From assembly GCA_011319805.1 (NCBI GenBank), contig SJRY01000004.1:124001-188000 (forward strand): 64,000 bases of DNA. The letters are read 5' to 3'. The notes under the pieces are model-generated. The model saw nothing but the letters and a program-made list of their open reading frames with translations, ran no database searches and was not told the DNA's origin. The first letter of the stretch is position 1. Each line of letters starts with the position of its first letter. Shown piece by piece: positions 1 through 64,000 of the stretch. The DNA comes from Macrocybe gigantea (lineage: Eukaryota > Basidiomycota > Agaricomycetes > Agaricales > Callistosporiaceae). A program made the position numbers and the translations under genes.

Positions 1-1837
1 CCGCGCTAGACAGCTGTGCGAACCCGACCGAAGGCGGGTTCGAGCGATACACCGAATACACGTTTTTCTGCACCCAAAAAGAATTAAATTAAATTAAACT
101 AACAAAAAAAAAAGCGCAAGACGACGGACCAGGAACGTGGCACCGACGACCCAGTTCGGGTTTCCGTTCCCGCTGACGATGTTGCTGCCGAGGCTGAGAT
201 CAAATATGCCACCGAGGCACTGCGAGCTGCCGCGCGCGATCTGGCCCAGGTTCATATCGGCCGCATTGATCGGCCACGATTTTCCGCCAAAGGACATGGT
301 GATCGAGAGGGACGTGGAGCAGGCTGACCGGGGGGGGGCGGTCAGCAGAGACGAGGGGAGAAAAAGGCTTGGGAAGGGGGATGGGGAGGTCAGACGTACG
401 GAAGGAGAAGAAGCCGGCCATGTTGGATATGGGCTGTGCGCCTGGGACGGCGTTCCATATCGCGTTGACGTCGTTCGTCGGGCCGCCGATGAGCGTCGTG
501 CCGGTGTCGATGGCGGACAGGGCTGCCGCGCCCGTCGTGACAGGGACGTCCTTACCCTGCACAGTCACCTCTTCACACACACACATTCAATATCAGAAAG
601 CAGATCAAACAAAGCCGGAACACCAGCAAACAGATGCTCACTCGACAAGCTCAAGAGCCAAAACGTCGGCGTGTTGACGGCCAAGTCGAGAAACTCGATG
701 TCGCCAGTGAAGAGCGTCGAGTTGGTGCCGCCGAGGGTGAAGATTCCTCCTGGCTCTTCTTCGGACGCCGTCGGCACGTCTCTGAACCGCGTGAGCCAGA
801 AGGACATCTCGGGCGTGGTCAGCTGATTGCCGGAGACGAGCGCCTGCCAGAAGGGCGTCGCGCGTGTCGCGGCGATGGTGTCAAACGCGAGACCGAGAAT
901 CCCGGATACTGTGCCGTCCAACAGTCCGGACGAGGTCTGCGATACGGCCACTGCAGCAAACAAAGAACAAGAACCATCAGTAACACGCGCACACAGCTCG
1001 GTGGTGGAGAATGCCTCACAAAACGTCTGGTTCGCCATCGTAAAGCCTCCGAGGGCGACGGTGTCTCGCGCAGGTTGCCGCGCACTTCGCCAGAGCCGTA
1101 GCGGATGTTGGTGCCGGCGCTGGAGACGAGGGCCGAGGACGACTTTGTGGCGTCGTACACGGGCGTCTGACGGCTGCACGCCGTGCATGAGGTGTCCGTC
1201 ACCCAGAGATCGGACGAGCCGGTATCGAGGATGACGTTGAACGTCTGTGGGCTGCATTAAGACACAGAGTCAGTTGCGTTGCGTTGACAAAGGATGGGGG
1301 GGAGACAAGACGACAACACGTGGTCAAGGCGTCAAGGCACCAGCAGCTGCGGAATGTGGAAAACAACAGGCCCGCATCGTTCGCACAATGCAACGCCACT
1401 TGCGACTGTCGGCGTTGCAACATCCGCGGATTTTTGCGCGGGTGTGGGAGAAGCAGCAACGAGAGAAAACAGAAAGACCAAACTCACGGTGTGCCGATAT
1501 CGATAGCGGCAAAATAACTAGCGTCCGTTTGCTAAAACGAAAGAACCAGGGAACGACGTCCGACGTGAGCAATCCCATCATCAAACGTCGCGCACAAGGT
1601 TGAAAGGCGCACCTGGTTGACCATACTGATTCCTGCAGTGGCCCGCTTGCCAGCCGGCGCCTTGGGTGTCTTGAAGCCGTACTTTGCACGTATGCTCTCT
1701 GCCGCCGCGGCATAGTCCTCTATCGAGTGCGCTGGTGTTCTCCGGGAGAGTGTAAAATGGAGAGGATCGGCGGCATGCGACAGCGTCGCGAGCGTCGTGA
1801 GGCAGTAGAGTGGTAGTATTATCATTGCCGTCGTCAA
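1..1837 (-). CDS. Secreted pepsin-type (A1) aspartic protease, 3' end off the window
   Basis: Extracellular or vacuolar acid protease. Seven exons are visible: 1837-1613, 1531-1488, 1251-1020, 950-642, 570-400, 323-130 and 67 to beyond base 1, all GT-AG. The first exon gives a signal peptide of about 20 residues and a propeptide. The first catalytic motif DTGSSDLW is in exon 3, followed by the flap region (YGSGEV). SGILGLAF is in exon 4, and the second catalytic motif AIDTGTT is in exon 5. The last visible residues, GFAQLS, are where such proteins normally end, so only a few codons are missing. Exon 3 needs one extra base near 1070, where the frame moves from RGNL to ARDTVALGG. The usual VVGD before the C-terminal strand reads VVGA. 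Family assignment is firm; whether the frame break is real is not. Confidence 0.9.
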
Positions 1838-1930
1838 GGGTCAGGTACGGAAGAGACGGAGGGGAAAGGGTGAGGGGGGTCGGAGGGCAGGAGCAGAAGA
1901 AAAGAAAGCTATGGGGTGAGGTGGCGATGG

Positions 1931-1938
1931 TATATATA
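1931..1938 (-). promoter_or_regulatory. TATA box of the aspartic protease gene
   Basis: An alternating TATATATA run lies about 95 bases upstream of the protease ATG (1837). The stretch between them, read on the minus strand, is rich in C and T, as in many fungal 5' leaders. Functional use is inferred from position only. Confidence 0.5.
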
Positions 1939-3068
1939 AAGAGTGTTGAATCAGGGCTCGCACAATGCGATGCTTCAGAAAAATAGATTAAAAAAAAAAA
2001 AAAAGGACAGCTGGGCCAAGCTTGGGTTGATGGAAGCATGACTGCTCATTTGTGACAAAGCAACTCGTCCGAGCCAATCAGACGACGCCAAAATGTCCGT
2101 TTCAGGCCGTTTCTTTCCACTCGTCCGCAGCAATCAGACTTCACAGAACCGTAGCACAGCCCTGGGGCCTGTTCCCCTGGGCGTAATGCCTAATTCTCTC
2201 CTGGACAAACCAACCGTCTTTGCATTTCTCCATCACGTTCGGGTCAATTTAAAGAGAAAAAAAAAACTCATCGAAGCATCCAAAAAAGAAAGCTGACACT
2301 CTGATCGAGTGAACCAGAGTCCTGTCATCCCATCGTGACGTCGAGCACTGCCCACGCACTGCCTGGTCAGTTAATGGAGAGTGGGCTCCCTTCCATTAAA
2401 CATGCACGACTTTGCGGACCAAGCCCGAGTCATCGCCACAGCCAGCTTCCAAGAGCCTTCTCAGTCCTAGGCATCACTGGACCTTGGCTGCATCACTATC
2501 TAGTATCAACGACCAGTGATCCTTGTCTGTGCTATTCGACACCCGTCCCCCCTCCCTGACGCCGACACTGAGACGTCGAACTGATGCCAGTCAATCGCGA
2601 CTCGCGACAGCCCGAGCTGATAGGGCGCGAGCAGGAATGGATCCCCGCCGACATTCGGTGTCGCCTGACGAGCGCTCGACCCGGCCAAGACATGACTAAT
2701 ATGCCCAAGATGATGAGACTATGTGTGCGACAGGAGCCCACCAGCGCAGGTTCGACGTCTATTATTTATATGCCAAGCTCTGTTCGGACTCGGTCATCGA
2801 GTGCGTTTCTGGGCATGCACACGTGCGCATCAAGCCAACATCAATATATCCGTACTCAAACGACGCGGTCGTCCTCCTGGAGCCTGGATTTGGCCATCAA
2901 CAACACCACGCAGCACTACCCCGACGAGCAAAAAAAAAACCGACAGCGGTACACCTGCGTCTCACTCGAAGAAAAGACGAGTCCGGCCTCGCGTTGCGAA
3001 TTGTCGACGAGGTTACGCTGACCTGCGCGGGTCGACCTCGACGACAGAGCCAACTCGAAGGACGATCG

Positions 3069-3098
<30 letters not shown>
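3069..3098. repeat. Poly(A) homopolymer, 30 bases
   Basis: An uninterrupted run of 30 A residues on the plus strand. It could be a microsatellite or the tail of an old retroposed copy, but no matching gene body was recognised upstream. Its exact length is likely to be unreliable in the assembly. Confidence 0.85.
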
Positions 3099-3100
<2 letters not shown>

Positions 3101-4314
3101 AACCTGCGCCGGGTGACCGTGACCGTACACATTCAACATCTGATCCACAGACACAGATGGTGCCGCACATCGAAAGAGCGCCCGCACCAAACGCCATTGC
3201 GTAAATCCGTCATCGCACCGCTTGATGTGGGGCTGGCACACTTTGCTAGAATCCTTCGACGTTTCGAGCTCGCACCTGTGAACATGCCAAACAGGTCGAT
3301 TAAATCAGGCGCGCATAGCGTCCATGGCTGTGCCAAAGGTTCCATGCCTGTTGTCCATCCCACACGTATAATGGTGCAGCATAGAAACTGAGGTGGCCTT
3401 TTCTTCACGTGCCTACGAGCGGTTTGACAACCCAGCGTCAAAGACCTTGCCCCGAGGAGTACGCAGTTCAGACGTAAAAACTGCGACTTTAATGATATTC
3501 ATCTCGTCATTGGGGCCCACCGGCTCCACGCGTCTGATTATAAAGTATCACCACGAATAATGCGAGCGCGACCGCCGTCATTGGTACATGGGGGTCTCCC
3601 GCCACTCTCAAAATACGCCCTGAGCACTTCCATGCCCTTGGATACGATACCAGCCGCGAAGCTGATCTCCATCTAGGAGACGCGCCCATTTGCTCAGGGC
3701 GCTTGAGCACTATCGGCGATAAGTATCACTATCCATCAAAGCCCTCGCAGCAGAAGATTAGCATGTGTGCCCGTTACTGTACGCTGACCGTGACACCATA
3801 CCGGTCTTCATCGACTAGGACTGTCATTTATCTGGGTGCTCGTCATCTGTCGTTTCGAGAAGTCACATTGTACATCGCCGACCTGCGATAGACGCGAAAT
3901 CCCCCGAGTTAGGATGTTCCTGAACTGTCCATAGATCTTGGCGCGCAACTCCATGCTTCGCTTCATGTTTTGAACAAAAATAGCCAGGAGTATGTTGCAC
4001 TACACATCACGGATCGATCATTCGATCTCGTAGTGAGGTAATGAGCACCGTATTTTGCCTATCCGGCCTCTACCTGGAACGCTCCAACAAAAAGGGACAA
4101 GACTTGGAGAGAGGGGTCGGTTGTGACGCCGCTTCCCCTGATCAGAATCAAACCCGAGCCAAACCCGACGAACCCGGATATAGTGCACAACTGCAAAGGG
4201 CAATAATCTCACGCTTGGGAAAACAAGCGCGGAAATGGCTCACGGCAGGGGTTACGCAGCTCGAAATAAAAGTAGAGGTAAATATAATGCCGTCCAGTGT
4301 CGAAGACTAAATTA

Positions 4315-5588
4315 TTACGCAGGATAGTTATTGGATTTCTCTACACTAGAACTTGGAGAAGAAACAACGGCGTTTCCTGAAATCGAGCGCTCCGAGGCGC
4401 TCACTGCCACCGAGCCTGTCTCGCTTCGGTCCTCAGCCGTTCGGAACGACTTGAAGCGTATAGACGAGAGCTTCGACGTCTGATTCTCCTCGTCCCGTTC
4501 TTTGGCTACCCTGACGAGGATAAGGTTGAACGCGATCCCCACCAATTGGCCTTCCTGGCGACGCACAAATTTGCCCTCTAATCAATCTTCCAGATGAAAA
4601 CGGACGCTCAAAGTGTTTGACTCACTGCGGCGGCGGCGATGTACACGCTGTTACCCATGAAGACTGTCACGAGCATTAGGCAGGTGGACAAGGTGTACAT
4701 CAACGCGGACTCGACCACGATTCGCATGAGGTTGTGCAGCTTCGCCCTGGGACCGCGCATGCGGAGAATCTCTGAATCATCTAGGGCTGCAGTCCTGCTA
4801 TAGTCCCTGTCGAACTTCCAAATTCGATACACGATCACGCCTGCCAGGTGTTTGGAAAAGAGAAAATGGGGACGTCATTTCTCTCCGGAAGGTGCCTGTC
4901 ACTGGGAGGCGTACCGGTAGCGTAGATGTTCAACATAATAACAGAACCCCAAAATGATGGCAGGATCCGTTGAATGCAGCCGCCAGTGACGCGGTCGCCA
5001 TCACGGAGTGTGACCTCGAGGATCATTAGCACTACCGTCAACACAACGCCACCAATCCAAAGGAGAACTGGGAGTGCTACGACGAGCAGGGATTTCTGGC
5101 AGACAATATAGCAACGGTATACCTGTGTCAAGGTGAGTTCGGTAGTTTGTTGCGAACCGTCAAGGAAGTCACGCCTAACCTGCACAGCGTCTGCTACAGA
5201 AGACTGCAGCTGGACCACGAGCGGCTAAGAAGATAACGGAGGACGTTTCATTCGTGGGCACTGACGACAGAACGCGCGAAAGCTTCACCTTCATGATATT
5301 CATCCAGGGTGGCCCGACCTCGATGACAGAGCCGACGTGATGAATAGTCCGAAAGTGGCTCTCGAAATCCGCCCCGAATCGCAGGACGACTTCCAACGAG
5401 CCCAGGACGAAGAGCGACAAGGTGACGAAGAGCATCGGTACACTGATGCTCCGACGTGGCCGCCACCCAACGTTGGGCACCCAGAGCAGCGCTTGCAAAC
5501 AATGAGCGAAAGAGACGAGATACAGCCCGTATAACACTGATTCGGTGAGCATTCCTGCGAACGCGTATTCTTTCAGTCCCTGCGCCAT
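4315..5588 (-). CDS. Seven-span integral membrane protein, paralogue A
   Basis: Uncharacterised fungal membrane protein of 335 residues, of a type expanded in Agaricomycetes. Exons: 5588-5289, 5224-5180, 5122-4915, 4840-4626 and 4554-4315. Hydrophobic segments fall near residues 10-35, 47-67, 108-125, 133-155, 175-200, 230-250 and 262-280, giving a seven-span topology with a Ser-rich C-terminal tail. Family marks visible here are LYGLYLVSF, LLWVPNVGW, VYRCYIV, NIYATGVIVYRIW and VGIAFNLILVR. The start at MAQGLKE is chosen because it aligns with the starts of paralogues B and C. A TTTAAAAGG element lies about 45 bases upstream. A receptor-like role is only a guess from topology. Confidence 0.85.
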
Positions 5589-6072
5589 CAGCGGTGGATA
5601 AAATCTCAGAGACCGTGCCTGCACTGACCCTTTTAAATGTTCATTGCTCCTGGTGGTTCCAGCCCTGATTGACACGGAGATGCATGTTTTGGGCCTTGGG
5701 GCAAGTATCCTATCGATGCAACTTCAACATACATCTGCTTGGAATTACGCTTTAGTTGCCGTTGCGCGTTTGCTGACTTTTGGTCATTTCTGCCCCTTAA
5801 TGCTGTACAGCGTTGGCTGCGCTGTGTGCGTATTGTCCGTATCGCCGGACAGGCGTTCGGCTGGTTTATGATCCTTATCTGTGTCCCACCTGGGGCTTAC
5901 TCCCTAAATAACAAAAGACATCGCTTCATTAATTCCGGGAACAAGTATGGAAATGACTCACGATGCCTGGAGATAAGTAGCGAAGGACACCTGAAGCAAG
6001 ATTGAAGGTGAAGACTGTCAAAATATCAAGGAAGGTCAGCTTCGTCTCGGGTCCGTCTTGGATCATTCTAAG

Positions 6073-6180
6073 TCACGTTATGTATAAGATCCTCGGAGAA
6101 AGAGTTGCGATTTCGCTTTTGTTTTCTAATATTCTGAGGATCACGTCAACACAACAGGCAATTATTATCATCTGGCATTC
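6073..6180 (-). pseudogene. Relic last exon of a fourth seven-span paralogue
   Basis: An acceptor (ccctctccag) is followed by an exon beginning GAATGCCAGAT, which matches the start of the last exon of paralogue C (GAATGTCAAAT) in position and frame. The translation begins ECQMIIIACC and continues to VILRI, against ECQIIGIAFN and LILIRV in C. The tail then diverges and stops at 6073. No other exons of this copy could be recognised in 5600-6370. It is best read as a decayed fragment left between paralogues A and B. Confidence 0.55.
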
Positions 6181-6373
6181 CTGGAGAGGGCTCATCTTCG
6201 AGTCGGTCTCCAGAATTGTAGGACGACTTCCAACGGCAACGTAACCGCAGATGGGCGATTCATACGACATCCGACTTCGACCGTTAGTAAATGAATATCC
6301 ATATTGACTGTAATAAGATAATCACGGTGCTAACAGCAGAGGCCATCCATTAGATTACATACTATACTTGTAA

Positions 6374-7647
6374 TTATACATTCGAAAAGTTTACGCTGTC
6401 CGTCCTTGTTGTCGACTCATCGCTCGATTCTGTAACAATGACTGAGTTTAAATTGTTGAAAGGCATCGATTGATTGTCGACGTGGAGAGTTTGTGTCCCA
6501 ATCGGAGATGTCTTGAAATGCAGCGATGAAAAGGGACGAGAGTCTGACGGATGATCGGTCGTAGCGATGTTTTCTCTAGAGATCCTAATCAGGATCAAGT
6601 TGAAGCAAATCCCGATGATCTGACTCTCCTGCGCAGAAACAAATGTCAAACCGAGGTCTCCGGAAAATCAGATAAAGTGCAACTTACGGCGGCAGACGTT
6701 ATGTAGACCGCGGTACCGCTGAAAATGCTCGCAAAGAGAATGATGGTAAATATCGTGTAAATCAGAGCCGAGTCAATGATGATCCGCATGAGATAGTGTA
6801 ATTTCATCTTGGGCCGATTGGCGTTGACGATGTTTGTGGCTTGAACCTCGGCCTGTTTTCGTGTACGGACGACGCTCCAAAGGCGATAGACGATCGCGGC
6901 TGTCATGCAGTCAGTCCAGTCTCAAGATCACGTCAATTGCAAAATGAAGTGACGCACAAGTAGCATAGACGTTCAACGCAATCACGGTCGCCCAAAACGC
7001 GGGTAGCACATCCTTAGTTATGATGCTATTTGCCTTCAGGCGGTCGCTCGGACGTGAAAAACGGGTAGAAAGGATGCGGAGAATTAGGTATGTCATATTC
7101 AATGACACGCTGGATATCCATAGGAAGATGGGGATTGTGGTGAGTCGGAGGGACCGTTCGCAGATGATCCAGCAGCGATATATCTGCCAAATGACGTCAT
7201 GCCCAATATCGAGCTTTCTCGCATGCCGTTACGCACCAAAACAAGGTCCGCTACGGAGGTTTGTGCTTGAAAGAAGAATGGCTGCGAGAAAGCATATCAG
7301 TTAGCAAGTGTGTAAAGAATTGCAAGGCAAAGCCGGCAAGGTCTTACCTTTGCAACGTTAATCCACACCTGCCCAACTTGAACAAAGACAGCTCCGCCCT
7401 CAGTCTGAGCAAAAAGCCCTTGAATATTCCTCACGACGGCCAACGCGAGGTTGAAAGTGCTCAAGGCGAACAAAAGAAGCGTGACGGAGAGGATCCTGAT
7501 GCTGATACCGGGTAGCGGCTTCCAACCGACGTTGGGAATCCATAAGAGGACTTGCAGGCACCGAATGAGAGTAGAGAGGTACAAGCCGTAGAACACCGAC
7601 TCGACAAATAGCCCTACGAATTGAGCTTCTTCCAGCCCGAGAGCCAT
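6374..7647 (-). CDS. Seven-span integral membrane protein, paralogue B
   Basis: 345-residue relative of A and C with the same five-exon plan: 7647-7348, 7281-7237, 7183-6958, 6899-6688 and 6628-6374. The second exon is exactly 45 bases, as in A and C, and the splice phases are identical. Seven hydrophobic segments are visible, with family marks VESVFYGLYL, LLWIPNVGWKPL, IYRCWIICERS, ALNVYATSAIVYRLW and IIGICFNLILIR. The start MALGLEEAQ lines up with MAIGIAEAQ of C. An in-frame upstream ATG at 7683 would add 12 polar residues and is thought less likely. An ATAAAAG element lies near 7730. The function is unknown. Confidence 0.87.
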
Positions 7648-8419
7648 AGTTTTCACCTGGTGGTGCTTCCCTGGGATACACAATGAGAGAGAATGATGAG
7701 CAGCGGCCTCATGACCGCCATCTGTCTTTTATGGCGGCTCTTGCGTCTATGTTTGACAGTTTATCTCAGTGTCATTGACAGAACGACTCACAGTATATGA
7801 ATTTGAAGCAGCGCAAGCTTGACAGAGCTCGACATGAACGTCAACGTGTGCCCCTGGCAGTATTCATCCCCAAGAACACAAAGCGTTGCTATCAGAGGTC
7901 AATCAGTATGGAATGATGAAGATTTCCGCCATGCAGAGGGAGTCGGCCAAAGAGAAATAGCATGGGCAGTGCAGACTCGGGGCCTCGGTGAAGGAGGGAT
8001 ACTTGCATCAATTCACTCGGCGTGAGTAGTCACGGTGTGCACAGGCACCGATTCGAATTCGATGAAAGCCGATTGTTATCAGTACTGGTCGGTCAAACCA
8101 ACCGACAACTGCAAGGGTGGTGCCCATGCCAATCTGCTTGTCCCTGGTAGCTGTCTCTGCATGACGCCAGAAGGGAATATGGGGCGAACTGTGATGCAAA
8201 AGTTTGCAGGGCTAGCTTGGCTTGCCGCGTCAACAGTGGACCTCTTACATATATTCCAGATTCTTATAAGTGGTCTCGAGATTCGGAACAAGGTCATGTA
8301 AGGTGGTCCTCCAATATTGAACAGATATTGAAGGATAGTTGAAATACAGAATATGGATGGAAGTGGTAGCGTCGAAAAAACAAACGTACAAACCGGGCCA
8401 AACAATAACGTCGCTTGAA

Positions 8420-9217
8420 CACCGTAACAATTGACCCGCAAACGTCCAATGTCCAATTCTCGTTCTCATTTTGACAGACATGATGTTGTGTGATCGTGTA
8501 TCGGACGTGTGTCAGCATCAACGAGATACGATGTCTGCGGTGAAATGAGGGCCTTCAAAAATACAAAACGATCAACCAGGGCGACACGCAACGCCAACAA
8601 AAAAAAATAAAATAAAAGGCAAACCTTGCCCTCGCCCCACTCCCTCCTCCTCAAAAAGCTCCAAAAATCGACATAATTCCTCCTCTCGACATAGATCAAC
8701 TTTGAATACTCCGTCGTCTCCTCGTTCAGCTTTCCCAAATCGAGAAAGATGATCGTGTTCGTCAGGCCGACGAAGAGGTACGCTTGGAAGAGCGGGTTGT
8801 GCGGGATGTCGGAGCCGCGGAGGATGAGGAGATATGCTTTGTGATGGGTGGAGAGATTTTGAGGCGTTGGGGTTTATGAAGACGAAAGGGGTGCTCACCT
8901 ATGCACGGAAGTGATGTGACGAGCGTCGCGACTTGTACCTGCGCGCTCGTAGACGGGGCTTTCCAGTACGATGGGATAGAGGGCGGCTGTTACCGTATCC
9001 ACTCTCTCACTTTCTCAATCTCGTTCAGCGCCTCCATGCCTTCACAGAACACAGATCCGCGACTATGAGCACACACATGGTCGCAAACACCACCGACGGA
9101 ACTCACCAGTGAATTCATAAGGCTGTATGATGGCTTCTGCTTCCAGATGAGATCTATCATGTTCTGAGGCGGAAAGACGAGCTTGGAATTGAGCGGCGTG
9201 ATTTTGCTGGTGAGAAG
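8420..9217 (-). pseudogene. Decayed Xaa-Pro aminopeptidase (aminopeptidase P) fragment
   Basis: Remnant of a cytosolic metallo-aminopeptidase that removes N-terminal residues before proline. Pieces recognised in order on the minus strand: 9217-9107 (PLNSKLVFPPQNMIDLIWKQ), about 9070-9005 (GMEALNEIEKVREWIR), about 8970-8897 (STSAQVQVATLVTSL), 8836-8625 (LILRGSDIPHNPLF, then VERRNYVDFWSFLRRREWG) and about 8545-8420 (LISPQTSY, then SLMLTHVRYTI). Splice sites still flank most pieces. The frame breaks near 8527, where about five bases are missing between TSY and SLML. The N-terminal domain and the catalytic C-terminal domain with its metal ligands were not found. It cannot encode an active enzyme. 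Confidence 0.8.
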
Positions 9218-10014
9218 CTGAATTAATTACCCATCAAGTCCTTTTCGGAGCCCTCAAATAGCTCCGTAGGTGCCAGCCAGCATTATGAAGCGCTTGCTCT
9301 ATATTGTTACTGCCTATCTCCTTGATCCGACTCAAGAGGAGATTGAAAGTGTAGAGAGCCTGTGTTGAGACGGGAGAAGGTGGGCTTAATGTCAAGAATA
9401 GGTGCGAGAAGTCCTGCCTACATTCCCGCAAACGGAATGCTGGGCAGAGACCTTCCACAGCGTGCTTCAGCTGTCGTCCCAAATGGGTGTTTCACAGCTG
9501 CACTTCTGTAGATAGCTCGTATCCCTTTTCATCCATACATGCTGCAGAAGCATGCTTGCGGGCCCGCGTAAACCGAGGGCTGGTCGTGTCAAGATGGCGC
9601 TACACTCATGTCAGGAGGTTGAGAACTGGACGTAGCATGAAAGGAGATTCAAAAGCAGCGATCCAAGGTACATTGAGCAAAGAGATGCGTGAGACTTTCA
9701 ACTAGTTTCCGAGGGGTCACCCGTGACAATTTGCAGCATAGAAAACAAAAACAAAGGCTTTGGAAAGCAAAGTGGAAAGCAAAGCGGAGAGCGAGATAGA
9801 AAGCAAAGATGCGGGTAACAAGACAAAGAATCGAAGATGGGGCATAGATCGAGCATGGAGCGCGTAAAGGACTCGTAAAGAGACGTAAAAACAGGCGAGC
9901 GAAAGACAGAAAGCGGACTGTCGGATAAAGTGGGAGTATCAAACTCGAGACACTAGCATCTGCGCGTTCATGAGGAGGTAGCGTAAACACTTGACAAGAG
10001 GCGACAAAAAGGGC

Positions 10015-12516
10015 TCAGGCCTGAACTTTGATCTGCGGAGAGGTGATCAGTCGGCTTTGAACGACCGACAGTGGAAAAGCCTCACCATGCTAGTCTTTTT
10101 CATGCGCAAACGGCCGCCTCCCGCAGTCGATTTCGTCGCCGTCGCCTTCGCAGCATCAGCACTGGTTCCAGCATGATTTTCCGGCACATCCGCCGGGTTT
10201 TGGCTGAGGTCGCTTGAGGTGTTCTGCGCTTCGGAGGCTTTGGAATTCTTCGGCATCAGCTAGTAATGACATCGTTAAACGAAACAATGAGTTGTATCTC
10301 TGTCAAGCTGTACTTACTGACTCAAGTTGTTTCCGCAGTTCTTCATTCTATGTAGGGAATACATTGAGACAATCACCGAATGAACAACGTTCGGTGAGCA
10401 CACAGCAGACACCACATGATGGTGAAGAGCTTGGAACGTACCTCCTTCTCCTTCTGACGGATCTGTCAGAATGGAAATTGAGTTCACGTGTGGAGTCACA
10501 TGGCGAAATGCGTACTGACCTCAGCATCCTTCTGCGCCATCTATAATACCAAGATCCATGTTAATCAACAGATCAATCAAATATAATGGAATGCGTACCT
10601 CTTTATCCTTCGCCTTAACGAAGCCTTGCATCTGAAACATAGCGGATGTAAAAGACAAATGAGAACCTCGCAGAACGGAATGCATACCTCTTCGACGATA
10701 CCTTTCATCTGAAACATAGCGGATGTATAAAAGACAAATGAGAACCTCGCAGAACGGAATGCATACCTCTTCATCCTTCGCCTTGACGATACCTTGCATC
10801 TGAAACATAGCGGATGTAAAAGATAAATGAGAAGCTCGCAGAAACGGAATGCAAACCTCTTCGTCCTTCGCCTTGACGATACCCTTGACGATACCTTTCA
10901 TCTGAAACATAGCGGATGTATAAAAGACAAATGAGAACCTCGCAGAACGGAATGCATACCTCTTCATCCTTCGCCTTGACGATACCTTTCATCTGAAACA
11001 TAGCGGATGTATAAAAGACAAATGAGAACCTCGCAGAAACGGAATGCATACCTCTTCATCCTTCGCCTTAATGAAGCCTTGTATCTGAAACATAGCGTAT
11101 GTAAAAAAGGCAAACGAGAAGCTCATAAAATGGAACGCGTACCTCTTCGTCCTTCGCCTTGACGAAGCCTTGCATCTGAAACATAGCGGATGTAAAAGAC
11201 AAATGAGAAGCTCGCAGAAACGGAATGCATACCTCTTCATCCTTTGCCTTAATCTGAAACATAGCGGATGTAAAAGACAAATGAGAAGCTCGCAGAAACG
11301 GAATGCATACCTCTTCATCCTTCGCCTTAATCTGAAACATAGCGGATGTAAAAGACAAATGAGAAGCTCACAGAACGGAATGCATACCTCTTCGTCCTTC
11401 GCCTTAATCTGAAACATAGCGTACGTAAAAAAGGCAAAAGAGAAGCTCATAAAATGGAACGCGTACCTAAAACGTATGAGTAAGGCGGAAAGGTCTGGAC
11501 CGAATACACTCACCTGACGATTAACCCTTCCGATCTGAATTGCACAGATAGCTTTGATGAGTAAATTCGTAAAAAGCTAGAGTGCGAGGCTTACCTTTTG
11601 TTCTTCAAATTTTTTAACCTCCTTCCAGAAATCGATATGACCGACGTCTATCGCGGTATGCCACAGCTTGAAGCCAAGTGGACCGTAGCACGAATGGGGA
11701 TCATATTCCTCCGATTCGGTGACTTTGACGTTCGGAAACTGTTGCCTTAGGATGCCGCATACGACTCCGGCATACCAATAGCAGTTCTCTTTGAAGACAT
11801 TATAATATTCGTTGTGGTCACAGACGGCTTGCGCGAGGACAACGAGCTGGTAATAATAAAGTGGGACGTTGTTATCACCGAATTCGAGAGTCAACACTTG
11901 CACGTCGCCGGAAGGGGGATGATCGAGGCCAGATATCTTGTCATTGGCATAGTTATTTGGCTTGATTGAGTCGGACGAACGGGATGAAGGCCAGTCCGAG
12001 GCGAACATGCTTCGTTTCGGGGTCGGCTCATCCGGCTGCTCGTCGTTCTGCTTGTTGTCCTGCTTGTTGTCCTGCTTGTTGTCCTGCTTGTTGTTCTGCT
12101 TGTTGTCCTGCTTGTTGTCCTGCTTGTTGTCCTGCTTGTTGTCCTGCTTGTTGTCCTGCTTGTTCTGCTCGTTGTCAGCGCAGCCTTTCGATCCTCATCA
12201 AGGATGAGGTGCAGTCTGCCGCTTCGACCCATGCGACTAGGTATTCATGCTGAGGAGGGCGTAGTGCAGCCATGTTCTTGTAGAGAACAACCTTCGAGAC
12301 TCGAAGAGCTCGAGCCGCCTCGCGAGATTCTTCGGCGTAGTATCCGGCCAACGTATCCCGGAAGACGCGGATGGAGGCTTCGCTCAGCGCCCCGCTTTCA
12401 GAGCGAAGGAGATAGTTTGGATATTTCGCAGCGGTGCTGGTGGCCATCCCTAGCGCTTTGAGAATAGGGTAGATGAGTGAGTAGAGGTGCTTGCTGAGGT
12501 TGTCGAGTCTGAACAT
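10015..12516 (-). CDS. Helix-array protein with an NCYW(Y/F)A-motif domain and tandem micro-exons
   Basis: A predicted protein of about 478 residues, from roughly 18 exons, all in phase 0. Exon 1 starts at 12516 and ends at 12238 or 12229. Exon 2 starts near 12167 and ends at 11595, beginning with a DNKQ repeat. Its globular part carries LYYYQLVVLAQAV and ENCYWYAGVV, marks I recall from uncharacterised Agaricomycete proteins. The Cys after Asn, with His in PPQHEYLVAW, recalls papain-like NlpC/LRAT folds, which is inference only. After FWKEVKKFEEQK come exon 11534-11514, ten array exons (11408-10599), then 10540-10520, 10462-10442, 10347-10318, 10259-10086 and 10032-10015 with stop TGA. The array encodes 98 charged helical residues. 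The exon 1/2 junction is the weakest point. A TATA element lies at 12541-12548. Confidence 0.75.
10599..11513 (-). repeat. Tandem array of exon-intron units, ten micro-exons
   Basis: Ten near-identical units of about 78-103 bases, each one complete exon plus one complete intron. Exons, from the 5' end of the gene: 11408-11388, 11331-11311 and 11253-11233 (21 bases each), 11175-11143, 11084-11052 and 10992-10960 (33 each), 10901-10857 (45), 10799-10767 (33), 10708-10688 (21) and 10631-10599 (33). They encode IKAKDEE (7 residues), MQGFVKAKDEE or variants (11) and one 15-residue unit. Introns are 56-59 bases, with donors gtatgc, gtacgc or gtttgc and acceptor tatgtttcag. The intron 11513-11409 is 105 bases and appears to contain a unit whose exon was lost. 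Confidence 0.92.
12051..12158 (-). repeat. 12-base minisatellite, nine units, coding for a DNKQ tract
   Basis: Nine head-to-tail copies of cttgttgtcctg (plus strand), one with a single change, followed by a partial copy. Because the unit is 12 bases the reading frame is kept, and the gene on the minus strand reads (DNKQ)n, a polar and probably disordered linker. Length variation between strains would be expected. Confidence 0.95.
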
Positions 12517-12540
12517 GGTGCCAGAGCAGGTGTGTGTTGT

Positions 12541-12548
12541 ATATATCC
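12541..12548 (-). promoter_or_regulatory. TATA box of the micro-exon array gene
   Basis: The plus strand reads gttgtatatatcctg; on the minus strand this gives a TATATAC element about 25-32 bases upstream of the ATG at 12516. The 5' leader would be very short. Assignment rests on spacing only. Confidence 0.45.
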
Positions 12549-14388
12549 TGTTCAGGCTAATGGTGGTCAATGCACAAGGACGTTAGACGATATCGAGATT
12601 GACGCGGGCGTGTCAGTGAGAGAGGAACGTTGTAAGAGTTGAAACGAGCTGCCAGTCATGGCGTGGAGGAATGCGCCTACTTTGATTTCCAAAAAGGGGT
12701 TGGCTGATCGGATTGCGATCGACCATTTTAGATACGTAATAAGCACAACTATACATTTTATGTAGAATTCTATTACTATCTCCATTTATGGCCAAGGTTA
12801 CGTCTGAAAGTAAGGGAAAAGAAACATGTCATTGTTCTAAGTACCAGGCCAATCGTTGGTCACTTGTAAGTAGGTTGACATATTGAACATCCGGGCATTC
12901 ACATCCCCCACAAAAGAATGATTTAATGGAAACGCATCACATCAGTTTCTTATCCTGTCACTAACGCGGTTCCCATGAGTGCATGCCGAAATGGTATCAA
13001 CACAAATTTCACATTTCGCCGTCCTCCCTTGAATGACTGGGTTCTTCAGACGCCTGTGCTCTCAAGCTCCTGCTTCTGTGTCTCCGAAGCAAGAGCCGCA
13101 CCTTATCGTCCTCGTTTTCCGCTTTTTGGTCAAGTAAAATCTCCAGATGCTCGTAATGCGGTAGCATTGCTTTAGTTCCATAAGCACGAGGCCGATGTGA
13201 CCGAAAATTACGTCTAATCCGTGCATTGCTGAATTTAAAACCGCCGTGATAAGCCCTTCGCATCGTCGTTGGGACATGTACAGTATATCCTCCAGTACGT
13301 TCACTACGGCTTGTGGACATGCAACCTGTCGCGGGTGCAACTGCGTCGCTGAACGGACCCCCGCAACAGCGATTTCCTTCACGACCGCTGCATCCCACAA
13401 ACGCAGACAGCTGTTGTAATACCTGGATCCGACCGGCCTAACGTCTAGGCCTCTTCTCTTTTGACCGCTTCACGATCATCACCTGGCCTTTGAACGCCAG
13501 CCACGGCTTTGATCATTGATGATATATATATATGGTGCGTAATGCTGGACGTGTCTGGCAGCATGATTGGCGCTGCAGAGTTGTCACCCGCCGAAGTGTT
13601 TGTCTTCATGGGTGCCAGCGTCCGGATTCACCTATCGTGGTAAATCTCCTGACGGTGCACGGTTATTCGGAAGCTCTGAACCCACTCGATACATGAAGGA
13701 GAGGCGTGCGATCAGTGGGAGTATGTTTCAGAGGAACATCTTTCGGACTGCGAGGATGTGTACAGGTGGGTACACTTAATATATCAACCTGGATCATCCT
13801 GCCTCAAGTGCTATCGTCAGAGAAATCATGATAATCGTAAATAGCACCGAACCAGAGTCCGAGCATCCTCTATCATTACAAACAAGAGTATTCTTGCTAC
13901 CAGCCAATAAAAAAAGGATTCAGAAAAACAGGAAAAGGGACAAAAAGGTAGGAAAAAGGTCGTTGTCCAGAACAGTGAATACGGCTAGACGAAAAGACGT
14001 GGATATATGCATGCCAGTCGATAGCAAGAGTAGGACCGAAGCAACGCAAAAATGAAAAACCCAAAGTGGATCGAGGTTCACAGAACAGCTTGTTCGTCAA
14101 ACGCCTCTCCTGTCCTCGGTTGCACTAGTCGGACAGTGCCGACGTGGTCTGACGAAGGGGCGTCATCATCCCCGTCGTCGTCCTTCTGCCACAAGCTTAC
14201 GCTCTCCTCCCGATCGTCCTCCCCAATGCCCTTCGGGTATTTCCTCTCCGCTCGCTTCTCCTTCTCCTTCTCCCGTGTCTGCCCTCCTTCGCTCGTCCAC
14301 GAGTCCTGGCCTCATGCCGAATCTGTTGCAGACGGGAACGACAACAGGGTCTCTGTGTAGGACGACTTCTCGAACATGTCCCGCGAGC
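12549..14388. other. Intergenic stretch without a recognised gene
   Basis: No conserved domain seen. The minus strand between 13400 and 13009 is open in two frames at once for about 390 bases. One frame contains a moderately hydrophobic helix-like segment with VVNVLEDILY and LITAVLNSAM, but no start context, splice sites or family could be tied to it. The rest shows only short random frames. Confidence 0.4.
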
Positions 14389-15735
14389 TTATCCGCGACG
14401 GCAAATCTGTCCGTTTAGCCGCTCCACCGAATCGCGTGTTGACGTCGGCGGAGCGCTGTGCACCTCGTGCTCGTTTGCAAAGCGCGACATGTGCAGCTCG
14501 ATGGTCTGCTTCGGTCCCATGCTGCCGCTGTTTTCGCTGCTGCCTCCTTCTGCGATCGGTGACAAGGAAGTGTCGTCCATCTCGAGTAGATCCACTCTCG
14601 TGGTCGACGACGAGGTATCGGGTAGCCCGTCTATCTTGTTGTGCGGTAGTGGAGGATATGAAGGTGCCGGCGAACCCACCGTGAGGCGATGCTCCGTCGT
14701 GTGCTCATTGCCCGTCCCTGGCCGTTTATATTGGCGGACGACGTCTGGGCTGTCAAACTTGATGGAAAGCTTCTTCGACATCGGAGACGATGACGGATGA
14801 GTGGGTATCGTCTCGTGGCAGCATGGGCGCGTCGTACAGCTGATGTCGCTTCATGCCGCTAGGATGATCTTCAAGATCGGGAGGATGCCGTTGCCTTTCG
14901 AACGAATTGTTTGGGATGCTAGCCGACCGCGTCCTCGGAAGCTGGCTCCTCTGGTTCATACGACGGACGCTGCGCGCTCGAATGATGCTGCTAACGGTCC
15001 CGAAGGAGCCGCGCAACGCGTCCATGCCAGGATCTTCGATTGCCGATGGCACCTTTCTCTTCAAGCGTTTCAGTCTTGGAACGAGCGGCTTCAAGCAGTA
15101 ACGTAGATCGGCGATCCAATTTGGTCAACGAAACCGGATCGACCTTGGACATTTGCAGGATGGCGATACCGACACAAATGGTGAGGAATCCCATAACGAT
15201 GATTTGAACTGTGACATATTGGTTCGCCAAGACGTGCTGCCTCGGATCGAATGAACATACTTGGTTATCGCCCATTGCAGTGGTGACTCAGTGGTTTGCA
15301 CTACAGCTCTTAGACGAGATGTCGAGGGAAACCCCCATAGCGGATAGATGTGCTCGCACAACCTCGGAGCGCTCCGTTTCGATTTCGAGACTCGTCTGGG
15401 ACCTGTGCGCGACGCATGACTGTTGGCTAGATGGTCACTCCAAGAATAAAAACATCTCAATCGTGACATGCTTCTTGGTAACCAGAACATCAAGTAAACA
15501 AACAGCACTTAAGGAAGTGAAAATACCTTCACAGAAAAAAAATGACTTGGGTGAAAGATCTAGCGTCGTGGAAGTCGCCACTGTTCTGAGTTCCAACTGT
15601 CGGCAGGCGCCGTTCGCCAGCGAATGTTCTCAAGTTCGGCAACCGAATGCGCCTTTGACGTCCGTAGTGACTTACTCAGTATGATATCGTTACAACTAGG
15701 AGCAGTGCGGTAAAAGGTAGAACTATAGCCGTGAG
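14389..15735 (-). CDS. Probable membrane-anchored protein with disordered tail, structure unresolved
   Basis: I do not recognise this gene. Coding-like pieces on the minus strand are a hydrophobic stretch near 15735-15675 (IVLPFTALLLVV), an exon near 15630-15570, and a helix-like exon near 15440-15320 containing ETERSEVVRAHLSAMGVSLD. A membrane exon near 15270-14991 follows (YVTVQIIVMGFLTI then AILQMSKVDPVSLTKLDRRS). A Ser/Arg-rich stretch covers 15094-14760, and a Pro/Ser/Thr-rich tail, 14781-14389, ends in TAG or TGA. The last three pieces are in three different frames without convincing introns, and no good ATG precedes the first piece. It may be a decaying gene, two genes, or a region with sequence errors. 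Confidence 0.35.
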
Positions 15736-15812
15736 TCGAAGAAATAAATACTTATAGATAACATAATGCGAAAAAACAGGAGGAAAAGAAAAAAGGCTGA
15801 TCGTCATCCGAT

Positions 15813-17067
15813 TCATGCAGAGTGTATCGTCGATCCACCTTTCTCCCCTTCCGGTTTACTAGCCGAATAGGAAGAAGGGAGCATAGTGTGGCTGGGGTTG
15901 ACGTGAGTGCCGTCGCCCAATGATCGCGCGCCTGGGTCTGCAATGGTCTTGAAATGCATCGACGAAAACCCACGGCTGTCCGTAAGATGGTTGGTGACCG
16001 CTAAGCCGTCTCTTGAGACACGGATGAGGATAAGGTTGAACGCAATTCCAATAATTTGACATTCCTGCAAGTTCCAAGAACGTGCCGGCATCAGTGCATG
16101 CCGCACGTAGCTGCGCGGTATGACAAGAGGATAAACCCACCATGGCGGAAGTTATGTAGACAGCGTTTCCCTTGAAATTAGTTCCGAAATATATGATGGT
16201 GAACACCGTGTAGATCAAGGCCGAGTCGACGATGATACGCATGATCCTGTAGAGTGTTGTTCTGTGACGAGCTTCCTTGGCCATGCCCGTCTCTCGCATG
16301 TTGGTGACTCGTTCATGATCGACTGCCCACAGTCTGTAGACGATCATACCTAAAACGCGCGGGATCTGTAACTAGAATCGACATGGAAGGTCCAAGGATG
16401 AATCGCTTACACGTTGCGTAAACGTTCAGGGTGATTGCGCACGCCCAAAACGCCCATCCAATATCACTGATGTTATTTGCTGTTCTGCGATCGCCGGGAC
16501 GAAGACCAGCGAGAAGGATTAAGAACGCCAGATTCAGCGTTGTCCCCGATATCCAGAGGAAGATTGGAAGTACGATAACGCTAACGGATCTTTCGCAGAC
16601 GACCCAACACCGGTATATCTAAGCGGACAAAATGTAAGCGGCAATGAAGAACTATGCTGTCATCCTTACTAGCACCGCGTCCGCTATTGTCGTTTGAAGA
16701 TTGAAGAAAAAGGACTACAACGAAGAACGCTCGTTTGTCGATCCCATGAAAAATCTGGAGGAAAACTGACCTTTACGATGCTGATCCATGGAGCACCAAT
16801 TTGAATGACGGCGCCTCCCTGCGCATTGTGAAAGAGACCCTGGACATTCCTAACGACAGCCAAAGCTAGATTGAAGGTGCCCAAGAAGCACAGAATAAGC
16901 GTGACGAACAAGTTCGTCACACCAATGTTTCGAAGCGGTTTCCACCCGACGTTCGGAATCCAGAGGAGTGTTTGCAGGCATCGGAAGAAGGTCGCAAGAT
17001 ACAGACCATAGAACACAGACTCGACGAACAATGCGACAAATTGGGCTTCCGCTATTCCAATGGCCAT
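15813..17067 (-). CDS. Seven-span integral membrane protein, paralogue C
   Basis: 336 residues in five exons: 17067-16771, 16714-16670, 16618-16411, 16349-16141 and 16064-15813. It is closest to paralogue B, with the same 45-base second exon and the same phases. Marks: VESVFYGLYLATFF, LLWIPNVGWKPLRN, IYRCWVVCERSV, NVYATCMIVYRLW and CQIIGIAFNLILIRV. The C-terminal tail is polar and Ser-rich. Like A and B it sits on the minus strand; it is separated from B by about 8 kb containing the aminopeptidase relic and the micro-exon gene. The start MAIGIAEAQ was picked by alignment with B. A catataaat element lies near 17155. The function is unknown. Confidence 0.87.
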
Positions 17068-18252
17068 TCTTAACTTTCGGGTGCTCCTCTGACTGAGGGG
17101 GATTGCGCTGACAGAGAGGCGGGGCAAGGATTAATTCGATCTCCAAGTCGATTTATATGTTATTGATCCTGGTTAGTATGCCACGCGATCTTAGATGATG
17201 ATCACGGCAGGATTGAGAAGCAATCTTTTTTCTGTGACCCCGACGTTTGAGAAACCAACCGCACTAAATGGATAGGTGATTCTGCCAGGAGGGCTGATGT
17301 CACAGGGCGTCCGCTTGGCAAGTTCGCAAGTACACAGCTGTTTCCTTGATATATTCAGTCTAGGACCAAAAGGAGCGCCTTTTATGACTGAACGCATTGA
17401 ATTGAGTAGACGAACAAAGATCTGTCGAGACGGCATATATTAGGGGCGAGACTCGGCATGGCTGGGTTCCGGCAGAGAGCACATACTCTACACCTGCTTT
17501 ATTAGGATCTGATCGTTATCATCTATGTACCCCAATCAGCAAGGCGAATGAAGAACGAGGGAGTCCGATAACACTACACATTCCAAAATATCTCACCCGA
17601 TGACCAAGGTTCGTCCGTCATGATCGACCGTCTTGCAAAGCAAAATTGACGGCGTCTCTGTGGGTGATGCAATGACCCATCTGTGTGATCACCTGCATTC
17701 TTCCAACAACGGAAGGGGGTTGTTGCCTCTCAGCATGGCGCACGGTCCCCAGTGATGTTACCCGACAAGTGTCGGTGCTCGATAACCATCTACAACCATG
17801 TGGATGTTCTATAAGGCAGAAGATTTGTGATACGCCCAGCAGAGTCTTCTAGCCAGATCATGAGACGAGGAGACGCCACTCAGAACTAGGAGGAGCGACG
17901 TACTTGCCTTGCTGTAGCCTGTCTCCCGAAGGGAAGGCCTATCCTGGCTCTCTTCTGGGCTGTTTTCTATACACCGCAAAGGCTTGATCTCTCAGAATCG
18001 ATACCATTGACCTCGAGGCTCGTGTGAAAAAAAGTACTCAATGCCGTTCTCGGACCAAGCCTCGTTAGCGCATGTCAGGCGACGAAGCACTGCCAGGCGC
18101 CCGTTTCGCACTTGGCACCTGATGTGGAACCTTGGATACTCCCCCATCGACGACCGGTTGCAGTTGTCGTCTGACATTTTTCCTTCAAACTTTTCCCGCT
18201 CTCAAAAATACCCATCGTTTGCCGCTCACCACCGGCATATTCCTGGACACGT
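17068..18252. other. Intergenic stretch, no gene recognised
   Basis: Between the divergently oriented paralogue C and the F-box-like gene. No domain, splice pattern or repeat stands out. It probably holds both promoters. Confidence 0.5.
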
Positions 18253-19259
18253 ATGCAGATAAACTCTGGAAGCTCCGACATCAATCACGTTCATCTTCCA
18301 GATGAAATCCAGCGGCCGATATTCGAGATCGCTGCGAGGCAGGACAGAGTCAGCGCCGCACAACTCCTGAGGGTGGCAAAGCACGTGAAGAGATGGTGGG
18401 TGGAAGAACGCAAGTTCGGAGGTGCATCTAATCTTGGAATGGGCCTCCGAAACTTGACGTCTTTGTTCCTGCCGATTAATCTGCTTATAGGATCGAACCC
18501 GTTCTGTACGAGTGCGTTCTCATCCAAAGTCATGCTAAAGCTACTTCTTTCATCGCCGGTATGTGGTCGAAGCCACGAAGCTTTCTCCGTGCACATGTAC
18601 GTGCGCTGGGATTTGGCGAGACGGTCTCTCTCCAACAAGCAAGAATTATCCTAGCTGAATGTTCGACCAGCGTAGTCAGCTATGCTAGCTGGGGAGGGGA
18701 GAAGAGGAATCCAACCGTTCTGCTACCCTTTATCCGGTCTCCCCACATTCGTCGAGCTTTCTTCCAGCTGAATCACCACACGGTCGACCTCAGTACCCCA
18801 CCCAACGTACTGTCCAGGTTGACGCACTTGGCGATAATCGGCAGCGGTTACAGCTGGTATCAGCTGAAGGAGGTTGCCCTTCTTATGCGCTATCCGGCTG
18901 TGAGCAGCGCGGAGCACCGAATGGCGGTCGCTGCGCCGTTTCAAACTCTGACACATTTCGGTGTCTGTCCCCACAATTGGGGAAAGACTCAACTGTTGCT
19001 CGCTATCGCAAAAAATCTGAAATACTTCGCTGTGATTGTCTCCCCTGGTTATGGCGGGAAAGCCGTAATTTGCAAAAGAATCAGGGAGCTTAATGATCGA
19101 AGGGTTGTGCTGGTAGAATATGAGGAGAGCGTTGAGAGCTGGGAAGAATCCATACGTGGGCATTCCGGGTTATGGGATCTCGTCGAGGAACTCGTCATTG
19201 CTGGATATTATGAGAAGAGTGCAAAGTGGCCTGCAGATAACCGGACACCTGCCTATTAG
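18253..19259 (+). CDS. F-box-like protein of the Agaricomycete LPPEI type
   Basis: The N-terminus has HLPDEIQRPIFEIAARQD followed by SAAQLLRVAKHVKRW, the F-box-like opening of a large Agaricomycete family that continues into a leucine-rich repeat-like body. The body is recognised from KPRSFLRAHVRALGFGET (about 18565) to the stop at 19257-19259. It contains LTHLAIIGSGYSWYQL, LTHFGVCPHNWG and a C-terminal SWEESIRGHSGLWDLVEEL, as in family members. Such proteins are thought to be substrate adaptors of SCF ubiquitin ligases, though few are tested. The first half (to SSP, about 18555) and second half (from GMWSKP) are in different frames. One missing base in the ccgg at about 18557 would join them; a 35-base intron is the less likely alternative. 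Confidence 0.65.
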
Positions 19260-20457
19260 TGCGTTTAATATATGCGTTCCAACGTGATGCAAAGCTTGAA
19301 ATTTGAAATCTCGCCATGCATGATGCCAAGCTCGTGCATGTGCAAGGTTCGAATATGAAAACTCTGTGGATGCGAACATTGGGCGGAGGAGTTTAAGTAA
19401 GAGGGCAACATGAAGAACGGCGGCCTCACCAATTGGAAGGAATGCTACAGCGTATTCAATCCGAGAATTCTCACTTGTTAGAGGTGGCTGGTGGCCATGC
19501 ACACAACCTGCGACGCGACGGAAGTTCAATATTCCCTCCCCGAAACACTTGTCAAGATTGACCGTCTTCAAACATAGCACTGAAGCACCATCCATCTCAG
19601 AGATCGGTACTGAATGTTCTCACAATTCATGGGTCAACACAAGGCGCGTAAGAAGGATCGGAACAAGGAAATCAGTTTCGAAGTTTGGAGGATTGTTTGG
19701 TATGACTTTCGGATTCGGAGGTTCTTGCCAAACAACGCGACTTCCCCTGACAAGTTCGTTTCGTTCAGAACGGGACGAGTTCTCAAATATGCTCCGAGTC
19801 GGGCTTCCTCGGGCCAGGCATCCGCGATTCGCTGGAATATCTGCCGACGAATGCTGCCAAAACTTCTTAGTTGGTGACTTCCGGACTGCAAGTTGGAGGA
19901 GACCGACTCCTTCAGGTCGGTGGCACCAATCTCAGTTCTTCCACATATGGCTTATGCTTTCAACGTTGGTCATAGTCTAGATGGCCCTCGTGTTCCGCAC
20001 GGCTGGCATAACCTGAGGACAGATGAACAGCACTACCCTGACCGATCTGGCATGTAGAACAATCCCCGCCGCCCCGGAGCAGGCCTTTTCACGGTAGCGA
20101 AACAGGAATATAGCGCTAAAGAGTACAATCATTCCGAGCACCCACCTAACCACCCTCCTCATGGTTCTACGGAAAGAAAAATCGGAGAGGCTTGTGATGA
20201 AGTTTCAGCACTCATCGTCCTCGTCGTTACTGCGAACAGGAAGTTACATTGATGTTGGTTGCCGTCATTAACCCATGTTTGACTTACCGGGTTCGAAGAG
20301 CCCAGTATTGATGAGGCTTGGCCTCCCAAGGTCTGACGTTGACAGGAGAGCCCTCATGGGCGGTCGTCGGACAAGACATCCAGGAATCGAGACCCAAAAG
20401 AGCGAGCCTACAGCCACGAACACTTAATGCAGACCAGAAAAGCCGGACGCTGTTTTC

Positions 20458-20876
20458 TTACGCGTAGAAATCCGTTTCCATCAGACGAACGACCCAATCT
20501 GGCTGACCTGTGCCACCTTTGACGATGGCGCCGGGCCATCGCTCGTCTAAATCGAGGTCAAAGCCAGTGATTTTATTGTGTATGGTGTGAATTTCGCCAG
20601 ATTTCTGCGTCAACTGCCACTGCAAAACGGGATCAAAAGCCACAGCATGAGGAGCCGGAAGAGACCGATAGGAAAAGGGAGGCAAACGAACCAGCTGATA
20701 TCTAGCATCGCAACCTCGCCCTACTTTCTCTTCTACAGTGACTGGGGTTCACATGCGAATTAGCCTTGACGGGCCTCAAATGGAAGCCAAAAACACGAAC
20801 CATCGCCGGTTTCGTTTACCGCAAGCACAAGATTTGGATATTGCCTGTTCTGGAGGAAGAACGTACCGGTAGGCAT
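20458..20876 (-). CDS. Small beta-trefoil (ricin-B-like) lectin-type protein
   Basis: 120 residues in two exons, 20876-20771 and 20714-20458, joined across a 56-base intron. The start MPTGTFFLQNRQYPNLVLAV, the internal LQWQLTQKSGEIHTIHN and the W-x-V end resemble one beta-trefoil carbohydrate-binding domain of the kind found singly in mushroom cytoplasmic lectins. There is no signal peptide. It is shorter than a full three-lobe trefoil (about 130-150 residues), so it may be truncated or divergent. The splice choice (donor C|gtcaag, acceptor gggcgag) is the only one I found that keeps the frame. Sugar specificity cannot be stated. No toxic chain is present. Confidence 0.5.
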
Positions 20877-21576
20877 TGTTTAAGATGAGAAAGCAGTTCG
20901 TTGACGGCTGAGTGAAGTAAAACGATGCTCGAATGAGTTAGGGAGCTTGCTGCTGGACGCCATTCCTTTTATCCCTGTTTGGTGAAGGGGCCGTCACGCT
21001 CCTGTCCTAATACGAGAACGGTATCCGGAAATTGAAAATCCCGGTTCTTTTCCCGAGACGGCAGCGCTAGTGTGAAATGGCTGTACGACTTTGTTGCCAA
21101 TGAAATCTCATACGAAGTCGAACCGAGTAGGACCTTGTGAAAAACCGTCAGGCGTGTCGCAAGACATCAGGTCCCTTTAAATTCTTGCTGTCTTGTACTG
21201 AGGATGATGCGCTGCATCCAGACCGGAAGCCAAAATGCACCATTCAAGTCGGCGAGTGACGGGCTGAACGCATTATTCCTGATGACAGACGTTATGACCA
21301 TTCCGCTGGAGGCTTGGCTATTTTGTTCCACATCCGCCGTAGAAGCAGAGCATTTTTCCAGAGATGCCTTGACGTTCGAGCACAAAGTTACGCAGAAAAT
21401 TCCTGTGGAAAAATGGACGTTGAATGTGAGTGTCGGGTACTAAAGCACATTCAAGTTCCTTTGAGATTCTTTGTTTTGTTTCTAATTCGGAGGTTGTTGC
21501 CAAACAACGGAATTCCTTCTTTCATCCGCCCTCGAGGCACGAAGTGGTAGCCAGCTTCACTGCTTTTTGGCCTCTC

Positions 21577-22434
21577 ATGGCTCCCAAGAGGAGAGACAAA
21601 TGTCTAGTGTGCTCGGAAAAGGACGCAAAATACTCATGTCCTGCCTGCACCGTTCCGTAGTAAGTTTTCGCCCGCTCTCACGTTTAGTCTGAACTCATTC
21701 ATCTCAGATCGTGCTTGCAGCTGTTCCGTGGTCTGCTATAAAGAACACAAAAGTATTCGTTCGAAATGCTGCTGCAGATCTTCAGCTAATTCTGATCAGC
21801 TTCCGCGTGTACGGTCCCCAATCGCCCGACTACGGAGCCAACGCCTTCATTAGAGCCGCCGATTCCGATGAACGAGGGTGAGCTCTGTATTGCTTGGTAA
21901 TAACACCACGAGCTAACACGGACCGCGTTTCAGACGTATCAAAGCCAACGGAAGAAAACGACGACGCATTGCTTCCAGAGCCCAAGCCTCTACGACCGCT
22001 CACGTCACTCAGATGGCCTTACATACCCGACCAATCCGCCTACCCCGATCCCCTCAAGCGGGACGACCCAAAGGTACTTCAACTCCACCACTACGAAGCC
22101 ATCGGTAAGTCGAAAGGAACTCCATCAGAGCATTCGACCCAGAGAATTCCGACGCCTTTTCACAGCAACGTCTTCAAACATAAGAAAGATCCTCGCGTCG
22201 CGGCCCAATCTCGAGTCGCTGTTGAAATCGCTCGACGCGCATCGGGGAGCTGAGCGGGAGCAGGAGCTCGTGCACGCGCTCGGACTGAGCGCCCGGGACA
22301 TCAACAATCGCCAAGGGCCCGTCGAGCTGAGCGACGACGTGTTGGCGTTGAGAGAGCTTGCAGAAGCTGTGGAGGCGGCGGTGCGAGGAGAAAATAGAGA
22401 TGCTTTGGGTCTTGATTGGGATTCCGGGGATTGA
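21577..22434 (+). CDS. HIT-type zinc finger protein (ZNHIT3/Hit1-like)
   Basis: 210 residues in five exons: 21577-21659, 21721-21752, 21800-21877, 21934-22104 and 22166-22434. The N-terminal zf-HIT finger reads CLVC, CPAC, YCSVVCYKEH, with all Cys/His ligands present. A Pro-rich linker follows, then the conserved LRWPYIPDQSAYPDPLKRDD and a helical C-terminal half (REQELVHALGLSARD, LRELAEAVEAAVRGE) ending in ALGLDWD. ZNHIT3/Hit1 proteins help assemble box C/D small nucleolar ribonucleoproteins. The start is the ATG that opens the finger exon. The gene converges on the exonuclease gene, with 127 bases between their stop codons. Confidence 0.85.
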
Positions 22435-22561
22435 TGCACATGCACATTACATATTATCCACATATCCTGTGCAGGACAGTTGAGCAAGACTCGTAAAAGA
22501 ACCCAAAAACATTATGTACAGCCTATCCGTGTAAACAAATCGATGGAAAAACATGACGAGG

Positions 22562-24949
22562 TCATTGCTTGATACCTAAAAACAACAATCCCCGCTTAGC
22601 GAGCTCGACAGCCTCCTCCAAGTCCCTAACGTCCGTTGTGGTCCAGCGCACATCGGTGACATCCTCCGGATTCTTGGCGTTCCTAATCGCCGAGTCAAAC
22701 GCTCCTTTCCTTGCGTTCAGCGCCGCCATGGGGCGAGGGTCGGAATGGCCCGTGAAGATGATCAGCGCCGTCCTCGGTGGCAATGACGAATGCAGCGCCT
22801 TGAGGCGCGCGTTCAGATTCTCGAGCGTGACTTTCAGCGCTTCAGGGCTGGGAGGCGCCGCCGGTGGAGGTGGTGGCGCGTCTGGAGACGGTTTGGGTGT
22901 CGTCCCTGCGGATGAGATTTAGTAAACGAAAAGCAAGAAGCAAGAAGGAATCCTACGAACATCCCAAGGTATCCGCAAGCGACAGGAATCTCGCAAACGT
23001 GAAATGATGCGACGGCAGGACATCCAGCACACCATTCAAAACCTCATCGTCGCTCTTGCACGCGACGGCCGTCGTCGCCTTGTTCCCATGCATCGCCACC
23101 GGATTTCCATGGTCCACCACGGCCGTCTTGATGCTCCCAACGCCGCCGCCAGCACGACGCGTCGAGCGCGCCATGCGGTCGAATATCGACTCGACGTCCG
23201 TCTTGAACTCGCCGAACCCAGGCCCGTTCGCGAGTTTCTTCTTCAGCAAGTCCAGACACGCGCGCGCGTCCTCCTCGGGGTCGTGTCCGCCCTCGCCGCG
23301 TGTCTGAATCTCGCGTCCGCACCATTTCTTGGTGAGCCAGGCCAGCCCGGGCTTGAGCGGTCGCCCGCGCGGTGGTGGTACATGAGCGCCGTGTCGATGC
23401 AGAACGGGTGGCAGATCTTGAGCGCTTTGAGGTCCGACTCGAGCGAGTGCCCGAGCAGGATCGGCGTCGGAGGTGGATGTTGGTGTTTGGCCTTGTGCGG
23501 AGACGTGGAGAAGGGGTTCGGAGCGGGAGGAGATAAGAGACGGAGGATGTGGGCTTGGACTTGAGCATGCGATGTTGTGACATTCTCTAGAGCCTCGGCT
23601 GTGATTCCTGACCATCTGGCAGAATTTCTTAACAAGGGCCGAAGAAGCATGTTCAAAAAAATGATGGCTTACCGCGTCAAGTAATCGGTGACAGGTTTGA
23701 AGGGTTTGACCAGCTGATCGTAGATAATCACGCCAGAATGGTAGTCGATTATGCACACTCTCGTCAACTCCTTGCCATCTTCCGTCAAGCACTTGTGCAG
23801 GGACATTCAGTTAGGATCTTGTGCACTCTAACGTAATGTTGCGCTAATCACTTACCATTTCACAATCGATGGCGTATATTTTCTGTTGGGGTCTCGGAAC
23901 ACCCGGAGGAGGCTCTGTCAAAGACAACTGCGGCGTCTCCAGCCAGCCTGGCGGCTTCTGAAAAATATCAGACATGTACGAAGGGACCGGGTATTCGTTC
24001 TCAATCATTTGCTCCAGTGTAAGAAGATACTGTGCCGGATCCTGCGATTTATCGGTTTCTGCTATGCATTGCAAAGAAAAAAAAATCAATTGCCCGCAGA
24101 TCGTGGCAGTCGTGACAGGAAAACGTACAGGCCATCCTGAGAAGCCTCCTCTTCCGCTCTTCATAGCTGATCGGCGTGCTGAAAAACGTGCTGAGGACGC
24201 TGTGCATGCGATATTGGTCGCCGGGGGCGCGAGTAGGGCAGGCATGGCTATATGTAGACGCGATAAACGGTATGGCGTGCGGCACCGTCGCGTCCTGCGT
24301 TGGTGGAGGCAACAGAGGAATTGCCAACGGTATGCTGGGATTGATCATCGCGTTTGCAGGATACGGAGGCAGCGAAAGCAGATCGGGGGTGATGCCTGGG
24401 ACCAGCAGAGCAACGACTTTCTGGATGAGATTCGCATTCTGACCAGCGCCATTGCCTCAGTTACATGGACGGCAGAAACGAAAACTAACACTCACTTCTA
24501 TTCGCAGCCAATTCGGAGGAGGAGCATCCGCAATGATATGTAGGACCAGTTCTCGAATTTCCTGACCCGCCACAGGTCAGCCTCTAGCTCAGATATCAGA
24601 GAAGAAACGTCTGGCCGTACGTCAATTCCAATGGGCGTGTGCCTCTTGACTATTTCGGCATTGTTATACATGAAACGCGGCTGCGTCGACTGCGATGAGC
24701 GCGATGAGTTGGGGTGAACATGAGCACAAGACATAACACGAGGCGAACAAGGGCAAGAGCCGCACACACTTCTGATTTGATCTCAGCCTTTTTCGCTTTC
24801 TTCTGCTTGCGTCGCTCAACCTTTGTCCATTTCCCATCGCTCTCGACGGTGGTCTGAGTGACCACCGAGGTCATTTCAGTCTTGAGTTTCTTCGCCTGGG
24901 GCGCTTGCGCTTCACCCGACATGGGTAGAGGATCTGGAGCCCTTTTCAT
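22562..24949 (-). CDS. REXO1-type DEDDh 3'-5' RNA exonuclease
   Basis: Exons: 24949-24770, 24689-24621, 24561-24496, 24438-24129, 24061-23856, 23791-23673, 23615-22962 and 22905-22562. A lysine-rich, nuclear-type N-terminus is followed by the family segment PTRAPGDQYRMHSVLSTFF. The nuclease domain has YAIDCEM (ExoI), TRVCIIDY, GHSLESDLKALK (ExoII), CIDTALMY and GHDPEEDARACLDLL (ExoIII), so the DEDDh residues are all present. Such enzymes trim 3' ends of 5S rRNA, tRNA or snRNA precursors. One base is missing near 23370: the frame moves from CIDTALMYHH to RGRPLKPGLAWL, and an extra C would give HHPRGRP. The rest is intact, so I favour a sequence error. The C-terminal tail (from 22905) is Pro-rich, then folded. 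Confidence 0.87.
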
Positions 24950-25435
24950 TCCAAAACGAAGACCAAGCTTCGAGGTACAACTCAAGAGTTAACCGCTGTC
25001 AAAATTTGACTGTTTGTTTTTGTTTTGCAACACCTTCGGCGTCTGTACCTCTAACAAGTGGAATTGTTGCAATCACCAATATTTCTGTCCGTGTTTCAGA
25101 ACTTTATGATGCCTGTAAAACTCTATGTGCTGCGTAGCAACATAGTTGTCCCATGGCACTGGACTCCATGCAAGCCCGATTGGACGAAATCTGGTCTGGC
25201 TTGGACTCGTCAGCGATACGATACGGCACGAAAGACACGAATGGCTCAGCATCGTGCCCCTCCGACACAGATGGTCAATAAATGCTGAATTAACGAGGCA
25301 TCGAATCGATCATTCTCTGATCCGACGTGCTTTCTAATCTCTTCGGAGAGAGCTCTCGCGTTTGATCATGATGAACCTCGGCTTCGTCGTCTAAGCATCA
25401 AATGATTGGCCGAGGACTGTGGCAATATAAAAACC

Positions 25436-25443
25436 TCGATGCC
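25436..25443 (+). promoter_or_regulatory. TATA-like element before the thaumatin-like gene
   Basis: TATAAAAA within ggcaatataaaaacc, only 15-22 bases before the ATG at 25458. That is closer than a usual TATA-to-start distance, so either the leader is extremely short or this element is not the one used. An inverted CCAAT (attgg) lies at about 25405. Confidence 0.4.
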
Positions 25444-25457
25444 TGACTCTGGTCATC

Positions 25458-26687
25458 ATGGATCTCTCTCTGCGTCTGGTTACGCTTCTGTTTTTCCTCC
25501 ATGGCGTCCTTGGACGAACGTTCACGGTGAAAAACAACTGCCCTTATACCGTCTGGTGAGTATGTCAATCAACCTCTCGGCCATTTTCGTACTGACAATG
25601 ACAATATCAAATCTATATAGGCCTGCGGTGCGTATCAATCACAGGATTGAGAGGCCCTACCGGGGCTCACCTGGATGTGTCAGGTTTTCACCGACCTCAA
25701 CGTCAAACAAAGTGTGCCGGACACAAAGACAGGGTAACTCTGGTCGAGACCAGCTCGCTGTCCCTTCCATCTTGACATTGTCCCTTTTCGCGCAGATGGG
25801 AGGCGCCTGCTGGCTCTTCGACTTCGTTCAATGTCCCAGACGATTGGACGGCTGGCAGAATTTGGGTGAGCTCCGGCCACAATCGCTCAGGGGAATACGT
25901 TCACCATGACCTCTGCTTAGGCTCGGCGCGACTGCGACTTCTCCACCGGTAAAACAGATCCTACGGCCTGCGCCAGCGGAGGCTGTAACGGTGGAATCGA
26001 ATGCGATCCGCACACAGGGACCGTGCGTGACCATTATCTTGGACGAGCACTGCGTCTAACATTTCTGTGCACGTAGGGCGTTCCACCGGTTACACTCGCG
26101 GAATGGACGCTTGGCACGAACGGAGCACCCGACAATTACGATGGTATTTTCCGACGCTGCTTTGAAGGCATTCTTAGTGAGCTAACACGCGGTGATATCT
26201 AGTTTCGCTGGTAGATGGCTTCAACATCCCTATCTCTGTCACGACGTCCGTGGATTGTCCTGCACCAGATTGCAAAGCCGACCTCAACGCCAACTGTCCG
26301 CAGCCGTTGGTGCTGGAAGGGCCTGACCATTCGGTTTTCGGGTGCATGACGGCGTGCTTCGCCAACCTCGACAAGAATCCTGGTACGCTCCTTCGGAAAA
26401 AATTAACCTGTGTAATTCTTCTCTGCAGGAGATTCGGCCAATTGCTGCACCGGTTCGCACAACATTCCGGCGACGTGCCCGCCTTCAGGCGTGCAGTTCT
26501 ACTCGTACTTCAGTAAGCACTCTATAAGACAAAATCGCTCTTTTCACTTTTCTGAGTCATCGGTTACTGTGCAGAGGGCGCTTGTCCGAACGCCTATGCA
26601 TACGCATACGATGAAGGAAGCGGAACGGCGTTGTGGACCTGTCCGAGTGAGAAGAAGGCAGATTATGTTGTTACTTTCTGCCCTTGA
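25458..26687 (+). CDS. Secreted thaumatin-like protein (GH152-type fold)
   Basis: 256 residues in nine exons: 25458-25555, 25621-25627, 25684-25733, 25796-25865, 25921-26022, 26077-26143, 26203-26382, 26429-26512 and 26575-26687. A signal peptide of about 20 residues is followed by FTVKNNCPYTVWPAVFTDLN, the thaumatin opening. Cys-rich blocks follow (ARRDCDFSTGKTDPTACASGG, GGIECDPHTG), then VSLVDGFNIPISVTTS and the C-terminal DYVVTFCP. The even Cys spacing suggests the usual set of about eight disulfides. Fungal members are cell-wall-active or beta-glucan-binding proteins. The second exon is only 7 bases; it completes the Trp codon and adds Pro-Ala. All joins keep frame and family sequence, so the model is strong. 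Confidence 0.93.
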
Positions 26688-26998
26688 AGGGCATCCATGG
26701 CATTAATTTATGTATCATGATCGCTGCATTGCCGAGTGGACAGGCATCACCTCTGTTTCGAACGGCAGTGGTAAATGGCCATGTGTCGTCCGTATTCACG
26801 ATAGGGAAAATGACGCCGGATAAAAAGCGACAGCCGTCAAGTCACCGAGCCTTATAACTTACACGCGCATTTGCCGTTGTTTGGTGCACGACTCTCATCC
26901 GCCAGATGTGAGAAGGTCATAAGTAAGTCAAAAACGAGTATGCAGAATCTAGCCAAGTTGACTCTTTTATATACATGCCCAAAGGACATCGATCTGCG

Positions 26999-29900
26999 AT
27001 GTCAAGCCTCGACCCGGAAATGAAAGCTTTTCAATTTACTACCGACGAGACCTCTGCAGATGACCCAGCATTTTTGTCAAAGCAAGTACTGCTAGCAGAG
27101 TCATTCCTCTCCAAATATCTCCAGCGTTCCGCCGACCCGAAAGATCTTGAGCTGTCTTTCGAATATGCCAAGTCTGCTCTCGACCGCACCCATCCTAGAT
27201 CTGTCGATCTGCCGAGCAGACAAATGCTTCTAGCGCAGATCTGTACGGAGCGGTATAAGCACTCTCATGACTCCACAGAATCTGACGCTGCAGTGGGACT
27301 TGGTCAGCAAGCGGTCAGTTCTACCTTCCTTGGGGATCCTAGACTCGCGCATCGACTCGACTGCCTCGGCGCCATCTACAGAGACAGGTTCGATGCATTT
27401 GAAAACGCAAAGGACATGGACGCTGGGATCAGATGCAGCTTAGGCTCCGTTGAGGGTACCCCTCATGGAGACCCCGATTTGCCTACCAGACAGTGCAATT
27501 TGGCGGCTTGGTCTGGAAGACGATATGGCCGTCACAACGAAATCTCTGATCTGAAGAGTTTGATGCAATATGCCGGACGAGCGATCGACGCGCTTCCTTT
27601 AGGTAGCCGCGAGCTGCACACTCCGCTGAGAATGATCGGGAGAGCTTTTGCTCACCGTTACAAGAGGTCTCGCGACTTGAACGACATCGAAATAAGCCTC
27701 AAATTCAACACGGCTGCCCTGGCCAGCACGTTTCCGGACGACCGTCGACTGTCACATAGCCTGCAGAGTTTGAGCACGGCGTATACAACTAGGTTTCGAC
27801 GTCTACGGAACACCTCGGATCTCTTAGATTCCCTTGCTTATGCTCAGCTAGCGGTAGAACAAACAGCTGCCACCGATCCTTACCTTCCTAACCGCCTGAA
27901 TACGCTAGCCGACATATATACCAACTGTCATCGACACCTGCATGACTTCTCTAGCCGCGACTTTGCTTCCAAATGGACTCGCCTATCCCTTTGGAAGGTA
28001 TTAACTCACCCCGGTTCGTTAGAAAATGGACCTTCTGTGCCTCGCATCAATATGAGCGGAGTGAAGTTCCTGGATGCCGCTCTGAAATGTCGCCAAAGTG
28101 CCGTGGATAACACTCCCCAAGGACATCCAGCTCTGCCGCGCCGACGAGCCGACCTTGTGGGGACTTACATGAAATACTATGAACAATCCGGAGACTTGAG
28201 CTATCTGGAATTAGCTATGAAGTACAGCCAAGATTTGTTGGACAGCACTCCATCGGATCATCCAGACTTGCCGGAGCAGCAGCAGAGGTTGGCTGATGTG
28301 TATGCAGAACGATATACCGGTCTGGGTGATTGGAGGGACTTGGAGATATGCACGAACTTGAGTAGGGCAGCTGTCGAAGGCACGCCACCCGGCCACTCAC
28401 GCCTCGCCAAGCGGCAGGCCAATCTTGGGGCCAGATACGTGTACCGATATAGAGAAGTCCCTAACGAAGCAGATCTGGACGAAGGGTTGAGGTGGTTGAA
28501 AATGGCTCTGGATAGCACGCCGGTCGGAGATCCCAATCTAGCTCAGCGACGATTCAGCGTTGCATACGCGTATCTTCAGCGGTTCAAGACGCTGGGCAAT
28601 TTTCCGGATTTAGATGCGGCAGAACGATACAATCAGGCTGCCGTGAATGCGACACACGAGGGACATCATGCTTTGCCTGGATTCTTGGAAACCTTGTCGA
28701 TGATACACGCTTACCGGTATGCTCATACGCAAGAGGCAATGTATTTGGAAACGTGGTTGAAATATGCTCAGTCCGCAGTGGACAAGACGCCAGTCGCCAA
28801 CCCCGACCTTGCACCCAGGCAAGGAAACCTCGGTCTATGTTACGAGACCCGATACAAAAAGGCCGGCGAAGTGGAGGACCTGGAAAAGGCCTTACAGGCA
28901 TGTCGCTCTGCAGTCCAAGTGCCGTCCATCTCTCCATCGACGCTCTGGTTTGAAGCGGTACGGTGGGGGAAAATGGCATTTCGAGCAAAACGGGAGGAAG
29001 CCGTAGAAGCTTTTTCCGTTGCTTTCACTGCGCTCCCGGATGTTGTCTGGCTCGGAAATGCCGTCGCTACAAGGCATCGAGTGTTGCAGCAGGACGCAGT
29101 TCCGCTGGCCTCCTCTATGGGTGTTGCTGCTGCTCTGGACTATTCTACACCGCAGAAAGCGATCGAATTTTTCGAAGCCGCCGTTTCGATAACGCATAAA
29201 CAAACCATTCAGCTCAAAACCGGGGACGCGCTACTGTGGGATGTGTTTCCAGATGATGCAAAAGCACTCCGAGATATTTCGACGCAACTCCAGATAGCAG
29301 CCAAGACTGAAGAAACGGAGATTAACCTGTCAATCGACCCACACGTTCTGGTTCGGAGGAGGAAGGAATTGATCGCCGACATACGAACTAGACCTGGATT
29401 CGGAAAATTCCTTCTGCCGCCGTCATGGGACACGATTGCGACTGTCGCGCGCGAAGGACCTGTCGTTGTTCTCACTGCCACGTCTGCTAGGAGCGATGCA
29501 ATTATACTGCTTCCCAATCAAGAGAGTCCGGAACACGTAGCACTGAGGGGCGTGACCCTTGAGAAGCTTTATGACATGCTCACCAAACTGAGAAAGGCTT
29601 TGGCACAGTGCCGAATTACATCTAGAGACGCCATAGAAAGACGCGAGCAGGCGATTAAGAGATACGGCAGGAAGATCGATGTAGAGTCATCGAGTGACAC
29701 CTTTCGAACAGTGCTTGATTGGCTGTGGATCCAGGTCGTCTCGCCAGTTTTCGAATGCCTCCGCTCGGTGGGTGGTGGTTATTCCTTCCATCGCATCCGA
29801 GACCGATGACAAACAATTTCAGAATGGCATTGAGCGTGGAAGAATATGGTGGTGTGCTTCCGGCCCATTCACATATCTGCCGCTACACGCATCAGCGCCA

Positions 29901-30626
29901 ATCCAAAGTGATTTCATACAGTCGTATACTTACACGCTGGAATCCCTCATCCGCGCACGAGAGCGCAACAAGGCGGCAAGACCTGCTGACGATTTGAACA
30001 GGACGATCATCGCAGTTGGAGTATCGAACGCAGCCAGACTTCCGCCTCTTCCTAAACTGCCCGCGGTCAGACGAGAAGTCGAAGGGGTAGCGACCTTGGT
30101 AAACCAGTCGGGAATATTGAATGCCAAATTATTCGCAGACACGCAGGCGACACGCTCGAATGTCCTTCACCATCTGCGGCACGCCAGCTGGCTGCACTTT
30201 GCCTGTCACGGAGAGCAGGACCCCGAGAAGCCGCTGGACAGCGGACTGGAGCTATACGACCGGCGATTGAAGCTGAGCGAGATCATGGACGCGAACATTT
30301 TCGATGCGGCCGAGTTTGTGTATCTCTCGGCCTGTCAAACAGCCATGGGTGATGCAAAACTCAGCAACGAAGCTATGCACCTGGTTGGCGGATTCATGGC
30401 GGCTGGATTCAGGGGTGCAGTCGGCACACTGTGGAGTATCAGTGATTCGTATGGTCCAAAAGTCGCTTCGAGCGTGTACAGAAAGATCTTCAGCGACAAT
30501 GGTGGTGATGGTGCAAGGCCAAAGTTGGACCTTGCAGCTGAAGGACTGCAGGATGCAGTCAACGATATGAGAAGGAGAGGAGCGGAATACCACGAGTGGA
30601 TACCGTTCATTCACGTCGGAATATGA
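26999..30626 (+). CDS. TPR-CHAT protein: tetratricopeptide-like repeats plus caspase-like CHAT protease domain
   Basis: About 1190 residues in two exons, 26999-29767 and 29823-30626. The first 700 or so residues are spaced TPR-like repeats of about 50 residues (pattern: LELAMKYSQDLLDSTPSDHP, then LPEQQQRLADVYAERY). A linker follows, and then the C-terminal CHAT domain: WWCASGPFTYLPLHA, WLHFACHGEQD with the catalytic His (codon 30207-30209), FVYLSACQTA with the catalytic Cys (30333-30335), GFRGAVGTLWSI and the end WIPFIHVGI. CHAT domains are clan CD cysteine peptidases related to caspases; fungal substrates are mostly unknown. A tttatatac element touches the first in-frame ATG (26975), so the next ATG at 26999 is preferred. 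Both catalytic residues are present and no break was seen. Confidence 0.9.
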
Positions 30627-31151
30627 CTCTAGCATTGTTCGGGAGGAATAGGCTGCGTTCGCTGCGTATACGTAACACGGCGCGTCTGTATGGATGGTCA
30701 TTGCAGGGAGGAGCGGTCTGTCCTGGTTTCTCATTCCTCCAACGTAGTCGACGGCTTTCTTTTTGTCCCGAAGCAGTGTCCTTTAAGAGTCGCCTATGGT
30801 TCATGCCTTCAGGCCGTCCAGTCGCAGGCTTTGGGCTGCAAAGCAACGAGAACATGAAAGTGCTGTAGTCAGTTGTCAGACTTCCAGAACTACCATTCAA
30901 ACTTGTGAATTCCCCATGGAACCACATAACACATCCAGTAAAACGATATGGTATTGAATTGGTGGTCGAGAAAGTGACAGAGGTTGTGGAGGGAAAGAAA
31001 AAACTCGATAATCAAAGCTGGTGATACAGATGAGCCCGTCAGCAAGGTCAGCCCAACAAGAAACCCGAGCGAAATGTATCCACGTATGTCCGGTGTATAG
31101 AAAAAGAGAGTGCATTCCAATTCAGTGATCTATGACCCTCTCGCCGTCGAT
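30627..31151. other. Intergenic between convergent TPR-CHAT and Sec2-type genes
   Basis: About 520 bases holding the two 3' ends. No gene or repeat recognised. Confidence 0.5.
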
Positions 31152-32853
31152 CTACACCGTCTGGCCTGTCGGGAAAGAGCCCGCGGGATCCGCGACGGAC
31201 GACTGAGCGTGCGCTCGGACGACGACGTCCGCCCACGGCGATGCCGAACGTTCGTCGATCGGGTACGACAGATGAAGCGACGACGGGCGCGAGCGTCGGA
31301 ACTGCGGCGTAGGCTCCGAGTCCTCGACCTCTTCCCCGCCGCCATCGTAACCGTGCTTATCGCGAACGGGCTCCAAGCCCGTGGGTGGCAGTGACGACGA
31401 GGACGTTGATGATTCAGCGGGACGGGTGTGATCGTCAACGCCTTGGTTTGAAGGATTCGAGGGATTCACGGCCTCTTCGCCAGGCCCAGGTTCGGCATGC
31501 AATTCCGCCGCTGCCGAAGCGGACGCCACAAACGATATGGACGACGATTCAGGAAGGAAAGTCGGGCTGAGGGGCGGGGGCGAGCCGCTCGGCAGGCTCT
31601 TGACCGCCTCTCTCGAGGACGACCTCGAGTGGGACATGCCGACCGTTCGATCGCGCTCTAGGGCGCTCATGCCCATCGCCGACGCACCCGTCGTCGGCGG
31701 TGCGGTATACGGCACGGCCGGGCTGTTCTGCACGCTCTGGTCCTCGAGCAGGCGCAGCGCGCTTTTGAGCGCTTCCTTCTCGAGGTTGGCTTCCTTGAGC
31801 TCTTCCTCCGTTTCTGCGCGCCTGATCCGCTCGGTCGCGACCATCTTGTTAGCCTAGCGAGCAAATATCAGACATGAGGAAAAAAAAGGGAGCACAGACA
31901 CGCGAGCGAGACAGACCTCCTCAAAGAGCGCCTGGGAGAGCGACTCGAGCTCCGCCTCCAACGCCGCCTTCTCCTGCGTCACCTTTGCGTTCGCCGCGCG
32001 CTCCTTCTCCAAGGAGGCGTTCAGCTCCTCGATCTTCTGCTGGAACTGCTGGCTCTGCTGTGTCGGCAGCGACGGTAGCGAAGGCGAGTTCAAATGATGC
32101 GCCGCACCACCTCCGCCTGCGACACCGTTAACGCCGGCGCCCGCAGACCGCGTCCCGTCTTGCGGCTGCGGCGTGCCAGGCCTGCTCGACGGCCTGCTCG
32201 ACGCTGCCGTCGCAGCGGAGGGGTGCGGACCGGACGTGAAGCGGAACTTGGCGAAGAACCGGCTCTCGCTCGGCGCGGCCGTCGTCGTCGGCGTCGTCGT
32301 CGTCATCGTGACGGGCGAGCTCGCGGGGGCGTCCGCGTCACGAAGCGGGGGTGCGCCTCCAGACGAAGAATAGTCCGCTGACGCGGAGCGTATGGGCTCC
32401 TCTGGGCCGCGGCCACCAGTAGTCCTGCTGCCGCCGCGACGCCATCCCACTTCGCGGGTATGCGTGTCGCGCTTGAGCGCCTCCTCGAGCATCTCGTTGT
32501 TCGAAATGACGAGCTGGAGATTCGACTTTGCGACGTTGAGCTGGACCTCGAGCTCTGCTTGAGCCTTGTACGCCTCGCCGAGCAGGTTTGACTAGGGATT
32601 GGTTCTATACATGAGCGTATTGGAGACGAGACGGGGCGGGCATCAGTCTCACCAGCTGGCTGACCCTTTCTATGACCATGTTCAGTGCCGCTCGGAGGTC
32701 CTCTTCCTGCCCGTGCATCTGCACCCTCCGCGCATCGTGCAGCTCCTCTTCTATGGTGAGAAAAATCTCGTGCGAGGCCGACTTGTGCTGCGTCGCGTTG
32801 AGGCTATCTGTCCGTCGAGGCAAAGCACTACCTCCGCGGCTGCCCCGTATTGA
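31152..32853 (-). CDS. Sec2-type Rab guanine nucleotide exchange factor (5' end unresolved)
   Basis: Exons recognised: about 32853-32653, 32591-31917 and 31853-31152, phase 0 joins. A long coiled coil (ATQHKSASHEIFLTIEEEL and ELNASLEKERAANAKVTQEK) ends in the Sec2 signature ESLSQALFEEANKMVATER. Sec2 coils bind and activate Sec4/Rab8-type GTPases for polarised secretion. Between the coil halves is a Ser/Thr/Pro-rich insert, and a long disordered Ser-rich tail follows (to GSFPTGQTV). The first codons were not found: upstream of DSLNATQ the frame is closed by TGA, so at least one short 5' exon, probably between 32860 and 32960, is missing from this model. Confidence 0.75.
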
Positions 32854-33102
32854 CAAACGTCGAAGGAAAGTGCAGCATCACAAGTCCTTTGTCGATCGTC
32901 ACTGATCAGATGGCGGAGTAGGAGCTTGTTTGATCTCCGGGTTGGAGGCAAACATCCGACGAGCTCATGATTTTACAAGATGCGAATTTAGAGAAGGAAA
33001 TCGTCATACAACAGGAGGAGAAACAATGATACAGGGAATGCGACATGATATCTCCAGAATAAACGTTAAAATAAATCGTCGGCCAGAGTCATGTACCCGA
33101 GC

Positions 33103-33860
33103 TTAGAGCCACTGAGTCTTATCCCAAGCGGGATCTTGCAGAAACGCGCAGAGGACTTTACTGCCAGTCTGACGTGGACATAAAACAAAGATTTGGAAAA
33201 TGGACAGACGAGATCGGCAAGGGCGCAGGCATACCTGGAGCAGAGGGTGTCCGGCGACGATGCTCAAGAACCGCTCGAGGCCCTCCCTCCTCGTCTCGAT
33301 GACTTCGTCCGAGAAGCGGTTCGTGAACACTTTTCCAGGCAAGGGTGGGATGTTCACCCGCGTCGATTCGTTCTCCAATATGTCGCGGAATGCCTCAAAA
33401 TCGGAGTACCGTCTCCGGACGACGGAATGACGAAGTTTGAATGCGGGGATGTTCGTCTGCGGCCATCGGATGGTGCATAAGGCTTCCAAAGCTGCAAATC
33501 ACCGGTCTAGAACACTCGCCTTGCAAACTATCTCGTAGTCGGTGTACATCTTCCTCCCAAAGCCTTGTCACAAGACATGAGCCGAAAGGACAAGGAAACG
33601 TCTCAAAGTCGGCTGCCCTACCATGAGTCTGTGGGTTCCTCACTTCAATCTCCAAGAAGCTTTCTGGCACGCTATACATTTCCTCGATCTAAATGGACAT
33701 GAGCAAGGAAAAAAAAGAAGGTCCTGTCCGTGTTTATTCAAGCCGTTCCAGGAAGACGACATGGGTTTCTGCTTACGGTTTGTTCACGTCCGATAGAGAG
33801 AGAGCCGTCAAAGGCGCTGCTGCGCGCGAACGGCGAGACTGGCGAGATTGCGCTCGACAT
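33103..33860 (-). CDS. SNX3: Sorting nexin 3 (PX-domain retromer cargo adaptor)
   Basis: 160 residues, the normal family length, in five exons: 33860-33777, 33688-33622, 33563-33520, 33456-33235 and 33168-33103. Nearly the whole protein is a PX domain that binds PI3P on endosomes. Visible are [34 protein letters not shown] with the PI3P-binding [30 protein letters not shown] and the end [17 protein letters not shown]3/Grd19 sorts cargo with retromer. The third intron has a GC donor (AAG|gcgagt to ccgcag); the other three are GT-AG. The start at [11 protein letters not shown] is preferred; an in-frame ATG at 33935 would add 25 residues. It lies about 250 bases upstream of, and on the same strand as, the Sec2-type gene. 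Confidence 0.93.
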
Positions 33861-34811
33861 TTGAGCAGATGGGTGCTCCCAAAGCGGTGGAGGATTGAGG
33901 GTGTAGTGTATGGCCCCATGACCACAGCTGTGCATTACATCATGTGACTCATCATCAGCGATAACTGTTCAATACGTTCAAATTCAAAACTTTCAGGTTG
34001 TGGATACTAGCAGAACGTGTGTTCCAGCTATGGTCTAATCGATGGCAGAAAAGAAAGGCCAAGGGAGAATGGGTTGCTGACGATACTCGGCATCGATGCG
34101 AAGGAATTGCTTCGGATCATGCTACGTCTCCTGGATTCACTTGCTATCAAGCACATCACATCCGCCGAGAGGCAGGAGCTTGAGCAAGGCTCCTCACAAG
34201 AACAAATGAAGAGACGTTGAACAAGGTGTGGAATCGTTCCAGACACGTTGCTTTCTACACTCATCGAGCGCAATTCCGACCACCTCATGGTTGTCTTGCT
34301 CCGATCTCCAGAACCTTTCCGTGGACTATATGAATGGCCCCTTTATCATCTGGACAGCTCTCCAATTTCACAGAGGAATGTGCAAACCCAAAGCAAAGCA
34401 CTTACTAGCATTCAATCCGATCAAAAACGTTCCATCAAACTCAGTCGATGCAAAGTATATATTGTATGCTGTGCACTGAGCACAGCTCACCCACCTCCAA
34501 TTCACTACCCGTGCAACATGAGCCTCAGAACCAACCTCTCCGGCGCGAGTCCTGCTCCAACAAAAAACCACTCGACGAAGCGTATGCGAAGCGCACGGCG
34601 TGTCGCGACCAGCTGAAGATACACACGGGAGTGCAACACGGCTCGAGGCGCTGGACCACATACACCGACTGCGAATACCGGCGAATGTACCGCTGCAAGT
34701 TCAGTCATTCCATCTTCAGCACTGACCGCATAGCGAAACTCGTTTGTCTTTTTATGTGTCTCGGCACGGCGTGTTCTTGACTGCTTCTGTGTCGTTGGTA
34801 ATAAGGCAAGG

Positions 34812-35428
34812 TTGTCCGATGATGGGTTGGTGTCAATTCATCAGAAGTACGGATTCGAGATATATGGAGCGTATGAGGGGACGGGATGGGGCCATACGCT
34901 CTGCATGAGAGTCGGCGGCCAAGAGGAAACGTACGACGGAAGGTCCGAACTTACAAAGGCCATCGCAGTGGCCGAACACCGTCGCAGCACCGTACGTATC
35001 ACTTTCCACCTCTGAAAGATAAGCTGAACCACCCCCAAAAAATATCAACCCAGCCCTTTCACTCGACAAAGCAGCAGACTCTATGCCCATATCACAAGGA
35101 AGACAGCGCAGAGTATCTACTTGCCGAAGCGGCGCAGTGCCGCTTCGACCACTCGTTGATCGACGGGGAGCGCATCGACCGTCTCGTGCGCTGGCCTGCT
35201 AACGGTTTCGGCGATGCGCATTATTTCACGCTCGAGTGTCGCGTCTCGCAAGGCGTCGTGGCGTGGAAGCTCACTCTGAACGCTGATGCGTTTGTGAGGC
35301 TCAGTCCGTCGGACGCCCTCGCGAGGAAGCTACCGCCGCGCCCCATTGTTCGCCAGGGCGCGAGCCTGCTGGAAGTAGTCAGGAGTTTTGAAGAGTTGCT
35401 CGGCCTTGCCGGCCGGCCCATTCTCTGA
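34812..35428 (+). CDS. Uncharacterised small protein, two exons
   Basis: Not recognised. Two stretches in consistent frame join by GT-AG: up to about 34990 (YGFEIYGAYEGTGWGHTLCM, then ELTKAIAVAEHRR) and from about 35041 to the stop at 35426-35428 (CRFDHSLIDGERIDRLVRWP, then SLLEVVRSFEELLGLAGRPIL). The composition looks coding (amphipathic helices, GC-rich third positions in the second exon). The beginning is unclear: no ATG opens the first stretch, and an upstream exon in 34500-34730 is possible. A predicted globular protein of about 190 residues, role unknown. Confidence 0.4.
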
Positions 35429-38400
35429 ACGATTCGTCTTTTAGTGGCCGCAGAAACTTTTTTTTTACATGCTGCATGTGTCAGGCAACACTGCTTCCTG
35501 GATTTCTCTTTGTTCATATTTCGCGGAGCATTCAAAGTCACTGAGCTAACATGTAATCATCAGAGATTCCACGCTCGTGAGTGAGACGATGACTGTGAAA
35601 GTTAACAGGCTATCAAGCTTGTTACTGGGCAGCCGGGATTCCTTGGCTTCAAATTCGCTTTTGAGATTCGGACGAGCTGCTCAGCGACTCGTTCGTTCCA
35701 TGACGAATGTTCTTTGTGGCTCACATTTCAGCAATCAGAAAGAGCACAAAGAGCATGGGTGCATCGCACCGCACCACATCGCATCGCATCGCAAGAATGT
35801 GATCTCAGTCTCTTTTCCCGTTTCGAATCACGGCAAAAATCCCGCCTCTGAAACTGACGCGCATTGCGTAATTATGCCATTGCACGAAGAGCAGAGTGCG
35901 ACACCGTATCATGTACGTGTACGTGTGTGGAGCGTGGAGAGAGCTCTATCGAGGTTGTGGAATGGAAGCTGTTGGTGGAGCGGCTGAGGTTGCTTCATTA
36001 CGAGTTGCTTGAATGACGAATACGACGGACGAAGGCCGAAAGGTGTCCAGGTAATCCGATCACAGGCGCCACCATCAAATCCTCTGATATCGTTCGTCCT
36101 TGAAGCTGAATCCACGAACGATAGGTAGTGCTTATGACTCGAGCATTACTGAGCTCCTCATGCTCTCAACGTGGCAGTTGTCATCTGTCCCCTCGCCACT
36201 GAGCCGGATCATGATAACGTTCCTTTGTAAGGCATGAGGCGTGTCTTAACGCGGCAATGCACGCCTGCCGTCATTGCCTACCAGATATTGCTGTGAGGAC
36301 TCTGGCCTTCATGAAACGGCGACTGCACTTGAGAGTCCAGCCCGAGCTGGACAGGATCCTTGTTCTCTCATTCATGTTCGTGGTCTAGCCTGGATAGATC
36401 GCAGCCTAAATCCATGCTCAGCCACACAGCACTAGTGATCATGATGGTGGCTAAACACTCCTGATGACAGCCCGTGCCTGCATTTACCAGCAAGACACTG
36501 AATTACAGGCGACAATCGAACTTCTGGAATCTCCGTGCAAAGCCCGAGGACAACTGGAGCCTTCTCTCCGAGCCGCGCTGGCCAGCGGCACCGACGGCAT
36601 CATGAAAGCCCTGAGAATGGACTAGACCGGTGTGGGGCACGCAATGCAGGCGTAGCCACGCTGTGTACCTTCTAGGATAAGGAAAAGCAAAACCAGGATT
36701 CCGGTCCATGCGTGCCGGTGCGTGGCGAAGGCATGGCTTTCGACGAAGTTGGAACTTGGAAGTATCGAGGGGCAGCTTCGTCGGTCGCTTGTCGAGGCGG
36801 CACCGATTGCAATGCGGATGCTTAAGCTTCACTATTCGAATTTGTCAATCTCATCATCCTCGTACGCTATTATCGAAATATCCATTTCTCGTCCTGGCTG
36901 TTTGGCTCCTCGCAATCGGAAAACGGCATTCAGCGCCTCCTTATGGCCGCCACTTGGCCAGATTCCACGGTCATGATCCATCTTTCATGTTTTGCGCTCC
37001 GACAAACTTCTTTTTTTCATTGTCAGACATACGGGAGATTTCAGAAGATGGATGCGGTCTGGCCCCTTCTGCCATTCCATTGGTGGGGAGGGTTTCTTCT
37101 GGACGGGCTGGCTCGTTGACGGGTTTTATCGGACAAGGACGTATACAGTGTAGCATATGATAGCCTTTGGCCAGAAGCTGCATAGCGATAGTCCGAGATA
37201 ATCATGACATGCTTCATCTATTGCATCCATCGTCAATCGAGAAGACTGATAACAAGCGTTCTGGCATCGTGTGTGGCGCGTCTTTCTAGGTGCTGTAGAT
37301 CGTGGGCTGAGAGGTGTCCAGGCTAGAAAAAATGCTTCCCTAAATTTCCGGATCTTGCGTCCGCTTTGAGGTGTCCTGCAATCACCGGCTATGCTGGCCC
37401 CGCATGCAAAGACGTGGGGAAGCGGTCTTTGCGGGTCAAGATCATGCGGGAGATGATATGCCTGGAAAAAGTGTCCGACTTTTCTTTCTTGCCGTGGCAA
37501 GAGCCCCAAAACGTGTCCGTTTGGCGATGCGGGTCAGCTGGCCCGCGACGACGGCCGAAAAGAAAGGAAAATCGCCACACGCTATACTGCGAATGTCAAA
37601 CATTCTCATCTCATCCGTTCGACGCAGAAATCTCGGCCGTATAAGGGAAAACAATGGTTAACAAAACGGGCATAGGGCCATCATCGATCTAGGTGTCCTC
37701 AGAGGTGATATCATCGCGCAAAGGCTGTGGCACACGCAGAGAGCCTGGATGATGGCCGGGCCAAAGATAGAAAAGCATGCCCTGATCGAGCGAGGAGAAA
37801 AAGAACTCGGTCGACGTTTGTGCGGGCCATAACGTCTGCGTGTGAGCGATCCTATCATAGGAACGAGGGTCGTTTATCCCGGCAAGGCAAGAGGGAGAGA
37901 GGATGAGGTGTGAGACCGTTGTCAGAAAGAAACGAGCCGGATCCGCGCGGATGATCGTGTTTTTTTTTTTTCGAACCCGTTCGGGCGAGCTGCAGCCGAG
38001 CCGAGCCAGCGCTTGCTTTGGCGGGAATCTTGGGGTCGCGTTGGGTAGATCCGGATTTTTGGACTTGAGGATGAGGCCGATATGTGTGTTTGTGTGTGCA
38101 AAAAGGCTAGGGCGGAAAAGAGGGACAGACTCCTGTCAGATGCAAGTCACGGTCTGAGGATGCTAGAACAGTCCGAGGAATGGAAGTCTACTGCATTTCG
38201 ACAAGTTCTCAATGATACTATGCATCGAAGAAAGTTTGAACGGTCTAATGGAATGCAGCAAGGCGATGATGTTACACTAGCCAAATTCCGATGAAAGGAG
38301 CACATATCCGCCTTGCGTCGAGCCATGAGCGATCTGAGGATTTTTTGAGCAGAAGGGGAGACAACAAAGCGGAGGCCCTATTTCATAAGGAAAAAAAGAA

Positions 38401-39238
38401 AAGAGAGAAAACGGCGGGTGGTTGGAGCCCGCAGCACCTTCTTGTCCTTTGTGTAGGAGCGTGTACGTGCGCGTGGCATCCCTAAACCAATGCATCCAGC
38501 ATATTTCAAGTCCCTCATTCATTCGTCCCCCTTTGTTTTGCCTGTCCGTGGTCTTGTTTGAATTTTGAAGGGCTCATTAAGACACAGGGGGTGGCTGGAC
38601 GCGAGGAACGAAGACCGGCTGTCTCACGCAGCACAAGCACACCAAATCAAAAAAAAAAAAAAGAGGGTTCGATCCGGCACAAAATCGTCGACTCCCAGAA
38701 TCGATCCCATCGACGTGGCAAAACTGTACGCTGTGGAAGACATATCGAAACGATCCGTGGTTCAGGTGGTTCGGCTACATAAGCTACATATGATACAGGC
38801 GTGGGGAGATGAAAGGGGGAAAAAAATTGTTGCGTTACAGAGTCCGAGTGGGCATCCATCAACTGTGCGAGGCGGAGCAACGTCGGCATGCCAAGAGGAG
38901 GAAAACCCAGATTCCTGGGAACAATCAACAGGGGCATTTCGCCTCCACCATAATCAAAAAAAAAACGAGGAATACGAAAAAAAAATTAAAAAAGAAATAA
39001 AACCGTCAAAGTAGGATGATATGAATGAACCCGTTCCGATAATCCTAAATTCAAAAACAAAGTACTAGACGTAGTAGTGGAATGAGTGTGTGCCCCTTGG
39101 TCTGTAATAGCAAATGACATAGATGATATGCGAGAGGAGAGAGATGAGAGATGAAAAATGCTCAGAACAACGTATGAACCCAGGTCCATAAGGAAAAAAA
39201 AGAAAAAAAAAAAGACAAAAAAAAAGACAAGACGCCAA
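35429..39238. other. Gene-poor stretch
   Basis: About 3.8 kb in which I could not support any gene. Numerous short frames appear on both strands without family resemblance or splice logic. Poly(A)/poly(T)-rich runs occur near 37965, 38650, 38820, 38960 and 39190. Old, unrecognisable transposon sequence is possible. Confidence 0.45.
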
Positions 39239-42200
39239 TCACACCTTTTCGCTTCCAAACACCCAACCGAACCACTTGCCCTTCCCCAGCGCACCCAAGC
39301 TCAACCCGCGCGTCGTCCCGTCGTGCTCAGCACCTTCACCTACCGCATCCGCATCGCCATCCAGCGGGTCAGCGACGGGCGTGTCCGGCGGGACGCCGAG
39401 CCCCTCAATGCTCGCGAACGAGACGTACCCCTCCGTGCGGCGCAGCTGCTCCGAGGCTTTGCGCGCGTTGAACACGGGGCGCGGGGGCAAGAGCGGCGAG
39501 GCGACCTCGGCATGTCTGCGAATGTGGAGGAGAGAGAGGCGTCGGGAGAGGCGAGCCGCGCGTGCGCAGATGCGGGCGTGAGCGTGCGCGTCGAGAGCTT
39601 GGAAGGCGAAGTGACGGTCGAAGGCGAGGGCGACGTCGACGTCGTGCGGAACGGCGAAGGCGAGCGGATCTGCTGCTGCAGCTCCTGTTGTTGTTGTTGT
39701 GCTTGCGCGTGACTGTACACTGGAGAGGAAAACACGCGCTGGTGCTGGTGCTGGTGCTGGTGCTGTTGCTGAACCTGGCGATGCGAAGACTGCGACGAGC
39801 GCCGCTGCATGCCGGGTTGGTTCGGCAGCTGTGCGTGCGGCGCCGTGCGCGGGGACGGCGGGCCGAGCCCGTATTCGTGTTCGTGTCTGCGTTCGTGGAC
39901 AAAAGAGATGGCTCGACAGGCCGGTGGACGCCTTTGGACACGCTCCTGCTCAGCGCCTCACCAAGCGCCGGCGTCTCGTCGAGCGGCTGCACATGCGAGG
40001 GCAGAGGCGGAGTCGGCGGGGGCGTAAGGAGTTCCTTTTCCTTTTCCTTGCCTTTCCCGTTCCCATTCCTGTTTCCGCTGCCATTGCGGCTGCCGGCGCC
40101 AGCGCCCGCAGACAGTGTGGAGCCCGAATTGGTATTCGAGCCCGAGCCGGACCTAGCCGAGTTCGAGCTCGAGCTCGCGGTAGCCGAGACGGGGACGGGT
40201 ATGCGAGACTGCATCCTGCGCGGTGTGGACGGGTTGGAAGTCAGAGTCCGCGTCGACGTCGGTGGCGTGCGTTTCGGGGCCGGAGCAGGAGTGGAGGATA
40301 GCGCGGGAGGCGTGGTGGGCATCGCGGACGGCGTCGCGTGTTTAGGATGGGAGAAAGGCGAGAGCGAGTTGGAAGACGAGGAGCGCGAGTTGGGCGTCGT
40401 CAAGTTCGTCGTGGTGGACGATGCGATGGTATTCGTGCGTGTGGAGATGGTGGAAGACTTTGATGTAGGAGGAGTGACGACGTTCTGCTAGGTGGTATAT
40501 ATGTTCAATACAGATGCAAGGGTCATTAAAGCGGGAAGACAAAGGGAGAGGGGGCCACAAGGATCGACTCACCGCAGCATTGTCCGCCGGACGACGGGGC
40601 CACGCATCTTCTGGTTCTCCTCGTTGGGCTCGAGGCGGTTCGGGCGCCGCGGCGCATGTAGAAAGGACTTTTTCGAGGCGAACGCGGAGAGCGAGCTCGC
40701 TGCGCGTCATGGGCATCTTCTCGCCCTGTCTCTGGGATGGCGTGGAAGGCAGGGAGAGGCGCTTCCTGTCTCTCTCCCTGGGCGTGCCGTATAGCTGTTG
40801 TGGTTGTGGCTGCTGTTGCCGGGCAGGGCTCGTCGGGGCGTACGCGCTGGACCCGACGAGACCCATGTGGTGCTTGTGCTGGTGCGCTGCTGGGTATCGC
40901 GCAGAGGCAGGCGAGGCGGAGAGCGGCGAGTCTGTCAGACGAGCGTTGTCGTCGTCGTAAGGCGACGTGCTAGCGTTGGAGTGAGAGTGAGAGCGAAAAG
41001 GCGAGAGTGCGGCGGGCGAGGAGGACGGGCGTGTTTTTTTATTGTGGTAGTCGGAGGCGGCGGGGCCTGTTCTTTCACGCGCATCGCCACGGCTCCAGCT
41101 CCAGCCTGATCGATCAGCGCCGACGCCGGCATTCGCCTCAGCACACGCATCTCGATCAGCCTCGCCCTCGCCCTCGTTTTCGTTCTTGTTCTCAGCACCC
41201 TCGTCTCTGCGCACGTCCGACTCTGGTTCTGACTCTGCTGCGAGAGATCGTCCCTCCCTCCCCGAGCCGGACCCAAAGCCGAACACGTTGAGTCCGAACG
41301 GGATAGGCGTGGCTTTGGCGTGGGCGTGGGCATACGCTTGCGCTTGATCACGCTGCGCGGTGCGCACAGGGAACGTGGCCGACGAGGCGGAGCGCGGGAG
41401 TGCAGGGAGCCTGCTGAATGATCGAAGTGGGGAGTGGCGTGGAGACGGAGAGGCTGGAGCAGCGCCAAAGCACGCGTCTTCGGCTTCGCAGCTGCGCATG
41501 AGCTGCTGGTGCAGGTAGTTGAGCGCCGGCGAGTCCCTGTCGGCATGCTCCCGGTCGTGCCACTGCTGCCACTGCGACTGCTGGCGTTGTTGCTGTTGCT
41601 GCTGGTGGCGCTGGTTCCGGTGCGGCGAGGCGAACGGCGAGGCAGGCGACGACGGCGTGGGGACGTGCGAGTGTCGTCGACGGTGCTTTGGCGGCGTCGA
41701 GGTCGGGGTGGAGGCTGAGGCGGCGAGGAAGGGCGGGAGGGGCGGGAGAGGGGGCACGGAGGCGCGCGGGCTGGGCGACCAGAGTCCGTTCCCGTTCCGC
41801 ACAGCGCCGTGCGACGATCGCTCGCGCTCCATCTCGTCGCGCATGAGCGTGTCTCGCAGGAGGCGCTCGGAGCGGCTCGGCGTCGCTGGGAGAAGGAGCG
41901 GAGAGGAGGGTGGCGAAGGGCGGTGGTGAGGCGATGCGGGGGTGCTCATGTCTGCTTGGACGTGTTCGAGTGTGAGGAAGGATTGGAGGAGAGGCGAGGG
42001 CGGTGCGGTGCGTGAGGACGACGGCAGAGGCGAAGACGACGGCGAGCGGGATGCAGACGACGGCGAAAGGAGTCGCACGAGCAGTGACGACTTGCGTTTC
42101 CTCCTATCCTGCGACGAATTGGGATCGGGGTGCTGCTGCTGGTCGGGTTTCGGGCGTCGCGGGGACGGAGGCGGGCAAGGCGTCGTCAGCTCGAAGCGGA

Positions 42201-42366
42201 GGGGCGACGGCGACGGCGACGAGGGCGACGGATGCTGCTGGCTTTCAGCAGCTCTCCTCCAAAATCTGGGGTCGTTATTTAAATCGTACGTGCTCGAGTC
42301 CGAGTCGAGCTGGCTTGCCACGCTCGAACCGGACGCGTGCAGGATTCCTGGGATTCCATCATTCAT
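39239..42366 (-). CDS. Long disordered Ser/Pro/Gln-rich protein
   Basis: Exon 1 runs 42366-40573 (598 codons) from MNDGIPGILHASGSSVASQL; the second exon starts at 40494 (NVVTPPTSKSSTISTRT). Composition is extremely rich in Ser, Pro, Gln, Ala and Arg, with short His-Gln repeats. Only a few ordered patches stand out: SERLLRDTLMRDEMERE, RSELALRVRLEKVLSTC and the C-terminal RPVFNARKASEQLRRTEGYV ending KWFGWVFGSEKV. That end segment looks conserved and could be a docking motif. In exon 2 the frame moves twice, near 39869 and near 39510. The first would be cured by one extra G; the second could be an intron (acceptor cattcgcag) or another missing base. No domain recognised; a signalling or transcription scaffold is a guess. 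Confidence 0.6.
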
Positions 42367-42967
42367 CCTCGTTGCCTCTCTTTTGAGGTTGAGCCCGACA
42401 CGCCCTCTAAAAGGAAAAGAAAAGGCGACAGAGGAGCTAAGCGTCCCCAGCTTCAAGTGATACGCGAACGAGGCTTGCCCCACCCAGGGACGCGAGGATA
42501 TTTATTGACGGACGCAACGGAAAAGAAAAAAATTCCAGTCTGCGGAGAAAAGGATTGGAGAAATCACTGAGGACGAGCTCTTTTTATTTCTTTTCGATGT
42601 CGTCGTCAACCCACACGGTCCCATAACCGTAACCCGGGTAACTCGTAAACGTGTAAACTGCAGCTCTAAACGATGGTTTCTACCTGGCTGACTGACTGAA
42701 TTCATAATGATGACGAGATAACATATAATACGACGACGCCCCGGACATCCACGGAATAGTTGAACAGATGGATGCACACTGCACAGGCCGTTTCCGTCGG
42801 GTTGCCCTTTCATCGATGATCAACAAACGTCGAAGTCGACTTTTGTTCCGTTTATAAATTATGTAATTTGGAACATCGATAATCTGTCAACGAACAATGT
42901 GGTTTCGAGTTCAGGCGCCTGAGCAGGCGCTCTCCTCTGGATTCTTTCGCAAATTAGACTCTGGCTG

Positions 42968-45250
42968 ATGTCTCTTCTTTTTACTGCCGCGCGAATCCTC
43001 TCATGGTGCGTCTGTTTATCACTGCTGAACATGGACGCCGCGAACTTCCATCCAGCCTTCCGAACGGCCCAAAGATCTCAACAAGACCATCGAACGATGC
43101 GAAAGCTCGTGAGAACCCACCCGCCCGAGCACCCGGCGCATATCTTTGCGCTCCAGGGAATCGTGGACTGCCTCTCTCACAGATTCGACCGGTCGAGAGA
43201 CCCGGCGGACCTCGACAGGGCTGTAGAGCTTTGCGAGCGCGTCATCGAGATCTGCGCGCAGGACGAACCAGGTTTGGCTGCGGATCGGAGGAGGGCGAGG
43301 TATTATCTGGCGGACGTGCTCCGAAAGAGATACGATGTGCGCAAGCGGATGAAGGACCTGGCGAGAGCTGTCGATGTGTGCAGGCAGAACGTCGCGTCGA
43401 CGCCGCCTGGCTACAACTCGACGCAGCTCGGCCTCGACGACTGCCTCTTTCAACTCGCCACGCTCCTCCGCACGCGCCTCTTTGCCAAGCGAAAGCTCTC
43501 GGATCTGGAGGAGATCGTTCGGCTCTTGCGGCAGTGCGTCGACATCGTGCCACCGGATTCGGACGCGCGTGCGACGGCCGAGGACCACTTGGCCGACGCA
43601 CTCACGGTGCGCTTTGAGAACAAGAAATGCCAGTCGGACATTGATGAAGCCGTAGATCTGCGCCGTCAGGTCCTGGCATATCGCACCCCGCGCAACACAC
43701 CAGGACACCTACGTCAGCTATGGAATGCCACACGTGATCTGTTCACGTCCTCCGCCCAGCGCGTCGCCCGAGGCGACGTTCTCGGCCGCTCGGCGCCGTT
43801 ACGATCCCTGGCGATCACTTTGCTGGTAAGGTTCGATGAGGCTCGAGACCTGTCAGACGTGGACGAGGCAATAGACGCCCTCCGACAGGCTGCCAAGTTG
43901 CACTCTCCTTTCAAGGACGACGCGCACGCGGACTGGTTGGCGCGTCTGGCTGAAGCGTACGCGCTGCGATTCAAGACGTCTCGTCTTTTGAGCGACATGG
44001 ACCACGCGGTGGACTTTGCGCGGTCCGTTTTGAAGCTTCGTCACTCTCTAGACGAGTCCGTGACTCTTTCCCTTGCTCGATATGCCGAGGTTGTTCACGA
44101 ACGGTACCTCGTCACGAAGAGTTTGGGGGATTTACGTGATGTGATGGCGAGTTTGAAGAGCATCGGCATGCTGTTCCGGTTTAATGCGCCGTCGGATCTG
44201 ACAAGATATGTTGAGCTGCTTGAAAGAGTGCTTGAATCGCAGACAGAGGGCGAACCCAGCTTGCTTCACATAGTCGATGACTTTGCTGCTATTCTGGAGA
44301 AGCGCTACAGTGGTAATTCTACAACCGATAAGGTCATCGATGCCGTCATTAGGCTACGAGAAAGGGCACTCGGACTTTCTTCACTGGGCACGCACAACGA
44401 AGCTTTTGGCACTGCACGACTTTCGAGAGCGTTTGGCATCAGATACCTATATGGGCTGTCCCGGCGATATATTGATTTGGACAAGGCCATCGAGCTGGCG
44501 GAACGAGCTTTGGAACTCGATCCTTCGGACAGCAATACGACGGCTTTTCTCGCCTTGTATCTCACCACTCGCTTTGATATAGCAAAGAGCGTGGAAGATC
44601 TGGACAGGGCCATCGCGCTCCACCACCAGTTGCTCGTTTTTCACCCGTCTGGGAGCAAGGAACACGTCGCCACGCTCAAGGATCTGTCGTTGTGCTTCAT
44701 GACGCGTTTCCCTCATACTGACGACTTGGAGGACGTGGACAGTGCCATCAAAGTGCTGGATCAGGCGCTCGCGTTGGCGACGCCGGACGATAAGGGATAT
44801 TACGAGCCCTTTGAGCGCCTCGCGACGGCGTACGGCCTTCGGTTTGACGTGACCAAGGACAAACGGGACCTCGACAACGCGATCGAGCAGTTCGAGCTGG
44901 CAGCGGCCATCGCACCGCAAGACCACACGTACATCAGCCACGTCGCCCACTCGCACTTTCTGCGCAGGCGCTACAAGCACTTCAAGGACGCCGCCGATCT
45001 CGACCGCGCGATCTGGGCGCTGGAGCGGACGCTAAGCTACAGCGTCGACGTCTCCAAAGCCGAGGTCTACTCACGTCTGGGCGCGTGCAAGCTCGCGCGG
45101 GCGAGCGGCGCCGCGTCGCATGAACGCGATGCGGCGTTTGCGGATTTGGAGCGCAGTGTGCGGATCGAGGACGGGGATGTGCGCCCGCGCTTCCTCGCCG
45201 CGCTCAAGTGGGCCAAGCACGCGACGCGCGCGGTGAACGAGAGGCCGTGG
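42968..45250 (+). pseudogene. TPR half of a second, interrupted TPR-CHAT gene
   Basis: One long exon of TPR-like repeats homologous in style to the intact TPR-CHAT gene: FALQGIVDCLSHRFDRSRDP, LERAVELCERVIEIC-type helices, and repeated LARYAEVVHERYL-like units. ATGs at 42968 and 43031 are both possible; the second (MDAANFHPAFR) is more family-like. The repeat homology runs to AALKWAKHATRAVNERPW at about 45250, where the intact gene continues into its linker and CHAT domain. Here it changes abruptly to AT-rich, non-family sequence and stops at 45521-45523. The matching CHAT half lies at 49062-49994 on the same strand. The repeats themselves have no stops, so a truncated protein could still be made. 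Confidence 0.75.
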
Positions 45251-46543
45251 ACCAATCATGCCAGCGTCAGGAGACCAATTTATCGACAAAACAAGAAAGC
45301 ACAAGTAGAATACATGACTAGCACAAAAGGAAGTTCGGATGCATACAATCTGGAGACCAAACTGACAATTAGCGTAAAGACTCAATGCCCAGCTCTCTGC
45401 TTCCTCCTCCTGTATGGCGGACTAGTAGGAGAGATGATCATATTGCTATTACGCCCTCAAGTTACCAATGCAAAAGGACTTGATAGATGGAAAGGACTGA
45501 CTCTGCTTTCACACAATCTTTGAGGTACACAATACAAACAGAACTATCTTCAAATTCCAAGGAGATCCGATCCTAAGTCCACCGACAGTAAGCCTTTCAT
45601 ATCACAAGCAGAGTGAGAATGTGAGATCACTTTTCCATTGCTTTCAAACAAATTGACAAATCTGCCAACATATTGTGTACCCTGGTACCAGAACATCCAC
45701 CTTCCCTATAAACAGTCCAGTATAATAGTTGGCCTCTAACCAGAGCAACTTACTTTAAACATGCTAGCGGAGAGCAACAAGGATTGTGTTCTTGTTGTAC
45801 TATGACAGTCAGATTTTAGCATACTGTGGAGGAAAGAGGCGACTTACAGTCGTTTAGCAGTATCAGGGGGAAAGGAGCAGTAGAGTTCTAGGAGAGTCGC
45901 CTCAGTCACAACAGGTCTTTTTAAGTCCAAAAACTGCGGGCTTTGAAAAATCACCTTTCAGAAGGAATTCCGAGGTGAGCGAGATTGACTCAACACCAAC
46001 GGATTTGGTGTGTTGATGTGCGGAGAGAAGGAAGGTCAGATTCTGGACTAAGATTGACCTCTGAGCGACTAGAATACAGTAAACGCTGGCAATGAAGCCT
46101 TACACATGTTTGAGCAAGACTTATAGCACCAGCTTCAGTCAGAATTGAGGACTTGTCGTAGATTGTAGGCCGTGAAGTTGCGCGATGCATCGATTTTGTG
46201 GCGAAGTCGGTAAATTTCCCACTACGAATGCCTGAGAATGCATCAATTATCAGTCCACATCGCGATTGCCTATGCTTCTTTCCACATATCCAGCACTCAA
46301 GTAAGTACCCATCTTCCGGACTCTCACTCAGGTGGTTGGGACTCGTGAGAAGTTTTTGACGTGCATGTGGTTCAAACGTCGTTTAATCATTCTTCAACGC
46401 CCACTGTCCCTGACGGCCTGACGCCCGGCACAGGTATGACGTGAAACCAACGTCTGTAACTCCGCTGCTTCCCCATGATGTGGATATTTGCCTGCTTCTA
46501 AGCCACTACGCAATCTTTTGACTCACGCCCGCATCGCTTTGTC
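45251..46543. other. Left part of the insertion in the TPR-CHAT gene, non-coding
   Basis: About 1.3 kb, more AT-rich than its flanks, with no reading frame resembling reverse transcriptase, integrase, transposase or any host family. It may be promoter sequence carried with the kinase-like gene or the remains of a mobile element. I could not identify terminal repeats or a target-site duplication by eye. Confidence 0.4.
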
Positions 46544-48011
46544 ATGCCGCTATCGTCGGCCGCGTCGACAAGCATCATCACAGCAGTTCTGGTAGCGGCC
46601 ACACTCACGACATTGGCAGTCTGGCAACACCATTCTCCTCGCAGCAGCAGAAAACGTATTAGAAACAAAGTTCGGCATATCTTTGTTTTACTTGGTTGTC
46701 GAAAAATGACCTGTCCCTGGAAATTTAGATGCCCCAGACCCTTTCTCAGTGGAGAGACCCCGGCGGTTCATATGAAGCAGACAAACGAGTTTGGGATGAT
46801 TTGGATCAGGTCTTCCGAGATGGGAAGCTGATGCTTTGGGAGAACGATGGGATGAATTTTCTTTGGTCTCCGGACGAGACTTATCCCTTGCCCAGTGGAT
46901 TCAGTTACGCCTTACCTGCTCGGTCTGTTCCGGATAGGATAGGAAATGTAGGATGCCTACGCAGGTTCGATTATCAGGTTCGTAGAGAGGTTTCCATGCT
47001 CACCACTGCTGCTACTAAACTTGGGATACACGATAGAATGCCCTTTCACGTATTGCACGTACGGAAGACGGACATGACGTTGTCGTCCGCGTGATTGTGA
47101 TTGGAAATGAAGGACATGAACATCTTAAGATTCTCAGAAGACTTGCAACTGGGGAGAGCAGCCTGTACAGCAACAATCACGTTCTTCCCATGTTCGCTGA
47201 ATTCCGCTTTGAAGACATTACGTTTGGACTTTTTCCAAGGGTAGGGGCTAGAGCGACTGAAATGTATGGATTTTGGGCGAAAAATTCAGTAGGCGATATT
47301 GTTGACATTCTTATGCAAATGTTAGAAGTGAGTCCTTTCTGTGGAGCTTTATGGCCTGTGACTAATGATCATCTCAAGGCCCTTGCATATATTCACGATC
47401 TGAATGTCGCACACCGTGTGAGTAGTCAATCGAACACATTTTGCCTTCAGTCCTTCGTTCATGTCAAAGACTTATTACCTCATCTTCAGGACGCATTTCA
47501 TAACAACTTTCTAGTTCAATGGCACCCAGAATCCCTTCTGACGATGAAGATTTCTCCGTCCCGCCCCCGTGTATATCTTATTGACTTTGAATGTGCTGTG
47601 GAATTCCCCATGGACTGCCCCGCGGCTGAATGCATTTCAGTTGGCTATCCACTTGGTGGCTCCCTCACCAATCCTCAAACTTACACTCGCCCCCTTCCGC
47701 CTGAGATCACCTCAGGGGAGCCATATAATCCATTCAAGTTGGACATATGGCAACTTGGGAGCAGCTTTTCAGATTTTAAGGTAGGTTTTCCTCGCATTCT
47801 GGCCCCGACATTATCATTATTCGCATCTTCTCACCCCCATCTTTCCCAGAGTACAATACCAACTATTGACGAAATTCTACTGGGCCTAACTGACAGTGAT
47901 CCAACTCGGCGACCGGATGCTAAAGTCGCGCTAAATCGACTACAAACGGTGGTCCATTCCATGACCCCGGAGTCACTGTGCATTCCACCTGTTGTTACTC
48001 GAGACGATTGA
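46544..48011 (+). CDS. Agaricomycete HRD kinase-like protein, possibly atypical kinase
   Basis: An N-terminal signal-anchor (ITAVLVAATLTTLAV) is followed by WDDLDQVFRDGKLMLWEN and then the kinase-like core: DVVVRVIVIGNEGHEHLKIL, NNHVLPMFAEF, DITFGLFPR, ALAYIHDLNVAHRDAFHNNF, RPRVYLIDFECAVEFP and KLDIWQLGSSF. The HRD motif is intact but split by an intron between HR and D. DFG is replaced by DFE, and the usual VAxK strand reads VVVRV. Clear introns follow ILMQMLE, VAHR and SFSDFK; the stop is at 48009-48011. The join between CLRRFDYQ and the core (about 46980-47060) is unresolved: either an intron or one missing base. The whole gene sits between the two halves of a TPR-CHAT gene. Confidence 0.7.
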
Positions 48012-49061
48012 CAAAAACTGACTTTCCTGTGACGTACCCGCATATAGAAATTACCTGGTTGTAGCGGGCGTTCGTTAACTGTTTTCGATTTTTCACTGCA
48101 TTCATAGGTCGCCTTGTTTTCCGCTCCATCCGTATTTTTTTTACCGTTTTTCTCTGTCTAATGATATTGGGATCGTGACTGAATTTCGTCACGGCAATGA
48201 TCCACATTGCGGCTCACTCGCCCTCTCCTCGTTTGAGCCCAACGTCCGCGGCACACGCCACCTGGGTGACCTCGCCCATGGAGCACGCCATGCCGTGCGA
48301 TTCGTCTTTACATCCTCCGTCGCATCGGCGCAATCTACAATCATGGAGCACGTCGCGCGGACCTCTGCAGCAAGTCAGCCTGGACACGAGCGTTGCGGTT
48401 GGGAATGGGTATGGAGAGCGCAAGAACGTCGCCGAACGCGTGAGTGCACATGCTTCTCAGGTGGCGCTTGGATTTTTATGTTCATGGCGAGGGCTGGTAG
48501 GTTCTTGCGAAGAGCGGTCTGCAAGCGACTTCTTTCCGGATCGGGCAAATAAGCGGTGGTCTGCTGAATGGTGCGTCGACACTCGACTGGGTGCCCATTC
48601 GACGTCCTGCCCACCCGACAGGCCCAAGTCTTTTTTTCGGACTCACCCAAATGCGACAATCAACGTTTGTTCGTACAGTACACAGTAAATTTGTGTTGTT
48701 CCCATCGCGGGATGTCAGATCAACGTCCTCTCCGTTGCTTGCATAACGATTTCACCCTGCCTTGAAGCCCTACCGCATTGCTGCCCCATCTACGCCCCTC
48801 GTTGCCCATCCCCTTATAATGTCCGTATCATGTCTTGTGCTTGTTCAGGTAGATAATCTCCTTTCTCTCTTTTTTGGCAGTCTTCTTACTTTTCCTTTCA
48901 TCTTTTTGCCAGCCGCTTCGCATTGCCTTGACGTTGTAATGGCCGTTTCTATGCTCTATTTTTCGTTTCGATTGCTCTTACGCACTTTTACTTCCAGTCT
49001 TGGACTGTGCCTTATAAGGCTGATTGTTTCCCGGCATTTCTCGGGCTGCAGTATGTCCTAA
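48012..49061. other. Right part of the insertion in the TPR-CHAT gene, non-coding
   Basis: About 1 kb, pyrimidine-rich on the plus strand toward its right end, without a recognisable gene. The frame of the CHAT half is closed by TAA at 49059-49061, immediately before the homology resumes. Confidence 0.45.
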
Positions 49062-49994
49062 ACATCATTCGTCAAGGAGGGGTTCGAGCATTTTCTCCTC
49101 CCTAAACCGTATGCGCAGCTGGCGGAGTGCATCAGGAATGGGCCCATCATCGTCCTTGTTGGGAGCGTGCATCTGTGCGCAGCGCTGGTGATCCTGCCTG
49201 GCAGCGCCGAGCCAGTGCATGTCCCGTTTGAGGGCTTTGGGTTCGAGACGGCGAGGAAGCTCAGGGAGAAGATGTTTGGTGCATTGGAAAGCCTTGGGAT
49301 TTATAGGAATCAGACAGTGAGGGAAGATGGTGGACAACAAGAGAAGGAGGATGCCTCTGTCTCTTCCTCACATCCGCGCGTGCGTAGCCTCGCTCGCCTT
49401 CCATATGTCCAGCGCGAGCTCGAGCTCGACGCCGTCGGATCGGCGGTCGGAGAGCAGAGGCTCAGCAGACTCACGGACGCGCAGGCGACGGTGAGCGCTG
49501 TAATGGACCAGATGGCCACGCCTGCCTCGGAATGGCTCCATTTTGCATGCCTCGCTCAACAGGACGCGCGCGAGCCGTTGCGCAGCGGGCTTGAGCTGTT
49601 CGATGGCCGGTTGGAGCTGGGCCAGATCATTGGGGTCAACCGCTCCGTCTATCCCACGCGTGGCCCAGAATTTGTGTTCCTCTCCGCGTGCGAGACGGCG
49701 CGTGGGGACGCGCGGCTCGCGAACGAGGCGGTGCATTTGGTCGGCGCGTTTGTTGCTGCGGGCTTTCGGGGCGCGGTTGGGACGCTGTGGAGCATGGCGG
49801 ATTTGGACGGGCCGCAGGTCGCGCGGGGCGTGTATCGTGAGGTGTTTGGGGTGGAGGTGGAAGCCGGGGCAGAGAGGGGAGGAGGGCCAGATGCGAGCAG
49901 GGCGGCTGAGGGTCTGCATCGTGCTGTGAAGCGGCTGCGGGAGGGGAATGTGCCCCATCATCAGTGGATCCCATTTATACATGTCGGCGTTTGA
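49062..49994 (+). pseudogene. CHAT half of the interrupted TPR-CHAT gene, catalytic His lost
   Basis: Open frame starting just after a TAA, with no ATG near its beginning. Homology to the intact CHAT protein begins at VKEGFEHFLLPKPYAQLAEC, equivalent to the GFGKFLLPPSW segment, and ends at the family terminus WIPFIHVGV. Compared with the intact gene it lacks about 160 residues before this point. It also lacks the WWCPTG/WWCASG-type segment between the linker and CHAT core (replaced by a polar stretch near 49330). The motif HFACHGEQD is HFACLAQQD, so the catalytic His is Leu (codon 49551-49553). The Cys of SACETA remains (49689-49691). It cannot be a working protease. Confidence 0.8.
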
Positions 49995-50264
49995 TTATGA
50001 CTTTGCTGCAGATCTGGTGTGAAGGACTGCTACGTGAATGAAGGGGTTTACCGACGCGTATTTGCGAGGTCGATTCGAGGTGACAGCGGGATGAGAGCGC
50101 GCCCGAGGCCGTGACGTTGTCATCAACTCCTGCCGAATGCTGGCATTGTGGGGACAAACATGACTGACTTGCGTAAACCATCTCAAGCGCTTGACTGACC
50201 AACTTGATCACGGTGCCGTGTATCCATTCGTATCGACTTTGGCGCAATAGTACACCTACTCTTA

Positions 50265-51457
50265 ATGAAACTGCCCGAGAACCACAGTGCCGCGCAGGCA
50301 GCGACTGTTTCTATTAATTGGCTGTTCTTCGACAAGGTGAAACGACCCATCAGGTGCACTGAAATGCCTCTTGCGCTCTTCAACGGCTTGGTGCAAGATT
50401 CAGCCGAGTTCTTTGTGAATGAAATTCATAGGCATCTTCGTTTCAACGCTGACCTGGGGACCATCGAATTCTGGCGGGTGAGTCTGCAATTCAGTCGGCC
50501 TTTCCCTATTTCTCAACGTTACACAGACCAAGGAACCACTCTCTATGGATGCGGTGGGGACTTCCTGGAAAGGTGCCGTCAGCGAACTAGAAGCTCGCGC
50601 CTCGATAATCCCCGGTCCTCGCCGCTTCTCCAAATACTTGCAAGAAGCGGTCACTAATGATGACCTTATTCATTTGATCATCACGGCTGAGGAGGAGCAT
50701 GCCAGAAGCAATGAGGACGACGAGCGTCGCTACATTGCGAACGGCCTTGAGAGTGGGCCTGTCTCATTTTTTATTTTCTGACTGTGACTCAGCTCAGATG
50801 CTCGCAGAATTCGGGAAGCTCTTATTGACAACGCTCGCATCTAGCGCTCATACCGCAGCCAACGACGGCGAGACCTGTCCGGACGGAGGTGTGGTCGAAT
50901 CAGAGGATGTGGGCGATGTTCAGTATTCTCAAGAAGAGGAAGAGGGTGCTGCATTGGAAGAGGAGGCTTCTCCACCCCCCTTGAAAAAGCAAAAATGCGA
51001 ACAAGACGAAGCAAGCGACGATTGTGGGCCATTTTCGTCGACATCGCCGGGGAATACCGTCTGACTCTCTCCACTCTTATCAGCCAATCCGGAAATTGAT
51101 CCCGAGGCAACGAAAGTCCGTGAGTGGAGGCACAGGTTGCAAAAAGCGTTCCTTAGTGGGAGCGTCCCAAAAGAAAAGGTATTTTGCCCGATTTCGTTCT
51201 TGTTTTGCTTTCCATAAATTAGTTCTCTCCAGGACATACCAGCTCTTGATGCTTTGTTCTCAACTGTCGAAAACTACCAGTCCATGTCCGTTGCATATCT
51301 CCAATTCTCCAAGATTGGGAAGGTCATGCGACATATTGCCGTCCTTGGTGATAGCAAGGTCCCCAAAGATGCAGAATACGAGTTCAGGAAACGTGCCAAG
51401 GCCCTTGTCGATAAATGGAATGATATTCTGGACATTCGACCTCTCCAGACATTGTAG
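50265..51457 (+). CDS. TFIIS N-terminal (LW) domain protein
   Basis: 329 residues in five exons: 50265-50477, 50527-50752, 50793-51023, 51084-51178 and 51233-51457. The C-terminal 100 residues are a TFIIS-N helical bundle: KVREWRHRLQKAFLSG, IPALDALFSTVENYQSM, YLQFSKIGKVMRHIAVL and FRKRAKALVDKWNDIL. The domain binds short disordered motifs in elongation and chromatin factors such as Spn1/Iws1 partners. Before it is an acidic linker with a PPLKKQK nuclear-localisation-type patch. The first 145 residues (WKGAVSELEARASIIP, RRFSKYLQEAV) are not recognised; Agaricomycete relatives I recall carry a PWWP domain there, which I do not see here. The joins all keep frame. Confidence 0.8.
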
Positions 51458-51978
51458 GTAGACAACATGGATAATCCGTCTGCTCCTTAAGTATAACTGC
51501 ATACTCGGATCGCACCCCGATCCTTCTCCATCTTGGTGATGGGAGCATGATTCGACACACGCCCGCTTCCTGCTTTTTTTTCCTCTTGCCATTCTCATCT
51601 CTATTGCCATCGCCACGTTGAGAAGGGTACGTGCCTACGAGACCCCAATATTTAGGACGATGTGATCGGCCTGTCTTAGTTGATGCCCATCCTGATGTCC
51701 TTGCGATCTCGCACCCATTCGTCCTGCACACAACTTGCGCTTGTTGGATTGACCTCTCGCTGATTGGATGAGACTAGACGCCTTCTGACATTGCTCGGCA
51801 CTATCATACTCGCGTTTGTCCACAGTATACCGGTCGTCGTGGAAAAAGCGGGTGCGGCACGCGAGCGCCAAATTAAATAAAAACAAATTCTAATAGCACA
51901 GAAGAGTACTCTCACATGACAGCTGAATAAAATACATTTAGGTTAGTAGTACACGATGCCAGTGCGACTTGAGAGCCG

Positions 51979-53403
51979 TCAGTAGGCCTTGCCGAACTGA
52001 GGGATGTTGCCGTCCGGGAAGAACTGCCTAAAGAGGTCAGGGTAGTGCCTCTGCGCGACGTCGGGGTGGCTCCTAGAGAGGCGTCAAGATGTTTTTTGAG
52101 GGATTTAGATTAACGATGGAAACGTACTTTACGCGCCCGATGAGGTTGACCCTGCCAGAGGGCTCGCGGTCGAACTCTGTGAAATTGACGGCTAAAAGCT
52201 TGAAATGAGTATGGATATAATATTAAAAGGGCAATTAGACGCACAGTCCGTGGGGGCGACTTGACCGCGTGTCTCTTTCAAAGCTAGCACCTCAGGCGGG
52301 ACTAGAAACGAGGGTGAGCCCACGTACGAACGTAACGACAAGTCAAGAAAAATACATACACTGTAACACATTCTCAGCGAGCCGGACGCTGAGCCCAATG
52401 TTCTGGAAAAAGGGAACAGAGTAGCGTGGGCCGGTGATGCCATTGGCGGAGTCGGCGCGCGGCGAGAGGACGCGATGTGAGGTGGCGCGTGCAAGGCCTT
52501 GCGTGACGAACTCGAGCGCTTTCCGATGTTGATGACAAAGGTGCCTGGCAGTGGTGGGACGTCTATCCATTCCCCGTTGAGATTCTGAACTTGGAGGCCC
52601 TTGTGTGGCGAGGCTTGGAGGAGCTGCGACGGGAGGAACATAAATTCGAAAAGAGCGTTCGGGTCTGGCTAAATGTCAGCTGTACGCACGAAGGTCAGGA
52701 ATCCGGCATCGTAGTGCGGTCCGACGCCCTGCTCGTCGTCGCCGCCGTCGACGAGCGGATACTGCACGATCTTGGCGCGGTGCTGCATCCTCTCTGGGGT
52801 GTCGTAAAAGCGGGCTATTTCGGCGGGCGAGAGGCCGAGTGCCTCAGCGAGGAGGCCGACAAACTCGTACGAGAGCGTCTGGACCTGGTCGAGGTACTGT
52901 TCAAACGTCTTGCGGAAGCCCGGGATGAGGGCCTCATTCGGCCACTGCGCGGGGAAGGATGGGTCAAGTTTAAGCAGACTGGGGGGCGGCTTGGCCGGGC
53001 CGACAAGATGCGCAGTAGAAGCAACTCACCTGCGAGGGTCCCCACAGCCTGACGTACTCCGGATCGCCCTCCTTCCACTTGCACTCGTGGCGCGTAGCGA
53101 TGTCAAACTGCTCGCGGTGGTCGACTTTGCCCTTGGTGAGCTCGGCGCCGAGGCGCGAGTAGCCGAGAAAGTGCGGCGAGTTGGCCATGCGGATGCTGAG
53201 CTTCTCGTCGTGCGGCAGCGCGAAGAGCGCGGGGATGTAATACTCTGTGAGCGCGGATATCGTCGTTGGTGAGACGGGGTGGTTGGAGAGGTAGAGGAAG
53301 CCGACGTTGATGAGCGCGTGCGCAGTGCGCTGATGAATTGCGGTCGGGTGGAGGGGGAGGAGAGGAGGGAGTAGTCGAGGACGGGGATGGACGTGAAGGA
53401 CAT
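51979..53403 (-). CDS. Isopenicillin-N-synthase-like 2OG-Fe(II) dioxygenase
   Basis: Non-haem iron oxygenase of about 350 residues in six or more exons (first 53403-53030, second from 52944). It opens SFTSIPVLDYSLL and has LINVGFLYLSNHP, HFLGYSRLGAELTKGKVDHR and EQFDIATRHE. The iron-binding HxD is in VGPHYDAGFLTF, the distal His in RATSHRVLSPRAD and the 2OG/substrate RxS in GPRYSVPFF. The C-terminus is DGNIPQFGKAY. Two single-base gaps occur, near 53316 (between ISALRT and ALINVGF) and near 52518 (between VINIGK and ALEFVTQG). Each would be cured by one G before CGC. Everything else matches, so a sequence error is likelier than decay. No non-ribosomal peptide synthetase is nearby, so penicillin-type synthesis is not implied. 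A ctataaat element lies about 35 bases upstream. Confidence 0.85.
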
Positions 53404-54007
53404 GATCGTGATTGAGTGAGGGCTACGAAATGTCCCCGGAATTTATAGAAAGAAACATATCATGAGATCCACTGTTTTGCGATTGTGAGAGGATGGCGCG
53501 ATAGATAATCCACTTCGGAACAACGCGTTTCCGTGATGTCGACGTCGAGAGCCTCTCGACCCACAAACATGATCCTTCAATTTATTGCTATTGACGTTGA
53601 CAAGCCAGACATTCATATCCATTTCGACTTGGCTTCTTGGCTTTCGTGAAGTCCTCCTGTGACCCTTGTGTTCGTCCGACTGGAAAAGGCGCTGACAGTC
53701 CATCCCACCCCGCCCAAGTTCGCCGTTCCCCATTAACAACGAACGCAATATGCACCTCATCGGCATTGCGGCAGACCATGCTGCGTACGCTGACTGATGG
53801 CCTTCAGTAGAGCGAGGTGAACGAGAACGCTTTCTTTATGTCAGGACGTGTTCAAGCAGAATTTTACTGATTATAAGTAGACTATCCATGCAGTGTTCAA
53901 TTCCAAGGCAATCGATACAGCGTCTGCACGTTACTGAATCTCCTTTGGCTAAATCTCTTGCCTAGGAGCAGATGACGTATTCCCAGTATCATCAACGATA
54001 CCATAGT

Positions 54008-56016
54008 CTACAGCCTTACCCCTTGGTCTGGGACAGGAGGCGACGCGCCAGTTCCCACCATGACCTCCACTCCTTCGCTACTCACGTCGTCGATCGTCAC
54101 ATAAATGTACGCAGGACCGGGTGGATAAATTCTGTTGTTCGGCGGACTCCTGATCCTGAGCGAGCGCCGATCTGGGGACAGCTGTGCCTCCATGAAGACG
54201 AGCAGCGAGCTGGAATGGAACGCGTGCGAGGAAAAGCCAAGGTCCATCAGCGCGACTGCGGGATAAGAGAGTCGGGTCATCACTCGTGATACTAGAATGA
54301 GAATATGAGAATCACCTTTCAAGTTTGATGTCCTCAAATTGGGAGGGACGGAGATGCTCATTGTGAATTGAGCATTGTATAGGATCTTTTTGGGCGCATT
54401 CAAGATTCTTGGGCGGGCGACGGTCATGTAAGGTGGGTTGAGGTACTCGACCCGGAATTCGCTGAGTAAAGGTGAGCAGCTCAGCAGACGTGTGAGGAAT
54501 GTTTGAGCTCACGTATTGTAACGCGTGGTGTTAACAACGTCTGGGTTCGGATTGGATCCTGCGATGAAAATATTGCTGAACAGCGAATGTCGGTCACTTA
54601 TGCGCGAGAATGGACAGCCAGCAAAGTTACCCTTTTGGAGTCAAAGTGGCCACTGAATGATACACTCGCGCAATTTCAGACGTAGGCATGCCTTTGTTGC
54701 TGATGCGATGGCCTGGTCGTGCATCAGGAGTGTAGAGCGATGGCGTGTACCTATTGCGAAGGTGAAAAGATAAGTACCGTTAGGGACAATTAAACGCGAG
54801 CATTGAGGTACTTACGCAGGATGGTCGGCATTCGAGTTGCCAATCGGATCCGAAACGGATGCATACGCTGCATAGCCTGTCTGCGCGCCATTCACAATCA
54901 GGACCTGGCCATTAGGCAGCAGGATCATCTCAGGCATCATGCGCGGCTCCAGCATATACTCGATCTCCCACCCTTTCTGTATCCCAGCGGGCGTCAGCGT
55001 CATGCGGCTGCACTGGCTGGACGCAGGGTCTTGCGAGGATAGGCTCTCCGATGGCGCTTTGTCACTGGTGTTTGTACCTCCGCAGATGAGGACTTCAGGG
55101 ATATAGAGCGGCGGTGAGAGCGGCAGGAGTGTCGCCGTTCCGTCGAAGGGATTCGTTACGCGCACGCCATTGGGAATGTCCGGAAGGACAAGTTCGGTAT
55201 TTTTCTCCACGTCGTAAATGATGGTCTGGTTGTTGGAAGCCATGAACACTCTGCCGTCTGGAAGAGCGATCGTCCTGGGAAACATATTCGCAGGAAGGGT
55301 GCGCTCAAGGAACGGCGAAGATCTGGGGATACCGCCGTCTTTGGGAGGAAAGAATTCGATGCTGTTGGCCGGGTCGGTGTTGTAAAAGAGTGTCGCTTCC
55401 CTATTTCCGCCTACCACCATCTGCCGCGGGTGTAACTAGCGTCAAGTCAGCAAAACGGAATGAAAGCGTAGTCCTTACAAGCGAGCCATCAAAAATCCGC
55501 AAGGATGAAGGATACCACCTCGGCTCGACCAAGTGTAGATTGACAGGATCTTCAATGAGGGGACATCCGTCTCCTGCAGGGTTGGAACAAGGCCCAAAGA
55601 ATCTGAGTGCCTGTCGGCCGTCCTCTGCTTCAGGAATGACAGGAGCGTTTCCTCCGACACTGACCTGCGTGCAGTGAGTACACGTGAGGCTGAACAACAA
55701 AATAAGCACACACCATCGTTCCGTTGCTCAAGAAACCACCAGACGCGCAGAACGAGTCTGAAACGACGTCTAGTGCAGTGGCGGTATTCGTCTCAAAGTT
55801 CCACAATGCGCCCCAGGCCGGATGGCCATTGACAGTGAGCGGATCGTTGCTTGCGATGTCAAAGATGATGGCAAGAGTCGGCGAAACGACCATCGCTTCA
55901 AGTGCCAACACGCCCGTAGTTCCGTTTTGCACGAAATGCCATCCAAGTCCCCTCCCATGGCTGAGAGTTGCTGAAGCAGCGAGGAGAGGGAGCGTGCGAT
56001 GAGACAACCTTACCAT
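54008..56016 (-). CDS. Copper radical oxidase (glyoxal oxidase type)
   Basis: Secreted enzyme of about 560 residues that oxidises aldehydes to acids and yields hydrogen peroxide, typical of wood and litter decay fungi. Seven exons; the first three are 56016-55714, 55664-55479 and 55420-54816, and the last ends at 54008. A signal peptide is followed by [20 protein letters not shown] and the cofactor Cys region [15 protein letters not shown]. Then come [15 protein letters not shown], kelch-type blades ([30 protein letters not shown]), the [15 protein letters not shown] copper-ligand His and the C-terminal DUF1929-like domain with GFSSHAFHS. The Cys, Tyr and His positions expected for the radical copper site are present. 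A tatata element lies at 56077-56082. No frame break was seen. Confidence 0.92.
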
Positions 56017-56076
56017 GTTGGTTTCAACTTCTGGTGAAAGTGTCGTTGTCCCTCTAGCTCCAAGACTCTGATGGAT

Positions 56077-56082
56077 TATATA
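56077..56082 (-). promoter_or_regulatory. TATA element of the copper radical oxidase gene
   Basis: TATATA about 60 bases upstream of the ATG at 56016, a normal spacing for a fungal TATA box with a short leader. Confidence 0.45.
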
Positions 56083-57213
56083 CCAGAAAGCCCAAGACGC
56101 AACATTCGGAGTACATGAAACGCGGATCACCATGTAAGCAGCATGCGCTGCATATCGATTGGATGCTCAGGAAATGGTTTTCTGTGGCAGCCGTGGGATT
56201 ATGCTTTCAATGTTAATACATTTCGTGAATCATAGGGCGAAAAATTGCTTACGCTGAGAGCCTATAATCAATCCAGAACATGTTCCGAGGTCAGGATTGG
56301 TCGCATCAGAATAAGGCCATCATATCCATCACCGTTCCCCATGTTTCCTCAAGTACGCGAACGTCAATGAGATGTCCGGAATGTAGATTACGGGGAAGCG
56401 GCGGACAATGCTTTCTATTGCCTGTCAAAGACATGAAGATCCGACGTCGTGTTTGTAGATTTTCTGTTTCCAGACCGGCCCTTTCTCCTGTGCGTGCCTT
56501 GTTAGGATGGAGAAGCTGTTTAGAGTGCATGACTCGAAGCTCGGGCAAGCATTCGGCTACATGGTGAACGGGCCTGATATCCAAAGTGCTATGGGAGATG
56601 AGGAGATGGCGGGGATTAGTCACACTTGCAAGTAGTTGTGGAAAGTCGCTGAATCGGCCGTTAGCGAGAGACTGATGCACAGCTGCGCCGACATATCCGT
56701 CATAGAGGCGATCACTAATTCCCGGAGACAAGTAATGGCGCCAAATGATGAAAAAGGGAATAGCATGACGGAGAAGGTCAACTGAGCCTACTCAGTCGAT
56801 GAAGTAATATGCCGACTTGCTCTGTGAAGGAATGAACGACTACGTCGAGCTTGTTCTGTTCAGTAGATGCTCACCTGTAAAGCCCGCTCTGCTAGACTCT
56901 CTCTCATGTTCAGGTGTTGTTTACTCATGGTATAGCGGAAGCGGTATGCGTATCCCCGTTAGAGATACTTTCTCTTTCCTCTGATTGATAGGCATGAAGA
57001 GAGTTGTAAACACCGTTTTATGACAGAAAAAATCTGCATTTCCTGATAAGGATATACAGCCAAATGACACATTGGTGGCTGTGTTAAGTTCGAACGTAAG
57101 AACATGACCATTGTCCTCCTAATCCAAACCATCGCCAGTTATCAATGAGAAGCTACATGTAAAGAACGGTACGACCAATCAAGGCAACGCCGACACGTAC
57201 CGCTGAACCACCA
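56083..57213. other. Intergenic stretch, no gene recognised
   Basis: Short minus-strand frames near 56306-56731 show no family resemblance. The only structure is the left copy of a short dispersed repeat at about 57047-57092. Confidence 0.45.
57047..57092 (+). repeat. Dispersed repeat, left copy (see 60799)
   Basis: ctgataaggata, then gccaaat, ggtggctgtgt and gttcgaac occur in the same order and spacing here and at 60799-60854, with indels between. The pair flanks the FunK1 gene in direct orientation. The GTTCGAAC core resembles a Pol III B box, so a tRNA-derived short element is one possibility. Confidence 0.5.
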
Positions 57214-60177
57214 ATGAATGCAGAAGAGGTCAAGGGAGTCTTGAAGGACGAGCTAGAGCGCTGAAACTACCACGTAACGTCGACAGAGGATTTCTTGACA
57301 AGATTGTTTCCAGTCGACGGGAATCTCATTCGCGACGTATATGACAAACTCGTTACCGACAAAATTTATGATGAGAAAATGCATCGATGGAAAAAGCTGT
57401 ATAATACGAAGGGTCAACAGGAGGACAAAGTCTACAGGTCCTTTGTTGAGACAGTGGAGAGCATTCGCAAGGCGGCTCTTCGCCTTGTCGACGAGAAGCC
57501 CCTACTTCACACAGAATGGGTCGATCGCCACAATGAGGTGTCATCATCGATTGTCCCCGAATCTCCCTTATTGCGACCAGATATCATTAATATTCTACAA
57601 TCGCAGGACGAAGACGTCGAAGAACAAGTTCAAAAAACTAACAAGGAGGTGCGTGTGCTTCATCGTTCGTTCCTTCAACTACGTCTCAGAATGTCGAAAT
57701 CACGCAGGACGAGAAAACGAAGGTCATAAAGGCATGGTGGCATCGGGTTAATTCTGTCACGGAGATAAAGACCAAGAAAAGCGCTATGCAACATGTCTAT
57801 CAGCTACTGGTGTACATGAGGCAAATCCTAGCGGAACAACTCGATAGGCATTTCGTTTTCGGCACGCTCTTTTGTGAAGGATTCCTTTCTGCTTGGCTGG
57901 CCGACCGAAGTGGCGTTCTTGGAACGGCCGATGCAATTAACGTGCATAGAGTCAGTGACATATCTCCTCATGCTGTTCCCCCTATTAACGGTGCTCAGGA
58001 GCCACGTCAATTCATTCGTGTTATTCTTGCCATGAGCTTTTTGCAACCTATCCAACTTGGCTGGGATACGAGGATGAAGATCTGCAAGCAGCCGATCAGC
58101 CCGGCTGATCTCCACACCTCCTATTCCTTCGACCCATCAGTCAAGCTCCGAGATTATAATGATTCGACGAACAACATTAACTGGACAATCGGGATGCCGT
58201 CCAAGGATGACCCCACGAAACGAGAGGTATTCGTTACTGTCCGCGCCCTGGATCTCTCAAGGGCAGGCTGTATGTCCGGTCGCGCAACTATTGTCTGGGC
58301 TGTCTTGAGACTGGCTGATTTATGCAAACCTCCGTCAATGAGAAAGGTATGACCGAATCAATCTGCTCACCTTGTCGGACTAACAATCAGTCTTGAAGGT
58401 TTATGTGCTGAAGCAAACGTGGCGGCCGGTAACGGCGGTTCCGGAAGAGGAATTCTACCCTAAGGAAGGCCTTGATGGGACAGCGCTTGTTCATTCGTAC
58501 GAGGACATCATGGTGGATGGCATTGTTATCAACACGTCCGAGTTCGTCCGCCGAGGTCTCAAGTACACGTCGCCGGAAGTGGAAAAGAAGAGGAAGAACC
58601 ACACTGAAGAAGAACCTTTAGCCAAGTATCTGGATATCATCACAGAAAACAAGCGTCAGTCTATTCAGGTCATGCATTCCTCCTCTCCTACCGGGCGGAT
58701 TCAATCCCGGACGTTGATGGCATTCTATGGATGGCCGTTGCGGAACTTTATCAACCTCATAGAGTTGCTACAAGTTGTGAAACAGGTCATGGAATGTGAG
58801 TAATATTGTTTGCGATGAATCGTCGCTAAGCAAAGTTCTATTCCACAAAAACCTCTATTTCATCTATCTTACGCTTCACCGCGATATAAGTATCAACAAT
58901 ATTCTCATCTATTTTAACGAAGACACGAAAACGACGGAAGGACGACTGATTGATTACGACTACGCTAAGAGGGCGAAACATTCCAGAACTTCGATCCTAT
59001 CCAATGCACCCTCGGACCTGAAGAAGTTTCGAATCCAATCCTTTCGAGATGCTTTTGAAGAGATCTTGGGACTGGTGCCTGCAGAGGATGTGATACGTGC
59101 CCTTTCCGCACAGACCAAAAACACAGAAGAATTCGTCGAGTTCTATGCTCACACGTGGCGCGCTGAGAAAATCAAGATGCGCAGGTTTCCGGTATTGGTT
59201 TCCGTTTGATTACGTCTCAAATCTTGCTTATTTCCATTTCCCATAGCTCGACGCCTCCGGAACAAGTTGTCCACCCACAGTATGTTTATTTAGAACCTTG
59301 ACATGTTGTGCCGCTGACGTATCCTAATGTAGTTCAACTATTCAGCGCTGGGTCCTCTCAGACCGGTATGGTCATTCTGCACCTTTTAGAAAGGTTTTCA
59401 CGTAGTTTGTTTAGAAAGATAGACTTCCCGATTTCTCTACCCAGCAAACACGAGCGAGCGAGCGAAGTGTGAGCCCCAATACGCCATCAATGTTTAAAAT
59501 TTTAACGTACCGTACAGGCAACTTTCCCGTATGCTAGTGATCAAATTTTGGATCATTTGAGCTACACCACACACGAAGCACGACATGACATGGAGTCATT
59601 CTTCTGGGTCCTGACAGAAATCTGTATCTCTCGCAAAGGTCCTGGTGGTAAACGGCGCGACGAGCTATGCGAGGAATTTCACCCGTTCTCGCCGAATGCC
59701 CCGATTCATGTGGTGTATCACTATCTCTTTCGATGCGGTGACCGTGCCACGCTTGTCCACAACAAATCAGGTCTGTTTCAGAACGATGATTTCGAAGAGT
59801 TTGTCCTTTGCCACGTACATCCCTATTTTCTTCCTCTAAAGCCACTGTTGCTCCGGTGGTGGAACACTTTGCGACTTCTGAGAACATACCCATTCATCGA
59901 AAACGTCCATGATTTCTTCATCGAGGTCATTGATGACATGCTTCGGACCTTGGAGGCTCACCAACCATCTGAGCAAGAAGAGGCGGAATCGAAGTTAATA
60001 CTAGATAAGCGCCAAGAAGATCTGGACAGGCTGCGTTCCTTCGGTGTGGAGGATGGCGCAACGAGCATTACCTGGGACCGGTCTCCCAACAGCAAAAATG
60101 TCCCATCGAAAGGCGACTACACAGGTCCTGACCCAGTCGATCTTGAGATCTCGAACCCTCAAGTCCAACGGTGGTGA
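57214..60177 (+). pseudogene. FunK1-family protein kinase with an early in-frame stop
   Basis: FunK1 kinases are a fungal family expanded in Agaricomycetes. Recognised parts: FLTRLFPVDGNLIRDVYDKL, AWWHRVNSVTEI, LFCEGFLSAWLADRSGVLGT, EPRQFIRVILAMSFL, YVLKQTWRP, the catalytic LHRDISINNILIYF, RLIDYDYAKRA (DYD for DFG) and RHDMESFFWVLTEICI. A C-terminal tail ends at 60175-60177. The ATG at 57214 reads into TGA at 57262-57264 after 16 codons; the same frame then continues with strong homology. The exon before FPYASDQILDHLSY (about 59520) also does not join in frame to the preceding TG segment. A start beyond the stop, a missing upstream exon or a read error could rescue it, so pseudogene status is probable, not proven. 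Confidence 0.6.
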
Positions 60178-60179
60178 GC

Positions 60180-61084
60180 AAAAAAGTCAGGCATGGCAAG
60201 TGAATACAGGTACCAGAAACTGATAGGACCGTTGTGATCGGGGTTTGACCGTGGACGTGGTTCCTTTTTTCACCGCTTCTAGTAAAATGTACAGGCCAAG
60301 GATGTGGTCGTCAAACCCTGTATTTAAACATCACCTACAGTTATGTATATTCTGTGATCAGGAGGAAATGGATGAGTAACATGATCTTGAACCAAACTTC
60401 GGCGCGAGTGATGGGTTGATTAAGTTAGCTAACTAGATGGCCGAAGGGGATGTTCGCGATGCCCACCATTCCTTTCCCTGTGTCAAGTGCCCAACACAAT
60501 GTGTAGTGGGCCTACAGCCTGTGTTGGAGGTCGGGTCGGGCTCCCGACTACCTCGTGGTCCTAGACACACTATTTTTGTCCTAGATTCTCGCATCCACGC
60601 GCCCCTTCGGTCCCTGCCTACGTCCAACAGCCTGTCCGCCCAACCACAGTCTTGTGAAGGAATGTGGCATGTTGGCATTGTCCGCATCGTTGACCGCTGG
60701 ATAGGACAATGGATGCGATGTGTCGGAATCGACTCTGGAGGATGTTAACAAAAAATGCCTGGTCGTATGTTTACCGCTAACAAGTCAGAATTTGCTGATA
60801 AGGATACTGTATGTGGCCAAATAACGCGTGGGTGGCTGTGTAGGTTCGAACCTTGGAATACGATTGCAGACTTTAAGGGACGTTTCATTTCGCGACCTTG
60901 TGCTGACGACATACAGTTGTCCACCATGCAGGATCAATGAATCATGCATTCGTAAGGAGGAGTCGTTACATCAGGTCATATACAAAGTCATAACAAGGCA
61001 TCCCAAGTCTGAGTAGGATAACAGGAAGGGTATAAAAATCGCAAGGTATTCATAAGCCCAAAAGAGTGCAGAGCATGATGAGAC
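60180..61084. other. Intergenic stretch, no gene recognised
   Basis: About 900 bases between the FunK1 gene and the 3' end of the next gene. It contains the repeat copy at 60799-60854. Nothing else is supported. Confidence 0.45.
60799..60854 (+). repeat. Dispersed repeat, right copy (see 57047)
   Basis: Second copy of the short repeat, same orientation, about 3.7 kb downstream of the first. It reads ctgataaggat, ggccaaat, gggtggctgtgt, ggttcgaac. The flanks of the two copies are not obviously alike. Confidence 0.5.
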
Positions 61085-63888
61085 TTAACCGGCCTGATGG
61101 CTCGCTTCTGGGGCCTTGGCCTTGCGAGCCCTTGGATTGTTATCTTTTCCGTCCTTCTTTACACGTTTCCTTTCACCTGTGTTCTCCTTTGTCTTCCCTG
61201 TTTTATCGTTCTTGTGCTTCTTTCCTTTCCTTCTGAACCCGGGAAGTCCGAATACGAAAGGCCCCCCGGTTGCATCCGTGTTGAGATCTGGCAAAGGAAT
61301 GGTCTTCGGAGCGGGTGCCGGTGGAGGGATGAGCGTTTCTGGCGCTGTCGCCGTGTCCGTCTCCAAGAGTGCTTCCATGGGCAGAGGAATCGTAGGTGGA
61401 CTAGGTGCCGGAGGTAGCGGAGGGCCGGGGAGCGGTTGCGACAAGGATGTCGGTGAGTAAGTAATCGTCTTCGGCCGCCCAGTGCTAGTCGTCTCTATTG
61501 TTATAACGCTTGTCTGCGAAATTACTGTGGTCGAGGATACAGGAGTTGGGGGGATGGGTATCGATGGCAGGGGCTCCGGTTCGGGGGCTGCAGGATCCGA
61601 AGTAGTTGGAGGAGGTGCGGAAGGGGAAGGGGGTGCGGGCGGAGGTGATGTAGGTAAATCGGGCGGTGGAGGAGGAGGAAGAGACGTCGGGAAATCACGC
61701 TCCTCCCATGTCCCCGGAAGAAGCGCTATGGGAAGTAGCCAAGTAGCAGTCAAAATGACACCCCAGCCTTTCCAGGTTGAGCAAGATGCCTACACGTATG
61801 AAAAACAAGGCTTACCTGTATCATAACTCTTGATCGTGCTCCAGCTCCAGGAGATGAAGGTGCCGATATACCCAATGTACGGAACCAACGTCTGCAGCAG
61901 AGCTACCGCCGGTCGGACCGCGATAGGGAGCGCTTCAAGTGGAATGTGCGAGAAGAACCACGTCAGGGCAGAGGTGATCAACGCCGCACGTTTCGCGGCC
62001 TCCAGTTGTTTGTCATCCAAAATTTCCATAATTGGCGGGGGAAGATACCTTGTAGCTCTATAAGTTTGAATGTGGCATAGACGGATGGCGAAAAAGCGTA
62101 CAGTCGATAACCCCACCACATTGCTTGGAATGAAAGCTTCGTCGTTGAAGGCACCCAGATAATCTTTCCACCATTGTCGCCGGCATCAGATATCAAGCCC
62201 TTCCCTCCGCTCCCCCTGGGCTTTGAAGTTCGGTTAGGCCACCGCAACGGACTACCTGGTGACAATCGAACAGGAGACTTGGATCCCGCGCCTTGCTCTT
62301 CAAATATGGGTAGAGTAGAAGTGGTTCCCGATGCGGTACTCGCTTCAATGACCGTTGTACTAGTTGTTGCTGTGACACTGACATCTTCTGTGGCTGCGGT
62401 TGAAGAAGCACCCGTTTGAGCAGCAGGGCTCCAGGTCATGTTCAGATAATCAACAGACCACTTCCACCATCCGTAAATGCCACCGGGAACGCTTTCAGGA
62501 GGACCGGATGGAGACGCCTGGTTTCCAGTCTCATCGATAGTTGTGGCAGATGATACGGAAGAATCAGCCGGAGCTCTAGCGTGCGCGTCCAAAACCACAC
62601 TGGCATTACCACCAGCAACGACTTCACCGGCCGCGAGATCAAGATAAGCACCATGGCCAGGGCTGACTGTGCCGTTAGGGCCAACATAATCGGCAAGCTC
62701 CACAAGGGAAGAGTTGGTGGGCAAAAGAGGGGAGTACATCATCACGCTGGAGCCGTCCGAGAAAATCTCTCCTCCATTATCGTCGTCGTCTCCATTCCCA
62801 GCATTAGGGTCGCGTGAGACGTCGTTATCATCGTCGCCTGGGGTCTTTCCACCGCCTGGCGCAGGTTTCGGAATATCCCGACGTTCGCCAGGCATGGGAT
62901 CGGAAGTGGATGGCGGTGGCTTTCCGAGACTCTCCAAAATGCTCCAAACGCTTACTTGGGAGTCTCCGTGACCTTTACCGCCATTCATGATCGTTGCACT
63001 CCAAAGCATCTTGAAAAGGCTCTTGTCCTTCCCTGAATCATCATCACCATCTCCTTCTTCCAGGGGTACTTCGGGAGGGATGGGGCGTCCGGTCTCGGGA
63101 TCTTGCTTGGGAAGTTTCGGAGTAATTTTCTTGGGCGGAGGCGAGGGATCGGAAGGTGAGGAAATCGAGGGGAGTGACTCAATTACTGCTTTGATCTTGT
63201 ACGCGAGAGTGGTTGGCGAAACGGGAGTAGACGAATCTCCATCCTTTCGTTCACCTTGACTCAGTGGCTGAGACGCAGCAGGAGAAGAAGGATGCTGGTC
63301 GAAAAAAGGTGCTTGAGTCGGAAGAACACCTGCAGGGGCCTTGGATAGGTTTGCGTCGTCAACAAAGGTTGGTGCGGGATCCATCTCCTCAGGCAAAGGT
63401 GTTACCAATGCAGCAGATGGTCGGTCGCTGTACGAAGAAGACTTCGCATTTTCTGCTACATTGGAGCCGTGCTTTGGGCCGTAGCTGTCATTGTGGTGGC
63501 GGTTCCGATTATTGAGCTGCTTGAACTGTTTGACAACCTTGGATTCGATCACCCGTTGGCGCAAATTGGCTGCTGGTGACAGAATCTTACGATTTTTTCT
63601 GCCATTGGGACTGTGAGTGCTCTGCACCTGCTGGATACTTTCATAGAGCTCTGCCGTTGTGGCGGAAGTCAAGTCAATGGGACCGGCCGGACTTAGCTCC
63701 TTCGTGGCCAAAACGTTGACGTCGGACTTGGAGGGTGGCACTGTATCAAGCGAGAGTACAGGCCCGGTGCTCTGCTGTGATCCCTGCCGTCCGGACGATT
63801 CTTTACCGGTCGTCAGAATTGCTGTAGATGTGCTAGGTGTGAGTGCCAGCGCGCCGGCAGCATGCACCCTCCCGGCCGGTGTCTCCAT
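61085..63888 (-). CDS. 903-residue mostly disordered protein with two membrane segments
   Basis: Three exons, 63888-62102, 62057-61816 and 61767-61085, all joins keeping frame. Residues 1-580 are polar and low-complexity, with acidic runs (GDGDDDSGKDK, GNGDDDDNGG) and Ser/Thr/Pro stretches. A hydrophobic part follows: YLPPPIMEILDDKQLEAAKR, ALTWFFSHIPLEALP, LLQTLVPYIGYIGTFISWSW and, from exon 3, GWGVILTATWLLPIALLPG. Then comes a Pro-rich tail (blocks of P with S, T and A) and a strongly basic end (RRKGKKHKNDKTGKTKEN). I do not recognise the family. Two membrane-crossing helices in the last third suggest a membrane-tethered protein with both tails disordered. The start METPAGRVHAAG is the first ATG of the frame. 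Confidence 0.7.
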
Positions 63889-64000
63889 TGTTCAAGACGA
63901 TGTGACGGAAAGGCTATGATAAAGGAGCGAAAGCTGAGAAGGACCACAGTGGAAACCAAAACCCAGGCACGTCGTTGTGTAAGAGCTCTGCATGACTTGA

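Follow-up and report, generated by a model that had tools for sequence, protein, structure and literature searches.

Introduction

Chicken MHC BG proteins, which are related to butyrophilins, combine an Ig-V domain and a transmembrane segment with a heptad tail, which is presumed to form a coiled coil and is encoded by 13-36 predicted exons per gene in one haplotype; these exons are 21 nt long, with some of 18 or 24 nt (extracts of PMC4046983 and PMC5938342). In the same extracts, hybrid BG genes that have switched their 5' and 3' ends are ascribed to deletion or unequal crossing-over, and some introns are described as readable through in frame (PMC4046983, PMC5938342). The micro-exon genes (MEGs) of schistosomes contain runs of short symmetric exons with an exon-length pattern that is repeated in MEG-26; their introns measure 100 to almost 5000 bp, their products are almost all secreted or membrane-anchored, and protein variation through alternative splicing has been proposed (extracts of PMC5825161 and PMC10526429). 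Introners are near-identical introns of one genome inserted into many genes (PMC4457414, PMC9860276), and introner-like elements have been described in fungi (PMC4457414). According to the introduction of a research paper from 2024, micro-exons have been identified in fungi to a relatively limited extent (PMC11121469).

Here we describe a gene in a 64,000-nucleotide stretch of DNA from the fungus Macrocybe gigantea (the window), in which a large first exon carrying a domain appears to be followed by a tail of tandem micro-exons, each encoding one short repeat. Our main reading, to which we give a probability of roughly 0.7, is that it is one copy of a small recombining fungal family with a probable coiled-coil tail split into repeat-sized phase-0 micro-exons. 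The original prediction, made from the letters of the window, held that no described gene has this arrangement, which is wrong, as chicken BG genes have it (PMC4046983, PMC5938342). In the literature that we searched no fungal gene of such an arrangement stood out, which is not proof that none is published.

BG genes resemble the fungal gene in having a globular domain followed by a tail of many tandem micro-exons, and in the recombination among copies and change of exon number that we also see here (10, 5, 2 and 2 units in the fungal copies). The two differ in detail. BG exons correspond to about one heptad each and the residues at their ends are split between exons, whereas the predicted fungal exons are all phase 0 and mix units of 7, 11 and 15 residues; only four of the ten array exons are 21 nt long, the others being 33 or 45 nt, and four short exons are added at the flanks. 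One system is animal and the other fungal, and the likeness is apparently convergent. The schistosome MEGs share the runs of short symmetric exons, but their introns are long against 56-59 nt in the fungal array, and the fungal family, unlike them, has its coding sequence mostly in one large exon (846 of the 1287 nt of the spliced gene at C4:44k, the copy with five units, are exon 1). Introners share the near-identical introns but not their distribution, as the array introns were found in four array genes only.

Other genes also match exon structure to protein repeats. Fibrillar collagen genes have 54-bp exons encoding Gly-X-Y triplets, so that a whole number of structural repeats fits into each exon, as in the fungal array; there the exons have long diverged, whereas the fungal units are near-identical and encode a different repeat. 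Davis et al. reportedly described in 1988 tandem exons of Schistosoma mansoni encoding 81-base repeats, where a protein repeat likewise comes from repeated exons but with a unit of 81 bases. To our knowledge the exons of schistosome MEGs are mostly not near-identical copies of one another.

Results

The gene lies on the minus strand, with a start codon at 12516 and a stop at 10015. Between 11408 and 10599 it contains ten exon-like units, given here in gene order:

11388..11408, minus strand: array exon 1, IKAKDEE
11311..11331, minus strand: array exon 2, IKAKDEE
11233..11253, minus strand: array exon 3, IKAKDEE
11143..11175, minus strand: array exon 4, MQGFVKAKDEE
11052..11084, minus strand: array exon 5, IQGFIKAKDEE
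10960..10992, minus strand: array exon 6, MKGIVKAKDEE
10857..10901, minus strand: array exon 7, MKGIVKGIVKAKDEE, 15 residues, with a 12-nt duplication inside the exon
10767..10799, minus strand: array exon 8, MQGIVKAKDEE
10688..10708, minus strand: array exon 9, MKGIVEE, 12 nt shorter at another place than in IKAKDEE
10599..10631, minus strand: array exon 10, MQGFVKAKDKE

Four units are 21 nt long, five 33 nt and one 45 nt (in gene order 21, 21, 21, 33, 33, 33, 45, 33, 21 and 33 nt), lengths that step by 12 nt and give 7, 11 or 15 residues. All ten are in phase 0, divisible by three and stop-free. The nine introns between them measure 56, 57, 57, 58, 59, 58, 57, 58 and 56 nt and each begins with GT and ends with TTTCAG; the repeated unit is exon and intron together. 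Tandem Repeats Finder reported periods of 91 (6.0 copies, score 775), 78 (3.5 copies, score 476) and 79 (2.9 copies, score 317), scores that stand far above the reporting threshold of 50. Since all ten intron-exon units are distinct in sequence, a simple duplication in the assembly is argued against. These coordinates bear out the ten consecutive phase-0 exons of 21, 33 or 45 bases with introns of 56-59 bases that had been proposed for this locus, and the proposal that exon plus intron is the repeated unit likewise stands. The range originally given for the array, 10599-11513, takes in the leading 105-nt intron (11513-11409) as well.

The rest of the gene is made up as follows, again in the direction of the gene:

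11595..12516, minus strand: exon 1 region, matching exon 1 of the paralogs, with the N-terminal part, 12-nt repeats and the ENCYWYAG domain; frame broken
12036..12164, minus strand: 12-nt tandem repeat encoding KQDN-type repeats and adjoining the frame break (Tandem Repeats Finder period 12, 10.8 copies, 95% matches)
11577..12194, minus strand: 205-aa frame that is open between two stops and contains the CYWYA domain as well as the repeats; inferred exon end at 11595
11514..11534, minus strand: 21-nt phase-0 exon IGRVNRQ, 5' of the array, with a counterpart in all four copies
11409..11513, minus strand: 105-nt intron ahead of the array, in a 47-nt part (GTGAGT..TTTTAG) and a 58-nt part (GTACGC..TTTCAG)
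10520..10540, minus strand: 21-nt phase-0 exon MAQKDAE, preceded by a diverged intron, also in the C4:44k copy
10442..10462, minus strand: 21-nt phase-0 exon IRQKEKE, missing from the C4:44k copy
10318..10347, minus strand: 30-nt phase-0 exon NEELRKQLES
10086..10259, minus strand: 174-nt exon, C-terminal low-complexity part
10015..10032, minus strand: last exon, IKVQA and stop

The exon 1 region of the window copy is 922 nt long and not divisible by three: the N-terminal frame hits an in-frame TGA at 12177-12175 and the domain goes on in another frame. Given this break, the window may hold a pseudogene or a gene with a truncated N terminus. Inside the 105-nt intron there is an AG|GT junction at 11467|11466, in effect a zero-length exon, which is kept in all four copies (introns of 103-105 nt) and which we read as the relic of a lost exon. 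The frame break and the short phase-0 exons flanking the array (IGRVNRQ, MAQKDAE, IRQKEKE and NEELRKQLES) had no place in the original prediction.

We searched the genome (one assembly of 41.2 Mb in 333 contigs) with the DNA of the array, skipping very common words, and found matches in four places, all four of them array genes: the window itself with 10 units, C4:44752-45204 with five (C4:44k), C18:9510-9693 with two (C18) and C4:104602-104784 with two (C4:104k). Across the four copies 18 of the 19 units have exon lengths of 21, 33 or 45 nt, the exception being a 20-nt exon in C4:104k, and the introns measure 56-59 nt, with one of 65. When spliced, the C4:44k and C18 copies read open from start to stop, with exon 1 wholly open, and with five and two units respectively they pass through every micro-exon to end at the common final IKVQA stop. 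In C4:104k the exon 1 repeat carries a frame break, besides the 20-nt micro-exon further on, and frame breaks are thereby present in two of the four array genes, the window and C4:104k. C18 and C4:104k match each other at 95.7-98.3% in four main pieces, about 16 kb in total, reaching the edge of the compared sequence on one side. They may be alleles, and the independent array loci may therefore number three.

Two differences between copies concern whole exons. The C4:44k gene has an 88-nt intron whose two ends align to different introns of the window copy, one to the beginning of that preceding IRQKEKE and the other to the end of that following it. Since it combines parts of both neighbouring introns, IRQKEKE was probably lost from C4:44k by a deletion from one intron to the other. 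At the position of MAQKDAE, C18 has an IKAKDEE-type exon and C4:104k a 20-nt version of that exon, in both cases joined to the intron that in the window comes after MAQKDAE. The frame is intact after the loss of IRQKEKE in C4:44k and after the joining of IKAKDEE to the MAQKDAE intron in C18.

The relatedness of the copies shifts along the gene. Late exon 1 of the window shares 96.3% identity with C4:44k against 90.8% with C18. The order is reversed between the NEELRKQLES exon and the stop, with 90.9% for C4:44k and 96.1% for C18, and the gap widens to 74.8% and 96.3% respectively over the 300 nt that open the 3' flank. We then counted informative sites, at which C4:44k differs from C18 and C18 equals C4:104k, as window like C4:44k against window like C18/C4:104k. 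The counts were an undecided 15:13 over the opening 339 nt of exon 1, 40:12 (2 neither) from late exon 1 to the zero-length exon and 13:117 on the 3' side; a Fisher test of the last two against each other gave p 2e-18, treating as independent sites that are not. The 5' flank gave 160:0 (1 neither), a count of little weight, since the C18/C4:104k flank mostly lacks a BLAST match and its alignment is partial, at 61% identity. A profile in steps of 200 nt is mixed: just 5' of the array, at 11600-11401, the window is 98.5% identical to C18 and 94.5% to C4:44k, and within the array the copy nearest to the window alternates. The divergence of the window from C4:44k is 0.7% in the near 5' flank and 25% in the near 3' flank, values that a single tree with steady divergence cannot give, and exchange or gene conversion among the array gene copies is needed. 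As C18 and C4:104k are so similar, there are effectively three sequences, and neither the hybrid copy nor the exact switch point in the array can be assigned. The idea that unequal crossing-over adds and removes exons in frame agrees with the unit numbers of 10, 5, 2 and 2 and with the shifts in relatedness, the 20-nt unit of C4:104k being the one exception to the frame.

We infer that the array units are spliced because the copies with five and two units are open to one stop when read in this way, and in our view C4:44k and C18, at least, have a spliced and coding array. Selection was compared in every copy pair that has synonymous changes, which leaves out C18 against C4:104k and gives five pairs. 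For the domain, the window and C4:44k had a dN/dS ratio of 0.55 and the remaining pairs 0.82-0.93. Over the 113 N-terminal codons the ratio was 1.18-1.41, and in four of the five pairs the 174-nt exon had a dN greater than its dS. Together these values give little sign of purifying selection. The last seven codons of the units, pooled without the 20-nt exon and all pairs with MKGIVEE, gave pS 0.37 and pN 0.10, to which we give no weight in view of these omissions and of pairs that are not independent. Over pooled pairs of the 19 units the mismatch was 0.118 in exons and 0.100 in introns, so exons are about as alike as introns, as expected if the whole unit was duplicated. As the aligner splits gaps, exon lengths were used in place of pairwise exon gap counts; inspection by eye gave steps of 12 nt for all three changes of exon length outside C4:104k, with array introns varying mostly by 1-2 nt, a comparison of few events among units that are copies of one another.

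The charged tail is probably an alpha helix, serving as an oligomerising coiled coil or as a spacer. Units of 7, 11 and 15 residues fit coiled-coil periods, as heptads with 4-residue insertions. The charged fraction of the tail is 0.52 in the window, 0.41 in C4:44k and 0.54 in C18, and the spliced tails have spectral peaks at 3.65, 3.70 and 3.60 residues respectively (p 0.004-0.006 against residue shuffles). In the window array, hydrophobic periodicity was not above that of column-permuted units (a fraction of 0.356 reached at least the observed value), and for this reason we rest the helix on unit lengths, composition and relatives. The earlier suggestion that the units follow coiled-coil periods has in its favour the 7-, 11- and 15-residue lengths and relatives with 21- and 33-nt repeats; the sequence shows no helical pattern beyond the one that these lengths already produce.

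These relatives belong to a wider superfamily. The domain of a relative, used as query, gave at least 24 matches in the genome, the four array genes included; with three matches on C293 counted as what looks like a single gene, they come down to about 22 loci, and several of those outside the array genes form near-identical pairs. Among 20 loci (L018-L037, which include several near-identical pairs and three that are one gene) Tandem Repeats Finder detected a 21-nt period after the domain in 11 and none in nine, and a 33-nt period in one, L030. Two other loci, L008 and L009, have KKDEVIS-type heptads in a single uninterrupted frame, with no intron per repeat. From these predicted proteins, short helical repeats appear to be common in the superfamily, and the per-unit intron is what singles out the array genes, since the relatives carry short repeats and the heptads of L008 and L009 lie in one uninterrupted frame. 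By our reading of splice sites, two short phase-0 exons are present in a distant paralog on C281 as well, one of 30 nt encoding VGKMERMGRE and one of 21 nt encoding LRKKDAE, and they precede a longer coiled-coil-like stretch.

Searches beyond the genome found little. With the spliced C4:44k protein as query, and likewise with an alignment of ten superfamily members, there was no homologue at E 0.001 or better among the 7999 candidates scored each time from a large protein collection of uncertain fungal coverage. Exon 1 of C4:44k and C18 and the ten superfamily members gave no convincing Pfam family (best E 0.016), and the domain no convincing solved structure (one match, E 5.2). The CYWYA motif with an upstream His presumably recalls a papain-like fold; we dropped this candidate, as both C18 and the C4:104k DNA have Phe in place of the Cys and the searches gave no support. 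An Ig family was likewise missing from the Pfam matches of exon 1 in C4:44k (0 families) and C18 (6, best E 0.016) and from the 12 weak ones that the ten superfamily members gave (best E 0.016). Because no Ig domain was found, we regard the fungal array as a new and apparently convergent variant that would work like BG tails, outside the BG family.

Discussion

According to our main reading, the protein would consist of an N-terminal part and a CYWYA-type domain, both in exon 1, followed by a charged and probably helical tail. In the array subfamily a separate phase-0 micro-exon would encode each repeat of this tail, whether of 7, 11 or 15 residues. As the repeated unit is an exon with its intron, misaligned exchange between units or between gene copies could add or remove whole repeats and keep the frame, and breaks at or between introns would explain the two in-frame exon changes. 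The window copy has the longest array and may no longer make the full protein. We infer the helical structure, the oligomerisation and a use for the length variation from the predicted proteins.

How far this account reaches depends on the weight given to decay. The array genes could be a decaying pseudogene family that once had a short coiled-coil tail, the long array of the window being a neutral expansion in a non-coding copy. This is a tentative but serious possibility, which overlaps with our main reading in that the latter leaves the state of the window copy open. The TGA and change of frame in exon 1 of the window copy are what decay would produce, as are the breaks that C4:104k has in its exon 1 and in a micro-exon, and purifying selection is weak or absent. 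Yet C4:44k and C18 are fully open when spliced, all ten window units have kept lengths divisible by three and no stop, and the exon length changes outside C4:104k come in steps of 12 nt (n=3, by eye) where introns vary mostly by 1-2 nt.

The splicing itself is a reading of sequence, and if the first intron past the domain is retained, translation ends after VSLAL at a stop; the array could then be an unspliced, non-coding minisatellite behind a shorter gene. We think this improbable, as it leaves unexplained why the spliced frames of copies with five and two units open into the same downstream exons and stop, and why the distant paralog C281 has short phase-0 exons. More improbable still is that introner-like elements inserted near-identical introns repeatedly into an existing heptad repeat, for which the likeness of the array introns, the single open frame of the relatives' heptad repeats and the presence of such elements in fungi (PMC4457414) could be cited. 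Searching the genome with the array (very common words skipped) turned up no more than the four array genes, and exons are about as alike as introns (19 units pooled). With the near-identical introns found at four paralogous loci only, local duplication fits better than a spread of introns.

Extended to function, our main reading becomes a joint proposal for which we see even odds. This fungus would have independently evolved a BG-type tail of phase-0 micro-exons, each a helical repeat of 7, 11 or 15 residues; unequal exchange would set the length of the rod in whole repeats, an intron-to-intron deletion would have left the zero-length relic, and the expressed copies would give tails of different lengths, perhaps also through skipping of single exons. 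If true, it would be a second, apparently independent case of a gene structure matched to coiled-coil repeats, and a rod whose length recombination can change in whole steps. With copies of 10, 5 and 2 units in one small genome, next to relatives whose similar repeats lack an intron in each, the origin and turnover of such arrays could be traced step by step, and the array bears also on how very small exons are recognised.

The window also holds a CHAT domain, and a match to a fungal protein kinase falls just under the cut-off (23.2 against 24.1 bits).

Introns of the array gene

Just upstream of its micro-exon array the gene carries an intron that contains a putative exon of length zero:

11409-11513, minus strand, zero-length exon: intron-like stretches of 47 nt and 58 nt abut, with an AG|GT junction at 11467|11466

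The AG|GT junction inside this intron is retained in all four gene copies of the genome, and as judged from sequence the arrangement resembles a recursive splice site, or else a relic of exon loss. Within the array, three of the nine introns (minus strand, 11254-11310, 11176-11232 and 10800-10856) are 57 nt long and open if retained, reading VCIPFLRASHLSFTSAMFQ, so that each one left unspliced would lengthen the protein by 19 residues and keep the frame. Introns readable in frame are likewise described for the chicken BG genes of the MHC (PMC4046983).

Exon 1 and the wider superfamily

Exon 1 holds a tandem repeat of its own:

12036-12164, minus strand, 12-nt tandem repeat, 10.8 copies

At the same place the copies C18 and C4:104k (named for their contigs) have 24-nt repeats, in 5.8 and 13.8 copies respectively, and the frame breaks of the window copy and C4:104k lie within or adjoining the exon-1 tandem repeat. 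C18:3802-20222 and C4:94000-110116 of the assembly (G000) are collinear over about 16 kb in four main pieces of 95.7-98.3% identity; the two contigs may be allelic here, or the segment may have been duplicated recently.

The C(Y/F)W(Y/F)A-type domain of exon 1 marks a large superfamily in the genome (20 other loci, L018-L037), some members of which are without the motif, and the tails often present tandem repeats of 21, 33, 42 or 54 nt. A Pfam scan of superfamily members gave no convincing family, and searches of a large protein collection with the spliced protein of the five-unit copy (C4:44k) and with a ten-member superfamily alignment found no homologue at E 0.001 or better.

Other features of the window

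A long open frame (26927-29809), repeat-rich by eye and without a Pfam match at E 0.001, adjoins the first of the domain matches below:

29688-30626, plus strand, CHAT domain (Pfam, E 2.1e-32)
54812-55432, minus strand, match to the N-terminal domain of glyoxal oxidase (E 1.5e-11)
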